Source: Chloroflexota bacterium (GTDB taxonomy: Bacteria > Chloroflexota > Anaerolineae > Promineifilales > Promineifilaceae). From it: a stretch of DNA of 56,203 bases. The notes beneath the pieces were generated by a model. That model had not been told where the DNA came from. It saw nothing but the letters and a program-made list of their open reading frames with translations, and did no database searches. The DNA lies in the NCBI GenBank assembly GCA_022616275.1, contig JAKEFB010000191.1, forward strand, positions 1 to 56,203, in the 5' to 3' direction. This document shows, piece by piece, positions 1-56,203 of the stretch; position 1 is the first letter of the stretch, and the number at the start of each line of letters is the position of its first letter. The position numbers were made by a program, and so were the translations under genes.

Positions 1-1394
1 CCTGGCTCGGCCGGCCACAGGTTTTGCGTTTGGCCCGGGTCGTCGCTACGGTGGAAGAGAAAGTTCTCACGGCTGAGCGACCGGATTTTGATCGGCACCT
101 GCCATTGCGGAAAATCAACGCCGGAGATGAAGTAACCCTGGTCTACAGGTACAGCCACAGCCCTGGCCAGTAGTGACTGAAAAAGCAGTGAGGAGTAGAC
201 ATAGAGAGGCTCGTCCCGTTCTGGCGACTTAAAAAGCGTCCATTCGCCGTCCGTGCAGCACACTCCCTGGCCAAAGGTGCCGTACAGCAGCGCCGGCCGG
301 CTATTGGTAGCATCGCCGGTTAAAAGTGACAGAAAGCTTTGGCTGTGGCCAGGGGAGGGCAGAGGAACACCGGCAGCATTGAGGATAGTTGCAAACAGGT
401 CTACAGTAGAGGTGAGAGCCGTGATCGCCTGCCCGTTACCCGGATAGGCCGGATGCCAGATGAGCAGGGGGATGTTGGCGTGGCTGTCAAAGTGGGGATA
501 TTCTTTGCCAAACTTGCCACGTTCGCCCAGGTCATGACCATGATCGGTGGTAATCATGATCAAGGTGTTGTCCCAGAGGCCAAGCTGGTTCATCGCTTCC
601 AGTAACTCGCCAAACCAACGGTCTACCATCGCCAGTTTGCCAGCGTACTGAGCCCGAATAAAGCCAAGCTCGGCCGGTGTTGTCACGGCCATAAACCTGG
701 CTAGCTGATCGGGATCCTGGTAGGGAGGCCAGACGGTAAACTGGTCGTATCCGGCGCCGTCACCGTACATGGAGGCATAGGGTTCGGGCACATGAAAGGG
801 TTCGTGGACATCAAAAGATTCGACTTGCAAGAAGAACGGGGCTTGTTGCCCATGTTCTCTCAGCCAGCGCGCGGCTCCGGTCATAACTTTGGCGGGGAAG
901 AAGTCCTCTTCAGTTTTAAAGTCTCTGACGTTGGAATAGTATTGGCGGCCCCTGCCCGGCCGCCACGCTTCGATATTTTGCACCCACCTGGGGAGTGGCG
1001 CACCGGCCGGGATGGGCGGCTGCCAAAAGTCAATTTCGTGGCCGCGCACGGTCTCGGCGCTCTGAAAGGATTGCAGGTAGCCGTTACCTGCTTCCTCCCA
1101 GTAATGATAATGGTCGGTCACGATGGCCGTGGTATAGCCGGCTGCTTCAAGTAGCCGCGGCAGGCGAGCATCGAAGTGCTCAAGCGGCCCCCAGATGCGC
1201 CACATCAACTCTTTGCGGCCGGCGAAAATCTCGCGCCGGGCCGGCATGCAGGGCAGGCTACCAACAAAGTGGTTGTCGAAGCGCCAGGCCCGACGGGCAA
1301 AAGCGGCCAGGTTCGGCGTTGCCACTTCGCTGGGGCCGTAGACGGACAAAAAGTGACGATTCAAGCTGTCAATCAAGATGAGGATGATGTTCAT
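1..1394 (-). CDS. Type I sulfatase (alkaline phosphatase superfamily), 3' end beyond window
   Basis: Hydrolyses sulfate (possibly phosphate) esters using a formylglycine made from an active-site cysteine. The frame starts at an ATG at 1394 and stays open to the left edge, giving 464 codons without a stop, so the C terminus is missing. Residues 1-10 (MNIILILIDS) carry the first metal-binding Asp (D9). C49-M-P-A-R53 fits the CxPxR sulfatase signature. A later TDHGHDLGERGKFGK segment is the second metal site. No signal peptide is visible, so it may act in the cytoplasm. It starts 4 nt after the ABC ATPase stop, which suggests one operon and a role in desulfating an imported sugar. The second residue of the usual DD pair is Ser, so a phosphodiesterase-like member is an alternative. 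Confidence 0.85.
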   Translation of the reverse strand, partial: MNIILILIDSLNRHFLSVYGPSEVATPNLAAFARRAWRFDNHFVGSLPCMPARREIFAGRKELMWRIWGPLEHFDARLPRLLEAAGYTTAIVTDHYHYWEEAGNGYLQSFQSAETVRGHEIDFWQPPIPAGAPLPRWVQNIEAWRPGRGRQYYSNVRDFKTEEDFFPAKVMTGAARWLREHGQQAPFFLQVESFDVHEPFHVPEPYASMYGDGAGYDQFTVWPPYQDPDQLARFMAVTTPAELGFIRAQYAGKLAMVDRWFGELLEAMNQLGLWDNTLIMITTDHGHDLGERGKFGKEYPHFDSHANIPLLIWHPAYPGNGQAITALTSTVDLFATILNAAGVPLPSPGHSQSFLSLLTGDATNSRPALLYGTFGQGVCCTDGEWTLFKSPERDEPLYVYSSLLFQSLLARAVAVPVDQGYFISGVDFPQWQVPIKIRSLSRENFLFHRSDDPGQTQNLWPAEP

Positions 1395-1397
1395 GGG

Positions 1398-2489
1398 CTA
1401 GGACCACAGCAGAGAGTGCTCGGTAGCCAGGTCAAAGAATTGGACTTTTTGCGTATCGAACTTGAGCTTTACCTGGTCACCAATGTTCAGCCCTAGCGGG
1501 GGATCGGTCAGGACGTGGAAGTGGGTATCGCCAACCTGTACATCCACCAGAATATCACGACCGAGTGGCTCGACGACATAGACCTCGCCAGCGACAATCG
1601 GGTCGTCGCCAACGCTATCAGCGACGACGGTCATGTCCTCTGGCCGGATGCCCATGACAACCTTACCACGGCGGGCAGCTTCCTGGCTCCGCCCGGCCGG
1701 TATAACCACCTCGAGGCCCGGCCGGCGGGCATAAAAGTTGCCATTGCCAGACACGACCTCGACTTCAGCCAGGTTCATGGGCGGGTTACCCACGAAGCCA
1801 GCGATAAACAGCGTGCGCGGCTGGTCATATAGTTCCTCTGGCGGGGCAAAGGCTTGCAGTTTGCCATCTTTCATGACGGCGATGCGGTCAGCCATGGTCA
1901 TGGCCTCGACCTGATCGTGGGTGACGTAGATAGAGGTGATACCTAACTCGATTTGCAGCCGCTTGATTTCGCTACGCATGCTGAGACGCAGGCGGGCGTC
2001 CAGGTTGGAGAGTGGTTCGTCAAATAGCAGCAAGCTTGGCTCCTTGACCAATGCCCGGCCGAGGGCCACGCGTTGTTGCTGGCCACCAGACAACTGCGCC
2101 GGTTTGCGGTCCATGAGCTGGCCAATGCCCATCATATCAGCCACGCGCTGCGCTCGCTTTTGTATCTCGCCTTTGGGTACTTTTTTAAGCTTGAGCGGAT
2201 AGCTGATATTTTGGAAGACGGTCATATGCGGGTAGAGGGCGTAGCTCTGGAAAACCATACCGATGTTGCGGTCTTTTGGCGGAACCTGGTTCACCAGGCG
2301 GCCGTCAAAGCGAATCGTACCTGCTGTTGGTTTGTAGATACCGGCGACCATGAGCAGCGTCGTCGTTTTCCCGCAACCAGAAGGGCCGAGGAAGGCGACA
2401 AATTCACCGTCCTGAATATCGAGCGTGATCTGTTCGGCGCCGACGACGTCACCCCATTGTTTGGTCAGGTTTTCAAGTTCAACCCTCAT
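1398..2489 (-). CDS. Sugar ABC transporter ATP-binding protein (MalK/UgpC type)
   Basis: The ATPase of a CUT1-type carbohydrate importer: it hydrolyses ATP on the inner face of the membrane to drive uptake through the two permeases encoded just upstream. It is 363 residues, the usual MalK/UgpC length. Visible motifs are Walker A GPSGCGKTT near residue 37, the signature LSGGQQQRVALGRA, Walker B LLLFDEPLSNLD and the H-loop THDQ. A C-terminal TOBE-like beta region follows from about residue 235. It is the fourth gene of the transporter operon, lying 72 nt after the second permease and 3 nt before the sulfatase. Such ATPases can serve several importers, so the substrate cannot be read from this gene. 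Confidence 0.95.
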   Translation of the reverse strand: MRVELENLTKQWGDVVGAEQITLDIQDGEFVAFLGPSGCGKTTTLLMVAGIYKPTAGTIRFDGRLVNQVPPKDRNIGMVFQSYALYPHMTVFQNISYPLKLKKVPKGEIQKRAQRVADMMGIGQLMDRKPAQLSGGQQQRVALGRALVKEPSLLLFDEPLSNLDARLRLSMRSEIKRLQIELGITSIYVTHDQVEAMTMADRIAVMKDGKLQAFAPPEELYDQPRTLFIAGFVGNPPMNLAEVEVVSGNGNFYARRPGLEVVIPAGRSQEAARRGKVVMGIRPEDMTVVADSVGDDPIVAGEVYVVEPLGRDILVDVQVGDTHFHVLTDPPLGLNIGDQVKLKFDTQKVQFFDLATEHSLLWS

Positions 2490-2561
2490 CGTTGACTCCG
2501 TTTACAAACACACCGGCGCTGCGGAAGACCACCGGGTAAAGGTTCATCTCCATTACGTTTA

Positions 2562-3461
2562 TCATGCGCCACCTTTGCTGCCGCCCGCATAAATATTAAG
2601 TAGCAGCTCTTGGGTCAATAGAAAGAAGATGACAACCGGGATGAGCTGGAACAAGCCAACCGCGGCTACCGTGTTCCAATTGGTGGGCGCGGTGTCGCCC
2701 TGGAACTGCTTGAGGAACACCGGTAAATTAGAAACCCGGGTGCCGATAGTAAAGGTTGCCGGTACCAGATAAGCGTTCCAGCCGGTGAGAAAGGTGAAGA
2801 TGGATAGAGCGGCCAGGCCAGGCCTGACCTGGGGTAGAATGATTTCCCACCACACCCGAAAACGTGATGCGCCGTCAATAAGGGCCGCGCGCTCCATGTC
2901 CCAGGAGATGTTGTCAAAAAAGCCTTTCATCAGCCACATACCTAAGGGCAGGTCCAGGCTAATCATTACCAGGGCGACGCCGCCAACTGTGTTGTAGCCG
3001 AGATAGGACCCGAGGCCGGGAATGCCGGAAATGAAGCGCAGCACGAAGAAGATAGCGATGAGGAGGGTAACGGCCGGGAAGGCGTGCAGGATGAGGGTCA
3101 TTGACAGGAAAGCTTTGCGGCCGCTAAAGTTCATTCGGGACAGGGCGTAACCGGCCAGCGACGAGACAGATCCAACGCCAATAACCATAGCCACAGCAAT
3201 AATGAAGGAGTTGAGCGTTACCTGCCAGATAAGCGAATCGCGTAAGAAGCTCCAGTTCTCCAGCGTCCAGCCACCGATGTTGCCCTGGGCATCAATGGGT
3301 AGCAAGCCTCTCGTGCGTCGCGAAAACGTGGCGATAACCAGCCAGGCGTAGCCCAGGATGATGGGCAAAATGCTGATGATGAGCAGGATGTAGGCGATTG
3401 AGCTATTGAAAAAGCGTTTAATATTGTGGCCGGGTTCTGTCTCTATCGTGACCGATGCCAT
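2562..3461 (-). CDS. Sugar ABC transporter permease (MalG type)
   Basis: Inner-membrane subunit of the CUT1 importer, about 299 residues with six predicted membrane segments. The EAA loop that contacts the ATPase is visible as ERAALIDGASRF followed by IILPQVRPG. I chose the ATG at 3461 because TAGGAGAATTGTC precedes it. That places a ribosome binding site over the stop codon of the upstream permease gene, so the two are translationally coupled. An upstream ATG at 3485 would add eight residues inside the neighbouring gene and lacks such a site. It pairs with the MalF-type subunit at 3472-4446. Confidence 0.93.
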   Translation of the reverse strand: MASVTIETEPGHNIKRFFNSSIAYILLIISILPIILGYAWLVIATFSRRTRGLLPIDAQGNIGGWTLENWSFLRDSLIWQVTLNSFIIAVAMVIGVGSVSSLAGYALSRMNFSGRKAFLSMTLILHAFPAVTLLIAIFFVLRFISGIPGLGSYLGYNTVGGVALVMISLDLPLGMWLMKGFFDNISWDMERAALIDGASRFRVWWEIILPQVRPGLAALSIFTFLTGWNAYLVPATFTIGTRVSNLPVFLKQFQGDTAPTNWNTVAAVGLFQLIPVVIFFLLTQELLLNIYAGGSKGGA

Positions 3462-3471
3462 GACAATTCTC

Positions 3472-4446
3472 CTACAGCACGTCAATCTTTGGTTCTTTCA
3501 CCAGCTCGTTGAAGTTGAAGACGCGCAGGTAAATAGCGGACAATATGAGGCCAATGAGCACCAGGATAAAGCCCCAGGCGGCTCCATAGCCCCACTGGTT
3601 GTTACCAAAGTAGGTTTGCAAGGCGCGGTGGTAGGCGGTTAGCGACCAGACTTCTGTGGTGTAGAGGCCCGGTCCACCGTTGGTCAGCAGGAGGATGTAC
3701 TCAAAGGAGGCCAACAGGGAAAGCGTCTGGTAGGTGGTTACAAAAAGTAGTGGCCACCTGATGAGCGGCAAGGTGATGTCGCGTATGATCTGCAAGGTTG
3801 AGGCACCATCTACCCTGGCGGCCATGAGGTAATCCTTCGGAATCGCTTCAATGGCCGAGGTAAAGATGATCATGCCGAAAGAGGCGCCGACAAATCCGTT
3901 CGTCAGAATAATAAAGAGCCAGGGGTTCTCATTTAGCCAAAATTGGGGCTCGACGCCAAGCGGCGTGAGCAACTGGTTGATAATGCCAAATGGCTCAGCG
4001 GCCGCCAGCCGCTTCCACATGATAATGTAGACCACCGAGGGGGTGAGGCGGGGCAACAGCCACAGGAGGCGAAAGAAAAAGCCCGCCCGGCGATTGATGT
4101 TGGTGGTGAGCAAAGCCAGGACCAGGGCCAGTCCGACGTTGAAAAAGCCCAGGGTCAGAATGACGTAGCGGAAGGTGTTACCGAGAATCTTGGGGAAGAA
4201 CGTATCGTTAAACAAGCGGGTGTAGTTGCCCAGTTCGATAAACTGAGGGTTGCTAAGGTTACTGCTGGACATGTCAGTCAGGCTAACCCCAAAGAGGATG
4301 ATAACGGGGATAAAGAAGAATACGGTTACCAGGATGCCGGCCGGACTCATAAAACTCCAGGCCCCTAGTGTCGCCCGAAGCTGTGCCCAGCGCGAGGTGG
4401 GGGCGCGAACAACCACCGGTTTTTGGCCTGCGGTCACTTCAGCCAT
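3472..4446 (-). CDS. Sugar ABC transporter permease (MalF type)
   Basis: The larger-partner membrane subunit of the CUT1 importer, 324 residues. A cytoplasmic N terminus of about 30 residues is followed by six hydrophobic segments. The ATPase-docking loop is seen as LMAARVDGASTLQI with ITLPLI downstream. It lies 90 nt after the solute-binding protein gene and its stop codon overlaps the ribosome binding site of the next permease. The order binding protein, MalF-like, MalG-like, ATPase is the standard CUT1 layout. The substrate is unknown; the sulfatase at the end of the operon hints at a sulfated or decorated glycan breakdown product. Confidence 0.93.
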   Translation of the reverse strand: MAEVTAGQKPVVVRAPTSRWAQLRATLGAWSFMSPAGILVTVFFFIPVIILFGVSLTDMSSSNLSNPQFIELGNYTRLFNDTFFPKILGNTFRYVILTLGFFNVGLALVLALLTTNINRRAGFFFRLLWLLPRLTPSVVYIIMWKRLAAAEPFGIINQLLTPLGVEPQFWLNENPWLFIILTNGFVGASFGMIIFTSAIEAIPKDYLMAARVDGASTLQIIRDITLPLIRWPLLFVTTYQTLSLLASFEYILLLTNGGPGLYTTEVWSLTAYHRALQTYFGNNQWGYGAAWGFILVLIGLILSAIYLRVFNFNELVKEPKIDVL

Positions 4447-4536
4447 TGACCTACCTCCCTGTACAAATAAGCATCGCCCCAGCGACGTTGTTAGAAGAGG
4501 AAGAGGGGATATGCCCCTCTCCCTCGCTTCTTCGGC

Positions 4537-5997
4537 TTACTCGCTGATGATCACGCTGTCACCAAGTTCATTCTGGAGTTGATCAACGACCACGTCCACG
4601 GCTTCCTCGGCCGATAAATCACCCGATTCGACGGCCTGGATACCCAGGTAGTAGGCTTCTGACCACTGGCTCCAGTAGGGGCTGTTGGGCAGGAAGGTGG
4701 TGTATTCCAGGAGCGGCAACACCTGGCTCAGGAACTGGGCCTGGACGTAGGGTTCATAGTCTACCTGAGATTCCAAAATACCCAGGTGACCGCTGGCGAC
4801 CGCGTACTCGGTGTTTAATTCCTTGACAGTAGCCTTGGCGATCAGCAGCATGGCCAGGTCAGGGTGTTCAGATTGTGAACTGATCATGTAGACCAGGGGA
4901 TGGGTGAGGGTAATCGGTTCACCTTTGCCAGCCTCCAGGGCCGGGATGGGGGCAAAGCCAATGTTTTCGAAGAGGAATTCTTCACCGCCACGGTCGGCTA
5001 CATAGTTGACGGCCCAGTCGGCCCAGTTCCAGGAGCCGCCATACCAGAAGAGGACCTGATTGTCGCTCACGGCCGTGTTCCAGTTGGCCCATTCGGATCC
5101 GAGCAGAGACGGGGATAAGATGTTCCGCTCCTGAGACGCCTCTTCAAGGATCTGGTAAACCTGCAACGCCGCACCCCTGTCAAAGACGAGCTGGTCGCCT
5201 TCACCGCTGATCTCACCACCGGCGGCGTAGTAGTAATAGAGGAAGTCAGGCCCGTTGACAGGGCGATGCCACCAGCCATTGCCGGGTTGAACGATACCCT
5301 GTTCGACTGCCTGTTCGGCCGTGTCAAGCATATCTTCCCAGGTAAATTCACCGCTGGCGATGCGCTCATCCAGGCTTTCGATTTCCTCGTCGCTCCAGCC
5401 CAGCTCACGCAGGAGTGTCTTGCTGTAGAACAACGGCCGGGCCTCGGCATCCTGGGGAATACCCCACCGCTGGCCCTCAAAGGTCACCGAGTCCCATAAG
5501 GAGTCAATAATATCGGCAAACTCCTCGTGCTCGCCGACTCTGTCATCAACGGGAATAATGATCCCGGCTGGAGCCCAGTCACCGATGTGTTCATGGCCGG
5601 AGACGATGATGTCAGGCGCTTCACCGGCGTCGGAAGCCAACTCAAACTCAGTCTTGTATTCGCCCCAGTCCTTGTTATCTTGAATCGCCTCGACCTGAAT
5701 GCGACGATTGTCGCCCATCTCTTCCAGCTCCTGGTTAGCGGCTTCGGCGGCCGCCACCAGGTTGTTGCAACGCCCATCTTCATGGGGGGGAGCCGCCTTA
5801 CAGCGAGCGACCAGCGTAATGGTTTGCACTTCGCCTGGCCCGGCCGGCTCGGCTGCTTCCTCAGGAGTTTCGACCTGTTCAACTGGCGTTGCCTCTTCCT
5901 CGCCAACGCCTTCTTCCCCGGCTCCACCGCAGGCTACCAGGAGAAGGCTCAGTAACAACAGTAAGACAACAATTTGGATGCTCTTTTTGCGCAACAT
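4537..5997 (-). CDS. Extracellular sugar-binding lipoprotein of ABC importer
   Basis: Substrate-binding component of the importer, anchored outside the membrane by lipid. It is 486 residues from the ATG at 5997, which follows GGGAGAGGAAAG. A start at 6024 would only add a charged stretch before the signal peptide. The signal peptide is MLRKKSIQ followed by a Leu/Val core, with lipobox LVAC and lipidation at C23. A Glu- and Pro-rich linker (about residues 24-55) leads into a family-1 solute-binding fold (YKTEFELASDAGEAPDIIVS region). It is first in the operon, with a weak candidate promoter at 6020-6048. The ligand cannot be read from sequence. Confidence 0.92.
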   Translation of the reverse strand: MLRKKSIQIVVLLLLLSLLLVACGGAGEEGVGEEEATPVEQVETPEEAAEPAGPGEVQTITLVARCKAAPPHEDGRCNNLVAAAEAANQELEEMGDNRRIQVEAIQDNKDWGEYKTEFELASDAGEAPDIIVSGHEHIGDWAPAGIIIPVDDRVGEHEEFADIIDSLWDSVTFEGQRWGIPQDAEARPLFYSKTLLRELGWSDEEIESLDERIASGEFTWEDMLDTAEQAVEQGIVQPGNGWWHRPVNGPDFLYYYYAAGGEISGEGDQLVFDRGAALQVYQILEEASQERNILSPSLLGSEWANWNTAVSDNQVLFWYGGSWNWADWAVNYVADRGGEEFLFENIGFAPIPALEAGKGEPITLTHPLVYMISSQSEHPDLAMLLIAKATVKELNTEYAVASGHLGILESQVDYEPYVQAQFLSQVLPLLEYTTFLPNSPYWSQWSEAYYLGIQAVESGDLSAEEAVDVVVDQLQNELGDSVIISE

Positions 5998-6019
5998 CTT
6001 TCCTCTCCCTTTTAGGAAA

Positions 6020-6048
6020 AACATAGAAAATTCTCGTGAGTTTTACAA
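6020..6048 (-). promoter_or_regulatory. Candidate sigma-70 promoter for the sugar ABC operon
   Basis: On the minus strand TTGTAA (6048-6043) and TATGTT (6025-6020) are separated by 17 nt and sit about 25-50 nt upstream of the binding-protein ATG at 5997. Each hexamer matches four of six consensus positions, so this is only a plausible call. The AT-rich stretch contrasts with the surrounding DNA. Confidence 0.35.
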
Positions 6049-6527
6049 ATTTTTCGAACCATCCACCTCCTCTGGGCTGAGCTTGAGAAAACCACCTTCA
6101 CCGGCCTGGGATCGGTGCCGTTGCTCCACGAACGATGCATTCTGGGGCCAAAACAAGCGTTTGCACAAAGAATAGACCAACGTCTGTCACCTGTCAAACA
6201 AGCTTGGGGTGTATTATCAGGAGACGGCCGAGGGTTGCCTGGCGGTGCTGGGGGAGAAAAGGGGGAGGGTCATAGGTGGCCGGAGCACATGACAAGGGGA
6301 GGGGGAGAGGGGTGACAAGGGGAGGGGATGAAGTTCACCGGTGAAGTTCATCGTTTCACTTCGCAGGCGTTGTAACCGTTCAGGGACACAGGACGCCTGG
6401 ACACATCACTTTGCCTGGGGTATGCTCCCGCCAGGCAGCAGTGGGAGCGATGGCGGCAGGCTTCTCGATGAGCGGTTCCAATCAGCACGAGAGTGCTTGT
6501 CATACCTGACAAGGTGACTAGGTGATG

Positions 6528-6544
6528 GCTAACCGAAGGTTAGC
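6528..6544. repeat. Perfect 7-bp hairpin upstream of peroxiredoxin gene
   Basis: GCTAACC and GGTTAGC flank a GAA loop; ACAAGGTGA-type words lie on both sides. It sits about 105 nt before the peroxiredoxin start and could be an operator or part of an intergenic repeat. There is no T-tract, so it is not an intrinsic terminator. Confidence 0.4.
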
Positions 6545-6648
6545 TCGGTGACAAGGTGAAGAAAATGTCAGATTATGACCGTTGTCAGTATAGCAAACGG
6601 ATTTTGGTCCTGTCGTTGACTGTGTAAAGGAGTGACAAAACAGCGACC

Positions 6649-7173
6649 ATGAAATGGTTTAGCCGAAAAGCAGATCAGAATAACGACGTAACCACGCCGG
6701 CCGGCGCTGCGACCGCCCTCCGGCCGGGTACGCCGGCCCCCGACTTTTCGCTGCCGGGCACGACCGGCCGGACGCTCTCCCTCAGCGGCTTTAAGGGGCA
6801 ACCGGTGGTCCTCGTTTTCTACCCGGCCGATGGCAGCCCGGTATGCAGCAACCAGTTGGCGCTCTACAACGAGGCCTTGCCCTTGTTTGCCGAGTTTGAC
6901 GCCCAACTCCTGGCGATTTCGGTAGATGACCTGGCGTCGCACCACGACTTTGCCGGGCAGCTTGGCCTGGCCTTTCCCCTGCTGGCCGACAGTGACCCAA
7001 AGGGAAGGGTCGCGCAGACGTACGGCGTCTACGACCGGCAGTCCGGCGACAGCCAACGAGCCTTGTTTGTCATTGACGAGGGCGGGACCGTCCGCTGGTC
7101 GCACGTGTCGCCGCGCCAGGTGAACCCCGGTGCGGATGGGATTCTGGCGGCGCTGGAGTCCATGAAAAGGTAA
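6649..7173 (+). CDS. Peroxiredoxin (AhpC/TSA, BCP-like, 1-Cys)
   Basis: Reduces hydrogen peroxide and organic hydroperoxides with a thiol reductant in the cytoplasm. It is 174 residues. The peroxidatic site is P59-A-D-G-S-P-V-C66, matching PxxxSxxC. No other cysteine is present, so it is a 1-Cys type that must be resolved by a partner thiol. A thioredoxin-like fold begins with GTPAPDFSLPG near residue 27. AAGGAG lies about 15 nt before the ATG, a rather long spacing. The next gene begins 18 nt downstream with a thioredoxin-like domain carrying a CPYC motif, a natural candidate for the missing reductant. This pairing is inferred from context. Confidence 0.92.
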   Translation: MKWFSRKADQNNDVTTPAGAATALRPGTPAPDFSLPGTTGRTLSLSGFKGQPVVLVFYPADGSPVCSNQLALYNEALPLFAEFDAQLLAISVDDLASHHDFAGQLGLAFPLLADSDPKGRVAQTYGVYDRQSGDSQRALFVIDEGGTVRWSHVSPRQVNPGADGILAALESMKR

Positions 7174-7191
7174 AGGACCGCTCGCCTGTCC

Positions 7192-9048
7192 ATGGAAGGC
7201 AATGGCAGCCTGCCACCCCGATTAACGCTGCCTGTCGGCGACCGCGACCACACGCAGGGCCCGGCCGGCGCGCCGATTACCCTGGTGGAATATGGGGACT
7301 ACCAATGCCCCTATTGCCGCCAGGTCTATCACACCGTCAGGGAGCTTCAGGAAGTGCTCGGCGACCGGCTGCAATACGTTTACCGCCATTTGCCGATTAG
7401 CACCGTCCACCCCTACGCCCAACTGGCGGCCGAAGCGGCCGAGGCGGCCGGCGCCCAAGGCAAGTTTTGGGAGATGCACGAGGCCTTGTTTGAGCATGAC
7501 GAGCTGGACGAGGCCAGCCTGATCCAATACGCGGCCGATATAGGGCTGGACGCGGACCAGTTCCGGCGCGACCTGGCCGAGCATCGCTACGCCGGCAAAG
7601 TCGAGGAGGATTTTCGCAGCGGCATCCGCAGCGGCGTTAACGGTACGCCGACCTTCTTTGTGAATGGGGAGCGCTACGACGGGGCCTGGGACCTGGAATC
7701 TCTGCTAGAGACGGTGGAAAAACCCCTGGGCATGCGGGTGCGCCTGTTGGCCCAGGTATTCACCTCGATGGCCGCGGCCGGCGGCATCGTGCTCTTGCTG
7801 TGTACCCTGGTTGCCCTTATCTGGGCCAACTCACCGTGGTCGGATGGCTATTTTCACCTTTGGGAGATGACGTTGGGGTTTTCAGCCGGCCGTTTTTCGC
7901 TCGCCAGGCATTTGCTGGAATGGGTTAACGATGGCCTGATGGTTATTTTCTTCGTCGTCGTCGGCCTGGAGATTAAGCGGGAAGTGACGGTGGGCGAGTT
8001 GGCCAGCCCCAGGCGAGCCGCCCTGCCGATTGCCGGCGCGGTAGGAGGCATGGTGCTCCCGGCGGCTATCTACACCGCTTTCAACGCCGGCGGCCCTGGC
8101 GCGGCCGGCTGGGGTATCCCGATGGCGACCGACATTGCCTTTACTCTGGGCATTCTGACCGTGCTCGGCCGGCGCGTGCCTCTGGCATTGCGCGTGTTCT
8201 TCACGGCCCTGGCGATTGCCGACGACCTGGGGGCGGTGCTGGTGATTGCCTTATTCTATAACGCCGGCATCTCCTGGTTCAGCCTGGGGGTCGGGCTGAC
8301 GATTTTCCTGGCCCTGCTTGGCCTGAACAGGGCGCGGGTCTATTCCGCTTTGCCCTATGGGCTGCTGGGGATCGGCTTGTGGCTGGCCTTCTTGCAATCA
8401 GGCATCCACCCGTCCATCGCCGGCGTGCTGCTGGCGGTCACGATTCCCACGCGCAGCCCGCCCAATATCCGCGGCCTCCTGGCCCAAACGGTTGCCCTCC
8501 TCAATCAGGTTGAGCTTCAGTCGGCCGGGCAATCTCCTATGGACGGCCACCGCCAGGCCACCCTGCAAACGCTGGAAACGATTACTGACCGGATGCAATC
8601 GCCAGCCCAACACCTGGAGCGCGCCCTTCAGCCCTGGTCCACTTACCTGATTCTGCCGCTCTTTGCCCTGGCTAATGCCGGGGTAGCCCTGGTGGGCGAT
8701 GGGACCCTGGGGCTGCTCAATCCGGCCGGCCTGGGCATTATCCTGGGATTGGTCTTGGGCAAACCACTCGGTATCAGTCTCTTCTCCTGGGCGGCCGTGC
8801 GCCTGGGCCTGGCTGAAAAACCTGGCGGCCTGGGTTGGGGCCAGTTTTTCAGCGCCAGTTGCCTGGCGGGGATCGGCTTCACCATTTCCCTCTTTTTCGC
8901 CAGCACTGCCTTCGATGACCTGGAAATGCAGGCGGCCGCCAAGCTGGCGATTCTCGTGGCGTCTATGCTTGCCAGCGTGATTGGCTCGCTATTGTTGGCT
9001 TTTACCAGCCCAGGCTTCCGCGAGACGACGCCGATGGGCTCACCTTAA
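7192..9048 (+). CDS. nhaA: DsbA/thioredoxin-like domain fused to NhaA Na+/H+ antiporter
   Basis: A 618-residue fusion. Residues about 12-175 form a DsbA-type thioredoxin domain with CPYC at 39-42 and the cis-proline loop GTP at 151-153. Residues about 180-600 form NhaA, which expels Na+ in exchange for protons. The NhaA ion-binding acids are visible as MATD314 and the pair D344-D345 in AIADDLGAVL, matching Escherichia coli D133, D163 and D164. GKPLGISLF near the end carries the conserved Lys. There is no N-terminal signal peptide, so if NhaA keeps its usual topology the thioredoxin domain is cytoplasmic. It sits 18 nt after the 1-Cys peroxiredoxin gene. NhaA proteins with thioredoxin domains are known; the N-terminal placement and this neighbour suggest redox coupling. 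Confidence 0.92.
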   Translation: MEGNGSLPPRLTLPVGDRDHTQGPAGAPITLVEYGDYQCPYCRQVYHTVRELQEVLGDRLQYVYRHLPISTVHPYAQLAAEAAEAAGAQGKFWEMHEALFEHDELDEASLIQYAADIGLDADQFRRDLAEHRYAGKVEEDFRSGIRSGVNGTPTFFVNGERYDGAWDLESLLETVEKPLGMRVRLLAQVFTSMAAAGGIVLLLCTLVALIWANSPWSDGYFHLWEMTLGFSAGRFSLARHLLEWVNDGLMVIFFVVVGLEIKREVTVGELASPRRAALPIAGAVGGMVLPAAIYTAFNAGGPGAAGWGIPMATDIAFTLGILTVLGRRVPLALRVFFTALAIADDLGAVLVIALFYNAGISWFSLGVGLTIFLALLGLNRARVYSALPYGLLGIGLWLAFLQSGIHPSIAGVLLAVTIPTRSPPNIRGLLAQTVALLNQVELQSAGQSPMDGHRQATLQTLETITDRMQSPAQHLERALQPWSTYLILPLFALANAGVALVGDGTLGLLNPAGLGIILGLVLGKPLGISLFSWAAVRLGLAEKPGGLGWGQFFSASCLAGIGFTISLFFASTAFDDLEMQAAAKLAILVASMLASVIGSLLLAFTSPGFRETTPMGSP

Positions 9049-9106
9049 GGGAACACAGAGAGCGGCAATCAAGGATTGCTTGGAGGAGACACGGAGCACA
9101 CGGAGA

Positions 9107-9219
9107 GGGCACAAAGGGTTAGTTCTCCAGGCAGTCTGTGGCTGCCCGGGGTGGAGGCGGGCAGGATGCCCGCGATCCCGGGCACAAAGGGTTAGTTCTC
9201 CAGGTAGTCTGTGGCGGCC
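9107..9219. repeat. Imperfect direct repeat of the Nudix gene tail
   Basis: A 40-nt segment at 9107-9146 recurs at 9180-9219 with two differences. The second copy encodes the last codons and stop of the Nudix gene (YLEN-stop, minus strand). The first lies downstream of that stop. Between them is a GCGGGC-AGGAT-GCCCGC hairpin inside CCCGGG/CCCGGG. This looks like a local duplication of the gene end. Confidence 0.75.
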
Positions 9220-9623
9220 ACTTTGTTTAGTAGGGTGCGTTCGTTGTCGTAGGAGAGGAGGGCGGCGGCAGCGGCGGGGGGAAGCCAGCGGAGGGCGTCG
9301 GTTTCGTCGTTGGGGACAAAGGGGTGTTGTTCGACGAGGTGCATGTGCCAGAAAAGGACGATCTTGGCCGCGTCCCCGAGGCTGTAACAGGCGCAGCCGG
9401 CAAAGGCGCCCAGGCGGGCCTGGCAGCCGGTCTCTTCGGCGACCTCGCGCAGGGCGGCGGCCGGCCAGGACTCGCCGTCGTCTACTTTTCCTTTGGGGAG
9501 GGTCCAGTCGTCGTAGCGCGGCCGGTGGACGAGGGCCAGTTCTGGTCCCTGGGCTGATTGCCGCCAGAGGAGGCCGCCGGCGGCCTGGATGATCCTGCTT
9601 TCAGTCGCTTCGTCCGGGGTCAC
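9192..9623 (-). CDS. Nudix hydrolase
   Basis: Hydrolyses a nucleoside diphosphate linked to another group; the substrate is not readable. It is 143 residues. The 23-residue Nudix box occupies residues 45-67, with G45, E51, R59-E60, E63-E64 and G66 in canonical positions, and is preceded by DDWTLPKG. The overall form resembles the diadenosine polyphosphate/MutT-like group (LVHRPRYDDWTLPKGK). It converges with nhaA and is separated from the response regulator operon by a 113-nt repeat-containing gap. Its last codons are duplicated downstream. Confidence 0.9.
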   Translation of the reverse strand: MTPDEATESRIIQAAGGLLWRQSAQGPELALVHRPRYDDWTLPKGKVDDGESWPAAALREVAEETGCQARLGAFAGCACYSLGDAAKIVLFWHMHLVEQHPFVPNDETDALRWLPPAAAAALLSYDNERTLLNKVAATDYLEN

Positions 9624-9640
9624 GGGTTTCCTGAAAAAAA

Positions 9641-9736
9641 GCCACGAATTACACGAATTATACGAATTAATCTTGATTCATGGTGTGGGTTGCTGGCGCA
9701 GCCGGCCAATCTCTAAGCTCTAATCTCCAATCTCTC
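9641..9736. repeat. Dispersed intergenic repeats (CACGAATTACACGAATT and AATCTCTAATCTCC families)
   Basis: GCCACGAATTACACGAATT at 9641 recurs at 13346, and both are followed by TTCATGGTG. At 9709-9736 the words AATCTCTAAGCTCTAATCTCC resemble the hairpin arms between sdhA and sdhB at 40161-40207. The two copies of the first family bracket the kinase-to-regulator operon. Confidence 0.6.
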
Positions 9737-10384
9737 CTATAGTTCAATCAGTCCCTGCTGGGCGGCGATGGCGACGGCTTCGGTGCGGTTGCCGGCGTTG
9801 AGTTTGCTGAGGATGGAGCTGACATGGAATTTGACGGTCCGCTCGCTGATGACGAGGCCGGCGGCAATTTCTTTGTTCTGGAGGCCCTGGGCCAGGAGCC
9901 GGAGGACGTCTAATTCGCGGGGGGTCAGTTCCTCGGTCCCGGCCGGCTCTTCTCGTTGGGCGCTGACCTGGCGGAGGAGCTTGGAGGCAACGACCGGCTG
10001 CAGGAGGGACCCACCGGCGTGGACGACGCGGACGGCCTGGAATATATCCTCGCGCGGGGCGCCTTTCAAGAGGTAGCCGGCGGCGCCGGCCTGGACGGCC
10101 TGCAAAATGCGCTCGTCGGTGTCGAAGACGGTGAAGATGATGACGCGGGCTTCGGGGTTGGCCTGGCGCAACTGGCGCAGGGCGGCCGCCCCGTCGAGTT
10201 CGGGCATTTCCAGGTCGAGTAAGACGACGTCGGGCTGGAGGGCGGTAAATTGCTGGACTGCTTCGCGGCCGGTGCTGGCCTCGCCGACGACGAGGAAGTC
10301 GGGCTGGGTGCTGAGGACGGCCGCCAGGCCGTCCCGGACGACGGGGTGGTCGTCGGCGATGAGAATGCGGATTACTTCTGTCAC
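9737..10384 (-). CDS. NarL/LuxR-family response regulator
   Basis: A DNA-binding regulator switched on by phosphorylation, 215 residues. The receiver domain (about 5-120) has the acidic pair D11-D12, the phosphorylation site D57 in [13 protein letters not shown], and the conserved K in LLKGAP. The C-terminal LuxR HTH (about 150-212) begins [15 protein letters not shown] and contains [16 protein letters not shown]. It starts with GTG at 10384, overlapping the upstream gene's stop as GTGA, with GGGGGGAA as ribosome binding site. The likely cognate histidine kinase is three genes upstream in the same operon, separated by an ATPase and a DUF4276 gene of lower G+C. Confidence 0.93.
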
Positions 10385-11046
10385 TTCCCCCCCGCTGCTT
10401 CAAGTCGTGCCAGCCAGGTATTAAAATGGCGGCACTCCTTGCGAATAGCATCCAGGCCAATCTCAAGCGCAATCAGCGTTCCATGGAGCGGCTTGTTATA
10501 CTCGGGGAATAGCGACTCCAGCCGTTTGGATGGCGCTGTTTTGGGGTTGTCATCAATTTCTTCAGGCGACTTAAAAGCTTGTCGAATCGCCACCAACTCA
10601 TTTAACCTGTTCAACTGGGTAAACTGAAGGGCGATCTTTTCCACATCAACAAACAACAGTGCTTCAAACTCGTGAAGTGATAAGTAGGGGAAAAAGGCCG
10701 GCCGATCAATATCCTGGGCAAAAGACTTTTCAAGATGGGCAACACGGGTGTAACAGTTTCCACGGGGTAAAGTGTTCATTCCCGGAAAGTCTCTGGGCAA
10801 GGCGTAAAAATCAAGCATGGTTGTTACCACTGCCGCGTCACTATCATTCAAGAGCCGTACCACGTCGTTTTTAACCTTGCCATAAGAGCTGAGACCACCC
10901 TTGAAATGCGGCCCGGCGGCTGTTCTTTTTGTCTTAACCAAAGTTGGGATAGGTTCCACATCTCTGGTCCGTAAGTGGGGTGCTAAGACACGGTTGACAA
11001 ACGTTTCCTCAGTTAATCCCTCAACGAGAATTAGAACCCGCTTCAC
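10381..11046 (-). CDS. DUF4276 (TOPRIM-like) protein, partner of the adjacent ATPase
   Basis: About 221 residues from a GTG at 11046. This start lies just after the upstream stop, has GGAGGGAG before it, and places the first beta strand KRVLILVEG at the N terminus. An ATG at 11082 would add 12 residues. Features typical of DUF4276 are VEGLTEE (E9), [15 protein letters not shown] (D79 onward) and [11 protein letters not shown] (E126, E128). These resemble the acidic positions of the TOPRIM fold used by OLD-family nucleases; I infer a nuclease or nucleotide-cleaving role, not proven. It pairs with the RecF-like ATPase (stop-start adjacency) and overlaps the response regulator by GTGA. G+C is visibly lower than in the flanking two-component genes (27 of 60 in 10561-10620). 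Confidence 0.82.
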
Positions 11047-11048
11047 CT

Positions 11049-12146
11049 CTATGGTCTCCCTCCAATAACGTTCTTCTCCCATAGTTCGCCCAGACTGTAT
11101 TCATCCAGCCAGTCTTGTAGCTGTGGTAAAGATTGCCGTGTGAATAATGACCGCCCTTCCTCTCTGTCTACAATAATAATATCCTCAGGCGCAAACTGGT
11201 TCACCAGGGTAACAGACTGGGTGGTAACAATGACCTGCCTTTTCGTCGAGACGCTACGCAGTAGACTGGCCAACAGAGTAATCGCGTAAGGATGAAGACC
11301 AAGCTCTGGCTCGTCAATAAGAATGGTAGCGGGTAGCGTTTCATCCGGTTGTAAAAGAAGTGTCGCCAGGCAGATGAAACGCAACGTACCATCTGATAGA
11401 ACGTAAGCGCCAAAGGGAGAGTCAGAACCGACTTCACGCCATTCGAGACGAATCTTATTTGGGTTAAGGGGATCGGGGCGAAGAAGAAAATTGTCAAAGA
11501 AAGGAGCTACGAGGCGAATCGTCTGTACGATCCGGTCGTAATAGACCGGCTCCGTTTCTTGTATGCGATAGAGGAACGCAGCCAGATTACCGGCATCCAC
11601 TCTCAGGGAAGCATTGTCGTTTATATCGCCGGTGAGCTTGACTTTAGCAGTATCACTTGTGTCGTGAAAATGATAAACACGCCAGCTTTTGAGGGCCTGT
11701 AATACGTAACTACCAATTCGCGTCTTGCCTCTTCCAAAGTCGTCTACGAGTTCTGTTTCCTCATTGCCTACTCCTAGAAGCTCATCGTAAGGTCTCTCGT
11801 AGAGAGTATGGTCATGAAACCAAACTGTTTCTTCAGCAAAAAAGAGCCTGTCTTCGACGGTTGGGGCCAGCTTAAAAATGTAGCCATTTTGCCCAAAGTG
11901 TAATTGTACATAAATAGAGTCTGTTATTTTGCTGCCGTAATGCAGTAAAGCATTTGCCCCACCTGACTGGGCCACAAACGACTGTAATCTGCGCGCCACA
12001 ATCTGACTTACCAGGTTAAAAACCGAAATAAAGTTGCTTTTACCCGCGCCATTCGCTCCGACCAGGATATTAAGAGGTCGCAACTCTATATCCATTTCCT
12101 TAATTGACTTAAAGCCGGCTATTTCAATGCGATCAAGGGTGGTCAT
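11049..12146 (-). CDS. RecF/OLD-like AAA ATPase (AAA_21 type)
   Basis: A 365-residue SMC/ABC-type ATPase. Walker A is GANGAGKSN at 30-38, the signature is LSDGTLRF at 250-257, and Walker B is TILIDEPELGLHP at 274-286. It is followed by VIVTTQSVTLVNQF where ABC ATPases carry the switch region. The short middle domain lacks a long coiled coil, as in the ATPases that pair with DUF4276, DUF4435 or RloB proteins. Such pairs act as, or are suspected to be, anti-phage systems. It overlaps the kinase gene by 14 nt and is followed at once by the DUF4276 gene. Codons and G+C differ from the flanking kinase and regulator, suggesting acquisition as a cassette. Confidence 0.9.
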   Translation of the reverse strand: MTTLDRIEIAGFKSIKEMDIELRPLNILVGANGAGKSNFISVFNLVSQIVARRLQSFVAQSGGANALLHYGSKITDSIYVQLHFGQNGYIFKLAPTVEDRLFFAEETVWFHDHTLYERPYDELLGVGNEETELVDDFGRGKTRIGSYVLQALKSWRVYHFHDTSDTAKVKLTGDINDNASLRVDAGNLAAFLYRIQETEPVYYDRIVQTIRLVAPFFDNFLLRPDPLNPNKIRLEWREVGSDSPFGAYVLSDGTLRFICLATLLLQPDETLPATILIDEPELGLHPYAITLLASLLRSVSTKRQVIVTTQSVTLVNQFAPEDIIIVDREEGRSLFTRQSLPQLQDWLDEYSLGELWEKNVIGGRP

Positions 12147-13329
12147 TTGTTTCAGTTCCTGTCAGGGATACGGTTACTTCGAGCCGGGTGCCTTCGCCGG
12201 GGCTGCTTTCCAAACGGAGACGGCCGCCGAGGAGCCTGGCTCGCTCGCTTAGCCCGACCAGGCCATAGCGGTGGCGGGCGACCTGGCTGGGATCGAAGCC
12301 GCGGCCGTCGTCTTCGATGATGAGGCGGATTTCGGCCGGGGTCGTCAGGAGTTGGACGTGGACGCGGCCGGCGGCGGCGTGCTGGACGACGTTGGCCAGG
12401 GCTTCCTGGGCAATGCGGTAGAGGCCGGCTTCGAGGCGGACGGGCAGCGGCCGGCTGCCGCCGGTCACTTCCACGGTGACTTTAAAGCCGCCACGGGCAG
12501 CTTCCAGGCGAGCCAGCAGCTCCAGCGCCTCGGCCAGGCTGCGGCCCTCCAGGGGGGCGGCGCGCAAGTCGAGGACGGAGCGGCGGGCTTCTTCGAGGTT
12601 GGCCCGGGTCAGGGCGAGGGCCTGGCGGACGGCCTGGCGGGCGCGGGTGGGGTCCAGGCCGGCTTCGAGCAGGGCGTCGGCCGATTCGAGTTGGAGGGTG
12701 ACGGCCGAGAGGCCTTGGGCCAGGGTGTCGTGAATTTCGCGGGCCAGCCGGTTGCGCTCCTGGACGGCGCCGAGTTGGGCGCTCTTGTTGAAGAGGCGGG
12801 CGCGCTCGACGGCAATGCTGAGCAGGTCGCCGACGGTGTGGAGGAGGCGCAAGTCGTCGGCCGACAGCTCGCGCCAGTCGGAGCTGGCCACGTTGAGGAC
12901 GCCGAGCTTCTTCTCGTTGGCGTAAAGGGGAATGCTGGCGTGGTAGCGCAGCCCGTCGGTGCCGTCTACCAGGGACTTGAGACGGCTGCAGGTAACGACG
13001 TTGACGTTGGCCGCGCCTTCCAGGTCGCCGTCGCGATAGGTGTCGAGGCAGTAGCAGGTGCCTTCCATGCGGCGGGGGTTGTTGGCCAGGGCCGGCGGCA
13101 AATTTTGGGAGGCGGCCAGGTAGGATTCGCCGGTCTCTTCGTGCAGCAGCCAGACCCAGGCGGTGTGCAGGTTGAGCAGCTCGGCGACCTGGGCCAGGGC
13201 GGCCTGGAGGGCCTGGTCGAGGTCTACGGAGCGGTTGAGGGCCTCGGTGATGGTATTGAGGATGGATAGTTCCCGGTTTCGCCGCCGCAGTTTTTGGGCG
13301 TCAGATTCGACCAGGGGTATCTCGGACAT
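12133..13329 (-). CDS. GAF-domain sensor histidine kinase (NarL-type, HisKA_3)
   Basis: A soluble two-component sensor of about 398 residues. A short N-terminal coiled coil leads into a GAF domain (about 35-185) that should bind a small ligand or cofactor. The dimerisation and phosphoacceptor segment RLAREIHDTLAQGLS follows (His200), and then an HATPase domain with EALANVVQHA and DDGRGFD (about 309-346). I chose ATG at 13329; a GTG at 13350 lies inside a dispersed intergenic repeat and is less likely. There are no membrane segments. It is first in an overlapping four-gene operon ending in a LuxR response regulator. Two Cys (CYCLD and VVTCSRL) lie inside the GAF domain; a metal or redox sensing role is possible but unproven. 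Confidence 0.92.
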   Translation of the reverse strand: MSEIPLVESDAQKLRRRNRELSILNTITEALNRSVDLDQALQAALAQVAELLNLHTAWVWLLHEETGESYLAASQNLPPALANNPRRMEGTCYCLDTYRDGDLEGAANVNVVTCSRLKSLVDGTDGLRYHASIPLYANEKKLGVLNVASSDWRELSADDLRLLHTVGDLLSIAVERARLFNKSAQLGAVQERNRLAREIHDTLAQGLSAVTLQLESADALLEAGLDPTRARQAVRQALALTRANLEEARRSVLDLRAAPLEGRSLAEALELLARLEAARGGFKVTVEVTGGSRPLPVRLEAGLYRIAQEALANVVQHAAAGRVHVQLLTTPAEIRLIIEDDGRGFDPSQVARHRYGLVGLSERARLLGGRLRLESSPGEGTRLEVTVSLTGTETNDHP

Positions 13330-13706
13330 AACTCTTTCAAAAACAGCCACGAATTACACGAATTGATTTTGCTTCATGGTGGTTGGCTTCTGCCTCTGTG
13401 AACTTCTACCAGGGAACAGTTTACACTAACGTGGGCAGAGGGCAAGGGGGCGAGTTTGCGAGTTGGCGAGTCTGCGGGTTTGCAAGTGGCGAGTGGCAGG
13501 GGGCAGGGGGCAGGGGAGCAGGGGGAAGACAGGGGGACAAGGAGAGGGGGAGACAAGGGGCAGGGGGGCAGGTGTCAAGTGCCAGGTGTCAGGTGTCAGG
13601 TGTCAGGTGAGGAAAGCTACTTGGCACTTGGCACGGAAGCACTTGACACGGACTATGGTACACTCGCCGGGCGGCGGGATGTGGGCTACAATTTTGTGAA
13701 GATTCT
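13330..13706. other. Divergent intergenic region filled with low-complexity repeats
   Basis: About 375 nt between the kinase and coaX, with no gene. It holds the CACGAATTACACGAATT repeat (13346-13364), GCGAGTTTGCGAGT-type words (about 13448-13495), a G-rich run with GGGGGCAGGGGGCAGG and GGACAAGGAGAGG words (13497-13570), and CAGGTGTCAAGTGCC / CACTTGGCACTTGACAC words (13569-13647) that can fold on themselves. Promoters for both genes must lie here, but I see no convincing hexamer pair. TACAAT at 13686-13691 is a possible -10 for coaX. Confidence 0.65.
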
Positions 13707-14555
13707 ATGTTACTGGCGATTGACATTGGGAATACGAACATTACGCTGGGTCTGTGGAGCGGCCAGGAGTGGACCCGGCAGTGGCGCTTGCGCACGGTCC
13801 ACGACCAGACGGTGGACGAGTATGGCGTTTACCTGAAGGCGTTGCTACGCGAAGCGGGAGTGGACGGCCAGGCAGGCGGCCGGGTAGACGGGGCGATCAT
13901 GTCGAGCGTGGTGCCGCCGCTGACGGCCACTTTTGCCGCCGTCTGCCGCGATTACCTGGGACAGGAGGCGCTGCAGGTACACGCCGGCCTGCCGACGGGC
14001 ATCGAGGTGGCGACTGAGAACCCGGCCGAAGTGGGCGCGGACCGGATTGTCAATGCGGCCGCGGCTTATCACCTCTACCCCGGGGCCAGTATTATCGTGG
14101 ACATGGGCACGGCGACGACTTTTGACGTGGTCTCGGCGGCGGGCGAATTGCTAGGGGTAGCGATTGCCCCGGGGCTGGGGCTGGCGGCGGCGGCCCTGGC
14201 CAGCCGGGCGGCCCAACTGAGCCGGGTGGCGCTGGAAGCGCCGCCGCAGGCTATCGGCCGGAACACCGTTCACTCCATGCAATCGGGCCTCATCTTTGGT
14301 TACGTGGGGTTGATTGAAGGGCTGGTCGGCCGGATTACGGCCGAGCTGCAGGAGCGGTATGGGCCAATCAAGGTGACGGTGATCGGCACGGGCGGGCTGA
14401 TCAGCCTGATCAGCCAGCACACGACGGTGATTGAGCAGGTGGACCCGTGGCTGACGTTGACGGGGCTGCGGCTGATTTACGAACTCAATAGAGGGGGAGA
14501 GGGGGTGAGGGGGGCAAGGGAGCAGGGGAGAGGGGGTGAGGGGGTGAGGGGGTGA
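13707..14555 (+). CDS. coaX: Type III pantothenate kinase
   Basis: Phosphorylates pantothenate, the first step to coenzyme A. The ASKHA-fold phosphate loop is IDIGNTNITLG (5-15). NPAEVGADRIVNA (105-117) and VDMGTATTFD (131-140) are the other family signatures. It is 282 residues against roughly 255-260 usual. The family homology ends at about LRLIYELNR, and the last 20 or so residues (Gly, Arg and Glu) are read from a G-rich intergenic repeat in which the stop also lies. The gene overlaps the next start as GTGA. Type III enzymes need a monovalent cation and are not feedback-inhibited by CoA; that is family knowledge. Confidence 0.95.
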   Translation: MLLAIDIGNTNITLGLWSGQEWTRQWRLRTVHDQTVDEYGVYLKALLREAGVDGQAGGRVDGAIMSSVVPPLTATFAAVCRDYLGQEALQVHAGLPTGIEVATENPAEVGADRIVNAAAAYHLYPGASIIVDMGTATTFDVVSAAGELLGVAIAPGLGLAAAALASRAAQLSRVALEAPPQAIGRNTVHSMQSGLIFGYVGLIEGLVGRITAELQERYGPIKVTVIGTGGLISLISQHTTVIEQVDPWLTLTGLRLIYELNRGGEGVRGAREQGRGGEGVRG

Positions 14556-14560
14556 CAAGG
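14493..14560. repeat. G-rich low-complexity repeat covering the coaX 3' end
   Basis: GGGGGAGAGGGGGTGAGG-like units run across the last codons and stop of coaX and the start codon of the next gene. The same kind of sequence occurs in intergenic DNA at about 6290-6330, 13497-13570 and 27521-27668. It has entered the coding sequence here. Confidence 0.75.
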
Positions 14561-16102
14561 GGTATTATCTTTTGCTTGTTCCTGGGGCTGGTGCTGGGGG
14601 TGGGGTGCCAGCCGGCGTTGCTGGAGCCGCCACGGCTGGCGACGCAGACGGCCCAGGCCCAGGCCTCGCCGACGGCCACGGTCCCACCCCTGATCCTGGA
14701 GCAGCCGACGCCGACGGCCGGGGCGGCGATCAGCCCGACGCTGGCCGTGGCCACCGAGGAAGCCACGCCCAGCCCGATTATCACGCTATGGGCCAACGAA
14801 ACGTCGCCGGCCCACGAGGCGCTGCTGGAACAAATGGCCGGCCGTTTCCAGGAGACGACCGGCATCCAGGTCGAGGTTATCCTGGTCTCGCCTTCCCTGT
14901 TGCCGGAGCTGATCCGGACGGCGGCGGTCTCCAACAACCTGCCCGACCTGGTGCTGCACCCGGTGGAATACAGTATTGGCTGGGTGGAGGACGGCATCCT
15001 GGACCCCGGCGCGGCTACGGCCGTGGTCGAGCAGTTGGGCCGGGAGACGTTTGACGCCGGCGCCCTGGCCATGGTCACCGTTGACGAAGAGGCCGGCCTG
15101 GTGGCGGCCATTCCCAGCGACGGCTACCAGCAACTGATTATTTACCGGACCGACTGGTTTGAGGAGCAAGGGCTGGCCCCGCCGGAGAGTTACGAGGCTT
15201 TGCTGGCGGCGGCCGAGCGTTTCTTTGAGCCGGACAGCGTCGTTTCCGGCCTGGTCATCCCGACCGATTCCGACCTGATAACGACGCAGCAGGCGTTTGA
15301 GCAAATTGCCGCAGCTAACGGCTGCGAACTGGTAGACCGCAAGGGCGAGGTGACGCTGCTGCACCCGGCCTGCCTGGAGGCGCTGGACTTTTACTTTTCG
15401 CTGGTTAACCAGTATAGCCCTCTCGGCGTGCAGACGGATATTAGCGCGCTGAACGCTTACCTGGCCGGCCGGACGGGCATTATTATCGCTTCTCCCTCTG
15501 TTCTGCCCAAGCTGGCCGGGCTGGACGAACAGTTCCCGCCCACCTGCCCACAATGCGCCACGCCGACCTACCTGGCCGAAAACAGCGGCTTTATCACCGA
15601 ACTACAGGGTATGGGCCAGTTCGCGACGACGGCCGGCCTGGGCGAGATGACTTTGCTGGGCATCACCGGCGTGGCCGAGGCAGAGGCGGCGGCCTTGGCT
15701 CGCTACTGGTTCGAGGAGGGTTACCTGGAGTGGCTGGCCCTGGAGCCGGAGCGGAAAGCGCCGCTGCGCCTGGGAACGGCCGGGCAGCCGCAGCGTTTTA
15801 TTGAGGCCTGGGGCAACCTGCCGCTGGCGGACGGCGGCCCCAGTCTGAATGACATTTACGGCCAGGACCTGGTTGACCGTCTCGGCGGCCGGGTAGCGAC
15901 TACCGACCGGTGGGGCTTTGACCAGGGCCAGGGCGCTCTGGTCGCTCTCGTCTATGAGGACCTGACGCTGTCGCCGCTGCTCCAGGAAATGTTGAGCGGC
16001 TATTTCACCAGCAGCCAGACGATTGTGGAAATGTACCGGGCCGTCGTGGACCTGATTCCCAATTACGCTTACCCACTACCGACCTCGACTCCCGAACCGT
16101 AA
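14552..16102 (+). CDS. Orphan extracellular solute-binding lipoprotein
   Basis: A 516-residue family-1 type solute-binding protein. A short signal peptide ends with lipobox LGVGC (C19), then a Pro/Thr/Ala-rich linker to about residue 75. The binding fold starts at PIITLWANETSPAHEALLEQ and contains TTGIQVEVILVS. It begins with GTG inside the G-rich repeat, overlapping the coaX stop; no good ribosome binding site other than the G-rich DNA is visible. No permease or ATPase genes lie nearby, so it either serves a transporter elsewhere or acts as a sensor. There are several Cys (CELVD, HPACLEA, PPTCPQC) outside the lipobox. Confidence 0.85.
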   Translation: MTRGIIFCLFLGLVLGVGCQPALLEPPRLATQTAQAQASPTATVPPLILEQPTPTAGAAISPTLAVATEEATPSPIITLWANETSPAHEALLEQMAGRFQETTGIQVEVILVSPSLLPELIRTAAVSNNLPDLVLHPVEYSIGWVEDGILDPGAATAVVEQLGRETFDAGALAMVTVDEEAGLVAAIPSDGYQQLIIYRTDWFEEQGLAPPESYEALLAAAERFFEPDSVVSGLVIPTDSDLITTQQAFEQIAAANGCELVDRKGEVTLLHPACLEALDFYFSLVNQYSPLGVQTDISALNAYLAGRTGIIIASPSVLPKLAGLDEQFPPTCPQCATPTYLAENSGFITELQGMGQFATTAGLGEMTLLGITGVAEAEAAALARYWFEEGYLEWLALEPERKAPLRLGTAGQPQRFIEAWGNLPLADGGPSLNDIYGQDLVDRLGGRVATTDRWGFDQGQGALVALVYEDLTLSPLLQEMLSGYFTSSQTIVEMYRAVVDLIPNYAYPLPTSTPEP

Positions 16103-16118
16103 CTTGTGAGGAAAAGGC

Positions 16119-17138
16119 ATGAGTAGCACATTCCCCTTTGAAGAAGAGTTGTTCGGCGTTCTGAGTGACGACGACCTGTACCTGGACTGCCTGCTGGTGC
16201 GGCCGCCGAGCCTGGCCGACGAAAGGGTGGAGTCGCTCCAGGTGTGGGTGCCGCGCTACCCGTTGACGAAAAGCAGTGTGGTGACCTGCGCCCGCCAGGA
16301 GGCTAAACCTTACGGTGAGCCGGGCAGGACGGCCCACCTGGTCTTTGACCTGCGGGCGACGGGGGAAAGTGAAGGGACGCCGGGTGACAAGCGTTTTGAC
16401 ATTGATTTGAATTCGGTTCGGGCCTGGGCGCAAGAGCGTTTTGGGGAGAAGATCAGGCTGGCTTTCCTGGGTGAACCGGACGGCCGGGGGCAGGCCGCTT
16501 TGCTGCCGATCCGGCCGGGCGTGGTTGTGGAGTATTATCGTTACCCGGGCAGCCGGACGGCCGGGGCTATTCACCCACCGGTGCTGTACCTGTCCACCTA
16601 CGGCCACTTTAACCGGGGGGACGACGCCATGTGCCAGGCTCTGGCCGAGGCCGGTTACGACGTGTATGGCCTTGACCCGCTGCGCTATCTGCTGCACGCC
16701 AGCTACGCCGGCGGCCGGATCACGCCGACGGAGCTGCGGCAGGACCTGATAGCGCTGTGCCAATCACTGCCGGACCGGCCGGTGATCATTGGCCAGCCGG
16801 TAGCCGCCGGGCTGGCATTGTTATGGACGGCCGGCGTCGAGGCGGTACGTGGCGTCATTGCCATCGGCAAGGCCCAGGTAAGCTTTGCGCCACCGCACAT
16901 TTTCCAGAACGACAACGCCCACACTTATTTCTTGAGCCGCCACGTACACCGGATTGCCCCGCGGCCGGTGGCCTTTGTCATGGTCGAGGGGGACCCCCTG
17001 GGCGGGGAGGCTAACGAAATTGCGGCCTTTTTCTCTTCGGCCGGCCAGCCGCGCACGGCGGAGCGCTCCCGCGAAGTGACGCCGGCGCTGCTGAAGAAGT
17101 TGTTGGGATGGGTGGAGCAAGAGAGTCCAAAGGAATAA
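16119..17138 (+). CDS. Alpha/beta-hydrolase-like protein without a clear nucleophile
   Basis: A 339-residue protein preceded by GAGGAAAAGGC. Residues about 70-95 (HLVFDLRATGESEG) and about 155-200 (VLYLSTYGHFNRGDDAMCQALAEAG) resemble the oxyanion and early strands of an alpha/beta hydrolase. A segment near the expected nucleophile elbow reads VIIGQPVAAG, with Pro where Ser would be, so a classical GxSxG is not seen. It could be a non-catalytic or degenerate hydrolase, or have a different nucleophile. It lies in a run of same-strand genes and its stop is one nt before the next start, so it is co-expressed with the two nucleotidyltransferases. Function not known. Confidence 0.6.
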   Translation: MSSTFPFEEELFGVLSDDDLYLDCLLVRPPSLADERVESLQVWVPRYPLTKSSVVTCARQEAKPYGEPGRTAHLVFDLRATGESEGTPGDKRFDIDLNSVRAWAQERFGEKIRLAFLGEPDGRGQAALLPIRPGVVVEYYRYPGSRTAGAIHPPVLYLSTYGHFNRGDDAMCQALAEAGYDVYGLDPLRYLLHASYAGGRITPTELRQDLIALCQSLPDRPVIIGQPVAAGLALLWTAGVEAVRGVIAIGKAQVSFAPPHIFQNDNAHTYFLSRHVHRIAPRPVAFVMVEGDPLGGEANEIAAFFSSAGQPRTAERSREVTPALLKKLLGWVEQESPKE

Positions 17139-17139
17139 A

Positions 17140-18072
17140 TTGACGCAGCATCCCAAGTTCCTCATTCCTGTAGGGACCCAGGTGGTTACGTTGGTTCCAG
17201 TTGAGGGGCCTGGCGATAGGACAGTTTATCCGGCCGGCGCTGTGGCCGTGGTCGTTAAGGCGCCGCTTGATAATACCCAGTCCTATCGGGTGCGATTTCC
17301 CGATGGCTTTGAAGCGTCGCTGAAAAAGCATCACCTGGCCATTCACAAGCATTTTCAGGAAGGAGAGTGGCAACAGGCTGATGTTACCTTACCCAATGAA
17401 GAGCTGTACGAATACGTCATTTATCGCTGTGTCGTCGGTTCACGGGCCTATGGGCTTGAGGGTGAAGCATCTGACGTAGACCGGCGGGGCATTTATCTAC
17501 CTCCGGCCGAACGGCACTGGTCGCTTTTTGGCGTCCCGGAACAGTTGGAGCGCCACGAAACGCAGGAAGCGTATTGGGAATTGCAAAAGTTCCTGATCCT
17601 GGCTTTGAAAGCCAACCCGAATATCCTGGAATGCCTGTATACGCCGTTGGTGGAGTTAGCCACCCCACTGGCGGAGGAGCTACTGGCCATGCGCTCCCAA
17701 TTCCTGTCGCAACTCGTCTACCAGACTTACAACGGCTACGTCATGTCCCAGTTCAAGAAGCTCAACCAGGACATCAAAAACCGGGGACAGGTCCGCTGGA
17801 AACACGCTATGCACCTGATCCGCCTTTTGCTTTCTGGTATTACCGTACTGCGGGAAGGTTTTGTCCCCGTACAAGTTGGGGAGCACCGGGGCGAACTGTT
17901 GGCCATCCGGCGCGGCGAGACGGCCTGGGACAAAGTCAACGAGTGGCGGCTGGACCTGCACCAGGAATTTGACCAGGCCTTTGCCCAGACCAGGCTGCCG
18001 GAGCGTCCCAATTACGAAGCGGCCAATGCCTTCTTGATCAAGGCGCGCCGCAGTATGGCCGGACAGGGGTAG
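17140..18072 (+). CDS. RlaP-type (COG3541) predicted nucleotidyltransferase, first copy
   Basis: 310 residues from a TTG with AAAGGA a few nt upstream. A beta-rich N-terminal domain of about 75 residues (VGTQVVTLVPVEG, YRVRFPDGFEASL) resembles an SH3/KOW-like barrel. The polymerase-beta-type catalytic core then begins with VGSRAYGLEGEASDVDRRG, the GS motif and DxD metal site, followed by a helical region. Proteins of this family have been linked to RNA repair; the substrate is not established. It is followed by a second copy 6 nt downstream that lacks the N-terminal barrel. The TTG start and coupling to the hydrolase-like gene suggest moderate, linked translation. Confidence 0.8.
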   Translation: MTQHPKFLIPVGTQVVTLVPVEGPGDRTVYPAGAVAVVVKAPLDNTQSYRVRFPDGFEASLKKHHLAIHKHFQEGEWQQADVTLPNEELYEYVIYRCVVGSRAYGLEGEASDVDRRGIYLPPAERHWSLFGVPEQLERHETQEAYWELQKFLILALKANPNILECLYTPLVELATPLAEELLAMRSQFLSQLVYQTYNGYVMSQFKKLNQDIKNRGQVRWKHAMHLIRLLLSGITVLREGFVPVQVGEHRGELLAIRRGETAWDKVNEWRLDLHQEFDQAFAQTRLPERPNYEAANAFLIKARRSMAGQG

Positions 18073-18078
18073 AGCAGT

Positions 18079-18846
18079 ATGATTGCGCTTGACCGGCTGC
18101 GGGCTGAAGTGCAGCGCCAGCCCTACCCCCTCCTCTTTGTTACCATCAGCGGCGCACACCTCTATGGCTTTCCCTCGCCTGATTCGGACTACGATTTGCG
18201 GGGCGTTCACATTTTGCCGGCCGAACAGGTGCTTGGGCTGCATCCGCCAGAAGAAACGATTGAGCAGTCGCACGAGCGGGAAGGGTTGCAATTTGATATC
18301 GTTACTCACGACGCCCGGAAGTTTTTTCTCCTTCTGCTCAAAACAAACGGTTACGTGCTGGAGCAACTCTTTTCGCCGCTGATCGTCTACACTACGCCAG
18401 AACACGAGACGTTGAAAGCCATTGCCCAGAACTGTGTCACCCGCCATCACGTCCACCACTACCTGGGGTTTGCCCGCTCCCAGTGGCGGCTCTTCGAGGC
18501 CGAGCGGCCGCCCCGGGTGAAGCCGCTCCTGTACGTCTACCGGGTGCTGCTGACCGGTATTCACCTGATGCACACCGGCCGGGTCGTGGCCAACCTGGTA
18601 GAGTTAAACGACAGCTTCCGACTGCCCTACATTCCCGATCTGATCGAGCGTAAAATGGCCGGCCCCGAAAAATCACTTCTGGACGAGGTAGACACTTCCT
18701 TTCATCACGGCGAGTATGAACGCCTGAGCAGCTTGCTGGAAGAGGCCGGCCGGGTCACTTCTTTGCCCGACCAACCAGGAGGAAAACCCGCTCTCAGCGA
18801 TCTATTGGTCCGCCTCCGGTTACTTTCGATCAGAATTACCAAATAA
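18079..18846 (+). CDS. RlaP-type (COG3541) predicted nucleotidyltransferase, second copy
   Basis: 255 residues, a shorter paralogue of the preceding gene. The core begins at once: SGAHLYGFPSPDSDYDLRG contains the GS-like turn and the DYD metal-binding pair. FDIVTHDARKFFLLLLKTNG and a C-terminal helical region follow. In the first position the motif has SGAHLYG instead of VGSRAYG, a conservative change seen in the family. Tandem divergent copies suggest a heteromeric enzyme or two related substrates. Nothing here identifies the substrate; RtcB or ligase genes that would support RNA repair are not in this window. Confidence 0.8.
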   Translation: MIALDRLRAEVQRQPYPLLFVTISGAHLYGFPSPDSDYDLRGVHILPAEQVLGLHPPEETIEQSHEREGLQFDIVTHDARKFFLLLLKTNGYVLEQLFSPLIVYTTPEHETLKAIAQNCVTRHHVHHYLGFARSQWRLFEAERPPRVKPLLYVYRVLLTGIHLMHTGRVVANLVELNDSFRLPYIPDLIERKMAGPEKSLLDEVDTSFHHGEYERLSSLLEEAGRVTSLPDQPGGKPALSDLLVRLRLLSIRITK

Positions 18847-18890
18847 ACCACATAAAAATCCCTCAATCCCCAAATCCCCGCTAAATTTCC

Positions 18891-18919
18891 TTGACGGGTT
18901 CACGGCAAACTGTTATTAT
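18891..18919 (+). promoter_or_regulatory. Strong sigma-70 promoter of the aroH-aroF attenuator
   Basis: TTGACG (18891-18896) and TATTAT (18914-18919) are separated by exactly 17 nt. Transcription should start near 18926, only about 3 nt before the leader-peptide ATG at 18929. This is the best promoter match in the window. Confidence 0.8.
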
Positions 18920-18928
18920 GCGGCCAAC

Positions 18929-19021
18929 ATGAATAACCGGCCGGTTCGTTTTGGCTTTTACTTTTATTTTAACGCACCCCCAACGCCGCGATTGCGTGGG
19001 AGGTTCGTTTTAGCCGAGTAA
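18929..19021 (+). CDS. Phe/Tyr-rich leader peptide of the aroH-aroF attenuator
   Basis: A 30-codon frame, ATG at 18929 to TAA at 19019-19021. Residues 8-14 read F-G-F-Y-F-Y-F: four Phe and two Tyr in seven codons (18950-18970). It lies between a strong promoter and an intrinsic terminator, directly upstream of chorismate mutase and DAHP synthase genes. This matches the logic of the enterobacterial pheA leader: ribosome stalling at Phe or Tyr codons should favour read-through. The ATG is about 3 nt from the predicted transcription start, so translation would be nearly leaderless. Function is inferred from composition and position; no homologue search was possible. Confidence 0.78.
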   Translation: MNNRPVRFGFYFYFNAPPTPRLRGRFVLAE

Positions 19022-19064
19022 AAGCGGAACGAACGAGGACCCGATGTTAGAGGCAAGACGCGGC
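18943..19064 (+). promoter_or_regulatory. Alternative RNA pairings of the aromatic attenuator
   Basis: GGTTCGTT occurs twice, at 18943-18950 (just at the aromatic codons) and at 19002-19009. A single complement AACGAAC lies at 19028-19034, so the two copies compete for it. GCCGCG at 18985-18990 can pair with CGCGGC at 19059-19064, which is in the 5' arm of the terminator, giving a candidate antiterminator. A ribosome at the leader stop (19021) would cover the second repeat and allow the terminator to form. Confidence 0.55.
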
Positions 19065-19083
19065 TCAAAACCGCGTCTTTTTT
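19055..19083 (+). terminator. Intrinsic terminator of the attenuator
   Basis: AAGACGCGG (19055-19063) pairs perfectly with CCGCGTCTT (19071-19079) around a 7-nt loop, followed by a T-run to 19083. It stands 44 nt before the aroH start and after the leader peptide, with no gene ending nearby on this strand except the leader, so it is best read as a regulated terminator. Confidence 0.85.
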
Positions 19084-19126
19084 GTTTGTTGTGTATCTTG
19101 AGTAGTTAGTTATAAGGAAGGGTGTT

Positions 19127-19597
19127 ATGCATCAAAATGGCCAGACGCCACCGGGCAGCGATCCGCCGCGACTTATGTGCCGGGGGATCCGGGGAGCCAC
19201 GACAGTCACGGAAAACACGGCCGAGGCTATCCTGGCCGCCACTCGTGAACTGCTGTACCTGATGATCCGGGCCAATGACATTGATCCGGCCGACGTCGCC
19301 AGCGCCATCTTTACCACGACCAAAGACCTCAACGCCACTTACCCGGCGCTGGCCGCCCGCGAATTGGGGTGGTATGAGGCCGCTTTATTGTGCGGCCACG
19401 AAATGGACGTGCCGGGCGGCCTGCCTTACTGTATCCGCGTTCTCATCCACTGGAACACCACCCGCCGGCCGGAAGAAATCGTACACGTTTACCTGCGCGA
19501 GGCTAAGAACCTGCGGCCGGACCGGCAAACGCTGCCCCCAATCCCTTTTGAGGAACTTGAAGCGGCGATCGGCCGCGAGGTGACTCGACCATCATGA
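19127..19597 (+). CDS. aroH: Chorismate mutase, AroH class
   Basis: Converts chorismate to prephenate, the branch to Phe and Tyr. 156 residues; the AroH core (about 120) begins at [10 protein letters not shown] near residue 18, after a 17-residue extension of unknown use. Catalytic positions known from Bacillus AroH are present: R22, E in [10 protein letters not shown] in CIRVLI, and Y in HVYLREA. The start at 19127 is supported by AAGGAAGGG. It follows the Phe/Tyr attenuator and precedes aroF by 10 nt. This puts chorismate use and aromatic entry under one control that senses the end products. Confidence 0.95.
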
Positions 19598-19607
19598 GGA
19601 AACAAGG

Positions 19608-20627
19608 ATGATGATAGTCATAATGAAAGCTCAGGCCCAAATGCGAGACATATCAGCCGTCATTTCTCGGATCGAAGACGCCGGCTATAAGGTTCACCTG
19701 TCGGAAGGGGACGAGCGGACTATCGTCGGCGTGATTGGCGACGGCCGGCCGCTGGACCGCGACCAACTGGAGCGGATGCCGGGCGTGGAGCGGTGTGTGC
19801 CGGTGCTCAAGCCATTCAAGCTGGCCAGCCGCGATTTCAAGCCCAACGACACGACCTTCCCCATCGGCAACCACATGGTCGGCAATAAGGAAATTGTCCT
19901 CATGGCCGGCCCATGCTCGGTGGAGAGCCGCAGCCAGATTTTAGAGACAGCCCACGCCGTCAAGGAGGCGGGGGCCCACATTCTGCGCGGCGGCGCTTTC
20001 AAGCCGCGTTCCTCGCCTTATGCCTTCCAGGGTTTGGGGGAGGAAGGGCTGAAGTACCTGGCCGAAGCCCGCGAGCAGACGGGCCTGCCGATCGTCACCG
20101 AGGTCATGGAGCCGGCGATGGTCCCCCTGGTCTGTGAATATGCCGACATTCTGCAAATCGGGGCGCGCAACATACAGAACTACGCCTTACTCCACGCCGT
20201 GGGCGAATCGCAGCACCCGGTCCTGCTGAAGCGGGGGATGAGCAGCCTGATGGAAGAGTGGCTGATGAGCGCGGAGTACATTCTCAGCCACGGCAACACC
20301 CGGATCATGCTGTGCGAGCGGGGGATTCGGACGTTTGAGAAGTACACGCGCAACACGTTCGACATTAACGCCATCCCGGTCATCAAGCAGTTGTCGCACC
20401 TGCCGATCATTGCCGACCCGAGCCACGCGACGGGGAAGTGGGAGTACGTGGCGGCGGCGGCGAAGGCGAGCGTGGCGGCCGGGGCTGACGGGTTGATTAT
20501 CGAGGTCCACCCCCGGCCGGAGGAGGCGCTGTCTGACGGGGTGCAGTCGCTTAAGCCAAAGCGGTTCGCCCAACTGGTGGTGGAAATGAAGGCGATTGCC
20601 GAGGCGGTGAACCGGAAGATTTCGTAG
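19608..20627 (+). CDS. aroF: 3-deoxy-7-phosphoheptulonate synthase (DAHP synthase)
   Basis: Condenses phosphoenolpyruvate and erythrose 4-phosphate, the first step of the shikimate pathway. 339 residues. Residues 1-70 form a ferredoxin-like N-terminal domain ([20 protein letters not shown]) of the type found in AroA-beta/Thermotoga-like enzymes and often used for feedback control. The barrel carries GPCSVES (101-107), [12 protein letters not shown] (127-138) and ADPSHATG, the metal and PEP sites. GAGGAAACAAGG precedes the start. It is second in the attenuated operon with aroH, 10 nt downstream. Together with the leader peptide this suggests both transcriptional and allosteric end-product control. 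Confidence 0.96.
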
Positions 20628-20641
20628 GGGTACGCTGCATC

Positions 20642-21310
20642 ATGCCCCTACAAATCTTGCGCACGCTGGACGCACCTGGCCCGGCCCCGGCCGGGCTGGC
20701 CTGGGACGGCGTCAGCCTGTGGCTGAACGATTACCGGGCCGGGCGGTTATTTAGGCTGGACCCGGGCACTGGCGCCGTTCAGGACGTCCTGGTCTGTTCG
20801 GGCGTCTTGAGCGGCCTGGCCTGGGACGGCCGGTCGCTGTGGCAGGCACGGCTGGACGAGGCCTGGCTGCAATGCGTCAACCCGGCCAGCCACGACTTTG
20901 ACCGGACGCTGGCCGTAGAAGGGGGTGGCCGGCTGGCCGGGCTGGCCTGGGATGGGGAGCAGTTGTGGGTAGCGGCCCAGGACAGGGGGGAGTTGATGGC
21001 CGTGGAGCGGGAGAGCGGCCGGGTGCGGCGAAGGCTACCGGTCCCGGTGGCGGCGGCCGGCCTGGCCTGGCACGGTGGTTTTTTCTGGCTGGCTTACCCC
21101 ACCCCGATGATCTTCGACGCGGCGGCCGGCAGCTTTGAGTGGGCCGGGGACGAGCGCCGCTTTGCCCTGGTGCAGCTCGACCCAAATACCGGCCGGGAAG
21201 TGGCCGGCTATGAATTGGATTTTCTGGCCCTGGGGCTGGCCTGGGTGAATGACGAGTTGTGGCTGGCGCCGGCCGGACAGGGGAAGCTGGTTTGCGGACG
21301 GCTAGAGTAA
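20642..21310 (+). CDS. Small beta-propeller protein (glutamine-cyclotransferase-like fold)
   Basis: 222 residues made of five blades, each with the motif GLAWDGxxLW or a variant: AGLAWDGVSLWL, SGLAWDGRSLWQ, AGLAWDGEQLWV, AGLAWHGGFFWL and LGLAWVNDELWL. No signal peptide, so cytoplasmic. No catalytic residues are recognisable. It starts 15 nt after aroF and probably shares its transcript, though a link to aromatic synthesis is not evident. The fold call is confident; the function is not known. Confidence 0.7.
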   Translation: MPLQILRTLDAPGPAPAGLAWDGVSLWLNDYRAGRLFRLDPGTGAVQDVLVCSGVLSGLAWDGRSLWQARLDEAWLQCVNPASHDFDRTLAVEGGGRLAGLAWDGEQLWVAAQDRGELMAVERESGRVRRRLPVPVAAAGLAWHGGFFWLAYPTPMIFDAAAGSFEWAGDERRFALVQLDPNTGREVAGYELDFLALGLAWVNDELWLAPAGQGKLVCGRLE

Positions 21311-21373
21311 GAAGTGATAATTGAGTAACTGGGTAATTGGGTAATTGGTTTGGAAGCCGACTGCGGTTATCTT

Positions 21374-22111
21374 TTAGCCTGACTGCAGCCGAGTGACGAA
21401 TTCGGCGTGCTCGGCCGAGTTAAGCCCTTCTTGAAGCACTTTCAAGAGTTCAGCTGGTGATCCGGCCCAAAAAAGTTCGGGGTGAAACCACAAGCCGGGG
21501 AAGGCCCGGCTGCGGATGACGCTATCCTCGCCGGCCGGCAAGAGGCGATACTCTCCCTCTTCCAGCGCGTACCACCTGGTTTTTTGTTCGTAAGCCAGGA
21601 GCACGAGGTACTCCTGTATGCCGCTGCGCCGGTAAACGTGTAATTTCTGGTGTAGATCGTAAGCAGCGCTACTGGCGGCAATCTCCACCACTAGCTCCGG
21701 CGCTCCGGCCAGGTAGTCATCTTCGTCAATATGCGACCGGCCACCCAGCTTCTCATCCAGGCAGAGCAGGCCATCCGGCTGTGGTTCATTGTCCAGGTCC
21801 AATCTTAGTGTGGCGTTATCGCCCAGATTGGTACCTGGCGTGGCCGCCCAATATGTTCCTAACCAAGTAATCATAAGGCCCTGCAGTTGGGCATGGTGCT
21901 GAAAACGCGCCGGCGAGGGCATATAAACCACTCCTTCAATTAACTCCGCCTTTTTAATATCAGGTTGAGCCTGATAGCGCCGCTCAAATTCAGACCGGCT
22001 AAGATAGTCGCCGTTGTTGAGGGGCGGGAGATCCGACTCGGAGGGAGTAATTTCCACTTCAGAAGTGTTTGTTTCCAGGTGGCGAGTGGCCGGTAAAGTT
22101 GGTGCGCTCAC
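21374..22111 (-). CDS. Uma2-family (DUF820) endonuclease-like protein
   Basis: 245 residues. After an N-terminal tail of about 30 residues comes the Uma2 domain of the PD-(D/E)xK fold: PQPD at 110-113, ELVVEI at 139-144 and K156 in HQKLHVY make the predicted metal site, with YRRSGIQEYLV following. Members are abundant in cyanobacteria and Chloroflexota, often in many copies, and their role is unclear. It is on the opposite strand to the aro operon, converging with it, and 44 nt downstream of the metallophosphoesterase gene's stop. Confidence 0.88.
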   Translation of the reverse strand: MSAPTLPATRHLETNTSEVEITPSESDLPPLNNGDYLSRSEFERRYQAQPDIKKAELIEGVVYMPSPARFQHHAQLQGLMITWLGTYWAATPGTNLGDNATLRLDLDNEPQPDGLLCLDEKLGGRSHIDEDDYLAGAPELVVEIAASSAAYDLHQKLHVYRRSGIQEYLVLLAYEQKTRWYALEEGEYRLLPAGEDSVIRSRAFPGLWFHPELFWAGSPAELLKVLQEGLNSAEHAEFVTRLQSG

Positions 22112-22155
22112 GGTTGTTCTCCTTGCGGTTCAATCTATATTCTATCCCAAGTGGC

Positions 22156-23001
22156 TTAGGCTGCCACCAGCGTTAGTTCGGTAATTTCCGGCGGGCAGTT
22201 GAAGCGGACGGCGGGGCTGAGGAGGCCGATGCCCCGGTTGGTGTAGACCCACATGTCGCCGGCGCGGTTCAGGCCGACGTCGTACTTCTGGCCGTGGGGC
22301 GGCAGGACGAGCGCGCCGATGCCGGGCAGGCGGACCTGGCCGCCGTGGCTGTGGCCGGAGAGCTGCAGGCTGACCCGGCCGTATTCGGAGAAGGGATCGG
22401 CGAAGTCGGGCTCGTGGGCCAGTAGAATCGTGGGCGCACCGGCCGGCAGCCCGTCCAGGGCGACGGTCAGGTCAGGCTGGCCGCTCCAGCAATCGTCTAC
22501 GCCGGCCAGGTAAAGCTGGCTCCCGCCCACGTGGAGGGTGACACCGCGATTGTCCAGGAGAGGTAAGCCCACGCTGCCCAGACCGGCGCGGACGACGGCC
22601 GCGTCGGTCCAATGGTCGTGGTTGCCCAGGACGGCAAAGACGCCATGACGGGCATTCAACGCGGCCAGCGCCGGGGCCAGCTCAAAAATGGCTTCGGCTG
22701 TCTCCAGGACGTAATCGCCAGTCAGGACAATCAGGTCCGGGGCCAGCTCGTTGGCCATGGCCACCGCCTCCTGGATCAGGTCGAGCTGGGTGTAGGGGTA
22801 GAGGTGAAAGTCGCTCAACTGGACGATGCGGAAGCCCGCCAGCGCTTCGACCAACCCCTGGAGGGGCACTTCTACTCGTTCAACGACCAGCCACTCGGGC
22901 TCAATTTTTGTCACGTAGCCATAGCCGCCCACGGCCGCCAGGCCGCCGCCGGCCATAGCCCCGGCCAGTAGTTTCAGGAAGGTCCGCCGGTTGATTGCCA
23001 T
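22156..23001 (-). CDS. Membrane-anchored metallophosphoesterase (YkuE/YaeI-like)
   Basis: 281 residues. The N terminus NRRTFLKLLAGAMAGGG looks like a Tat-type signal or anchor, so the enzyme should face outward. Metal-binding motifs occur in order: QLSDFHL, LTGDYV, LGNHDHW, and LSGHSHGGQ. These define a calcineurin-like dinuclear phosphoesterase of the YkuE group, thought to act on lipid-linked or other phosphate esters. It starts 8 nt after the stop of the upstream membrane protein, so they are probably cotranscribed. Confidence 0.92.
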   Translation of the reverse strand: MAINRRTFLKLLAGAMAGGGLAAVGGYGYVTKIEPEWLVVERVEVPLQGLVEALAGFRIVQLSDFHLYPYTQLDLIQEAVAMANELAPDLIVLTGDYVLETAEAIFELAPALAALNARHGVFAVLGNHDHWTDAAVVRAGLGSVGLPLLDNRGVTLHVGGSQLYLAGVDDCWSGQPDLTVALDGLPAGAPTILLAHEPDFADPFSEYGRVSLQLSGHSHGGQVRLPGIGALVLPPHGQKYDVGLNRAGDMWVYTNRGIGLLSPAVRFNCPPEITELTLVAA

Positions 23002-23008
23002 ATTGAAG

Positions 23009-23971
23009 TTAAAGTCCTGAGTCAGGGTTAGAGTAATGGCCCTTCAACTTCCCCTCTCGCTCTGGCTCTAGCTCTCGCTCTAAACTCCCCTGGCCGCCAA
23101 TCTGGACGTAATCGTTTAACCTGAGGCCGAGGAAACCAACCATCAGGTGGTAAAGGGCAAAAATCTCCAGGCCAAAGGGCAGGTAGCCGCCGTAGCCCAT
23201 GAGGGGCATCTCAAAAATGTGCAGGAACTCAAAGGGGGCGACGTGGTAAATCCATTTGGGGTAGGCGTAGAAGTTCCACATCTCCCAGAAGAAGCCACAG
23301 ATGAGTGTCCCTATCCACAGAGCCACCACCGGCCGCCAGTCGCCCACGGCCGTCCCCTGGGCCAGCGAGCGGTGGCCCAGCCAGGCGTTCAGCGGCTCGA
23401 TGAGGAAGTAGAGGGACAGCCACATCAGGGGGAAAAAGGCCCGGGGCCAGACCAATAGGAGGGTTAACATAAGTATGCCTACCAGCCAGAAGGCAATGAG
23501 TACCGGCCGGACCGGCTTGATCACCGGCCCCCGGGGCAGCCGTTGCAGCCAGCCAAAGGTGCTGACCAGCTCGGCCGTGCCAAAGACGGCCGGGATGACC
23601 GTCGAAAAACTAATGGAGCAGAGGAGAAAATAGACCGGGTCGGAAAATTGCTCCCGGGCGAGATATTCCCAGTTTCGCGTCCGCCAGTTGAAGACCTCGA
23701 ACAGCCACCAGATAGGGGCCGAAACCAGGAACAGGCCGATAAAGGCCCGCCAGTTGCGGCTGAGCAGCGAGGTGCCGCGCCGCTGCCAGACCAGGCCATC
23801 TACAGTTAAGATGTAACCCAGCCAGAGGGGAAAAAAGAGTAGATGGGTTCGCAATCCTTCGAGGAGCCAGTTCAGGGGCCAGAAAATGGCCAGCAAGAGC
23901 AGGCCAGCCCAAAAATGGGTTGGAAAGGCGGTTAGTGGGGTAGAACGTTTCCAGGTATCCATACGATCCAT
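23009..23971 (-). CDS. Multi-spanning membrane protein of unknown function
   Basis: About 320 residues from ATG 23971 (a longer form to 23998 is possible), with roughly eight hydrophobic segments rich in Trp and Phe. I do not recognise a family. Conserved-looking motifs include FEVFNWRTRNWEY and FFWEMWNFYAYPKWIY, paired acidic/aromatic stretches near membrane borders. The last 25 residues (Glu/Arg-rich, then GHYSNPDSGL) are read from an AGAGCGAGAGCTAGAG-type repeat also seen downstream of sdhB. So the C terminus appears to have grown into intergenic repeat DNA. It lies 8 nt upstream of the metallophosphoesterase gene. Confidence 0.7.
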   Translation of the reverse strand: MDRMDTWKRSTPLTAFPTHFWAGLLLLAIFWPLNWLLEGLRTHLLFFPLWLGYILTVDGLVWQRRGTSLLSRNWRAFIGLFLVSAPIWWLFEVFNWRTRNWEYLAREQFSDPVYFLLCSISFSTVIPAVFGTAELVSTFGWLQRLPRGPVIKPVRPVLIAFWLVGILMLTLLLVWPRAFFPLMWLSLYFLIEPLNAWLGHRSLAQGTAVGDWRPVVALWIGTLICGFFWEMWNFYAYPKWIYHVAPFEFLHIFEMPLMGYGGYLPFGLEIFALYHLMVGFLGLRLNDYVQIGGQGSLERELEPEREGKLKGHYSNPDSGL

Positions 23972-24015
23972 TGTAAACCGCCGGTGGGGATTTCTCAAAT
24001 GGCGCGTAAAGGTCC

Positions 24016-24084
24016 AAACCCCGTAGGTTGGGGCACGAAGCGTGCCCGGGGCACGAAACGTGCCCTCGGAAACCTACGGGGTTT
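24016..24084. repeat. Nested-hairpin element with two 18-bp units
   Basis: An outer perfect 14-bp inverted repeat, AAACCCCGTAGGTT at 24016-24029 and its complement at 24071-24084, encloses two tandem 18-bp hairpin units: GGGGCACGAAGCGTGCCC at 24030-24047 and a variant at 24048-24065. The first unit is identical to one at 37306-37323. The element lies between divergently transcribed genes and ends with GGGGTTTT. Confidence 0.8.
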
Positions 24085-24179
24085 TGGTTCCGGAAACCTG
24101 CGGGGGTTTTTGCTCGTTTGCCGCGCGTTGCCCTTTCAGTATAATCACCTTACGTTAACACGTCGGAGTTAAAGAAAGA

Positions 24180-25283
24180 ATGGCTCGAGCTGTATTTCCC
24201 TTCACGGCCATCGTCGGCCAGGAGCGCATGAAACGAGCGCTCATCTTAAACGCGGTCAGCCCGCAAATTGGCGGCGTGCTGATTCGTGGTGAGCGGGGCA
24301 CGGCCAAGTCTACGGCCGCCCGCGCCCTGGCGGCGCTGTTGCCAGACATTGAAGTCGTGGCCGATTGCCGCTTTGGCTGCGACCCGGATCGCCGCAACGA
24401 GTGGTGCGACGATTGCCGGGTGCGCCATGCCGACGGTACGCTGCAAACGACGATGCGGAGAACATCTTTTATTGACCTGCCGGTGAGCGCTACTGAAGAC
24501 CGGGTGGTGGGCACACTGGACATTGAAAAAGCGATCCAGCGAGGAGAAAAGGTCTTTGAACCCGGCATCCTGGCCTCGGCCAACCGGGGCCTGCTCTACG
24601 TAGACGAGGTTAACCTGCTGGACGACCACGTGGTGGACTTGCTGCTGGACTCGGCGGCCATGGGCGTCAACGTGGTCGAACGGGAAGGCATCAGCTTTAG
24701 CCACCCGGCCAAGTTTATTTTGGTGGGCACGATGAACCCGGAGGAAGGCGACATCCGGCCGCAACTGCTGGACCGTTTTGCCTTCTGCGTCCAGATTACC
24801 GGCCTGCTCGACCCTGAGCAGCGGATGCAAATCATGGAGCGGCGGATTGCCTTTGAAATGGACCCGGATGCCTTCCGCTCCCAGTGGACCAGCCAGGAAA
24901 AGCGCCTGTCAGACCAGATTGCCGGGGCGCGAGAACGAGTCAACCAGGTTTGCTACACTCGCCGCGACCTGGCGGCCATTGCCGGGCTGACGGCCTCGCT
25001 AAAAGTAGACGGCCACCGGGCCGACCTGGTGATTTTGCGCGGCGCCCAGGCCCACGCCGCCTTCTACGGCCGGAATTGCATCAGCGACGAAGACATCGTC
25101 CTGGCGGCGGAGCTGGCCCTGCCCCACCGGATTAAGGCCCGGCCGTTCCAGGATGCCTCCTTCACCGTTTATGAACTGCAGGAGCGGTTGGAACAGGCGC
25201 AGAGCGAATGGGGCAGCGGCGAACCGGGGGAACAGTTGGAAAGCAGTGAACCGGACACCCCGGCCGGTAAAAAAAAACGTTAG
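24180..25283 (+). CDS. chlD: Magnesium/cobalt chelatase AAA+ subunit (ChlI-like; N-terminal half of ChlD type)
   Basis: AAA+ motor that drives metal insertion into a tetrapyrrole. 367 residues in the zero frame. Walker A GERGTAKST (37-45), a four-Cys cluster C62, C66, C75 and C78 that may bind zinc, Walker B LLYVDEVNLLDD (137-148) and sensor GTMNPEEGDIRPQLLDRF are all present. It ends with PAGKKKR-stop, where GGT is followed by nine A residues and then CGTTAG. The VWA half continues in the -1 frame from this A run. Read together they give a 680-residue protein of the usual cobaltochelatase (ChlD-like) length. The short form alone would resemble ChlI/BchI. Confidence 0.93.
   Translation: MARAVFPFTAIVGQERMKRALILNAVSPQIGGVLIRGERGTAKSTAARALAALLPDIEVVADCRFGCDPDRRNEWCDDCRVRHADGTLQTTMRRTSFIDLPVSATEDRVVGTLDIEKAIQRGEKVFEPGILASANRGLLYVDEVNLLDDHVVDLLLDSAAMGVNVVEREGISFSHPAKFILVGTMNPEEGDIRPQLLDRFAFCVQITGLLDPEQRMQIMERRIAFEMDPDAFRSQWTSQEKRLSDQIAGARERVNQVCYTRRDLAAIAGLTASLKVDGHRADLVILRGAQAHAAFYGRNCISDEDIVLAAELALPHRIKARPFQDASFTVYELQERLEQAQSEWGSGEPGEQLESSEPDTPAGKKKR
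25266..25283 (+). other. A9 slippery site with in-frame stop (candidate programmed -1 frameshift)
   Basis: GGT AAA AAA AAA CGT TAG in the zero frame contains A_AAA_AAA, a classic -1 slip site, directly before the stop. In the -1 frame the sequence is open from 25271 through the VWA domain, with no start codon before GTG at 25340. The two halves therefore appear to be joined by slippage or by an RNA-polymerase insertion at the run. Confidence 0.7.
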
Positions 25284-26221
25284 ACAGCGAATTATCTGAA
25301 GGGACGGAAACAGCCCAAACGGAGGCCGCGCCCCAATCGGTGCCGCAGACGCCCCAGTCGGGCCACTGGTGGGAAGGGGGCCAGAAGATCAAGTCTGGCC
25401 AGGAATTCATGGCCCGCCGGCTGGACACTCAACTGGACCGGCTGACGCGCAAATCGGCCGGACGCCGGTCGCGCACGAAGACGGAGCGCAAGCGCGGCCG
25501 CTACATTCAGGCCCGCATCCCTCGCAAAGACAAGATAACCGACCTGGCTTTTGACGCCACGCTGCGGGCGGCCGCCCCCTACCAGCGCCAGCGGGATCGT
25601 TCTAAGATGGCGCTGGCCCTGCGTAAAAGTGACCTGCGGGAGAAGGTCCGCGTTCGCCGGTCGGCCAACCTCATTCTCTTCGTGGTGGATGCCAGTTGGA
25701 GCATGGCCGTGGCCAAGCGGATGGAAGCTACTAAAGGGGCGATTATGTCGCTGCTGACGGACGCCTACCAGCGCCGGGACCGGGTGGGCCTGGTGGTCTT
25801 CAACAAGAATGAGGCCAACCTGGTGCTGGCTCCGACCAACTCGGTGCAACTGGCCCGCAAGGCGCTGGCCGACATTGCCGTGGGCGGCAAGACGCCGCTT
25901 TCGGCGGGGCTGTTGCTGGCCTACAACGTTTTTCGCCAGGAAGCCGGGCTGCACCCCGACGTGATTCCGTTGATGATCCTGCTGACAGACGGCGCGGGCA
26001 ACGTGAGTATGTCTGACCTGCCCCCCCAGGAGGAGGCGCACCGCATGGCTCGCCTTCTTCACGAAACCGGCATCCGTTCGGTGGTCATTAACATGGAACA
26101 CGCTGCCTTTGACCAGGGGCTGGCTCGCCTGTTAGCCGACCAACTGGCCGCCCCCTGCCACACGCTGGAAGAGCTACACGCCGAAAGCCTTTATAAGGCA
26201 GTGTTGGAAGAACTCAAATAG
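25272..26221 (+). CDS. chlD: VWA half of the ChlD-type chelatase, reached by frameshift
   Basis: Continues the AAA+ protein in the -1 frame. From 25272 it encodes an acidic, Pro/Thr/Gln-rich linker (ELSEGTETAQTEAAP), then a basic region rich in Lys and Arg (about 40-65 from GTG 25340), and a VWA domain with the MIDAS motif DASWS (117-121 from that GTG). The MIDAS Thr in GGKTPLSAG and the Asp in LLTDGAGN follow. An AAA+, acidic linker, VWA order is the standard ChlD/BchD layout. Independent translation from GTG 25340 (293 residues) is possible but no ribosome binding site is seen there. It is in the chelatase family; CobN or ChlH is not in this window. Confidence 0.88.
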
Positions 26222-26330
26222 TGGCATGTGTCACGTATCACGTGTCAGGTGTCATGTGGTTAACTGCACTTGACACTTGACACTTGGCACTTGACACTCG
26301 GCAATTGCCACTTGCCACTTGCCACTTTAT
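26222..26330. repeat. CACTTGACACTTGGCACTTGACAC-type low-complexity hairpin
   Basis: Between convergent chelatase and dnaN genes. The left half (GTGTCACGTATCACGTGTCAGGTGTCATGTG) is broadly complementary to the right half (ACTTGACACTTGACACTTGGCACTTGACAC...). The same words occur at 13569-13647 upstream of coaX. It probably folds into a long stem ending both transcripts, but no T-run is present. Confidence 0.55.
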
Positions 26331-27460
26331 CTTCCGAAATGCATGGGCATAATGATGTGGACGTAGTCGTCATTGCCCACCGGCTTGAGCACCCCCGGCT
26401 CGGTGGACTTGGTCGTCTCCAGAGCAACCTGGGGCGTGTTCAGGACGCTTAATACCTGGCCGACGTAGCGGACGTTAAAGGCAATTTCCACTTCCTCCCC
26501 CTCGACGTTGGCGTCAATTTGGGCGACGTTGTCGCCGGTCTCGGCGCTGGTGGCCGAAATGATGGCGTAACCAGGCATCAATTCGTTACCCGGCTCGACC
26601 CTGACCCGGGCCGTCTGGTTGGCCTCGCGGGCAAAGATTTCGGCCATCTTGCAGGCTTTGGCGAATTCGGCCGTGCTGAGCACGGTGCGGGTGCTATGGC
26701 GGCGGGGAATCACGGGGGTGAAATCGGGGAAGTTGCCGTCAATGAGCTGGGAGACCAGGACGACGTTGTCCATGTCAAAAACGATCTGGTTACGCCCCTC
26801 GGGCATGGAGATGTTGACAGCCTCGGTGTCGTCGCCGGCAATGCGGGCCAGTTCGTTTAGCGCCCGGGCGGGGATAATGATCTCGAAGGGCTGGGGCACG
26901 GGGTTGGGGAGCTGGGCCGAGCGCACCGAGAGCCGGAAGCCATCGGTGGCAGCCAGCGTCATTTTGTTGCCCTCAAAACGGGTCAGCACGCCGGTCAGGG
27001 TCGGCCGGGCGTCGTCGGTAGCGGCAGCAAAGGCGACCTGGCTGATCATCTGCTTGAGGATGGCTGTCTCAATTCGTAGCTGCCTTTCCTCGCTGGCTTC
27101 GGGCACAAGCGGGAATTCCTGAGCGTCAATGCCTTTGATGTTGGCTTCCGAGCGCGGGCTGACCAGGTGGAGGGTCTGCGTCTTCTTGTCCAGCGTCAAG
27201 TCTATCCGTTCGGGCGGCAGCGTGCTGACCAGGTCGTTAAAGGTGCGGGCCGGCACGGTAATGGAGCCTTCTTCCTCGACCTTGGCCCCGATCCAACAGG
27301 TAATGACAATTTCCAGGTTGGTGGCCGACAACTTCAACCGGCCGTCGTCGGTGGCCAGCAATACGTTGCCTAACACCGGTAGGGTCGAGCGGGTGCTCAC
27401 CGCCCGACTGACGATACTCAATCCTTTAGCCAGATTTTCTTGCAGGCAAGATAGCCTCAT
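26327..27460 (-). CDS. dnaN: DNA polymerase III subunit beta (sliding clamp)
   Basis: Ring-shaped processivity factor that holds the replicative polymerase on DNA. 377 residues from ATG at 27460 (MRLSCLQENLAKGL), which follows GGGAGAGAGTGTC; longer starts lie in repeat DNA. Three-domain clamp landmarks are present: STRSTLPVLGNVLLAT, ATDGFRLSVRSAQL in the second domain, and a C-terminal PVGNDDYVHIIMPMHFGR tail. That tail is slightly longer than the usual MP(M/V)R-type ending. dnaA and recF are not next to it. A good promoter lies at 27509-27537. Confidence 0.96.
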   Translation of the reverse strand: MRLSCLQENLAKGLSIVSRAVSTRSTLPVLGNVLLATDDGRLKLSATNLEIVITCWIGAKVEEEGSITVPARTFNDLVSTLPPERIDLTLDKKTQTLHLVSPRSEANIKGIDAQEFPLVPEASEERQLRIETAILKQMISQVAFAAATDDARPTLTGVLTRFEGNKMTLAATDGFRLSVRSAQLPNPVPQPFEIIIPARALNELARIAGDDTEAVNISMPEGRNQIVFDMDNVVLVSQLIDGNFPDFTPVIPRRHSTRTVLSTAEFAKACKMAEIFAREANQTARVRVEPGNELMPGYAIISATSAETGDNVAQIDANVEGEEVEIAFNVRYVGQVLSVLNTPQVALETTKSTEPGVLKPVGNDDYVHIIMPMHFGR

Positions 27461-27508
27461 GACACTCTCTCCCGGAGTTTTGTTGTAATCCCCCACAATG
27501 GTAGCTTT

Positions 27509-27537
27509 AGTATACAGAATCAGGGGGCAAGGGGCAA
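27509..27537 (-). promoter_or_regulatory. Candidate dnaN promoter with -35 inside a repeat
   Basis: On the minus strand TTGCCC (27537-27532) and TATACT (27514-27509) are 17 nt apart, about 50-75 nt before the dnaN ATG. The -35 lies within the CCCCTTGCCCC low-complexity run. The promoter proposed at 45921-45949 uses the same -35 word. Confidence 0.5.
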
Positions 27538-27668
27538 GGGGGAGAGGGGGTGACAAGGTGACGTGTCCAGGGCGAAGCCTGGACCAGTGACAAGGGGAGG
27601 GGGAGACAAGGAGCAGGGGAGCAGGGGGCAGGGGAACAGGGGTAGGGGGAGAGGGGGAGACAAGGGGG
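27521..27668. repeat. G-rich low-complexity region
   Basis: GGGGGAGAGGGGG, GACAAGGGG and GCAGGGG words repeated for about 150 nt. Near 27560-27590 a CAGGGCGAAGCCTGGACCAG stretch interrupts it. Same family as at 6290, 13497 and 14493. No gene. Confidence 0.7.
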
Positions 27669-27721
27669 CGCGGGGAAGAGCCGCTCTCCCTACACCTTTA
27701 CACACCTACACAACCACACAA

Positions 27722-28246
27722 CTACACAGCTACATGCAGAACGTGATACAGGACGACGGCGAGGGCGGTGTGGACGTTGAGGGAGCGGCCTTTGCCGTAC
27801 ATGGGGATGAAGACGGCCGCGTCGCAGGCGGCGAGGGTGGCTTTGGTGACGCCGTGATCTTCGTGGCCGGCCACCAGGCAGGTTTTCGGTGGGTAGTTGT
27901 ACTCGTGGTAGGGCACGGCCGTGTCGGTTAGCTCCAAAGCGACGAGGTGGTAGCCGGCAGCGCGCAGCCCGACCAGGGCAGCCACCGCGTCTTTTTCGTA
28001 ACGCCAGGGAACTCTGGTGCTCTTGTAGCGGGCGACCTTTTCAATCGTCGGGTTAGGGGGGGTGGGGGTAATGCCGGTCAGAACCAACTCCGTCAGGCCG
28101 GCGCCGTCGGCCAGGCGGAAGATGGAGCCGACGTTGTAGGGGTATTCGACGCTTTGCAGCAGGACCACCAGGTCGTAGTCCGGCCGGTGCTGCCGCCGGT
28201 AATCGCGAAGAAACCGCTTTAACTCCGTACCAACGAGCGGCTTCAT
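27722..28246 (-). CDS. SpoU-family RNA 2'-O-methyltransferase
   Basis: Transfers a methyl group from S-adenosylmethionine to a ribose in tRNA or rRNA. 174 residues from ATG at 28246 (MKPLVGTELKRFLRDYR); longer frames reach into the preceding gene and are not coding. SPOUT motifs are visible: YPYNVGSIFRLADGAG (motif 1), LVAGHEDHGV (motif 2) and SLNVHTALAVVLYH (motif 3). The trefoil-knot core is compact, close to TrmL/TrmH small members. It begins 7 nt after the NACHT protein's stop, suggesting a common transcript. Confidence 0.9.
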   Translation of the reverse strand: MKPLVGTELKRFLRDYRRQHRPDYDLVVLLQSVEYPYNVGSIFRLADGAGLTELVLTGITPTPPNPTIEKVARYKSTRVPWRYEKDAVAALVGLRAAGYHLVALELTDTAVPYHEYNYPPKTCLVAGHEDHGVTKATLAACDAAVFIPMYGKGRSLNVHTALAVVLYHVLHVAV

Positions 28247-28253
28247 GGCCTGG

Positions 28254-30809
28254 TCAGGCGGCTTCCGGCTGGGGGGCAGCTTCCGGGCGCGGCGGCTGGC
28301 TGGCGCTGGGCGGCGGGCCGAAGATGGGGATGTCCCAGGCCCGGCCGATCTGGCAGAGGGAGATAAAAGCGGCCTCGCGCACCTGGGCCTGCTCGTCGCG
28401 CAGGGCCGCCTGCAAGGCCGGGATAGCCTCTTTGGCCGCCATTTGCCCCAGGCTGACGACGGCGGCGGTGCGGATGGCCGTCTGTTCGGCCTGGGCCAGG
28501 GCTTCCAACAGCACGGGCATGGCCGCGGCGCCACCGGGCACGGCCCGCGCCTGGGCAGCGGCCCAACTGATCAGCCAGGGGTGGTCGCCGGGCAGCAAGA
28601 TCCGCCAGCGCCCGGGCCGATTGCGTTCGACAATAGTTTCCAGGGCTGAGGTGGCGGCCGATTTGACCACCCACTCGTCGTCTTCCCGCTCGGCCCGGTC
28701 TAACAGATCCACGGACCAGAACTGGTCGAGCAGAGACAGGCCGAGAACGGCCGCCCGGCGGACGTGCAGGGCGTCTTCGGCAATGGCCTCGCGCAAGACT
28801 TCGTTGGCTTCGTGGTTGTTGTTAAGGGCCAGCCCTTCGGCCGCGGCCCGGCTGGTGGGCTCGTCTTCGTCCACCAGGGCCGTCAGCAACGGCTTTTCGG
28901 TGGCCGGGTCGTGGACCCAGGCCAGGGCGTGGATGGCGGCGGCCCGGACGCGGGCGTCCTGGTCGGCGGTCATTTTGTCCACCGCTTCCATGGTAATTTC
29001 TGCCCCCAGGCGGGCAATGGCCGCCAGGGCGACCTGACGCATGACCGGGTCGCGCTGCTGCAGCAGTTGGCGGAGGAAAACCAGCACGCCGCCCTCGCCA
29101 GTGCGGGCCAGGGCGACGGCCGCCCGCTGGCGCAGCGTCGCCGGCAGGTTAGCCTTGACGATCATCTGGCCCAGGCGGATGAGCGACTGACGCCGCCACT
29201 CGCCCTTGCTGGCAGGCGCGGTTTCCGACAGCCAGGCAGCGACCTGGAAGAGACCGTCGCTGAGGGGGTCAGCCCGCCGGCCGTCCAGCACCAGCGGGGC
29301 AATCTCGTCTCCGCCGGTCCGGCCGGCGTAGAAGCGCAAAACGCCGGCCCAATGGGGGTCATTGACGTGGTCGGCCAGCTCTTGCAGCAATTGTGATTGG
29401 GCAATGTGGGCCGCAGCCAGGAAATCGCGCCAGACGGGGCTGAGGAAAGCCAGGCCCTGGTTGGGCCAGAAAATAGACAGGCCGTTGCTCAGCAGGGTGT
29501 TGTAAAGCCGCTGGGGAGCCTGCCGCTCCTCTTGCACGTCGTAATCGGCCAGGATGGTATCTATGATGGCCATGACCTGCTCTTGAGGCAGGCAAGGGCG
29601 TCCATCGGCCAGAAGACGGTAAGCGACCTGTTGCCAGAGTTCCCTGGAGGCGGGAGCCAGCCAGGGCGGGACGGCCTCGCCAGTAATAGCCGGGAGCAGG
29701 CCGCGCAGAGCCACCTCGAGGAGGTCTACCCAGCGGGCCGGCGTGGCGACGTTGTCCTGGCTATTTAAGACCAGGCGCAGGCGCAGGGTCGTCTCCAGTA
29801 ATGACTGGCCCGGCCGCCAGAAGGTCTGAATGGGGATGCGCCGGACCACGCCAGCGGCCTCGGTCCAGGCCCGGGTCAGGCTCTCTACCTGGCCGACGCG
29901 CCAGGGCAGCAGGCCGCTGAGGACGAAGTCGAGTTCCAACAAGGGGCCATAGCCGCGCAAGGGGGCAGCCATGACGACCTGGATGTCCGGGTAGGCAATC
30001 AAGAGGTGGCGCAGCCAGTCCACCGCTGCCAGCCGCCGGCCGGCCGGCAGCTCGTCCCAGCCGTCCAGCAGCAGCAGCACCTGGCCGGCGGCCGCTTTGC
30101 GCCGCAGCAAGTCGTCAATTCCCCGGCTGGTAAGAGGATCGGTGCGGGCCTGGAGGGCGCGGGAGATGGGGGCAATGGACTCGGCCTCGACTTCGACTTC
30201 GGGCGCGTCCAGGCCGAGTTCGCCCAGGTGGACAAAGGCCGGCAGCATGGGTATGAGGAAGGTGTATGGCCCCATGTCGCTGGCGGTGGCGCAGGCATGG
30301 GCGCAGTAGGCGAGGAGGGTGGTCTTGCCGGCCCCCGGCTCGGCGGAGAGGATGACGCGCCGGCCGCGGAGCAACAACTGGCGGATGGTGATGGCCGGCA
30401 CGGGCGGGGTGGCCACGCCGGCGGCCAGCTCCGGCCAGAGGGTGTGGAGCATGACCGGCCCAAAGTCGAAGGGGAGTTCCGGGTCCACCTCGGTCAGGGG
30501 GGCTAAGAGGCGGGGCTCGACGAAGACCTGGTCGAGAGGGGCCTGGTCGCCGCCGAGGTGGTACTGGCGGAGGTAGGCGGCCATCTCGTCGTTGTAGCGG
30601 ACTTCGACGCTGGAGCGCAGCCAGGCGACGCCGGCCTGGACGCGGCCGAGCGCCCGGTCTCGTATGGCCATGACGGTGGGGCCCAGGCGGATGGCGGCCG
30701 TGGCCAGCAGCCCGCCCAGGATCATGCCGATCAGCAGGGACAGGAAGTCGAGCCGCCAGCCGGGGCCGGATTGAAGGAAGATGTCTGCCAGGTAGAGAAA
30801 ACCGCTCAC
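28254..30809 (-). CDS. Membrane-anchored NACHT-type STAND NTPase with HEAT repeats
   Basis: 851 residues. One membrane segment at about 20-42 anchors the protein. The NACHT NTPase has Walker A SAEPGAGKTT (K162) and Walker B VLLLLDGWDELP (D249-E253). From about residue 540 to 830 come HEAT/PBS-lyase-like repeats (for instance DQDARVRAAAIHALAWVHDPATEKPLL), which usually serve as a sensor surface. The last 30 residues are Pro/Ala-rich. Bacterial NACHT proteins include anti-phage and signalling factors. This one has no obvious effector domain apart from the membrane helix, so a membrane-acting or scaffold role is possible. I cannot name its trigger. Confidence 0.85.
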   Translation of the reverse strand: MSGFLYLADIFLQSGPGWRLDFLSLLIGMILGGLLATAAIRLGPTVMAIRDRALGRVQAGVAWLRSSVEVRYNDEMAAYLRQYHLGGDQAPLDQVFVEPRLLAPLTEVDPELPFDFGPVMLHTLWPELAAGVATPPVPAITIRQLLLRGRRVILSAEPGAGKTTLLAYCAHACATASDMGPYTFLIPMLPAFVHLGELGLDAPEVEVEAESIAPISRALQARTDPLTSRGIDDLLRRKAAAGQVLLLLDGWDELPAGRRLAAVDWLRHLLIAYPDIQVVMAAPLRGYGPLLELDFVLSGLLPWRVGQVESLTRAWTEAAGVVRRIPIQTFWRPGQSLLETTLRLRLVLNSQDNVATPARWVDLLEVALRGLLPAITGEAVPPWLAPASRELWQQVAYRLLADGRPCLPQEQVMAIIDTILADYDVQEERQAPQRLYNTLLSNGLSIFWPNQGLAFLSPVWRDFLAAAHIAQSQLLQELADHVNDPHWAGVLRFYAGRTGGDEIAPLVLDGRRADPLSDGLFQVAAWLSETAPASKGEWRRQSLIRLGQMIVKANLPATLRQRAAVALARTGEGGVLVFLRQLLQQRDPVMRQVALAAIARLGAEITMEAVDKMTADQDARVRAAAIHALAWVHDPATEKPLLTALVDEDEPTSRAAAEGLALNNNHEANEVLREAIAEDALHVRRAAVLGLSLLDQFWSVDLLDRAEREDDEWVVKSAATSALETIVERNRPGRWRILLPGDHPWLISWAAAQARAVPGGAAAMPVLLEALAQAEQTAIRTAAVVSLGQMAAKEAIPALQAALRDEQAQVREAAFISLCQIGRAWDIPIFGPPPSASQPPRPEAAPQPEAA

Positions 30810-30822
30810 GTGTTGCTGATTG

Positions 30823-31030
30823 CTCAGTAAATAGCTGTCAGCTATAAGCTATAAGCTTTTTATTCATTCGTGGCGGGCCGTAGCCCTATGGACGATAGCA
30901 TCTTAACACAGATACCGGCCGGTTGACAAAAGGAAAGTGTGGCTATTGGTTGGTTGGGGGTTTTAGGAACGCGAATGGCGCGAATGGGCGAATGGCGCGA
31001 ATGGGGAGTGTGGGGGTGTAGGTGGGCAGG
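30823..31030. repeat. Intergenic repeats (AGCTATAAGCT and GCGAATGGCGCGAATG families)
   Basis: AGCTGTCAGCTATAAGCTATAAGCTTTT at 30827-30860 resembles CTATCAGCTTTCAGCTTTTAGC at 36142-36164. At 30972-31005 GCGAATGGCGCGAATGGG is repeated and resembles the run at 44760-44848. A TTGACA hexamer at 30922 has no gene downstream on that strand. Nothing else is seen here. Confidence 0.5.
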
Positions 31031-31047
31031 TTGTGACACGGTAAAAC

Positions 31048-31428
31048 TTATTCATTCAGATCTGTCTTTTTAGGCTTAATTAACTTCTCGGCAATACTGT
31101 ACGCGTTCATGCGTAGAAAGTGCATTCCATACAGGTGCGTGCCGCTTAGCACACCGAGTATAAGACCTATTAGGAGCAATACAGGGAGCGCCCCCAGAGG
31201 GCTCGGAGCACCCGTAAAAACCATGTAGACCGCACCTCCCACTGACACATACATCACCGTAAACAAAATACTACCAATAATAACCATCTTTTTAGCGCCC
31301 AAGTCCGCAATCCTCCCCTTCCAGATTAGGATCACTACCACTCCGAATACGCTGAACAGGAGACCTGCTACCATAAAGATTATACTTAGCGCAATGTACC
31401 AAGCATCCTGTGAAGAATTCCCAGTCAT
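31048..31428 (-). CDS. Small membrane protein of unknown function in AT-richer island
   Basis: 126 residues with four hydrophobic segments (about 10-35, 48-70, 78-95 and 98-112) and a basic tail ending KKTDLNE. No family recognised. Its DNA is about 47 percent G+C in a sampled line, against 65-85 percent in neighbours, and lacks GGCCGG words. It lies 195 nt downstream of the aminoglycoside nucleotidyltransferase gene on the same strand. The two probably arrived together. Confidence 0.6.
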   Translation of the reverse strand: MTGNSSQDAWYIALSIIFMVAGLLFSVFGVVVILIWKGRIADLGAKKMVIIGSILFTVMYVSVGGAVYMVFTGAPSPLGALPVLLLIGLILGVLSGTHLYGMHFLRMNAYSIAEKLIKPKKTDLNE

Positions 31429-31622
31429 TTTAGCCCCTTCGTGAGTTTAAATCGTTCTATGATTTGCGTAACGTGACAACGAGCATCTGATTAGGTGCGC
31501 CGGCCTCATGGTGCGCTCTTAGTCTTCATTGAACGACAATGCACGGCATTGCCCTCCAGTTGGGACCATCCCATCAGGGCGGCAAACCGCTTCAGGAGGA
31601 TGCTATCACCTAAAGCGGCTAG

Positions 31623-32492
31623 TCAATATATCTCCTTCGCATTCTTGGGTAGGAATCTCACATGTTCCAGGTGAGCACTGACTCTCTGGTCATCACCGTG
31701 GGGATAATCGAAGCCAAAATGCTCCGCAATAGGAAGGGCTACCTGCCTGAAAAGATTGCACATCGTGAATAATGCTTCCCAAGTATTCTCGTAGCTGGCA
31801 TCAGCGTAGGTTTCCTGAAGCAAATTCCACAACTCTGGCTCAAGGTGTCGTCGAAAGTATTTACCCAGTTTGCCGGGGTTTTGTGAAAATTGGGTCTTTA
31901 GGCCAATATGCCATGTTAGCATTTTTATGAGTTGCTCCCGTACTACCTGGTCAAGCATGTATTTGGCATAGATTATTTCTTCTCTCCACAGTCCCTTGGC
32001 AACGTAGGTACAAACCCACCAAAATTCGTTGCAGCAATCAGAGAACAGTTTGGCGGTTGGTGGTTTCGGAAGATAGTCGCTTTCGCTCGCAGGGGCAAAC
32101 GGTTCCATAATCCCATCTTTATCCAGGAGTAACCGGCTCAGACTATCTCTACCAAGTTCATTGAGTTTTGCAAGGGGGTAAATCGTTAAGTCTATCCGGT
32201 TGCCATCGGTGAACTGCATGAGATATACATAACTGCCATCATGGCTTGGAGGTGGATCTTGCATAGCCTCAGGCATTTGCATGATCATGATCTCGCCAAA
32301 GCGTTTTATCCACTCGTCGTTATTCTTGAAGGGAACGACATCGGTGACAAGGTAAACAATGTCAAAATCCTGGAATATATCCCGCGGAGCATTGGGATTT
32401 GCACGTGAACCGTTCATGATCACAGCCCGTATTCGCTCATCACACTTAGCGGTATCTATGATGAGTTCAAGCATTTCTTGTTCGCTACGCAT
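31623..32492 (-). CDS. Aminoglycoside 6-adenylyltransferase family protein (AadE/AadK-like)
   Basis: 289 residues; family enzymes transfer AMP from ATP to streptomycin, giving resistance. The nucleotidyltransferase motif is VIMNGSRANPNAPRDIFQDFDIVYLV (shown in part: GSRAN and DFDIVY), with a third acid in RIDLTIYPLAKL. DKDGIMEPFAPASESDYLPKPP and EFWWVCTYVAKGLWREEI match the family's second half. G+C is very low for this genome (22 of 60 in 31921-31980), so recent transfer is likely. Full length and without visible damage. Streptomycin activity is inferred from family only. Confidence 0.9.
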   Translation of the reverse strand: MRSEQEMLELIIDTAKCDERIRAVIMNGSRANPNAPRDIFQDFDIVYLVTDVVPFKNNDEWIKRFGEIMIMQMPEAMQDPPPSHDGSYVYLMQFTDGNRIDLTIYPLAKLNELGRDSLSRLLLDKDGIMEPFAPASESDYLPKPPTAKLFSDCCNEFWWVCTYVAKGLWREEIIYAKYMLDQVVREQLIKMLTWHIGLKTQFSQNPGKLGKYFRRHLEPELWNLLQETYADASYENTWEALFTMCNLFRQVALPIAEHFGFDYPHGDDQRVSAHLEHVRFLPKNAKEIY

Positions 32493-32591
32493 GATACTCC
32501 TGAGTGGCAGCTAACTATTATTCGACAGACTCGTTATACACCGATTCCTGCCGCAAAGTTTAGAGTAGAAGGCCGTCATAGACTTCTTACC

Positions 32592-32726
32592 TCAACGTGG
32601 TAGGTAATTCGCTCTCTTCACCTCGCCAGTTCTCTTATCAACGACGACTCTGGCATTCATTCCTAAATACAAGGGCACGCCGACTACGAATAGCGCCAGC
32701 CCCAGGTCAGCGGCGAACGCTACCTT
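32592..32726 (-). pseudogene. Possible protein remnant just downstream of gmk
   Basis: Reading on past the gmk stop in the same frame gives about 44 codons to a TGA at 32594-32592. The peptide has a hydrophobic stretch (ADLGLALFVVGVPLYLG) and a charged tail (VVVDKRTGEVKRANYLPR). No start codon precedes the hydrophobic part. It may be the decayed end of a gene lost when the AT-richer island arrived, or chance. Confidence 0.25.
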
Positions 32727-33338
32727 CTACAAAATGATCGGCTTTTGGTCTACCCGGTGGTGTTCGGCCTCGACGATGCAGAGGATTTGGCGGACGGCGT
32801 CATCCTGGGCGGCGTCGGCGTTGACGACCCAGTAGTCGAACTCCTGGGCGCGCTTCATTTCCTGGCGGGCGGTGGCGATGCGCAGCTTGAGCCCTTCGGG
32901 TGACTCGGACTTGCGCTCCCGCAGCCGCTTGATCATGCCTTCTTCGGAACCGGCGGTCAGGAAAATGCAGACGGCGTTGGGGATGAGCTTGCGAATGGTG
33001 GCTGCCCCCTGGACGTCTACGCGCATAATGACGTCCTTGCCGCTGGCCAGGGCGTCGCGGATTTGTTGTTTAGGCACGCCTTTGAAGTCGTTGTAGACCA
33101 CGGCGTATTCCAGCAGCTCGCCGTCCTCAATCATCTGGGCAAAATCGTCGTGGCTGAGGAAGAAGTAGTCGCGGCCGTGGACCTCGCCCGGCCGGGGCGG
33201 CCGGGTGGTGGCGGTGACGACAAAGTAAAAGTTTTCGTTTTCCATGAGCAGCCGGGCAATGGTGTCTTTACCGACGCCGGAGGGGCCGGAGATAACAATC
33301 AACAGGGGGTATTGGGGTCTCTGATAAGGATCTGACAT
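32727..33338 (-). CDS. gmk: Guanylate kinase
   Basis: Phosphorylates GMP to GDP with ATP. 203 residues from ATG at 33338 (MSDPYQRPQYPLL), a more typical start than the upstream ATG at 33368. The P-loop reads SGPSGVGKDT; many family members have GKGT or GKST, and the functional Thr is kept. The GMP-binding region TTRPPRPGEVHGRDYFF and the lid LRERKSESPEGLKLRI are present. Divergent from the FmdB gene across about 47 nt. The usual partners remA and rpoZ are not adjacent; a foreign island lies downstream instead. Confidence 0.95.
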   Translation of the reverse strand: MSDPYQRPQYPLLIVISGPSGVGKDTIARLLMENENFYFVVTATTRPPRPGEVHGRDYFFLSHDDFAQMIEDGELLEYAVVYNDFKGVPKQQIRDALASGKDVIMRVDVQGAATIRKLIPNAVCIFLTAGSEEGMIKRLRERKSESPEGLKLRIATARQEMKRAQEFDYWVVNADAAQDDAVRQILCIVEAEHHRVDQKPIIL

Positions 33339-33385
33339 GGTTAAAATGGTTGCGTTCGTTTCTAGCAAAAGTATAATGTTTAATT

Positions 33386-33775
33386 ATGCCTTACTACGAT
33401 TACCGTTGCCAGAACTGCCGCCGGAAAGTGCGGCTATTCTTTACTTACAAAGAGTACGACACGGCCGAGCCAACGTGCGCTCATTGCGGCAGCCAAGATC
33501 TGAAACGGCTGATCAGCCGGGTTGCCCTGGCCAAGTCGGAGGAGACCCGCCTGGACGCAATGGCCGACGACAGCCTGCTGTCGGGGCTGGACGAGGAAGA
33601 CCCCCGCAGCCTGGGACGTTTTATGCGTAAAATGAGCCGGGAAATGGGCGAAGACCTGGGGGAAGAGTTTAATGAGGTGGTAGACCGCCTGGAGACGGGC
33701 GAATCGCCTGAATCTATTGAAGAATCTATGCCCGAACTGGCCCAAGGGGGAGAGTCTTTCAACGACGACTTCTAA
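33386..33775 (+). CDS. FmdB-family zinc ribbon protein
   Basis: 129 residues. The N-terminal zinc ribbon has CQNC (8-11) and CAHC (31-34) spaced as in FmdB/PF09723 proteins, beginning MPYYDYRCQNC. A long acidic, probably helical tail follows (EEDPRSLGRFMRKMSREMGEDLGEEF in part). FmdB proteins are putative regulators; their target is unknown. It is divergent from gmk and convergent with tmk, and ends just before a 16-bp perfect inverted repeat. Confidence 0.88.
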   Translation: MPYYDYRCQNCRRKVRLFFTYKEYDTAEPTCAHCGSQDLKRLISRVALAKSEETRLDAMADDSLLSGLDEEDPRSLGRFMRKMSREMGEDLGEEFNEVVDRLETGESPESIEESMPELAQGGESFNDDF

Positions 33776-33851
33776 ACAGGTGACTGTCACTGAAAGTGAC
33801 TGAGCTTTGCAAGGCAAAGCCGGTTACTTTTTGGAAGTGACAGTCACCTGT
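33776..33851. terminator. Long inverted repeat between convergent genes (GGTGACTGTCACT family)
   Basis: ACAGGTGACTGTCACT (33776-33791) pairs perfectly, 16 bp, with 33836-33851. Inner segments (GCTTTGCAAGGCAAAGC) form a second hairpin. The right arm includes the last codons and stop of tmk. A close relative sits at 49452-49504 upstream of pckA. It is placed to end both the FmdB and tmk transcripts. Confidence 0.7.
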
Positions 33852-34464
33852 CTACCAGGCGCTCTTCTATGGCCCGGCGCACATCGGCCTGGACGGCGTC
33901 TACCGGCCGTTCGGCGTCAACGACCACCCAGCGCTTTGGTTCAGCGCGGGCCAGTTCCCGGTAGCCTTCGCGCACCCGCCGGTAAAAGTCGAGGGTTTGC
34001 AGGTCCATCCGGTTCATCTCCAGGCCACCGGCCGCCCGGCGGCTGAGGCCATACTGCACGTCCAGGTCGAGTAAAATGGTCAGGTCGGGCTTCAAACCAC
34101 CGGTGGCAAAGCGGGTAATCCGGTCCAGGTCGCCCAGGTCCAGGCCCCGGCCGTAGCCCTGGTAAGCCAGGGTGCTGTCGGCGTAGCGGTCGCTGAGGAC
34201 AATGTGCCCGGCGGAGATGGCCGGCCGGATGATCTCATGGACCAGTTGGGCCCGGGAGGCGGAGTAGAGCAATACCTCGGCCACGGCAGCCATACCTTTA
34301 TTGTCTACGGCGTGCAAGCACTCCCGGACCTGGTCGCCAATGTGCGTGCCGCCTGGCTCGCGGGTGGTCAGCACTTTATAGCCCTTCTGCCGCAAGTAAA
34401 ACGACAACAGGGTAATCTGGGTAGATTTCCCGCTTCCATCCGGGCCTTCAAAGGTAATGAACAT
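33844..34464 (-). CDS. tmk: Thymidylate kinase
   Basis: Phosphorylates dTMP to dTDP. 206 residues from ATG at 34464 (MFITFEGPDGSGKST); longer forms start inside a repeat. The P-loop is EGPDGSGKST, with the TREPGGT motif, the DR(Y) motif LSDRYADSTLAYQG and the ATP lid region RRAAGGLEMNRMD. The last codons (VDR-stop) are encoded in the arm of a dispersed inverted repeat. The start region is preceded by an AACCTCC palindrome pair whose GGGAGG may serve as ribosome binding site. Confidence 0.95.
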   Translation of the reverse strand: MFITFEGPDGSGKSTQITLLSFYLRQKGYKVLTTREPGGTHIGDQVRECLHAVDNKGMAAVAEVLLYSASRAQLVHEIIRPAISAGHIVLSDRYADSTLAYQGYGRGLDLGDLDRITRFATGGLKPDLTILLDLDVQYGLSRRAAGGLEMNRMDLQTLDFYRRVREGYRELARAEPKRWVVVDAERPVDAVQADVRRAIEERLVDR

Positions 34465-34474
34465 AATTGGGCAG

Positions 34475-34507
34475 AACCTCCCGGAGGTTGGCAACCTCCG
34501 GGAGGTT
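34475..34507. repeat. AACCTCC palindrome pair, copy 1
   Basis: AACCTCCCGGAGGTT (34475-34489) and AACCTCCGGGAGGTT (34493-34507), each self-complementary around a single central base and complementary to one another. Other copies at 42155-42187 and 49585-49650. Confidence 0.85.
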
Positions 34508-34511
34508 GGTG

Positions 34512-36122
34512 TCAGTTGCGTGGCGTGTTAAAAATGCGGACGTGGCGATTAGCTCCCTTGCCGTAGCTGTGGGAGACCAGGTTGGCCTGGCGAGCCAGTT
34601 GGTGCTGGTAACGGCGAATGGCGCTGCCCACAGGCTGCAGGTCTACGCTGGGTTCACCGGCCTGAACCAGTTGGATGGCCCGCTCGGCCTCGGCTATAGC
34701 TTCCTCAAAAGGGTCGGGGCTATTCACCTCCAGGTTGAGGGCTTCGGCCAGGAAGCTTTCCATCTGGCTGACGGTGTTGGCCCGCAGCACATAGACCGGG
34801 GTGCGCCGGTTTTGGGCATCCATGATCAATTTGCGCTGCCGGCGGTAATAATTCTTTAAGGTCACCAGGATGTCAGCCTCGCCCAGGTTATCTACCACAT
34901 TAATGGCCACACCCAGGTGCTTGGCTGCCTGGTAGAGCCGGTTGCGGGCCACGCCGTAGGCGAAGATATTGACGGTTTTAGACGGCGACCGGGGGGCCGC
35001 TTCCGGTGTTGGGGCAAAGCGCTGTTCGCTGCCCCGGCCGTTGCCGTCGCTGCGGGCGCGGGCGCTCTGATAGCGGGCCGGTTCTGGCTGTTCCCGCCCG
35101 GCGCGCCGGCCGCCCGTGGCCGGGCTAGGCACTTTCCACTCTTCTTCCCGTTCAATCTGGATCTGGCCGTCCTCGCCCCGGTAGCGCAACTCGACACCTA
35201 ACGGCCGGCTGCGCAACATGGCATCTACGGCCTCGGCCACGTCACGATGAACGGCCAGCCGCTGGCGGTCCTGGATCTCAATGAGGACGTCAAAGGTTGG
35301 CGGGGCGCGGCGTTCCAGGACCGTTTTCTGTGTGCCCCGGCGGCGCGCCTCTTCGTCAGAGAGGGTGACGCTTTCGATGCCCCCGACCAGATCGGAGAGG
35401 GTTGGGTTGAGCAGCAGATTTTCCAGCGTATTCCCGTGGGCCGTGCCAATCAATTGCACGCCCCGCTCGTTAATGGTCCGGGCGGCGGCCGCTTCCCGCT
35501 CCCGGCCGATTTCGTCAATGATGATGACCTCAGGATTGTGGTTTTCCACAGCTTCGATCATCACCTCGTGCTGGTGGGCAGGCTTGGGCACCTGCATCCG
35601 GCGGGCCCGGCCCACGGCCGGGTGGGGAATGTCCCCATCCCCGCCGATTTCGTTGGAGGTATCCACGATAATCACCCGCTTTCTGTCGGCCAGGATGCGG
35701 GCCATTTCGCGCAGCATGGTCGTCTTGCCCACGCCCGGCCGGCCAAGCAGGAGGATGCTCTGGCCTTCCTCAACGATGTCGGCGATGATGTCTATGGTGC
35801 CATAAACGGCCCGGCCGACGCGGCAGGTCAGGCCGACTACTTCGCCGCGCCGGTTGCGAATGGCGGAAATACGGTGCAGGGTACGGGCAATGCCGGCGCG
35901 GTTATCCTCGTCAAAATCGCCAATGCCGTTGACGACGACATCAATTTCGGCCTGGCTCACTTCTGATTCCCGCAGCGTTACCTCACCAGTTACATAGCGG
36001 GCAGTAGGTTGGCGGCCCAGGTCCAGGACAACTTCCAGCAATTCATCTTCCCGGCCTATTTTTTCAATTTGTTCGCGGACGCTCACCGGTAAGATGGCGA
36101 GCAGCATTTGCAGATCTTCCAT
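34512..36122 (-). CDS. R3H-domain AAA ATPase (Ycf45/SpoIIIAA-like)
   Basis: About 536 residues. An N-terminal SpoIIIAA-like ATPase has Walker A LLGRPGVGKTT (near residue 125), Walker B NPEVIIIDEIGRE and the arginine-rich region TINERGVQLIGTAHGNTLEN. A low-complexity linker (about 330-390) leads to a C-terminal part with NIFAYGVARNRLYQAA and a terminal R3H-type nucleic acid-binding segment (AIRRYQHQLARQANLVSHSYGKGANRHV in part). The same combination is found in cyanobacterial and chloroplast Ycf45 proteins. Role unknown; single-stranded nucleic acid binding with ATP-driven remodelling is inferred. ATG at 36134 is an alternative start. Confidence 0.87.
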   Translation of the reverse strand: MEDLQMLLAILPVSVREQIEKIGREDELLEVVLDLGRQPTARYVTGEVTLRESEVSQAEIDVVVNGIGDFDEDNRAGIARTLHRISAIRNRRGEVVGLTCRVGRAVYGTIDIIADIVEEGQSILLLGRPGVGKTTMLREMARILADRKRVIIVDTSNEIGGDGDIPHPAVGRARRMQVPKPAHQHEVMIEAVENHNPEVIIIDEIGREREAAAARTINERGVQLIGTAHGNTLENLLLNPTLSDLVGGIESVTLSDEEARRRGTQKTVLERRAPPTFDVLIEIQDRQRLAVHRDVAEAVDAMLRSRPLGVELRYRGEDGQIQIEREEEWKVPSPATGGRRAGREQPEPARYQSARARSDGNGRGSEQRFAPTPEAAPRSPSKTVNIFAYGVARNRLYQAAKHLGVAINVVDNLGEADILVTLKNYYRRQRKLIMDAQNRRTPVYVLRANTVSQMESFLAEALNLEVNSPDPFEEAIAEAERAIQLVQAGEPSVDLQPVGSAIRRYQHQLARQANLVSHSYGKGANRHVRIFNTPRN

Positions 36123-36144
36123 GTATAGCACCATAAAGTAGCTA

Positions 36145-37194
36145 TCAGCTTTCAGCTTTTAGCGTCGGTTTTTTCATCTCGTTCGGGAGTCGCCGGTCGT
36201 GGTGACTCCTGGCCATTTGCTTGAGGTGGCCGTTGCCGGCCGGGCCACTGAAGCCTTGGACTAACGGTGACGAGCCGACCACCGCCTGGGTCTCCAAGAC
36301 GGACGCCGACACGGCCACCGACGTACTCACATGCTGGACCACATGCTTGACCAGGACGGCCTGGCTGCCCCAGTGGCGAAAGCCAACCTGCTCCAGACTA
36401 TGCTGCAGCCAGCTCTGGTAGCGGCGCACACAGCAATAAAGAGGTCGCTCAAGCGAAGGCTCGGCCAGTTGGAGAGCGCCCTGAATAATCCTCTGGGTCG
36501 GGGTATCGGCGTTAGGATGGATCAGGACGCGCATCCAGCCGGCTACCGGGCCGGGGTGGATGTGGACCAGCGCGGCCAGCTCACCCTCTTCGCGGAGGAC
36601 CCAACTCTGGCCATAATCTAAGGGCGGGTTGGGCTCGACCAGTTGAATCAGGCGAGGCACGTTGTTGGCGTATAACAACTGGATATCCCAATCGTCGGCC
36701 GAATAGCGCGGCCGGAAAATAGAAGGCTCTGTTTTAGCGGCCGGCTGGTCAAAGACCCAGATGTCCTGCCGGGTATAGACGGCAAAACCGGCCCGGCGCA
36801 GCACCGGCAACTCCGGCCCACTCTCACTGACTTCGGCCACCAGGCTATGAATGCCTTTCCGGCCGGCCTCCACGACCAGTTGCTCCAACAGGGGCAACCA
36901 GACGGCTTCGTCCACAGACCGGTCGCCGGCCAGGGCCGTCTGTTCAGCAGCCAGGAAGGTTATTTGAGCGCTGGGGCAACCCACTTCAGAACGCAACTGG
37001 ACAAAGGCGGCCGCATCCCCGTGGTCGTCCTTCCAGACGTACGTCCAGTACTGGCCCCCAACGAGCATATTCTTCAACGCGCTCCGCAAGGGATGGGGGC
37101 TACTAGTCAGCGCGGCTTCGGCATGGAGTAGGATCCCCTGCTCGCTCAATCGGCGAACAAGGGCCAAATCCCGCAGATTAAAAGGTCTTATCAT
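36145..37194 (-). CDS. GNAT-like acetyltransferase, two-domain
   Basis: 349 residues. The N-terminal half starts MIRPFNLRDLALVRRLSEQG, typical of GNAT proteins, and contains VAEVSESGPELPVLRRAGFAVYTRQDIW, a motif-B-like end. A second GNAT-like region (about 180-285) includes GELAALVHIHPGPVAGWMRVLIHPNAD. The P-loop-like acetyl-CoA motif (Q/RxxGxG/A) is not clear in either half, so activity is uncertain. The Ser/Val- and basic-rich last 60 residues look disordered, and the final KAES comes from an AGCTTTCAGCTTTTAGC repeat. It lies 10 nt upstream of the Ycf45-like gene. Confidence 0.65.
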   Translation of the reverse strand: MIRPFNLRDLALVRRLSEQGILLHAEAALTSSPHPLRSALKNMLVGGQYWTYVWKDDHGDAAAFVQLRSEVGCPSAQITFLAAEQTALAGDRSVDEAVWLPLLEQLVVEAGRKGIHSLVAEVSESGPELPVLRRAGFAVYTRQDIWVFDQPAAKTEPSIFRPRYSADDWDIQLLYANNVPRLIQLVEPNPPLDYGQSWVLREEGELAALVHIHPGPVAGWMRVLIHPNADTPTQRIIQGALQLAEPSLERPLYCCVRRYQSWLQHSLEQVGFRHWGSQAVLVKHVVQHVSTSVAVSASVLETQAVVGSSPLVQGFSGPAGNGHLKQMARSHHDRRLPNEMKKPTLKAES

Positions 37195-37234
37195 TTAATG
37201 AAAGTTTAGCAGGGGCCAGAAGGCAACGCAAGGG

Positions 37235-37344
37235 GGGAAATCCCGCAGGTCGGGGCACGTTCCGTGCCTGGGGTACGTTCCGTGCCTGGGGTACGTTCCG
37301 TGCCCGGGGCACGAAGCGTGCCCTTGGAGACGGCGGGTTTTCCC
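37235..37344. repeat. Nested-hairpin element with four 18-bp units
   Basis: Outer arms GGGAAATCCCGC (37235-37246) and GCGGGTTTTCCC (37333-37344) differ at one pair. Inside are four tandem 18-bp hairpin units at 37252-37269, 37270-37287, 37288-37305 and 37306-37323, of the form GGGG(C/T)ACGnnnCGTGCC. It lies between divergent genes, just upstream of sdhC. Sister of the element at 24016-24084. Confidence 0.82.
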
Positions 37345-37440
37345 ATAATTAGAGCTTGTGTTATAGTTGGGGCGGTGTTTCCGGGGCACAATGAGTCATC
37401 AGGAGTGGGTCATCTCACGAATACCTGCTGGAGGTAAAGA

Positions 37441-37884
37441 ATGATTGCAACGCTGACGCGGACCGCGCGTGACTCGGTCCGTTATCGAGGAATGTGGGGC
37501 CACTGGAGCTGGATCGCCCACCGAATTTCGGGCCTGGCCGTTCTGTCTTTCCTCATCGTTCACGTCTGGGACACAGCCAACGCCACCTTCTGGCCTGAGG
37601 CTTACAGTTACACTGTCGAGGTGTTTAAGTGGTTCCCGTTTAGCGTGGGCGAGATCTTGCTGATGGCGGCCGTGCTCTTCCACGCCTACAACGGCATCCG
37701 CATTACTCTGCTGGACTTTAAGCCGGAATGGTGGGAGCACCAGAGGCCAACGGCCATTGCCGTGTGGGCGCTCTTCCTGGCCACTTATATTCCCATCGGC
37801 CTGTTCATGTTCAGCCGCACTCTGGCCCATTGCAGCGAGCTGGCGGCCGAGGGAGCAAGTTGTTGGAGTTTTCCACTACCTTAA
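37441..37884 (+). CDS. sdhC: Succinate dehydrogenase cytochrome b subunit
   Basis: Membrane anchor of succinate dehydrogenase (complex II), carrying haem b and the quinone site with SdhD. 147 residues, three membrane helices. The Ser/Arg near helix 1 (WIAHRISGLAVLSFLIVHVWD) and His in LFHAYNGIRI are the family's quinone and haem positions. GGAGGTAAAGA precedes the ATG. The gene order sdhC-sdhD-sdhA-sdhB follows. The gap to sdhD holds a 14-bp perfect hairpin. Confidence 0.93.
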   Translation: MIATLTRTARDSVRYRGMWGHWSWIAHRISGLAVLSFLIVHVWDTANATFWPEAYSYTVEVFKWFPFSVGEILLMAAVLFHAYNGIRITLLDFKPEWWEHQRPTAIAVWALFLATYIPIGLFMFSRTLAHCSELAAEGASCWSFPLP

Positions 37885-37889
37885 AGAAG

Positions 37890-37946
37890 TACTGAGGACT
37901 GAGTGCTGAGGACTGAGTGCTCTTACTCAGTCCTCAGTCCTCAGTA
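37890..37946 (+). repeat. Hairpin between sdhC and sdhD
   Basis: TACTGAGGACTGAG (37890-37903) is complementary to the end of the right arm (to 37946), and tandem GGACTGAG/CTCAGTCC words allow several registers. No T-run follows, so it is unlikely to terminate. It may slow decay or set subunit ratios. Confidence 0.7.
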
Positions 37947-37959
37947 CCAGGAGTAAGTA

Positions 37960-38352
37960 ATGACCACTATTCGTCACGTCAAGCCACGGGGGAATTTTGA
38001 GCGTTACGCTTATTTGTTTATGCGGCTGTCGGGCGTGGCCCTGCTGCTGCTGGCTGTGGGTCATATGTTGTTGCAGCACGTCTTTCGTGACGTTCACAGC
38101 CTGACCCTTCAGGTGGTGGCCGACATCTGGCGTTCCTGGGGCTGGCGGGCCTACGATCTACTGCTGCTCGCATTTGCCATCACCCACGGCTTCAACGGCC
38201 TGCGCCAGGTGCTGGAGGATTACATTCACAAGCCGTCTACGATGAAGGCCATCAACCGGGCCTTGCTGGTCCTGGTGGTCATCACTATTATCTGGTCGGC
38301 CGTGGCTATCTTTAGCTTCCGGCCGGAGGCGGCGATGGTGAGGGCCAACTAA
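37960..38352 (+). CDS. sdhD: Succinate dehydrogenase membrane anchor subunit
   Basis: 130 residues, three membrane helices, partner of Sdh[24 protein letters not shown] has the helix-1 pattern and the haem His (GHMLLQH); [16 protein letters not shown] is the family's conserved helix-2 end. CAGGAGTAAGTA precedes the ATG. The stop is 8 nt before sdhA, so translation is closely linked. Confidence 0.92.
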
Positions 38353-38360
38353 GAGTAACT

Positions 38361-40145
38361 ATGCCAAACAACGTTCACACTCACACTTTTGACGCCGTTA
38401 TTGTCGGGGCGGGCGGGGCGGGCCTGATGGCTGCGCTTTATGCCAGCCGGAAAATTAACGTCGCGGTCATTTCCAAGCTCTATCCGACGCGTTCGCACAC
38501 CGGGGCGGCGCTGGGCGGTATTGGCGCGGCCCTGGGCAACGTGGAGGAAGACCGCTGGGAATGGCACGCCTACGACACCGTCAAAGGGTCTGATTATCTG
38601 GCCGACCAGGACGCAGTAGACGTTTTATGTAAAGAAGCCGTGGAAACGGTCATCGAGCTAGAACATATGGGCCTGCCTTTCGACCGGACGCCGGAAGGTA
38701 AAATTGCCCAGCGCCGTTTTGGCGGCCACACCAACCCGGAAACCAAAAAGCCGGTGCAGCGCGCCTGCCACGCGGCCGATCGTACCGGCCACATGATTTT
38801 GCAAACGCTTTACCAGCAGTGCATTCGCAATAAGGTCAATTTCTTTGACGAGTACCACGTCGTGGACCTGATCCGGGTGGACAACACCATCCGTGGCGTG
38901 GTGGCCGTTAGCCTGGCTACGGGCGAATTCCACGTTTTCCATAGCAAGGCGGTGATGTTTGCCACCGGCGGATGGGGTAAGTGCTGGGAAGTGACCTCGA
39001 ACGCCCACTCGCTCACCGGTGACGGCGCGGCCGTTTGCCTGCGCCGGGGCATTCCCATGGAGGACATGGAGTTCTTCCAGTTCCACCCTACCGGCATTTT
39101 TCGCCTGGGAATCCTCATCACCGAAGGGGTGCGCGGCGAAGGCGGCGTCCTGATTAACGGTAAGGGGGAGCGCTTTATGGAACGGTACGCCCCGACGATC
39201 AAGGACCTGGCCAGCCGCGACGTAACCAGCCGGTCCATTTATCTGGAAATTATGGCGGGGCGGGGGGTCAATGGTAGGAATTACGTCCACCTCGACGTCC
39301 GGCCGGAAACGGTCAACCGCTATTTTGAAGAGGCGGGCGACAGCCGGCGGATTACGGCTCAATTTATTGAAGAAAAATTGGCCGAAACGGTAGACCAGTG
39401 CCGGACCTACCTGGGCATTGACCCGGTTACCGAGCCAATCCCAATCCAGCCCACGGCGCACTACGCTATGGGCGGGATTCCGACGGACGTGGACGGCCGG
39501 GCGGTGGTGGACGCGCAAAATACGGTGCTGCCGGGCCTCTACGCCGCGGGCGAATGCGCCTGCGTCTCTGTTCACGGGGCCAACCGCCTGGGCACGAATT
39601 CGCTGGTGGACCTGGTCGTTTTCGGCCGGCGGGCCGGTAACCACATGGCCGGCTATTGCCCGGGGGCCGAGTTGCTGCCCCTACCGGACAACCCGGCCGG
39701 CGAGGTGATGGCAGAACTGGAACGGATCCGCAATAACAGCGGCGGGACGCGGCCTTACGTCTTGCGAGATAGGATGCAAAAGACGATGATGGCCAACGTG
39801 GGTGTTTTCCGCACGGAAGAGATACTCAACGAGGCTTTGGAGACTTTGCGCGAGCTGCGGGCCCAGTACGCCAATGTGAGCGTAGACGATAAGGGCCAGC
39901 GCTTTAATACCGACCTGCTGGAAGCATGGGAGTTGGGCTGTCTGCTGGAACTGGCGGAGGTTACGGCCGTGGCGGCCCAGGCCCGGACCGAGAGCCGGGG
40001 TGGCCACGCCCGCGACGATTACCCAGAACGAAATGATGAGCAGTGGCTGAAGCATTCGCTGTGTTTCAAGGAAGGCGACGGCTATCGCCTGGACTATAAG
40101 CCGGTGGTGCTGGGCCGGTATGAGCCGCAGAAGCGAGTTTACTAA
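38361..40145 (+). CDS. sdhA: Succinate dehydrogenase flavoprotein subunit
   Basis: Oxidises succinate to fumarate on FAD. 594 residues. The FAD-binding GAGGAG (16-21) and the covalent flavin His46 in SHTGAALGG are present, and also HPTGIF, the catalytic Arg region TEGVRGEGG, and [19 protein letters not shown]. The length and the C-terminal [12 protein letters not shown]-like region ([19 protein letters not shown]) match classical SdhA/FrdA. Third gene of the sdh operon. Confidence 0.97.
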
Positions 40146-40160
40146 TAGAGATTAGAGAGT

Positions 40161-40207
40161 GGAGATTAGAGATTGTGAACAACCCAAGTTGCTAATCTCT
40201 AATCTCC
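40161..40207 (+). repeat. Hairpin between sdhA and sdhB
   Basis: GGAGATTAGAGATT (40161-40174) is perfectly complementary to 40194-40207 around a 19-nt loop; flanking GAGATTAGAG words extend it. The same words occur at 9709-9736. No T-run. It lies 24 nt before the sdhB start. Confidence 0.75.
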
Positions 40208-40231
40208 AATCTCCATTAAGAGGAGACATCC

Positions 40232-40957
40232 ATGCATGTGGACATACGTATTCGGCGTTTTAATCCGGAGAAGGATGCGAAACCGTGGTGGGGGGAGTAT
40301 TCGCTGGACGATGTGAATCCCAGCGATTCGGTGCTGGACGTGCTGCACCGGGTGAAGTGGAGCATTGACGGCACGCTGGCATTGCGCCGTTCGTGCGGGC
40401 TGGGCATTTGCGGGTCAGATGCGATGCGGATCAACGGCGGCAACGCCCTGGCCTGCAAGACCCTAGTCCGCCGCCTGGCGGCCGCCGGAAGCGACTCGGT
40501 AAAAATCCAGGTTGAGCCAATGCTGGGGCTGGCGGTGTTGAAAGACTTGATCGTGGACATGGAGCCGTTTTTTGACCATTACCGTTCGGTGTTGCCCTTC
40601 TTTGTGAACGACGATCCGCTGCCGGCCGACGGCCGGGAACGGCTACAATCGCCGGAAGACCGGGCCAAATTTGACGATACGACCAAGTGTATTCTCTGCG
40701 CCGCCTGCACCACTTCCTGTCCCAGCTTCTGGGCCGACGGCCGGTACGTTGGGCCGGCAGCGATCGTCCAGGCCCACCGCTTCATCTTTGACAGCCGTGA
40801 CAAGGCCACCGAAGAGCGGCTCAATATTATGGGCGAACAGTTCGGCGTCTGGCGCTGCCGGACGATTTTCAATTGCACCCGCGCCTGCCCCCGCGATATT
40901 GAAGTCACCAGGGCTATTGCCGAAGTGAAGGTGGCCCTGACAACCGGCAAGGTATAG
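40232..40957 (+). CDS. sdhB: Succinate dehydrogenase iron-sulfur subunit
   Basis: Carries electrons from FAD to quinone. 241 residues. The [2Fe-2S] site is SCGLGICGSDAM with a further LACKTL; the Asp in place of one Cys is the same as in Escherichia coli SdhB. The C-terminal ferredoxin-like domain has CILCAACTTSCPSFW and NCTRACPRDI for the [4Fe-4S] and [3Fe-4S] clusters. RBS AAGAGGAG is 9 nt upstream of the ATG. Last gene of the operon; a GAGCGAG/CTCGCTC hairpin (40956-41006) follows at once and may protect or end the message. Confidence 0.96.
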   Translation: MHVDIRIRRFNPEKDAKPWWGEYSLDDVNPSDSVLDVLHRVKWSIDGTLALRRSCGLGICGSDAMRINGGNALACKTLVRRLAAAGSDSVKIQVEPMLGLAVLKDLIVDMEPFFDHYRSVLPFFVNDDPLPADGRERLQSPEDRAKFDDTTKCILCAACTTSCPSFWADGRYVGPAAIVQAHRFIFDSRDKATEERLNIMGEQFGVWRCRTIFNCTRACPRDIEVTRAIAEVKVALTTGKV

Positions 40958-41165
40958 AGCGAGAGCGAGAGCTAGAGTTAGAGTGGTTTTTCCTCTGGCT
41001 CGCTCTACGCTTTCGTTTTACAGTTGTTTTACAATTTCCCAACCTCTCCTACACAACCTTCAGGTATCCTCTAAAAAGTGATGGATGAGTAATGAGTGAT
41101 GAGGGCTGAATTTGCGAGTCTGCGAGTTTGCAAGTTCGCGAGTTCGCAAGTTACCTGCCATTAGC
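40956..41165. repeat. Hairpin and GCGAGTTTGCGAGT repeats downstream of sdhB
   Basis: AGAGCGAG (40956-40963) pairs with CTCGCTCT (40999-41006); similar GAGCGAGAGCTAGAG words occur at 23045-23085. At 41112-41153 TTGCGAGTCTGCGAGTTTGCAAG repeats match those at 13448-13495 and, inverted, 45998-46022. No gene. Confidence 0.6.
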
Positions 41166-41242
41166 AAACTGGCATACTTGCCCCTACCCCTTCGTCCCCT
41201 CGTCCTGTTTTCATCTAATAACTCTTGAGGAGGTATACAGAC

Positions 41243-42031
41243 ATGCGTCACGTAAGAAAAATCTTGGGTATTGCCGCAGTTGTGGTCGTTGTGGTACTGG
41301 CCCTGGGGGCCGCGGTGGCTTTCGCCTACCCGGCCGCTCAGGATGGCGACGATCCGGCCGCCAGCGCTGGCGGCAATGGACCGTGCGAGGTTAGCCGCGA
41401 GGTGATGGCTCAAATCATAGACCCCGAGGCCATGAAGGCGACGCTGGCCGGCGCGCTGGGGCTGACCGTCGAGGAGCTGGAAGCGGCGCGGGCCGAGGGG
41501 CAAGGCCTGGTTGAGATCGCCGAAGCGCAGGGCGTTGAGCGGGCCGAGGTCCAGGCGACGATGGAAGCGGCGCGGGCTGAAGCGATCCAGGAGGCGGCCG
41601 GCGAGGGGTTGATCAGCGACGAACAGGCTGAATGCCTGTTGGGCCTGGAGTGGCCGCAGCGTCGAGACCATTTCGGCGGCGGGCTGCTGCGGGAGATTAT
41701 TGACCCTGAGGCGATGCAGGCAGCGCTGGCCGAGGCGCTGGGACTGACCGTTGAGGAGCTGGAAGCGGCCCGGGCCGAAGGTAAGACGGTGGCCGACATC
41801 GCCGAGGAGCAGGGCGTCGAGCCGGCCGAGGTCCGGGAAGCGATGCAGGCGGCCTGGGCGGCGGCGGTGGAGCAGGCGGAAGAAGATGGCCTGATCACGC
41901 CGGAGCAGGCCGAGCGGCTGCTGAACCACGGCGGGTGGCGCCTCCGGCGCGGCTTGCGGGGCGGCCCCGGCTTTCAGGGCGGCCGGTTCAACGGAGTGTT
42001 TAATGGTGGCCCGGCCGGATTGAGCGCCTGA
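41243..42031 (+). CDS. Secreted helical-repeat protein
   Basis: 262 residues from ATG at 41243, which follows GAGGAGGT with good spacing. Signal peptide RHVRKILGIAAVVVVVVLALG. Two degenerate repeats of about 75 residues follow, each with IIDPEAM...LGLTVEELEAARAEG...IAEEQGVE and ending in (I/L)I(S/T)xEQAE(C/R)LL. The C terminus is Gly/Arg/Phe-rich (GGWRLRRGLRGGPG). Similar repeats occur in secreted proteins of actinobacteria and Chloroflexota; function unknown. It is followed by a 30-bp palindromic terminator shared with the opposite gene. Confidence 0.8.
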   Translation: MRHVRKILGIAAVVVVVVLALGAAVAFAYPAAQDGDDPAASAGGNGPCEVSREVMAQIIDPEAMKATLAGALGLTVEELEAARAEGQGLVEIAEAQGVERAEVQATMEAARAEAIQEAAGEGLISDEQAECLLGLEWPQRRDHFGGGLLREIIDPEAMQAALAEALGLTVEELEAARAEGKTVADIAEEQGVEPAEVREAMQAAWAAAVEQAEEDGLITPEQAERLLNHGGWRLRRGLRGGPGFQGGRFNGVFNGGPAGLSA

Positions 42032-42058
42032 TAAACCGGCGGCCCATCTCCTGGCACA

Positions 42059-42088
42059 AAAAGAGCGGGATGTACATCTCGCTCTTTT
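42059..42088. terminator. Bidirectional intrinsic terminator
   Basis: AAAAGAGCG (42059-42067) and CGCTCTTTT (42080-42088) flank GATGTACATC with only one mismatched pair, so the 30 bp form a near-perfect palindrome with A/T runs at both ends. It separates the secreted repeat protein from the convergent uridine-kinase-like gene. Confidence 0.9.
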
Positions 42089-42154
42089 ACGTTTACCGGC
42101 ATTTCTTCTTATTCGGCTTCGGCCGTTTGTTCAATCCAACTCAAAGTCTTCCCC

Positions 42155-42187
42155 AACCTCCCGGAGGTTCAGAACCTCCGGGAGGTT
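42155..42187. repeat. AACCTCC palindrome pair, copy 2
   Basis: AACCTCCCGGAGGTT (42155-42169) and AACCTCCGGGAGGTT (42173-42187), with the same arrangement as at 34475-34507. Confidence 0.85.
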
Positions 42188-42246
42188 GGGCGAAACCTTC
42201 ACCTTGGGTCTGCCGTTGGTTTTGCAGGTCCGGGATAGATGTCCTT

Positions 42247-43947
42247 TCACCGTTGCCACGGCTCAAACTTCTCCAGGATTGAGCCGCCGATGAATTCGCG
42301 GAGGATGGAGTCGCTGGGGACGCCGTCGCCGGCGATGGGGTCGAACCACTGCAGGAAGGCCAGTAACCGGTTGGCCTCGACCCGCTCCGGCGTGCCAGGC
42401 TCGACCTGGAGCAGCAAGGGCTGGGCCAGGGCCTTGAGGACGGACAGTTCATAGACCAGGGCGGAGTTGAAGAAGACGTTGGCGTTGTTCTGGTGGGGAA
42501 AGATGTAGTTCTTTTCGCCCCGGCGGACGCTGGGCCAGCGGCGAATGGTAGCGGCGGCGGTGTAGCCCCGGTGGGCGGCGTCGCGGACAATGCGGCGCAG
42601 CATCCGGGTGTCGGTGGTCGGCACCCGGTTGTGCCGGTCCAGGTTCAACTGGGTAAAGGCGGAGATGAAGATGCGGTACATGGCTTCGGCCGGAATGCCC
42701 TCCACAGACCGGGGATTGAGGCCGTGAATGCCCTCGATGATGACGACGTGTTCGCGGCCGATTTTCAGCTCGCTGCCCGTCTCCCGCTGGCCGGTGTGGA
42801 AGTCGTAGCGGGGCTGGGTAATTGTCTGACCGGCCAGCAGCGCCTGCAAGTCGCGGCGGAAGAGAGGTACGTCTACGGCCTCCAAGGCTTCAAAGTCGTA
42901 CTGCCCATTCTCGTCCACCGGCGTGTCTTCACGGTTGACAAAATAGTTGTCCATGGCCACAGCCACCGGCTGGATGCCCTGGGCCAGCAACTGGATGGCC
43001 AGCCGCTTGCTAAAGGTCGTCTTGCCGGCCGAGGTGGGGCCGGAGATAAGGACCAGCTTCAACGCCGGCCGGCGGCCGGCAATGTCGGCGGCAATGGCCG
43101 CCAGTTGCCGCTCGTGGAGCGCCTCGGCGACCAGGATCACTTCCTGAGTACGGCCGGCGGCAATGGCCCGGTTCAGGGCAGCGACGCTGGGCACGCCGAC
43201 CACGTCCAGCCAGTCGTTATAGTCGCGGAAAACGCGGGCCAGGCGGGGCTCGTCTTCAAAAGGTTGCAGCCGGTCCGGCTCGTGGCGGCGCGGGAACTGG
43301 AGGATAAAGCCGTTGTGGTAATGGCGCAGATCAAACAGGTCCAGGTAACCGGTGCTGGAGACCATAAAGCCGTGGAAGTAATCGCGAACGCCGTTGATCT
43401 CGTAAAGCGTCAGGTAATCTTTGCGCCGCTTGGCAAACAGGTCGGCCTTTTCCAGGTCGCCGCTTTCATGGAACAGTTGCAGGGCTTCGTCCAGGGGCAG
43501 CCGCACCCGTTGGATGGGCAAATCGGCCTCGACCAGGGCCCGCATCCGGTCGCGCAGTTGGGCCAGTTCTTCGTCAGTCAGGCGGCGCCCGTCGCTGCGT
43601 TCACAGTAGTAGCCGCCAAGAGGCATGGAGTGGTGGACGGTGATGGTGTGCTCGGGGAAGAGTTCGGCCGCAGCGGCAATCATCAGGAAGCTGAGCGAAC
43701 GGCGGTAAATACGCACACCGTCGGAATCGGCCGTCGTGACCGGGTCCAGGGTGGCGTCGCCTGGCAGTTGGTGCGACAACTCCCGTAAATGGCCGTTCAC
43801 CAGGGCGGCGACGATCTGGCCGTTTGTTTTTGGCGCGGCGGCGCGCATAAAGGCTTCGACGGTCGAACCAGACGGGCCGTTAAAGGTCCGGCCGTCCATA
43901 AAACGGACCTGTATTTCTTGGCGAGGGGGGGCGGGCTTGATAGTCAT
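42247..43947 (-). CDS. Nucleoside (uridine) kinase with TGS and tRNA_SAD-like domains
   Basis: 566 residues. Residues about 10-80 form a TGS-like domain (EIQVRFMDGRTFNGPSGSTV), about 95-225 a threonyl-tRNA-synthetase-like second-additional-domain region (HSMPLGGYYCE, and YEINGVRDYFHGFMVSSTG), and 290-560 a uridine kinase-like P-loop domain, ISGPTSAGKTT at 301-311, with DNYF (Asp base) and EGIHGLNP. This three-part form is found in many bacteria as a putative uridine kinase. Nucleoside substrate is not certain. It overlaps the upstream gene by ATGA (43944-43947), so the two are coupled. Confidence 0.9.
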   Translation of the reverse strand: MTIKPAPPRQEIQVRFMDGRTFNGPSGSTVEAFMRAAAPKTNGQIVAALVNGHLRELSHQLPGDATLDPVTTADSDGVRIYRRSLSFLMIAAAAELFPEHTITVHHSMPLGGYYCERSDGRRLTDEELAQLRDRMRALVEADLPIQRVRLPLDEALQLFHESGDLEKADLFAKRRKDYLTLYEINGVRDYFHGFMVSSTGYLDLFDLRHYHNGFILQFPRRHEPDRLQPFEDEPRLARVFRDYNDWLDVVGVPSVAALNRAIAAGRTQEVILVAEALHERQLAAIAADIAGRRPALKLVLISGPTSAGKTTFSKRLAIQLLAQGIQPVAVAMDNYFVNREDTPVDENGQYDFEALEAVDVPLFRRDLQALLAGQTITQPRYDFHTGQRETGSELKIGREHVVIIEGIHGLNPRSVEGIPAEAMYRIFISAFTQLNLDRHNRVPTTDTRMLRRIVRDAAHRGYTAAATIRRWPSVRRGEKNYIFPHQNNANVFFNSALVYELSVLKALAQPLLLQVEPGTPERVEANRLLAFLQWFDPIAGDGVPSDSILREFIGGSILEKFEPWQR

Positions 43948-44708
43948 GTTGTACTTCCATCTGAAGTTAGGTAGCGGTGAATGAGGTCTACGCTTTCGTC
44001 TACGGCCGAGTGGAGCATGGCCTGGACCTGGTCGAGGGGGGCTTTGCCAAAGATCTGCTCTTCCATCCAGGCCGGCTCGGCCAGGTGGGCGGCAAAGTCG
44101 TCCGGGGACATAGAGAGTCGCCCGGCGTAAATCTGGACGGTGTGGATGGGCGCGCCCGGCTGCAACTGGGCCACCAACATCTCCTGCCAGCGAATCAAAT
44201 CGGCGTCGCCGGCAAAAGGCAGCCAGTTATCCGGCTCGGCGGCGGCCAGTGTGGCCCCGGCCGTTGCCGGCAGCGAGGCCAGGGCCAGCGTATCCAGGTA
44301 AGTCAACAGCGTGTTGTGGGCCAGGAAGCGCTGCCGGTGGTCCAGCCAACCGGGGGACTGGGCAAAGTAGGGTAGCAGCACTTCCCAATACCAGCGCAGG
44401 TCCAGCATCAGGTGGGCGCTGTAAGCGGCGATAAACACGGCCTGGTCGGGCGGCAAGCGATCAACGGCGGCCAGCTCGGGGTAATGAGCCAGCATCGTTT
44501 CGTGGGCCTGAGCCTCCGCCTGTGGCGGCAGGGTGTAAAAGTGTGTCGCCTCCCGGGGAACCCCGGAAATCGTCTGTACGTCCGGGGCTACGCTACCCAG
44601 GTAAAAAGCCGGAAAGTGGCCAATCACCTGATCACGAGCCGGCCCGGCCAGGGCCGGGTGAGCCCGGATCTGTTCGGCAACATGCAAGTGCATAAATGGT
44701 GTGGGCAT
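43944..44708 (-). CDS. Zinc-dependent phospholipase C-like protein
   Basis: 254 residues. His and Asp positions typical of the zinc-dependent phospholipase C/S1-nuclease fold appear in order: FMHLHVAE, GSVAPDVQ, THFYTLPP, and AYSAHLMLDLRWYW. There is no signal peptide, unlike secreted phospholipases, so an intracellular relative is likely. It is coupled to the nucleoside kinase by an ATGA overlap. Substrate unknown. Confidence 0.8.
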   Translation of the reverse strand: MPTPFMHLHVAEQIRAHPALAGPARDQVIGHFPAFYLGSVAPDVQTISGVPREATHFYTLPPQAEAQAHETMLAHYPELAAVDRLPPDQAVFIAAYSAHLMLDLRWYWEVLLPYFAQSPGWLDHRQRFLAHNTLLTYLDTLALASLPATAGATLAAAEPDNWLPFAGDADLIRWQEMLVAQLQPGAPIHTVQIYAGRLSMSPDDFAAHLAEPAWMEEQIFGKAPLDQVQAMLHSAVDESVDLIHRYLTSDGSTT

Positions 44709-44759
44709 AGTGAAATTGTAGCACGTCGTTGGGTCAGTTACCGGAAGGACTAACTTTTC

Positions 44760-44848
44760 ATCGCGAATATCGCGAATGAACGAATGACACGAATGATTCG
44801 TTTAAAATATTCGCGTCATTCGCCAGATTCGCGTTCATTCGCGATTTC
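44760..44848. repeat. CGCGAATGAACGAATG-type repeats, partly palindromic
   Basis: TCGCGAATATCGCGAATGAACGAATGACACGAATG is followed after about 10 nt by ATTCGCGTCATTCGCC...GCGTTCATTCGCGA, so the region can fold into a long imperfect stem. Related to 30972-31005 and to the CACGAATTACACGAATT family. Confidence 0.65.
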
Positions 44849-44868
44849 TCAGCGATGGTTTTTCCTCA

Positions 44869-45840
44869 TCAGCGGTGCCAGGAGGGGCAGGAGGAGGGGG
44901 CAAACCAGCGGGTGCTGAGCCGGCCGCGCAGCCGGCCCAGGCTGGGCAGGCAGGCCAGGATGACGCGGGGATTGCTTTTGCTCATCTTGCTCTCGGCCAG
45001 GCCCAGGCGCACCAGCAATTGGGTATCCACACTGTCGCCACTGGCGGCCGTGTCGCTGGTCACCGGCCGCACCAAGGCCAGGGGAACGGCGTAGCCTTTG
45101 ACGTAGTAGGCGTGCCCGTTCTCGTCCACAAAGTGGTAGACCAGGTGCCCGCCGTAAGTGTGCAGTCCAGAAACAGGCTCCCTGGGTAAGATGAGCGGCT
45201 CCATGGGAATGTGGCCGCGTGTAATCTCGGTAGCCACCGTCCACTGGGAGGCAATGTCCGGCGAGACGCCGGCCCGGGAAGCCACGGCCCGACCGTATTC
45301 GTCCAAGACGCGGTTGGCATACTCGCGAGGGACGCGGCTATTGACATAATCCCAGCCACCGGCATAGGCCGCCAGAGCGGCAGCAATGTCCCCGCCCGAC
45401 TGTTGGACAACCTCGGCCAGGATGGCTACGCCCCAGCTTAGGTTGATGGCCGGGTCGGCCAGTATCTCGGCCGAGGGTCGCCACTCCAGTCCCGGTCCGG
45501 CCGGCATCACGCCCATCAGGCCCACCGCCCCGGCCCGGCTGATGCCATACTGGTTGCCGTTTGACTCGGCGTTAATGACGGCGGCAATAAAGTCGGGGTC
45601 GAGGCCGTTCTTCCTGGCCTCCAGGTCAATTTGAACCGCCCACTGCTGGATGGTAGCTTCCCAAATGGGGGAGAGAATGTAGCCGTGGGTTTTGTCTCCC
45701 CGGCCGTTCTTTCCCTGGGCCACTACTGTTTTAATGCCTCTGGGCTGACTATTGGCCGGCCAGGCAACGAGCAAAATTACCGCTACCAGGGCAATTCGCA
45801 TCAGGCGGGTGTGTCTAAAGGCATTTCTCTTCTTTTCCAT
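44869..45840 (-). CDS. Secreted lytic transglycosylase (SLT-type)
   Basis: Cuts the glycan chains of peptidoglycan. About 323 residues from ATG at 45840; ATG 45846 is also possible. The N terminus is basic with a hydrophobic segment (MRIALVAVILLVAWPANS), so it is exported. The SLT domain (about 75-185) has the catalytic Glu in AAVINAESNGNQYGISRAGAVGLM and AYAGGWDYVNSRVPREYANRVL. A C-terminal beta region follows (GHLVYHFVDENGHAYYVKGYAVP). The last 25 residues are basic. Its short leader carries a promoter and an intrinsic terminator ending 16 nt before the start. Confidence 0.9.
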   Translation of the reverse strand: MEKKRNAFRHTRLMRIALVAVILLVAWPANSQPRGIKTVVAQGKNGRGDKTHGYILSPIWEATIQQWAVQIDLEARKNGLDPDFIAAVINAESNGNQYGISRAGAVGLMGVMPAGPGLEWRPSAEILADPAINLSWGVAILAEVVQQSGGDIAAALAAYAGGWDYVNSRVPREYANRVLDEYGRAVASRAGVSPDIASQWTVATEITRGHIPMEPLILPREPVSGLHTYGGHLVYHFVDENGHAYYVKGYAVPLALVRPVTSDTAASGDSVDTQLLVRLGLAESKMSKSNPRVILACLPSLGRLRGRLSTRWFAPSSCPSWHR

Positions 45841-45860
45841 TGGCATTGAGACCCAAGAAT

Positions 45861-45897
45861 AAAAACGTCTCTCCCAGACGCTGCCCAAGAGAGACGT
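45861..45897 (-). terminator. Intrinsic terminator in the lytic transglycosylase leader
   Basis: On the minus strand ACGTCTCTC and GAGAGACGT form a perfect 9-bp stem (arms 45889-45897 and 45865-45873) with a 15-nt loop, followed by a T-run (45865-45861). It lies between a promoter-like sequence and the gene start, so it either ends the upstream transcript or acts as an attenuator. Confidence 0.75.
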
Positions 45898-45920
45898 GCG
45901 GTCCTATACTATCCAGGAGC

Positions 45921-45949
45921 ATTCTAACAGAGGTCATGGAAGAGGGCAA
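45921..45949 (-). promoter_or_regulatory. Candidate promoter upstream of the lytic transglycosylase leader
   Basis: TTGCCC (45949-45944) and TAGAAT (45926-45921) on the minus strand are 17 nt apart. This would give a leader of about 70 nt that includes the terminator at 45861-45897. Confidence 0.45.
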
Positions 45950-45956
45950 GAGGCAG

Positions 45957-46022
45957 AGGCGGGTAGGCGAGTAGGCGAGTGACGGGTGGATGGGTGACTC
46001 GCAAACTCGCAGACTCGCAAAC
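45957..46022. repeat. GCGAGTAGGCGAGT / ACTCGCAAACTCGC repeat hairpin
   Basis: GGCGAGTAGGCGAGTGACGGG at 45960-45985 is broadly complementary to GACTCGCAAACTCGCAGACTCGC at 45994-46018. Same words as at 13448 and 41112. Confidence 0.6.
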
Positions 46023-46547
46023 TTAGTCCTCATTACTCCTCAGGAGGGCCAGGCTAAAGGTGGGTTTGAGGGCGGGGTTGACCTGCCACCAGGTTAGTTG
46101 GGCGTGGCGGAGGGGTAAGGTAATGCCGGCCGGCCGGCGGGTGCGGGCTATTCCTGTCACCTGGTCATCCGGCAGCAGCACAGCTTCGAGGGGTGCGCCG
46201 GCCGCCAGGGGAGCGGCCGGGTCGGCGGCGGCGTAGCAGGAATAGCGAGCGGTCAGTTCCAGCTCCTTCAAAAAGTATTGCTGCGGCCGGCCCTGTAAGT
46301 CGAAGCCAAAGACCTCGGCCCGAGGGAAGTAGGGGCCGTTCTCCCGTAGCCAGCCAAACATCTCTTGGCCCCTGATCTCTTTGCCCCAATCGTCCAGGAC
46401 CACGGCTGGAACAATTTGCCGTTCCAGGTCCAGCGCCAGCAGGGCAAAGCGCAAGTAAACGGGGCCGGCCGTCTCTTCCAGCCACAACGCCGCCCGGCCG
46501 GCCTCGACCCACAGCGTTCCGGCGACGCGTTGTTGGTAAGCGTACAC
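46023..46547 (-). CDS. Hypothetical protein
   Basis: About 174 residues from GTG at 46547, which overlaps the upstream stop by one base; an ATG at 46601 would add 18 residues that overlap the neighbour. No family recognised. The sequence is mixed alpha/beta with many Ala, Leu and Glu, and two short Pro/Ala-rich stretches (ADPAAPLAAGAPLEAVLLPDD in part). A conserved-looking segment is GTLWVEAGRAALWLEETAGPVYL. Adjacent to the secreted beta-propeller on one side and a repeat hairpin on the other. Confidence 0.55.
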   Translation of the reverse strand: MYAYQQRVAGTLWVEAGRAALWLEETAGPVYLRFALLALDLERQIVPAVVLDDWGKEIRGQEMFGWLRENGPYFPRAEVFGFDLQGRPQQYFLKELELTARYSCYAAADPAAPLAAGAPLEAVLLPDDQVTGIARTRRPAGITLPLRHAQLTWWQVNPALKPTFSLALLRSNED

Positions 46548-47707
46548 TACGGCTTCAACAAGACCGGCAAGTAAAGGTTTATCGCTATACTTGTCAGCCA
46601 ATCCGGCGCGACGGCGATCACATTTGGATTGCGGGCCGGATCAATGTCAATGGCGTCTACCTGCTGCAAAGTGGCCACTTCAATCACCAGAATGGCATCG
46701 TGGTCGGTGGCAAAGTTGACGTCGCCCGAGGGAACGTAGGCGTAGAGGCCATCGCTGCTAACGTCCACGTCACGCGGGTCGGGCAGGTCGGCGCTCCAGG
46801 GGACAGAGATGGGGATGGTAGTGGTTACGGCGCCAGCGGCCGTGTCAATGACGGAAACGTTGTGCGAGTCCTCGTTGGCGACAAACAGGAGCGAGCCATC
46901 GGGCGTGAGGTCAACCCCCCAGGGGTCGTCGCCGACGGTGATGCTGTCCACGACGGTCAACGAGGCCACGTCCACCAGGTGTATCTGGTCTGTGCCCCGG
47001 TCGGCGACGTAAATGATCGTCCCGGTGGGGTCGAGCACCAGATCCCACAGGCTGGTGCCAGCGTCAATTTCGTCAATGACCTGCCCGCTGGCCGGATCAA
47101 CGACGAAGAGGTAATCGTCGTACCAGTCCACCATGTAAATCTGGCCGTTGAAGGGGTTGAAGGCCATTTTGCCCGGTTCTGGCGATGGCGTCAGCGTTGA
47201 AGTTATTAGAAACGAAGTACTAATGGCGTAACTGGCGGTATCAATCACGGTTAGATCCTGGCTGTCGCGGCTGCTGACGTAGGCCAGGGCGCCGTCCTGG
47301 CCGAAGATCAGGTCAACCGGGTAGTCGCCCACAGCAGTGATTCGCTCGGTGATGGTCAGCGCGGTCGTGTCCACGACGACGACGCTGTCGCCCGAATTAC
47401 CGACGACCCAGACCTCGCCGCCGTCCAGGGTCATAGTGGCGTCGTAAGGATAATCTCCCTCCGGCAACAGGCTAAAGGTGGTGGTCAACGTGTTGCTGCC
47501 CAGATCGAAAATGGCCATCTGGTCGGTGCCGATAGGCGTCCCGTTGTAAAGGGTCGTTCCGGTAAAGCCGAAGTTGCCGCCGGCACGGGGAGCGTTTACC
47601 ATGACCGTAGACAGCGCCGCCCTGGTTCGCGGCGCCGCCCAAACCAAGGCACACAAAGAAGCAATCACCAATAAAACCGTTGCATGCCGCTTCATTTGGG
47701 TATTCAT
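46547..47707 (-). CDS. Secreted YncE-like seven-bladed beta-propeller protein
   Basis: 386 residues from ATG at 47707 (MNTQMKRHATVLLV), preceded by AGAGGAGAG. A signal peptide ends near APRTRA. YVTN/YncE-like blades follow: GGEVWVVGNSGDSVVVVDT, GALAYVSSRDSQDLTVIDTA, GTIIYVADRGTDQIHLVD, GSLLFVANEDSHNVSVIDTA and others. The C terminus NLYLPVLLKP is of the YLP(V/L)(L/I)LK type common at the ends of Chloroflexota secreted proteins; a sorting role for it is only suspected. Ligand unknown. Two tandem hairpins (47732-47774) lie just upstream. Confidence 0.85.
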   Translation of the reverse strand: MNTQMKRHATVLLVIASLCALVWAAPRTRAALSTVMVNAPRAGGNFGFTGTTLYNGTPIGTDQMAIFDLGSNTLTTTFSLLPEGDYPYDATMTLDGGEVWVVGNSGDSVVVVDTTALTITERITAVGDYPVDLIFGQDGALAYVSSRDSQDLTVIDTASYAISTSFLITSTLTPSPEPGKMAFNPFNGQIYMVDWYDDYLFVVDPASGQVIDEIDAGTSLWDLVLDPTGTIIYVADRGTDQIHLVDVASLTVVDSITVGDDPWGVDLTPDGSLLFVANEDSHNVSVIDTAAGAVTTTIPISVPWSADLPDPRDVDVSSDGLYAYVPSGDVNFATDHDAILVIEVATLQQVDAIDIDPARNPNVIAVAPDWLTSIAINLYLPVLLKP

Positions 47708-47731
47708 GGTGCTCTCCTCTGGCATAAAGGA

Positions 47732-47774
47732 GGTCGCATCCAAGGATGCGACCGGCGGCATCTGAGGATGCCGC
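47732..47774. repeat. Two tandem hairpins (GGATGC type) upstream of the propeller gene
   Basis: GGTCGCATCC-AA-GGATGCGACC (47732-47753) and GCGGCATC-TGAG-GATGCCGC (47755-47774). Related GCGGGC-AGGAT-GCCCGC occurs at about 9157-9173. No T-run. They lie between pckA and the propeller gene on the same strand. Confidence 0.7.
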
Positions 47775-47800
47775 GCTCCAGACAATACAGGTGCGGCCGG

Positions 47801-49408
47801 TTACACCCTTGGCCCAGCCGTCCGAATGTCTGCGGCGACGCCGTCGGCAAATTGGTCAAAATTCTCGACAAACATGCGAGCCAGTCTGGCGGCCTGGGCG
47901 TCGTACTCCTCCGGGTTTTGCCAGGTCTGGCGCGGCCGGAGGGCTTCGTCTGGCACATCCTCGACGTGAGCGGGGATGCGCAAACCGAAAATCGGGTCCT
48001 CGACCAGCTCCACGTTATCCAGCTCGCCGCCCAGGGCGGCCGTAACCATACGCCGGGTGTAGCTCAACTTCATCCGGCTGCCAACGCCGTAAGGGCCGCC
48101 GGTCCAGCCAGTATTTACCAGCCAGACCCTGGCCTGGAGGCGTTCCAGCTTTTCGCCCAGCAGCCTGGCGTAGGCGCCGGGATGGAGCGGCATGAAAGGC
48201 GCACCGAAACAGACGCTGAAGGTGGCTTTCGGCTCGGTAATACCACGCTCGGTGCCGGCCACCTTGGCGGTGTAACCGCTGAGGAAGTGGTACATGGCCT
48301 GGGCTCCGGTCAGGCGGCTGATGGGCGGCAGGACGCCAAAGGCGTCGGCGGTGAGGAAAATGATGTGGCGCGGGTGGCCGGCCGTGCCGCTGAGGTCTAC
48401 ATTGCCGATGTGGGTCAACGGGTAACTGGCCCGCGTATTCTCAGTCAGCGAATCGTCGTCCAGGTCTATGCGGCGGATCTCGGCGTCGTAGGCCACGTTT
48501 TCCAGGATGGTGCCAAAACGGCGCGTGGTGTCGTAGATTTCCGGTTCGCCCTTGGGGTCCAGCCGAATGACCTTGGCGTAGCAGCCACCCTCAAAGTTGA
48601 ACACACCGTCGTCGCTCCAGCCGTGTTCGTCGTCGCCGATGAGTGTCCGCTGCGGGTCATTGCTCAGGGTGGTCTTGCCTGTGCCGCTGAGGCCAAAGAA
48701 GAGGGCCACGTCGTCCGCGTCCCGGCCGTAATTGGCGCTGCAGTGCATGCTCATTACGCCGCGTTTGGGCAGGTAGTAGTTCATGGCGGTGAAAATGCTT
48801 TTCTTGATCTCGCCGGCATAGGCCGTTCCGCCAATCAGCACCAGGCGCTTACCGAAATCCACCAGGATGAAGGTCTGGCTGTTGGTCCCATCAAACTGGG
48901 GGTCGGCGTGAAACTGGGGCATGTCAATGACGGTGAATTCCGGCACGAAGCGGTGGAGCTTTTCCGGGTTCATCTCGCGCAGAAACATGTTGCGGGCAAA
49001 GAGGTTGTGCCAGGCAAACTCGGTCATCACCCGTACGGGCATCCGGTAGTTGGGATCGGCGCCCGCGTAGCCGTCAAAGACAAAGAGGTCCCGGTTTTGG
49101 AGGTAGGCCTGGATCCGACGGAGCAGGTTATCGAATTTCTCCTGGTCAATCGGCCGGTTGACCTTGCCCCACCAGATGTCTTTCTCGCTGGTCGGCTCTT
49201 TGACGACAAATTTGTCGTTGGGCGAACGGCCGGTGTGGTCGCCGGTCCGGACAATCAGTGGTCCCAGGTGGGCTATAACCGCCTCGCGGCGGCGCACAGC
49301 CTGTTCATATAACATTGGAGTAGTCAGGTGCCAGTAGACGGTGTTGGCATTGCGAATGCCATGATTTTCAACGCCATAACTGCTTGCAGATGCGCCAAAG
49401 TTTTGCAT
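47801..49408 (-). CDS. pckA: Phosphoenolpyruvate carboxykinase (ATP)
   Basis: Converts oxaloacetate and ATP to phosphoenolpyruvate, the entry to gluconeogenesis. 535 residues, the usual length for the ATP form. Landmarks are [10 protein letters not shown] near residue 60, the P-loop GLSGTGKTT (239-247), Walker B-like [20 protein letters not shown] and the PEP-binding region [20 protein letters not shown] lies 6 nt before the ATG. An upstream dispersed hairpin (49452-49504) separates it from the dehydrogenase region. Confidence 0.97.
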
Positions 49409-49451
49409 GAGGTTCTCCTTCTTTCCACTAGGAGTATAATGTCGTAGTCTT

Positions 49452-49504
49452 AGGTGACTGTCACTGAAGGTGACTGAGTCACTTTTTGGAAGTGACGGCC
49501 ACCT
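49452..49504. repeat. GGTGACTGTCACT inverted repeat, copy 2
   Basis: AGGTGACTGTCACT (49452-49465) against AGTGACGGCCACCT (49491-49504), with two mispaired positions. Inner words CACTTTTTGGAAGTGAC are shared with the element at 33776-33851. Confidence 0.75.
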
Positions 49505-49584
49505 CTGGCAGGTTGTTAAAAGGAATTCTGCCAGTCAATAGTTTACTCGCTTGTGATACAATGCACAAGCACTATTGGGAAAAA

Positions 49585-49650
49585 AACCTCCCGGAGGTTG
49601 GCGATTGCGCCGGGCCGCCCGGCGACCATCGCTTTAACCTCCGGGAGGTC
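49585..49650. repeat. AACCTCC palindrome pair, copy 3 (with a 36-nt insertion)
   Basis: AACCTCCCGGAGGTT (49585-49599) and AACCTCCGGGAGGTC (49636-49650). Unlike the other two copies, 36 nt of GCGCCGGGCCGCCCGGCG-type palindromic DNA lie between them. The right half ends 13 nt before the next gene's start and may supply its ribosome binding site. Confidence 0.8.
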
Positions 49651-49663
49651 AGGTAGGGATAAG

Positions 49664-50695
49664 ATGAAAGCCATTGTTTTTCACCAACACGGAAAGCTGG
49701 ATCAAGTTGAGTATAGCGACGTCCCCCGGCCAACTATTGGGCCGGACGAGGTTTTGCTGGAAGTCAAGGCGGCCGCGCTCAACCGGCTTGATTTGTGGGT
49801 GGTAGAGGGCTGGCGCGGCCTCAACCTGGCCCTGCCCCACGTGATGGGCTGCGACGGGGCTGGCGTGGTGGCCGAAGTGGGCGGTAACGTTACGGACTTT
49901 GCCGTAGGGGACCGGGTGGCAGTGAACCCAACCCGGAGCTGCGGCCGGTGCGACTTTTGCCTGAGCGGCCGGGACCAGATGTGCGACCAATTTGCACTCT
50001 TTGGCGAACATTTGCCGGGCTTTTACGCCGAATATCAGGCTGTACCGGCCCGCAACCTGCTCAAGCTGCCCGATCACGTGCCCTTTGAGGTGGCCGCGGC
50101 CGCTTCGCTGGTCTATGTCACCGCCTGGCACTCGCTCATTAGCCGGGGCCGGTTCCAGGCCGGTGAAGATATCCTCGTCGTCGGGGCCGGCGGAGGGGTA
50201 AACACGGCCACTATTGAAATCGCCCGGCTGGCCGGGGCCAGGATGATCTACGTGGTTGGTTCCAGCGACGAGAAATTGATGCAGGCCCGCCGACTGGGGG
50301 CCGACGTGACCATCAACCGCCACCAGGAAGATTGGGGCAAGGCTGTCTTTCAGGCGACCGGCCGCCAGGGGGTAGACGTCGTCGTGGATAACGTGGGAGC
50401 AGCGACGTACCAGATCTCGCTCCGCTCGCTCAAGCGCGGCGGCCGGTTGTTGACGGTAGGTAATACCAGCGGCCCCAAATTCGAGTTTGACAACCGCTAT
50501 ATCTTTGGCAAGCACCTGAGCATTATCGGCAGCACGATGGGGCCACGCCAGGATTACGACAAGGTAATGGGGCTGGTTTTCGACGGCCGGCTGAAGCCGG
50601 CTATTGACACCATTTACCCCCTCAGCGGAGGAGTAACGGCTCTACGGCGGATGGAGCAGGGAGAGCTGGCAGGCAAGCTTGTCCTGAAGCCTTAG
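49664..50695 (+). CDS. Zinc-type medium-chain dehydrogenase (quinone oxidoreductase-like)
   Basis: 343 residues from ATG at 49664, after AGGGATAAG. Structural zinc Cys are in NPTRSCGRCDFCLSGRDQMC (four Cys). The Rossmann motif VVGAGGGVNTATIE binds NAD(P)H, followed by VVGSSDEKLMQARRLGADVTIN. The catalytic-zinc residues of alcohol dehydrogenases are not clear (ALNRLDLWVVEG where a Cys would be expected), as in quinone reductase/crotonyl-CoA reductase-like members. Substrate unknown. A longer frame to 49553 lies in repeat DNA and is unlikely to be used. Confidence 0.9.
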   Translation: MKAIVFHQHGKLDQVEYSDVPRPTIGPDEVLLEVKAAALNRLDLWVVEGWRGLNLALPHVMGCDGAGVVAEVGGNVTDFAVGDRVAVNPTRSCGRCDFCLSGRDQMCDQFALFGEHLPGFYAEYQAVPARNLLKLPDHVPFEVAAAASLVYVTAWHSLISRGRFQAGEDILVVGAGGGVNTATIEIARLAGARMIYVVGSSDEKLMQARRLGADVTINRHQEDWGKAVFQATGRQGVDVVVDNVGAATYQISLRSLKRGGRLLTVGNTSGPKFEFDNRYIFGKHLSIIGSTMGPRQDYDKVMGLVFDGRLKPAIDTIYPLSGGVTALRRMEQGELAGKLVLKP

Positions 50696-50949
50696 GGGGC
50701 GGACTTTGGATTTTAGATTTTGGATTTTGGATTTTGGATTTGTGCCCCCTGCCCCGAGTCCGCCAAATGGGCAGAGTGTCCTATTTAATTTTCACGACTT
50801 GTCTGGCAAACTATAAGGGCAGCGTTTCGCTAAGTCGGCGTTTCGCTGGCTGGTGGGTGGCCCGGCCGGCTGATATCGGACGTGCCAGCAGCCGGCCCAT
50901 CAGGCCCACATCTCCTTCGTGTTGCAGGAGACCCGACGAAGTTTCAGGC

Positions 50950-52794
50950 ATGAATGCAAACGGCGTAGCAAACTGGCTCATTGAAGGCATCTTCTTACTC
51001 CTGTCCGGTCTCACGCTGGCCAATCTCCTGCGCCACCGCGGCCGGAGCCGCCTGGATATTGCTGCCATGTTTGGCGTCCTGGCTGTGGCGGCGCTGGCGC
51101 AAGCCCTGGCACCTTTTACTCCCTTGACCGGCTGGCTGCTCAGGCTGGCCGCCATTAGCCTCAGCGCTCAACCCTTCTTGTTGCTGCGCCTGGTGGGCCA
51201 TTTTCGCCGGGTTTCCGGCAAAAGGTATTGGGCCGCCCTGGGCGGGATGTTGTTGACCTGGACTATCCTGGTTTTCTTTTCCACCCCGCCGCTTTGGGCC
51301 ATCCTCTGCGCCACTACCTACTTCGTGGCCACCGAAGTCTACGCTGCGCTGGTCTTTGTCCAGCAGGCCCGGACGACGGCCGGGGTTACCGGCCGCCGGC
51401 TCCGGCTGGTAGCGCTGGGCTCTGCTCTCCTGGCTGTGGCTACCCTCATTTTCGTAACCGGGCTGGTTTTTCCGGTGGTGGCGCCCGTATTCAGCTCTTT
51501 GGCTCTGGTGGTAACGACATTGACCGGGCTAAGCTACTACCTGGGTTTTGCCCCGCCCCGCTGGTTGTCCAACTATTGGCGATTGGCGGAGTTACAAACT
51601 TTCCTTCAGGAATCGGCCGGCGTCCAAATTGGGCAACAGGCTGATAAGACGCTGGAGCAGTTGTGCCTGGCGGCCGGGCGCTCGGTGGGCAGCCAGGCCA
51701 ACCTGGTAGCCTTGTGGAACAACGAAAGCGGGCGATTGGAACTGCACACCCCGGAAAAATATCCGTCACTGCCGGCGGCCCTGGCCGGGGACGGTGTCAT
51801 TGGCCGGGCCTGGCAGGAGCAGCGGCCATGGCTGGCCCAGAAGCCGGCCGGCCTGGGAACAGACGGAGCCCGGCTAGTAGCTGAAACTGGCTCGCAAACG
51901 CTCCTGGTAGTCCCGATCGCCACGCCCGACCGGGCCTGGGGCGTGCTGATTGCCCTGGCCAGCAGCAGTCCCCTCTTTGCCGAAGACGACCTGGCTTTGC
52001 TGGCCCTCCTTTGCCAGCAGAGCGCCATCTTGCTCAACCAGGCGGCCGCCCTGGAGCAGACCCGGCAGCACGCGGCCGAGTTGGAGCAACACGTCGCCGC
52101 CCGGACGGCCGACCTCCAGGCCCGCAACGAGGAGCTGGATGCCTTTGCCCACACCGTCGCCCACGACCTGAAGACGCCGGTTGGCAACCTGGTGGGCTTT
52201 GCCACGCTGTTGAAACTGGACTACCCCCGGTTGAGTGACGAAGAGCGGATGGAACTGATCGAGAACGTGGTGGCCAGCGGCCAGAAGACGCAGCACATCA
52301 TTGACGCACTATTGATGCTGGCTAGCGCCCATCATGGGCAGGTGCCGCTGCAACGGGTCAACATGGAAAATGTGGTCCACGAAGCCCGGCAACGGCTGCA
52401 ACCGATGATGGAGACCAGGCAGGTCAGGGTGATTGAGCCAGAGAGCTGGCCGCCGGCCCTGGGCCTGGAGCCATGGGTCGAAGAAGTGTGGGCCAATTAC
52501 CTGAGCAACGCCATCAAATACGGCGGGCAGCCGCCGTGTATCCGGTTGGGAGCTACCGACCTGGCCAACGGCAAGGTTCGTTTCTGGGTCCTAGACAATG
52601 GGCCCGGGCTTACCGCTGAAGAACAATCGTTCCTGTTTATGCCCTTCAGCCGGACCAGCCAACCCCGGACCAACGGCCACGGGCTGGGCCTGTCCATCGT
52701 CCGCCGCATCGTCTCTCACCTGGGGGGCGAGGTGGGTGTGGAAAGCCGGCCGGGGCAGGGGAGCATGTTCTGGTTTACGCTGCCGAAAGCGTAA
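50950..52794 (+). CDS. Membrane sensor histidine kinase with GAF domain
   Basis: 614 residues from ATG at 50950 (MNANGVANWLIEGIFLLL). About six or seven N-terminal membrane segments (about 8-215) form a 7TM-like sensor module. A GAF domain follows (about 230-395), then a coiled coil, HisKA with AFAHTVAHDLKTPVGNLVGF (phosphoacceptor His in HDLKTP), and HATPase with NYLSNAIKYGG, DNGPGL and GHGLGLSIVRRI. No response regulator is adjacent, so the partner is elsewhere. A longer frame to 50734 would start before the membrane region and lacks support. Confidence 0.92.
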   Translation: MNANGVANWLIEGIFLLLSGLTLANLLRHRGRSRLDIAAMFGVLAVAALAQALAPFTPLTGWLLRLAAISLSAQPFLLLRLVGHFRRVSGKRYWAALGGMLLTWTILVFFSTPPLWAILCATTYFVATEVYAALVFVQQARTTAGVTGRRLRLVALGSALLAVATLIFVTGLVFPVVAPVFSSLALVVTTLTGLSYYLGFAPPRWLSNYWRLAELQTFLQESAGVQIGQQADKTLEQLCLAAGRSVGSQANLVALWNNESGRLELHTPEKYPSLPAALAGDGVIGRAWQEQRPWLAQKPAGLGTDGARLVAETGSQTLLVVPIATPDRAWGVLIALASSSPLFAEDDLALLALLCQQSAILLNQAAALEQTRQHAAELEQHVAARTADLQARNEELDAFAHTVAHDLKTPVGNLVGFATLLKLDYPRLSDEERMELIENVVASGQKTQHIIDALLMLASAHHGQVPLQRVNMENVVHEARQRLQPMMETRQVRVIEPESWPPALGLEPWVEEVWANYLSNAIKYGGQPPCIRLGATDLANGKVRFWVLDNGPGLTAEEQSFLFMPFSRTSQPRTNGHGLGLSIVRRIVSHLGGEVGVESRPGQGSMFWFTLPKA

Positions 52795-52812
52795 CCCGCT
52801 TGGGCCTCTCTT

Positions 52813-52990
52813 GCTGGAGCCGGTCTCCGACCGTGCCTCCTACCATTGACGCTGGGGCCGGTCTCTGACCGTGCCCTCTCCAGGCTGGCCTCCAACCCGA
52901 CTCTCTATGATAATTACATTGCTGGGGCCGGTCTCCGACCGCGCCCCCATATATCACCCAAGCGCTGGGGCCGGTCTCCAACCGCGCCCC
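52813..52990 (+). repeat. Four REP-like hairpins upstream of the RAYT gene
   Basis: GGGGCCGGTCTCCGACCGCGCCCC-type units at 52813-52836, 52851-52876, 52921-52946 and 52964-52990. Each has a CGGTC/GACCG stem with an outer GGGGC/GCCCC stem and a TCC loop. All four are in the same orientation and directly precede the transposase. Confidence 0.85.
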
Positions 52991-53003
52991 CTATTGGATA
53001 TCA

Positions 53004-53549
53004 ATGGAAACTTACCGCATTCATAGTGACGCTGCCCTCTATTACCTGACCTTCTCCGTCGTCCACTGGCTGCCTGTACTCATCGCCGAAGAATCATGCC
53101 TGATCATTACAGAGAGCCTGAACTTCTGCCACGAAAACAAAGGATTGCGAATCAATGCCTTCGTCATTATGCCCACACACCTACACTTAATCGTCTTTGA
53201 TGCCGATTTTGATGCCCAACGGCTGACTCGCACCCTGGCAGATATGCGTAAATATACTGGTCGCCGGCTGGCCGACTACTGTGAGCAGAGGATGCCGGCC
53301 GTTTTTAACCAAATCTTTCAAGGTACAGAACGCACTGACCGGGAAAGGCAATTCTGGCAACAGAGCCGGCACCCGGTAACGATTGCCACAGAATCGTTCT
53401 GGCAGACGAAGGTGAACTATTTGCATGACAATCCACGCCGTAAGGGGTTGGTCAGGGAGGCAACGCATTGGCGGTTTTCGTCGGCCGCATATTGGTTGTT
53501 AGACCCGCCGGGGGAGACGGATGTGGCGTTGACAGGGGTGATGTGGTAG
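53004..53549 (+). CDS. REP-associated tyrosine transposase (RAYT, Y1/HUH type)
   Basis: 181 residues. HUH motif H59-L-H61 in IMPTHLHLIVFD and the catalytic Tyr139 in KVNYLHDNPRRKGLV identify a Y1-family enzyme of the TnpA-REP group. Its target DNA is single-stranded REP hairpins, which it can cleave and rejoin. Four REPs precede it and two or three inverted ones follow (53579-53689), so it is a complete REPtron-like unit. It is not accompanied by terminal repeats of a classical insertion sequence. Confidence 0.92.
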   Translation: METYRIHSDAALYYLTFSVVHWLPVLIAEESCLIITESLNFCHENKGLRINAFVIMPTHLHLIVFDADFDAQRLTRTLADMRKYTGRRLADYCEQRMPAVFNQIFQGTERTDRERQFWQQSRHPVTIATESFWQTKVNYLHDNPRRKGLVREATHWRFSSAAYWLLDPPGETDVALTGVMW

Positions 53550-53578
53550 GTAGGAACGTGCGGGCACGGGGGCAGAGA

Positions 53579-53689
53579 GGGGCGCGGTCGGAGACCGGCC
53601 CCAGCTCAATCGGGGGTAGGTGCGGGCGCGGTCGGAAACCGGCCCCAGCTCAATCGGGGGTAGATGCGGGCACGGTCAGAGACTGGCCT
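53579..53689 (-). repeat. Two intact and one decayed REP-like hairpins downstream, inverted
   Basis: The reverse complement of the upstream unit occurs at 53579-53605 and 53624-53649, and in decayed form at 53668-53689. A 19-nt spacer (CTCAATCGGGGGTAGGTGC type) is also repeated. Opposite orientation to the upstream group. Confidence 0.85.
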
Positions 53690-53700
53690 GAGCGAAGGAT

Positions 53701-54186
53701 TCAGGCGAGGGAAATGACGGTGGCCCCGGTCACCCGCTGCAGCTCGGCGGTGGAGATCCGTAGCAGGGCGTTGATGGCCCCACCCCCGGCATACAGTTCT
53801 TCCTGGGCCAGGATGCCAGCTTCCAGAAGCGTGGGCAGGGAGCGTTTGTGGCCAAAGGGGGGTACAGTTCCTACCGGATAGCCGGTAATCGCCTGGACCT
53901 GCTCGGCGTTGGCCAGCCGGATGCGCTTGCGGTTTAAGCCCAGGTGGTGAGCCAGGCGCTTGTAGTCTACACGGGTCAGGCCGTTGGCAATGACCAGCAT
54001 CGGCGCGCCGTCGGCCAGGAAGAGGATGGACTTGCCGATCTGGTCAGGCTGGACGCCGGCCGCTTCGGCGGCCGCCTCTACGGTGGGCGTGTCCGTCTCC
54101 AGGTGGATAATTTCGGCGGCGATACCTTGCGCGGCAATAAAGCGGGCCAGGTCATCGGCCGTCAGGCTGTTCTCGTGGGTCGCCAT
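53701..54186 (-). CDS. YbaK/EbsC-family aminoacyl-tRNA deacylase
   Basis: 161 residues. Members hydrolyse mischarged Cys-tRNA(Pro) or Ala-tRNA(Pro). YbaK-domain landmarks are QIGKSILFLADGAP near residue 50, RVDYKRLAHHLGL, and TGYPVGTVPPFGH. It begins right after the stop of the GNAT gene (TGA then ATG), so the pair is translated together. The C terminus borders the inverted REP cluster. Confidence 0.93.
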   Translation of the reverse strand: MATHENSLTADDLARFIAAQGIAAEIIHLETDTPTVEAAAEAAGVQPDQIGKSILFLADGAPMLVIANGLTRVDYKRLAHHLGLNRKRIRLANAEQVQAITGYPVGTVPPFGHKRSLPTLLEAGILAQEELYAGGGAINALLRISTAELQRVTGATVISLA

Positions 54187-54588
54187 TCAGCCCCGCCGCC
54201 GCATACATTCGTGGCGCTCAAAGCCGTACCGCTCGTACAGGCTGTGGGCGTCCCGCGTCTTCAGGATTTGCTGCGTGCCCTGCAGATCGGGGTGGGCGAC
54301 GACGCAGGCCATCAGCCATTTGCCCAGTCCATGACCGCGGAAGTCGGGGTGGATGATCACGTCGCAAATCCAGGCGAAGGTCGCCCGGTCGGTGACCACC
54401 CGGGCAAAGCCGACCGGCCGCTCGCCCTGGTAGACGCTGAAACAGAGCGAGTTGTGGATGCTTTTGGCAATAATCTCACGCGGCCGTTGCGGGGCCCAGT
54501 AGCTTTGGGCCAGCAGCTCGCAGACCAGGTCCAGGTTGACGCGTTGCGGGTCATTGGTAATGAGGAATTTTCCCTTCTGCCACTCCAT
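54187..54588 (-). CDS. GNAT N-acetyltransferase
   Basis: 133 residues. Motif A is DVIIHPDFRGHGLGKWLM, with the acetyl-CoA loop RGHGLG, and the C-terminal motif is LYERYGFERHECM. The substrate is not known. Its stop is immediately followed by the ATG of the YbaK gene. Confidence 0.92.
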   Translation of the reverse strand: MEWQKGKFLITNDPQRVNLDLVCELLAQSYWAPQRPREIIAKSIHNSLCFSVYQGERPVGFARVVTDRATFAWICDVIIHPDFRGHGLGKWLMACVVAHPDLQGTQQILKTRDAHSLYERYGFERHECMRRRG

Positions 54589-54595
54589 TAATCAC

Positions 54596-55390
54596 CTATC
54601 GTTGTTTGGTCAATAATTCCTGCCGCCACTGTTGATCTTCGGCCGTCAATGGTGGGGGCGGTGGCGGCTGGCGGTAGTCTATGGACAGGTCATAGGCGGC
54701 CTCCTCGTAGACGGCCGCCAGGGCCGGGCTGAGTTCCAGGGGCACGTCGGGGTCAGGCGCACGTAAAGGGACCGGCACGACCGGCAGCGGGTCGCGCAAC
54801 CCGAGGGGCCAGACCTCGACGGCGTTGGCCCTGGCCCTGGTCAACATTACCAGGTAGGCGCTCTCCGGCAGGCGGGGGTGCAGGAGCGGCCGGGTACCGC
54901 GTCGCAGCAGGTTAATCTCCAGGAGATGGACGGCAGCCTCACGCAGCCGCTGGCGTTTCTGGCGATAGTTGTCCAGGCCGGGCTCCCGCTTGTTGACCGG
55001 TGACAAAATCTCAATAGAGGTCACCAGCTCATTCTGGGCGGCGTCTCGAATTTCGACGGCCGTTATATGCACCGGCAGAGGCCCTAGAATGGGCAAGGTC
55101 AATGGCGGTGGGGTCAGCGCCTCCGCTGCTTCGGCCGGCGTGGTCCAAACGGCCGTCGCCTCCCGCCCACTATGCTCCTGGGCGGTCAAAATCTCGACAT
55201 CCGGGTACATAATGCCGATTTCCGCCTCGGGATTCTTATCTTCGACGACGTAGATTTCCAGGCGGGCAACGTAGCGCGGCCGCAACCGGGGCGCCAACTG
55301 TTGCCTGATCTTGTTAGCCAGCGCGTTATGCACATCGGGCCACAAGTAGCCCTCCAGGTATGGGTCCATGCCGGGAAAGGGTGAGGGCAT
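54596..55390 (-). CDS. DUF4058 family protein
   Basis: 264 residues from ATG at 55390, after TTGGAGG. It opens MPSPFPGMDPYLE, the hallmark of the DUF4058 family common in Chloroflexota, cyanobacteria and planctomycetes. ITAVEIRDAAQNELVTSIEILSPVNKREPG is a second conserved block. The family has similarity to restriction-endonuclease-like folds (the ExK-like EILSPVNKREPG), but no activity is established. It is divergent from the acyl-CoA carboxylase gene. Confidence 0.88.
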   Translation of the reverse strand: MPSPFPGMDPYLEGYLWPDVHNALANKIRQQLAPRLRPRYVARLEIYVVEDKNPEAEIGIMYPDVEILTAQEHSGREATAVWTTPAEAAEALTPPPLTLPILGPLPVHITAVEIRDAAQNELVTSIEILSPVNKREPGLDNYRQKRQRLREAAVHLLEINLLRRGTRPLLHPRLPESAYLVMLTRARANAVEVWPLGLRDPLPVVPVPLRAPDPDVPLELSPALAAVYEEAAYDLSIDYRQPPPPPPLTAEDQQWRQELLTKQR

Positions 55391-55434
55391 TTTTACCTCC
55401 AAGACGTAACCAGAGTACAAAAGTCTTGGTAGTG

Positions 55435-55440
55435 AGTATA
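55435..55440 (-). promoter_or_regulatory. Candidate -10 of the DUF4058 gene
   Basis: TATACT on the minus strand, about 45 nt upstream of the ATG. The -35 is weak (CTGCAA at a 17-nt spacing). Confidence 0.35.
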
Positions 55441-55457
55441 ACAAAACGGCCGCTGCC

Positions 55458-55487
55458 TTGCAGTAATCGCCCCACATCGGGCATAAT
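55458..55487 (+). promoter_or_regulatory. Candidate promoter of the acyl-CoA carboxylase gene
   Basis: TTGCAG (55458-55463) and CATAAT (55482-55487) with an 18-nt spacer, about 40 nt upstream of the start. Confidence 0.5.
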
Positions 55488-55526
55488 CCGGCCCAGACAA
55501 GCCTCAGCCAACTAAGACAGGTCGCT

Positions 55527-56203
55527 ATGAGTCAAATCATCAGCCACATTAACCCCAATAGTGCAGAATTCAAGGATAACTTTGCCCACAACAAGGCGAT
55601 GGCCGACGAGCTGGCCGAGCGCCAGCGGCAGGCAGCGCACGACCGGCCGGAGCGGATTGTCGAGCGGCAGCGGGAACGGGGTAAGCTGCTGGTCCGGGAG
55701 CGGATTGAAGCGATTCTCGACCCCGGTAGCCCGTTCCTGGAGCTGTCGCCGCTGGCCGCCTGGGGGATGTACGACGGGGAAGCACCCGGGGCCAGTATTG
55801 TCACCGGCGTCGGCCGGGTGGCCGGGCTGGAGTGCATGATCATCGCCAACGACCCGACCGTCAAGGGCGGCACCTATTTCCCAGAAACGGTCAAAAAGCA
55901 CGTTCGCGCCCAGACCATTGCCGAGGAAAACACCCTGCCCTGTATTTACCTGGTGGACTCCGGCGGCGCTTTTTTACACCTGCAAGCCGACGTCTTCCCG
56001 GACCGGGAGCATTTCGGCCGCATCTTTTACAACATTGCCCGCATGTCGGGCAAGGGCATTACCCAGATTGCGGCCGTGCTCGGCTCCTGCACGGCGGGGG
56101 GGGCTTACATCCCAGCGATGGCCGACGAGACGGTCATCGTCCGGGGCAACGGGACGATCTTCCTGGGCGGCCCGCCGCTGGTCAAGGCGGCCACCGGCGA
56201 GGA
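55527..56203 (+). CDS. Acyl-CoA carboxylase beta subunit (methylcrotonyl/propionyl type), 3' end beyond window
   Basis: Carboxyltransferase subunit that moves CO2 from biotin to an acyl-CoA. 225 codons are present before the edge. It starts [48 protein letters not shown] and [25 protein letters not shown] are typical of the methylcrotonyl-CoA carboxylase beta group, as is [16 protein letters not shown] (oxyanion region). The acyl specificity cannot be fixed from this part. The biotin-carrier subunit is presumably beyond the window. Confidence 0.93.

Follow-up and report, generated by a model that had tools for sequence, protein, structure and literature searches.

A probable ribosome-sensing Phe/Tyr attenuator upstream of aroH-aroF in Chloroflexota, with codon-matched counterparts at pheS and tyrS

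Leader-peptide systems were known from Proteobacteria and Actinobacteria, to which a 2010 survey added Firmicutes (PMC2965389, in the sections cited here), and the Rfam attenuator motifs may stem from gamma-proteobacteria, according to the cited part of another report (PMC3766115). Attenuators have been described before aminoacyl-tRNA synthetase genes, namely trpS and leuS in Streptomyces and pheST in gamma-proteobacteria, and the excerpt of the study concerned states that no Phe or Tyr attenuator was seen in Actinobacteria (PMC1262725). The nearest system in function to the one presented here is aroR-aroF of Corynebacterium glutamicum, whose Phe-Tyr-Phe leader is said to respond to limitation of Phe and not of Tyr (PMC11802643, PMC4046766). 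Both place a Phe/Tyr leader before a DAHP synthase gene, with stalling on Phe/Tyr codons; unlike our locus, aroR-aroF belongs to Actinobacteria, and the cited parts of these reports name three aromatic residues, compared to six here, and mention no copies at pheS or tyrS. The pheA and pheST attenuators of Escherichia coli share with our locus a Phe leader peptide, competing structures and the control of pheST (PMC11802643, cited part); here, in contrast, one scaffold serves aroH-aroF, pheS and tyrS, the mRNA is predicted to be leaderless and the partner of the protector lies beyond the stop codon. In C. glutamicum, ilvBNC is discussed as leaderless and its hairpin H1 as an anti-antiterminator, the role that we propose below for the A:A' pairing, but this operon concerns branched-chain amino acids in another phylum (PMC11857589, in the excerpt cited). 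Swaps between T-boxes and leader peptides are known as well, best at hisS (PMC2965389) and also at his genes (PMC9413887), as far as the cited sections describe them. The His leaders of Bacillus hisS* and hisZ combine such a swap at a synthetase gene with a similar leader at two related genes; they differ from our case in the amino acid, the phylum (Firmicutes) and the duplication of the genes, other hisS genes carrying T-boxes (PMC2965389, same sections), whereas here the apparent swap concerns Phe and is seen between the pheST genes of sister families, and three operons carry codon-tuned copies. Among the matches listed in the open literature, we found no published attenuator of such a kind in Chloroflexota, and an earlier mention is possible.

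The window, a stretch of 56,203 nt from a Chloroflexota genome of 8.53 Mb, very probably contains a transcription attenuator of the ribosome-mediated type, through which the charging of tRNA-Phe and tRNA-Tyr controls aroH-aroF. Four lines of evidence support this directly: the anatomy of the locus, its conservation, the coupled pairings and the match between control codons and downstream genes. All the elements lie on the plus strand. A promoter (18891-18919), made of a -35 box TTGACG (18891-18896), a 17-nt spacer and a -10 box TATTAT (18914-18919), is followed by a leader ORF (18929-19021) with its ATG at 18929-18931, 30 codons (MNNRPVRFGFYFYFNAPPTPRLRGRFVLAE) and a TAA stop at 19019-19021. 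The control codons F-G-F-Y-F-Y-F occupy residues 8-14 (18950-18970). A 9-bp intrinsic terminator, AAGACGCGG-CTCAAAA-CCGCGTCTT (19055-19079), then a U tract, precedes aroH (19127-19597), which encodes a monofunctional chorismate mutase (PF07736, E 1.8e-45; TIGR01796), and aroF (19608-20627), which encodes a DAHP synthase with a ferredoxin-like domain (PF00793, PF18152, NF006421). Promoter, leader and terminator had been proposed in an initial annotation made from the sequence alone and were read directly at these positions, and its gene assignments are backed by Pfam and NCBIfam. Upstream of the locus, at 17140-18846, two adjacent genes both match the RlaP RNA-repair family.

Within the transcript, we distinguished several strands that can pair. 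Strand A (18944-18963) overlaps the control codons and has its protector partner A' around and after the stop codon (19016-19034), overlapping with strand C' (19028-19037; 19016-19037 for both). Strand B (GCCGCG, 18985-18990), the candidate antiterminator strand, begins 14 nt past the last control codon, and strand C (GTTCGTTT, 19003-19010), the putative inner antiterminator strand, lies close to the leader end. Strand D (19055-19064) consists of the terminator 5' arm AAGACGCGG and the next C; it can pair either with D' (CCGCGTCTT and the U tract, 19071-19083) to form the terminator or, via its CGCGGC (19059-19064), with the complementary GCCGCG of strand B to form the antiterminator. The motif GGTTCGTT is present twice, at 18943-18950 and 19002-19009, and AACGAAC (19028-19034) complements the core of both copies. 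In the window fold, C:C' joins 19004-19010 to 19031-19037, with an alternative register of 19003-19009 with 19028-19034. Since A' and C' overlap, A:A' and C:C' are mutually exclusive in the window.

Taken singly, the promoter and the terminator could not be told from chance in this one sequence: between 18000 and 20500, one promoter was found for 0.8 expected and three terminators for 2.6 expected, neither being significant. The leader fold was better than 200 of 200 shuffles (z -3.7), and the terminator pattern occurred twice in the whole genome, at this locus and at pheST, with no match for the control patterns. It is the comparison across aroH loci, exceeding both reverse-strand and shuffled controls, that sets the leader above chance. 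Among 80 named aroH loci, 31 had an upstream short ORF with at least five F/Y per eight codons; on the reverse strand, two of the 80 did, and shuffles gave 0.85 per 80. Of the 31, 29 are titled as Chloroflexota groups, and the other two (L068, L102) look chance-like. We found aroH matches in 47 of 60 related genomes and in 46 of the 53 genomes of the window's family, its own genome being included in both counts. With the criterion of one frame holding at least five F/Y within eight codons, an F/Y-run leader was present at 41 of the 45 family aroH loci for which 150 nt or more of upstream DNA was available (absent at L005, L011, L012 and L045; L009, with only 143 nt, was dropped) and at 12 of 15 aroH loci from other families of the class (absent at L036, L039 and L046). 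Two genomes, G011 and G017, lack a leader at aroH but carry the element at another place, before a gene for a DAHP synthase (L208 in G011; L245, of the AroFGH type, in G017).

A terminator scan placed an intrinsic terminator 25-48 nt past the leader stop in all 41 distinct family leaders, and found none at 4 of the 12 leader loci from other families of the class, nor at L075, L081, L083, L084 and L085. In these last five, the F/Y leaders all end in HTAWSLRTV or a similar sequence, and two of the loci are titled Chloroflexales or Chloroflexaceae. In a sample of 400 genomes of the phylum, the family model gave matches in 18, several of them partial and one (L162) without an F/Y run, and such matches understate the wider spread of the leaders. 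Among the matches, the aroH most similar by percent identity to that of the window (L049, 80% over the match) comes from a record titled Desulfobacterales and had no leader found upstream, which is perhaps gene transfer or mis-binning.

The mRNA of the leader is predicted to be leaderless because 39 of 42 leaders have their start codon 6-10 nt past the -10 box. This pattern, in which an ATG at the stated distance follows a promoter that agrees with the consensus at 9 or more of 12 letters and has a 17-nt spacer, was found on none of the 42 reverse strands and in 2 of 840 shuffles. The 42 leaders used for the promoter and codon counts are the 41 family members and one from another family (L017), which stands outside all pairing tests. 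In the window, the ATG is 9 nt past the -10 box, which predicts a 5' UTR of about 0-4 nt and a start site at or just 5' of the ATG. In the cited part of a published survey, a TA-like box about 12 bp ahead of the start serves to recognize leaderless genes, of which few are listed in Chloroflexi (PMC3160421). The present leaders have a -10-like box at about this distance.

To analyze the pairings, we compared the pairing of each leader with its own segments to that with segments swapped from other leaders, using 56 of 76 distinct loci (39 from the family and 17 from other families); loci without a terminator found, with an N or with a chance-like leader (L068, L072, L102, L124) were left out. 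In the family, the control-codon region was coupled to the segment past the stop codon (A:inter, z -8.6), and the leader end was coupled both to this segment (post:inter, z -5.3) and to the terminator 5' arm (post:D, z -4.0). The control pairings were uncoupled (A:D, z 0.2; A:post, z 2.9). In the other families, coupling was observed for A:post (z -3.4) and post:D (z -2.1), but not for A:inter (z -0.9) or post:inter (z 0.7). These values indicate that the protector of the family reaches past the stop codon whereas the other families have a local layout. The leaders at pheS and tyrS, described below, gave A:inter values of z -5.4 and -5.3 and post:inter values of z -2.3 and -2.8, respectively, with A:post controls at z 0.8 and -0.5; post:D was not significant at either (p 0.15 and p 0.73).

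The B:D helix was further analyzed in 38 aligned leaders, against shuffles that related sequences can exceed without any structure. None of 500 shuffles reached the proportion of paired cells (85.0%, compared to 78.5% shuffled), the number of double-changed cells (22, compared to 9.5) or the covariation (0.157, compared to 0.082), while the number of pairs with a double change and the further pair types were reached by 87 and 372 of 500 shuffles and were not significant. Two outer pairs, added after the alignment was viewed, form in 17 and 20 of the 38 sequences. At one of the inner pairs, two related sequences have A-U in place of G-C, the terminator partner having changed too, and the terminator arms are 98.7% paired. 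Features by which classical attenuators are recognized were observed here: a leader ORF with a run of control codons, a terminator between the leader and the first gene, an antiterminator sharing a strand with the terminator (as judged by comparison, two of the five B:D measures not being significant), a protector that includes the control-codon region, although its topology is unlike the textbook adjacent hairpin, and downstream genes that make or charge the sensed amino acids. The initial annotation had read the locus as a Phe/Tyr attenuator, with GCCGCG:CGCGGC as a candidate antiterminator and the duplicated GGTTCGTT sharing one complement. Both pairings fall within those coupled across the family, and the aromatic codons and stems whose conservation it had proposed to check are retained in relatives, with some measures not significant. 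It had not seen the predicted leaderless mRNA, the scaffold at pheS and tyrS with matching codons, or the T-boxes of the same genomes.

A model built on the family leaders revealed a second element in the window's own genome, ahead of pheST (contig C12), and matched 51 of the 53 family genomes with 1-5 matches each, some being reverse-strand echoes. After setting aside the echoes, five matches at the ends of contigs and some that were short and partial, we read 80 matches outside aroH: 35 stood before pheS, 34 before tyrS, 3 before aroF and 8 before other genes. At pheS, F exceeded Y in 35 of 35 leaders, 27 of which had no Y at all; at tyrS, Y exceeded F in 28 of the 31 readable leaders, with ties in 3 and no usable peptide at L215, L250 and L263. 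By comparison, all 42 aroH leaders contained both F and Y. Training on F/Y leaders biases the model toward F/Y runs, but this bias does not extend to the sorting of F to pheS and of Y to tyrS. The identity of the control codons tracks the downstream gene on one scaffold. The own genome has two tyrS matches, the better of which (C118) showed no Y run within 350 nt upstream.

To look for attenuators with different control codons, we applied a scaffold-only model (R2) to 16 genomes, weak matches being scored partly. Its strong matches, among those listed, corresponded to the known element classes. Reading 22 further or unclear matches yielded one more pheS leader (L295), and 18 of the 22 had no control-codon run. 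At L259, L260 and L299, the gene that follows a terminator of the GACGCGG or GGCGCGG type encodes an ABC transporter ATPase, and no clear control codons were seen. In genus g4 (L157, L226, L229, L238, L262), the same scaffold carries leaders of the type FVFxSDC or similar. Downstream lies a gene for a conserved protein of roughly 104 aa, with no Pfam match in the two that were searched, and at some loci also one for a methyltransferase.

At pheS outside the family, a different sensor was found. No F-run leader with at least four F in eight codons was present before pheS at 25 loci. One of these, L316, belongs to the family and, with 3 in 8, itself falls below this cut-off; at the 24 loci outside the family, F likewise peaked at 3 in 8 (L328, too short, was excluded). 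No Y-run leader (at least three Y in six codons) was found before tyrS at 24 loci outside the family. By contrast, a T-box (RF00230) lay within about 200 nt before pheS at 14 of the 24 loci (12 of 15 and 2 of 9) and 630-740 nt upstream at three more (L321, L340, L335), the remaining ones having no T-box of their own. By eye, 16 of these 17 T-boxes, including all 14 adjacent ones but not that of L335, have TTC (Phe) at what we take to be the specifier position. The T-box acts on the same operon and responds to the same signal as the attenuator, the charging of tRNA-Phe; unlike it, a T-box binds the tRNA directly, and none was found at the 20 family pheS loci scanned out of 35, in stretches beginning about 130 nt before most elements. 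Elsewhere in their genomes, T-box matches numbered 6-9 in each of eight family genomes searched, with 6 in the own genome. Within the sister family f2, an F/Y leader stands at aroH in one genome (L043), and a second genome carries a T-box at pheS (L317). At L323 and L341 (G041:C84), two tandem pheS-like genes stand behind a single T-box.

The T-boxes at pheS outside the family and their absence from the 20 family loci suggest that the Phe T-box was replaced there by the ribosome-sensing attenuator. Going by its distribution, the attenuator seems to be ancestral at aroH and derived at pheS and tyrS, the direction of the swap and the copying of the element being read from the present-day loci. 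On balance, we favour a history in which the class originally had a leaderless attenuator at aroH-aroF; in the window's family, versions of it with rewritten codons, Phe-rich at pheST and Tyr-rich at tyrS, would then have arisen by copying or anew, and the one at pheST would have taken the place of the Phe T-box that sister families kept. If true, this would be a natural swap between two unrelated sensors of the same tRNA charging, tyrS would be under attenuation by Tyr codons and the protector would pair across the stop codon.

For the mechanism, we infer a leaderless start, a stall, a read-through response and a kinetic order of pairing that would combine as follows. Transcription would begin on the leader ATG or a little upstream of it, and ribosomes would load on the leaderless mRNA. 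When Phe or Tyr is scarce, the ribosome would stall on codons 8-14 and mask strand A; C:C' and B:D would then pair as a single nested antiterminator and RNA polymerase would read through. When both Phe and Tyr are plentiful, the ribosome would reach the stop codon and mask C, A' and C', leaving D to pair with D' and transcription to terminate. Without a ribosome, A:A' would form and exclude C:C' and B:D, leading to termination too.

Folding models agree with this scheme in part. Within the leader, the segment that best complements D begins at a median of 13, 15 and 17 nt past the last control codon at aroH (n=38), pheS (n=35) and tyrS (30 of 31), respectively, and 13-17 nt is about the reach of a stalled ribosome. 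In RNA folded before D' is made, B:D was present with a stalled ribosome in 36/38 aroH, 33/35 pheS and 27/30 tyrS leaders, compared to 20/38, 24/35 and 14/30 without a ribosome and 27/38, 21/35 and 15/30 with a ribosome at the stop codon. In these models, B:D is favoured by the stall over the ribosome-free state, and weakly over the ribosome at the stop. In the window, B:D formed solely in the stalled state, as a nested hairpin with C:C' (-30.4 kcal/mol); in the pheST leader of the same genome, it formed in each of the three states. The terminator remained in the best fold of the full transcript even with a stalled ribosome (37/38 aroH, 26/35 pheS and 29/30 tyrS), and in these models the choice of structure would therefore have to be kinetic. 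The choice of structure by ribosome position is the weakest step of the proposed mechanism.

Other explanations of the locus were considered. The same attenuator could use a local 1:2 textbook hairpin as its protector, A:A' being non-functional. This layout does exist in relatives, as the 17 loci outside the family couple A:post and neither A:inter nor post:inter, and the ribosome-free fold of the window also holds a local hairpin (18971-19009) inside A:A'. However, the family shows the reverse (A:inter z -8.6, A:post z 2.9) and its pheS and tyrS leaders agree with it, and we consider a local protector unlikely at this locus. A translated leader could also control the operon differently, by means of Rho, of translational coupling or of a peptide acting in trans. 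One leader peptide of this last kind has been reported elsewhere (PMC7298713, cited part), and some loci outside the family have a leader peptide with no terminator found by the scan. Against this stand the intrinsic terminators of all 41 distinct family leaders, their well-paired arms and, for coupling, the 84-284 nt between leader stop and aroH match in the family, which is far for such an effect; we regard these routes as improbable.

The T-boxes common in these genomes could raise the question of a T-box or another metabolite-binding riboswitch at aroH. No Rfam family reached its gathering score in the window, the Rfam amino acid leader families and the T-box gave nothing up to E 10 in 18880-19140, and none of the six T-box matches of the own genome lies on contig C96, making this very hard to sustain. 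The notion of a chance ORF beside the terminator of the upstream gene fits the near-chance promoter and terminator scans in the single sequence, yet it would leave aside the conservation, the coupled pairings, the match between codons and genes and a terminator pattern confined to two elements of the genome, and we give it almost no weight.

Overall, the attenuator is well supported and its mechanism is a known one; what sets it apart is its presence in a phylum for which we found no described case, the topology of its protector and the codon-tuned set at three operons. Such leaders, which extend across a class of Chloroflexota, point to a wider or repeated origin of leader-peptide attenuators. 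The three codon-tuned versions on one scaffold amount to a natural codon-swap experiment that supports the mechanism, and the apparent change from T-box to attenuator at pheST would be a further case, after hisS of Firmicutes, in which the sensors were exchanged while the signal and the target were kept.
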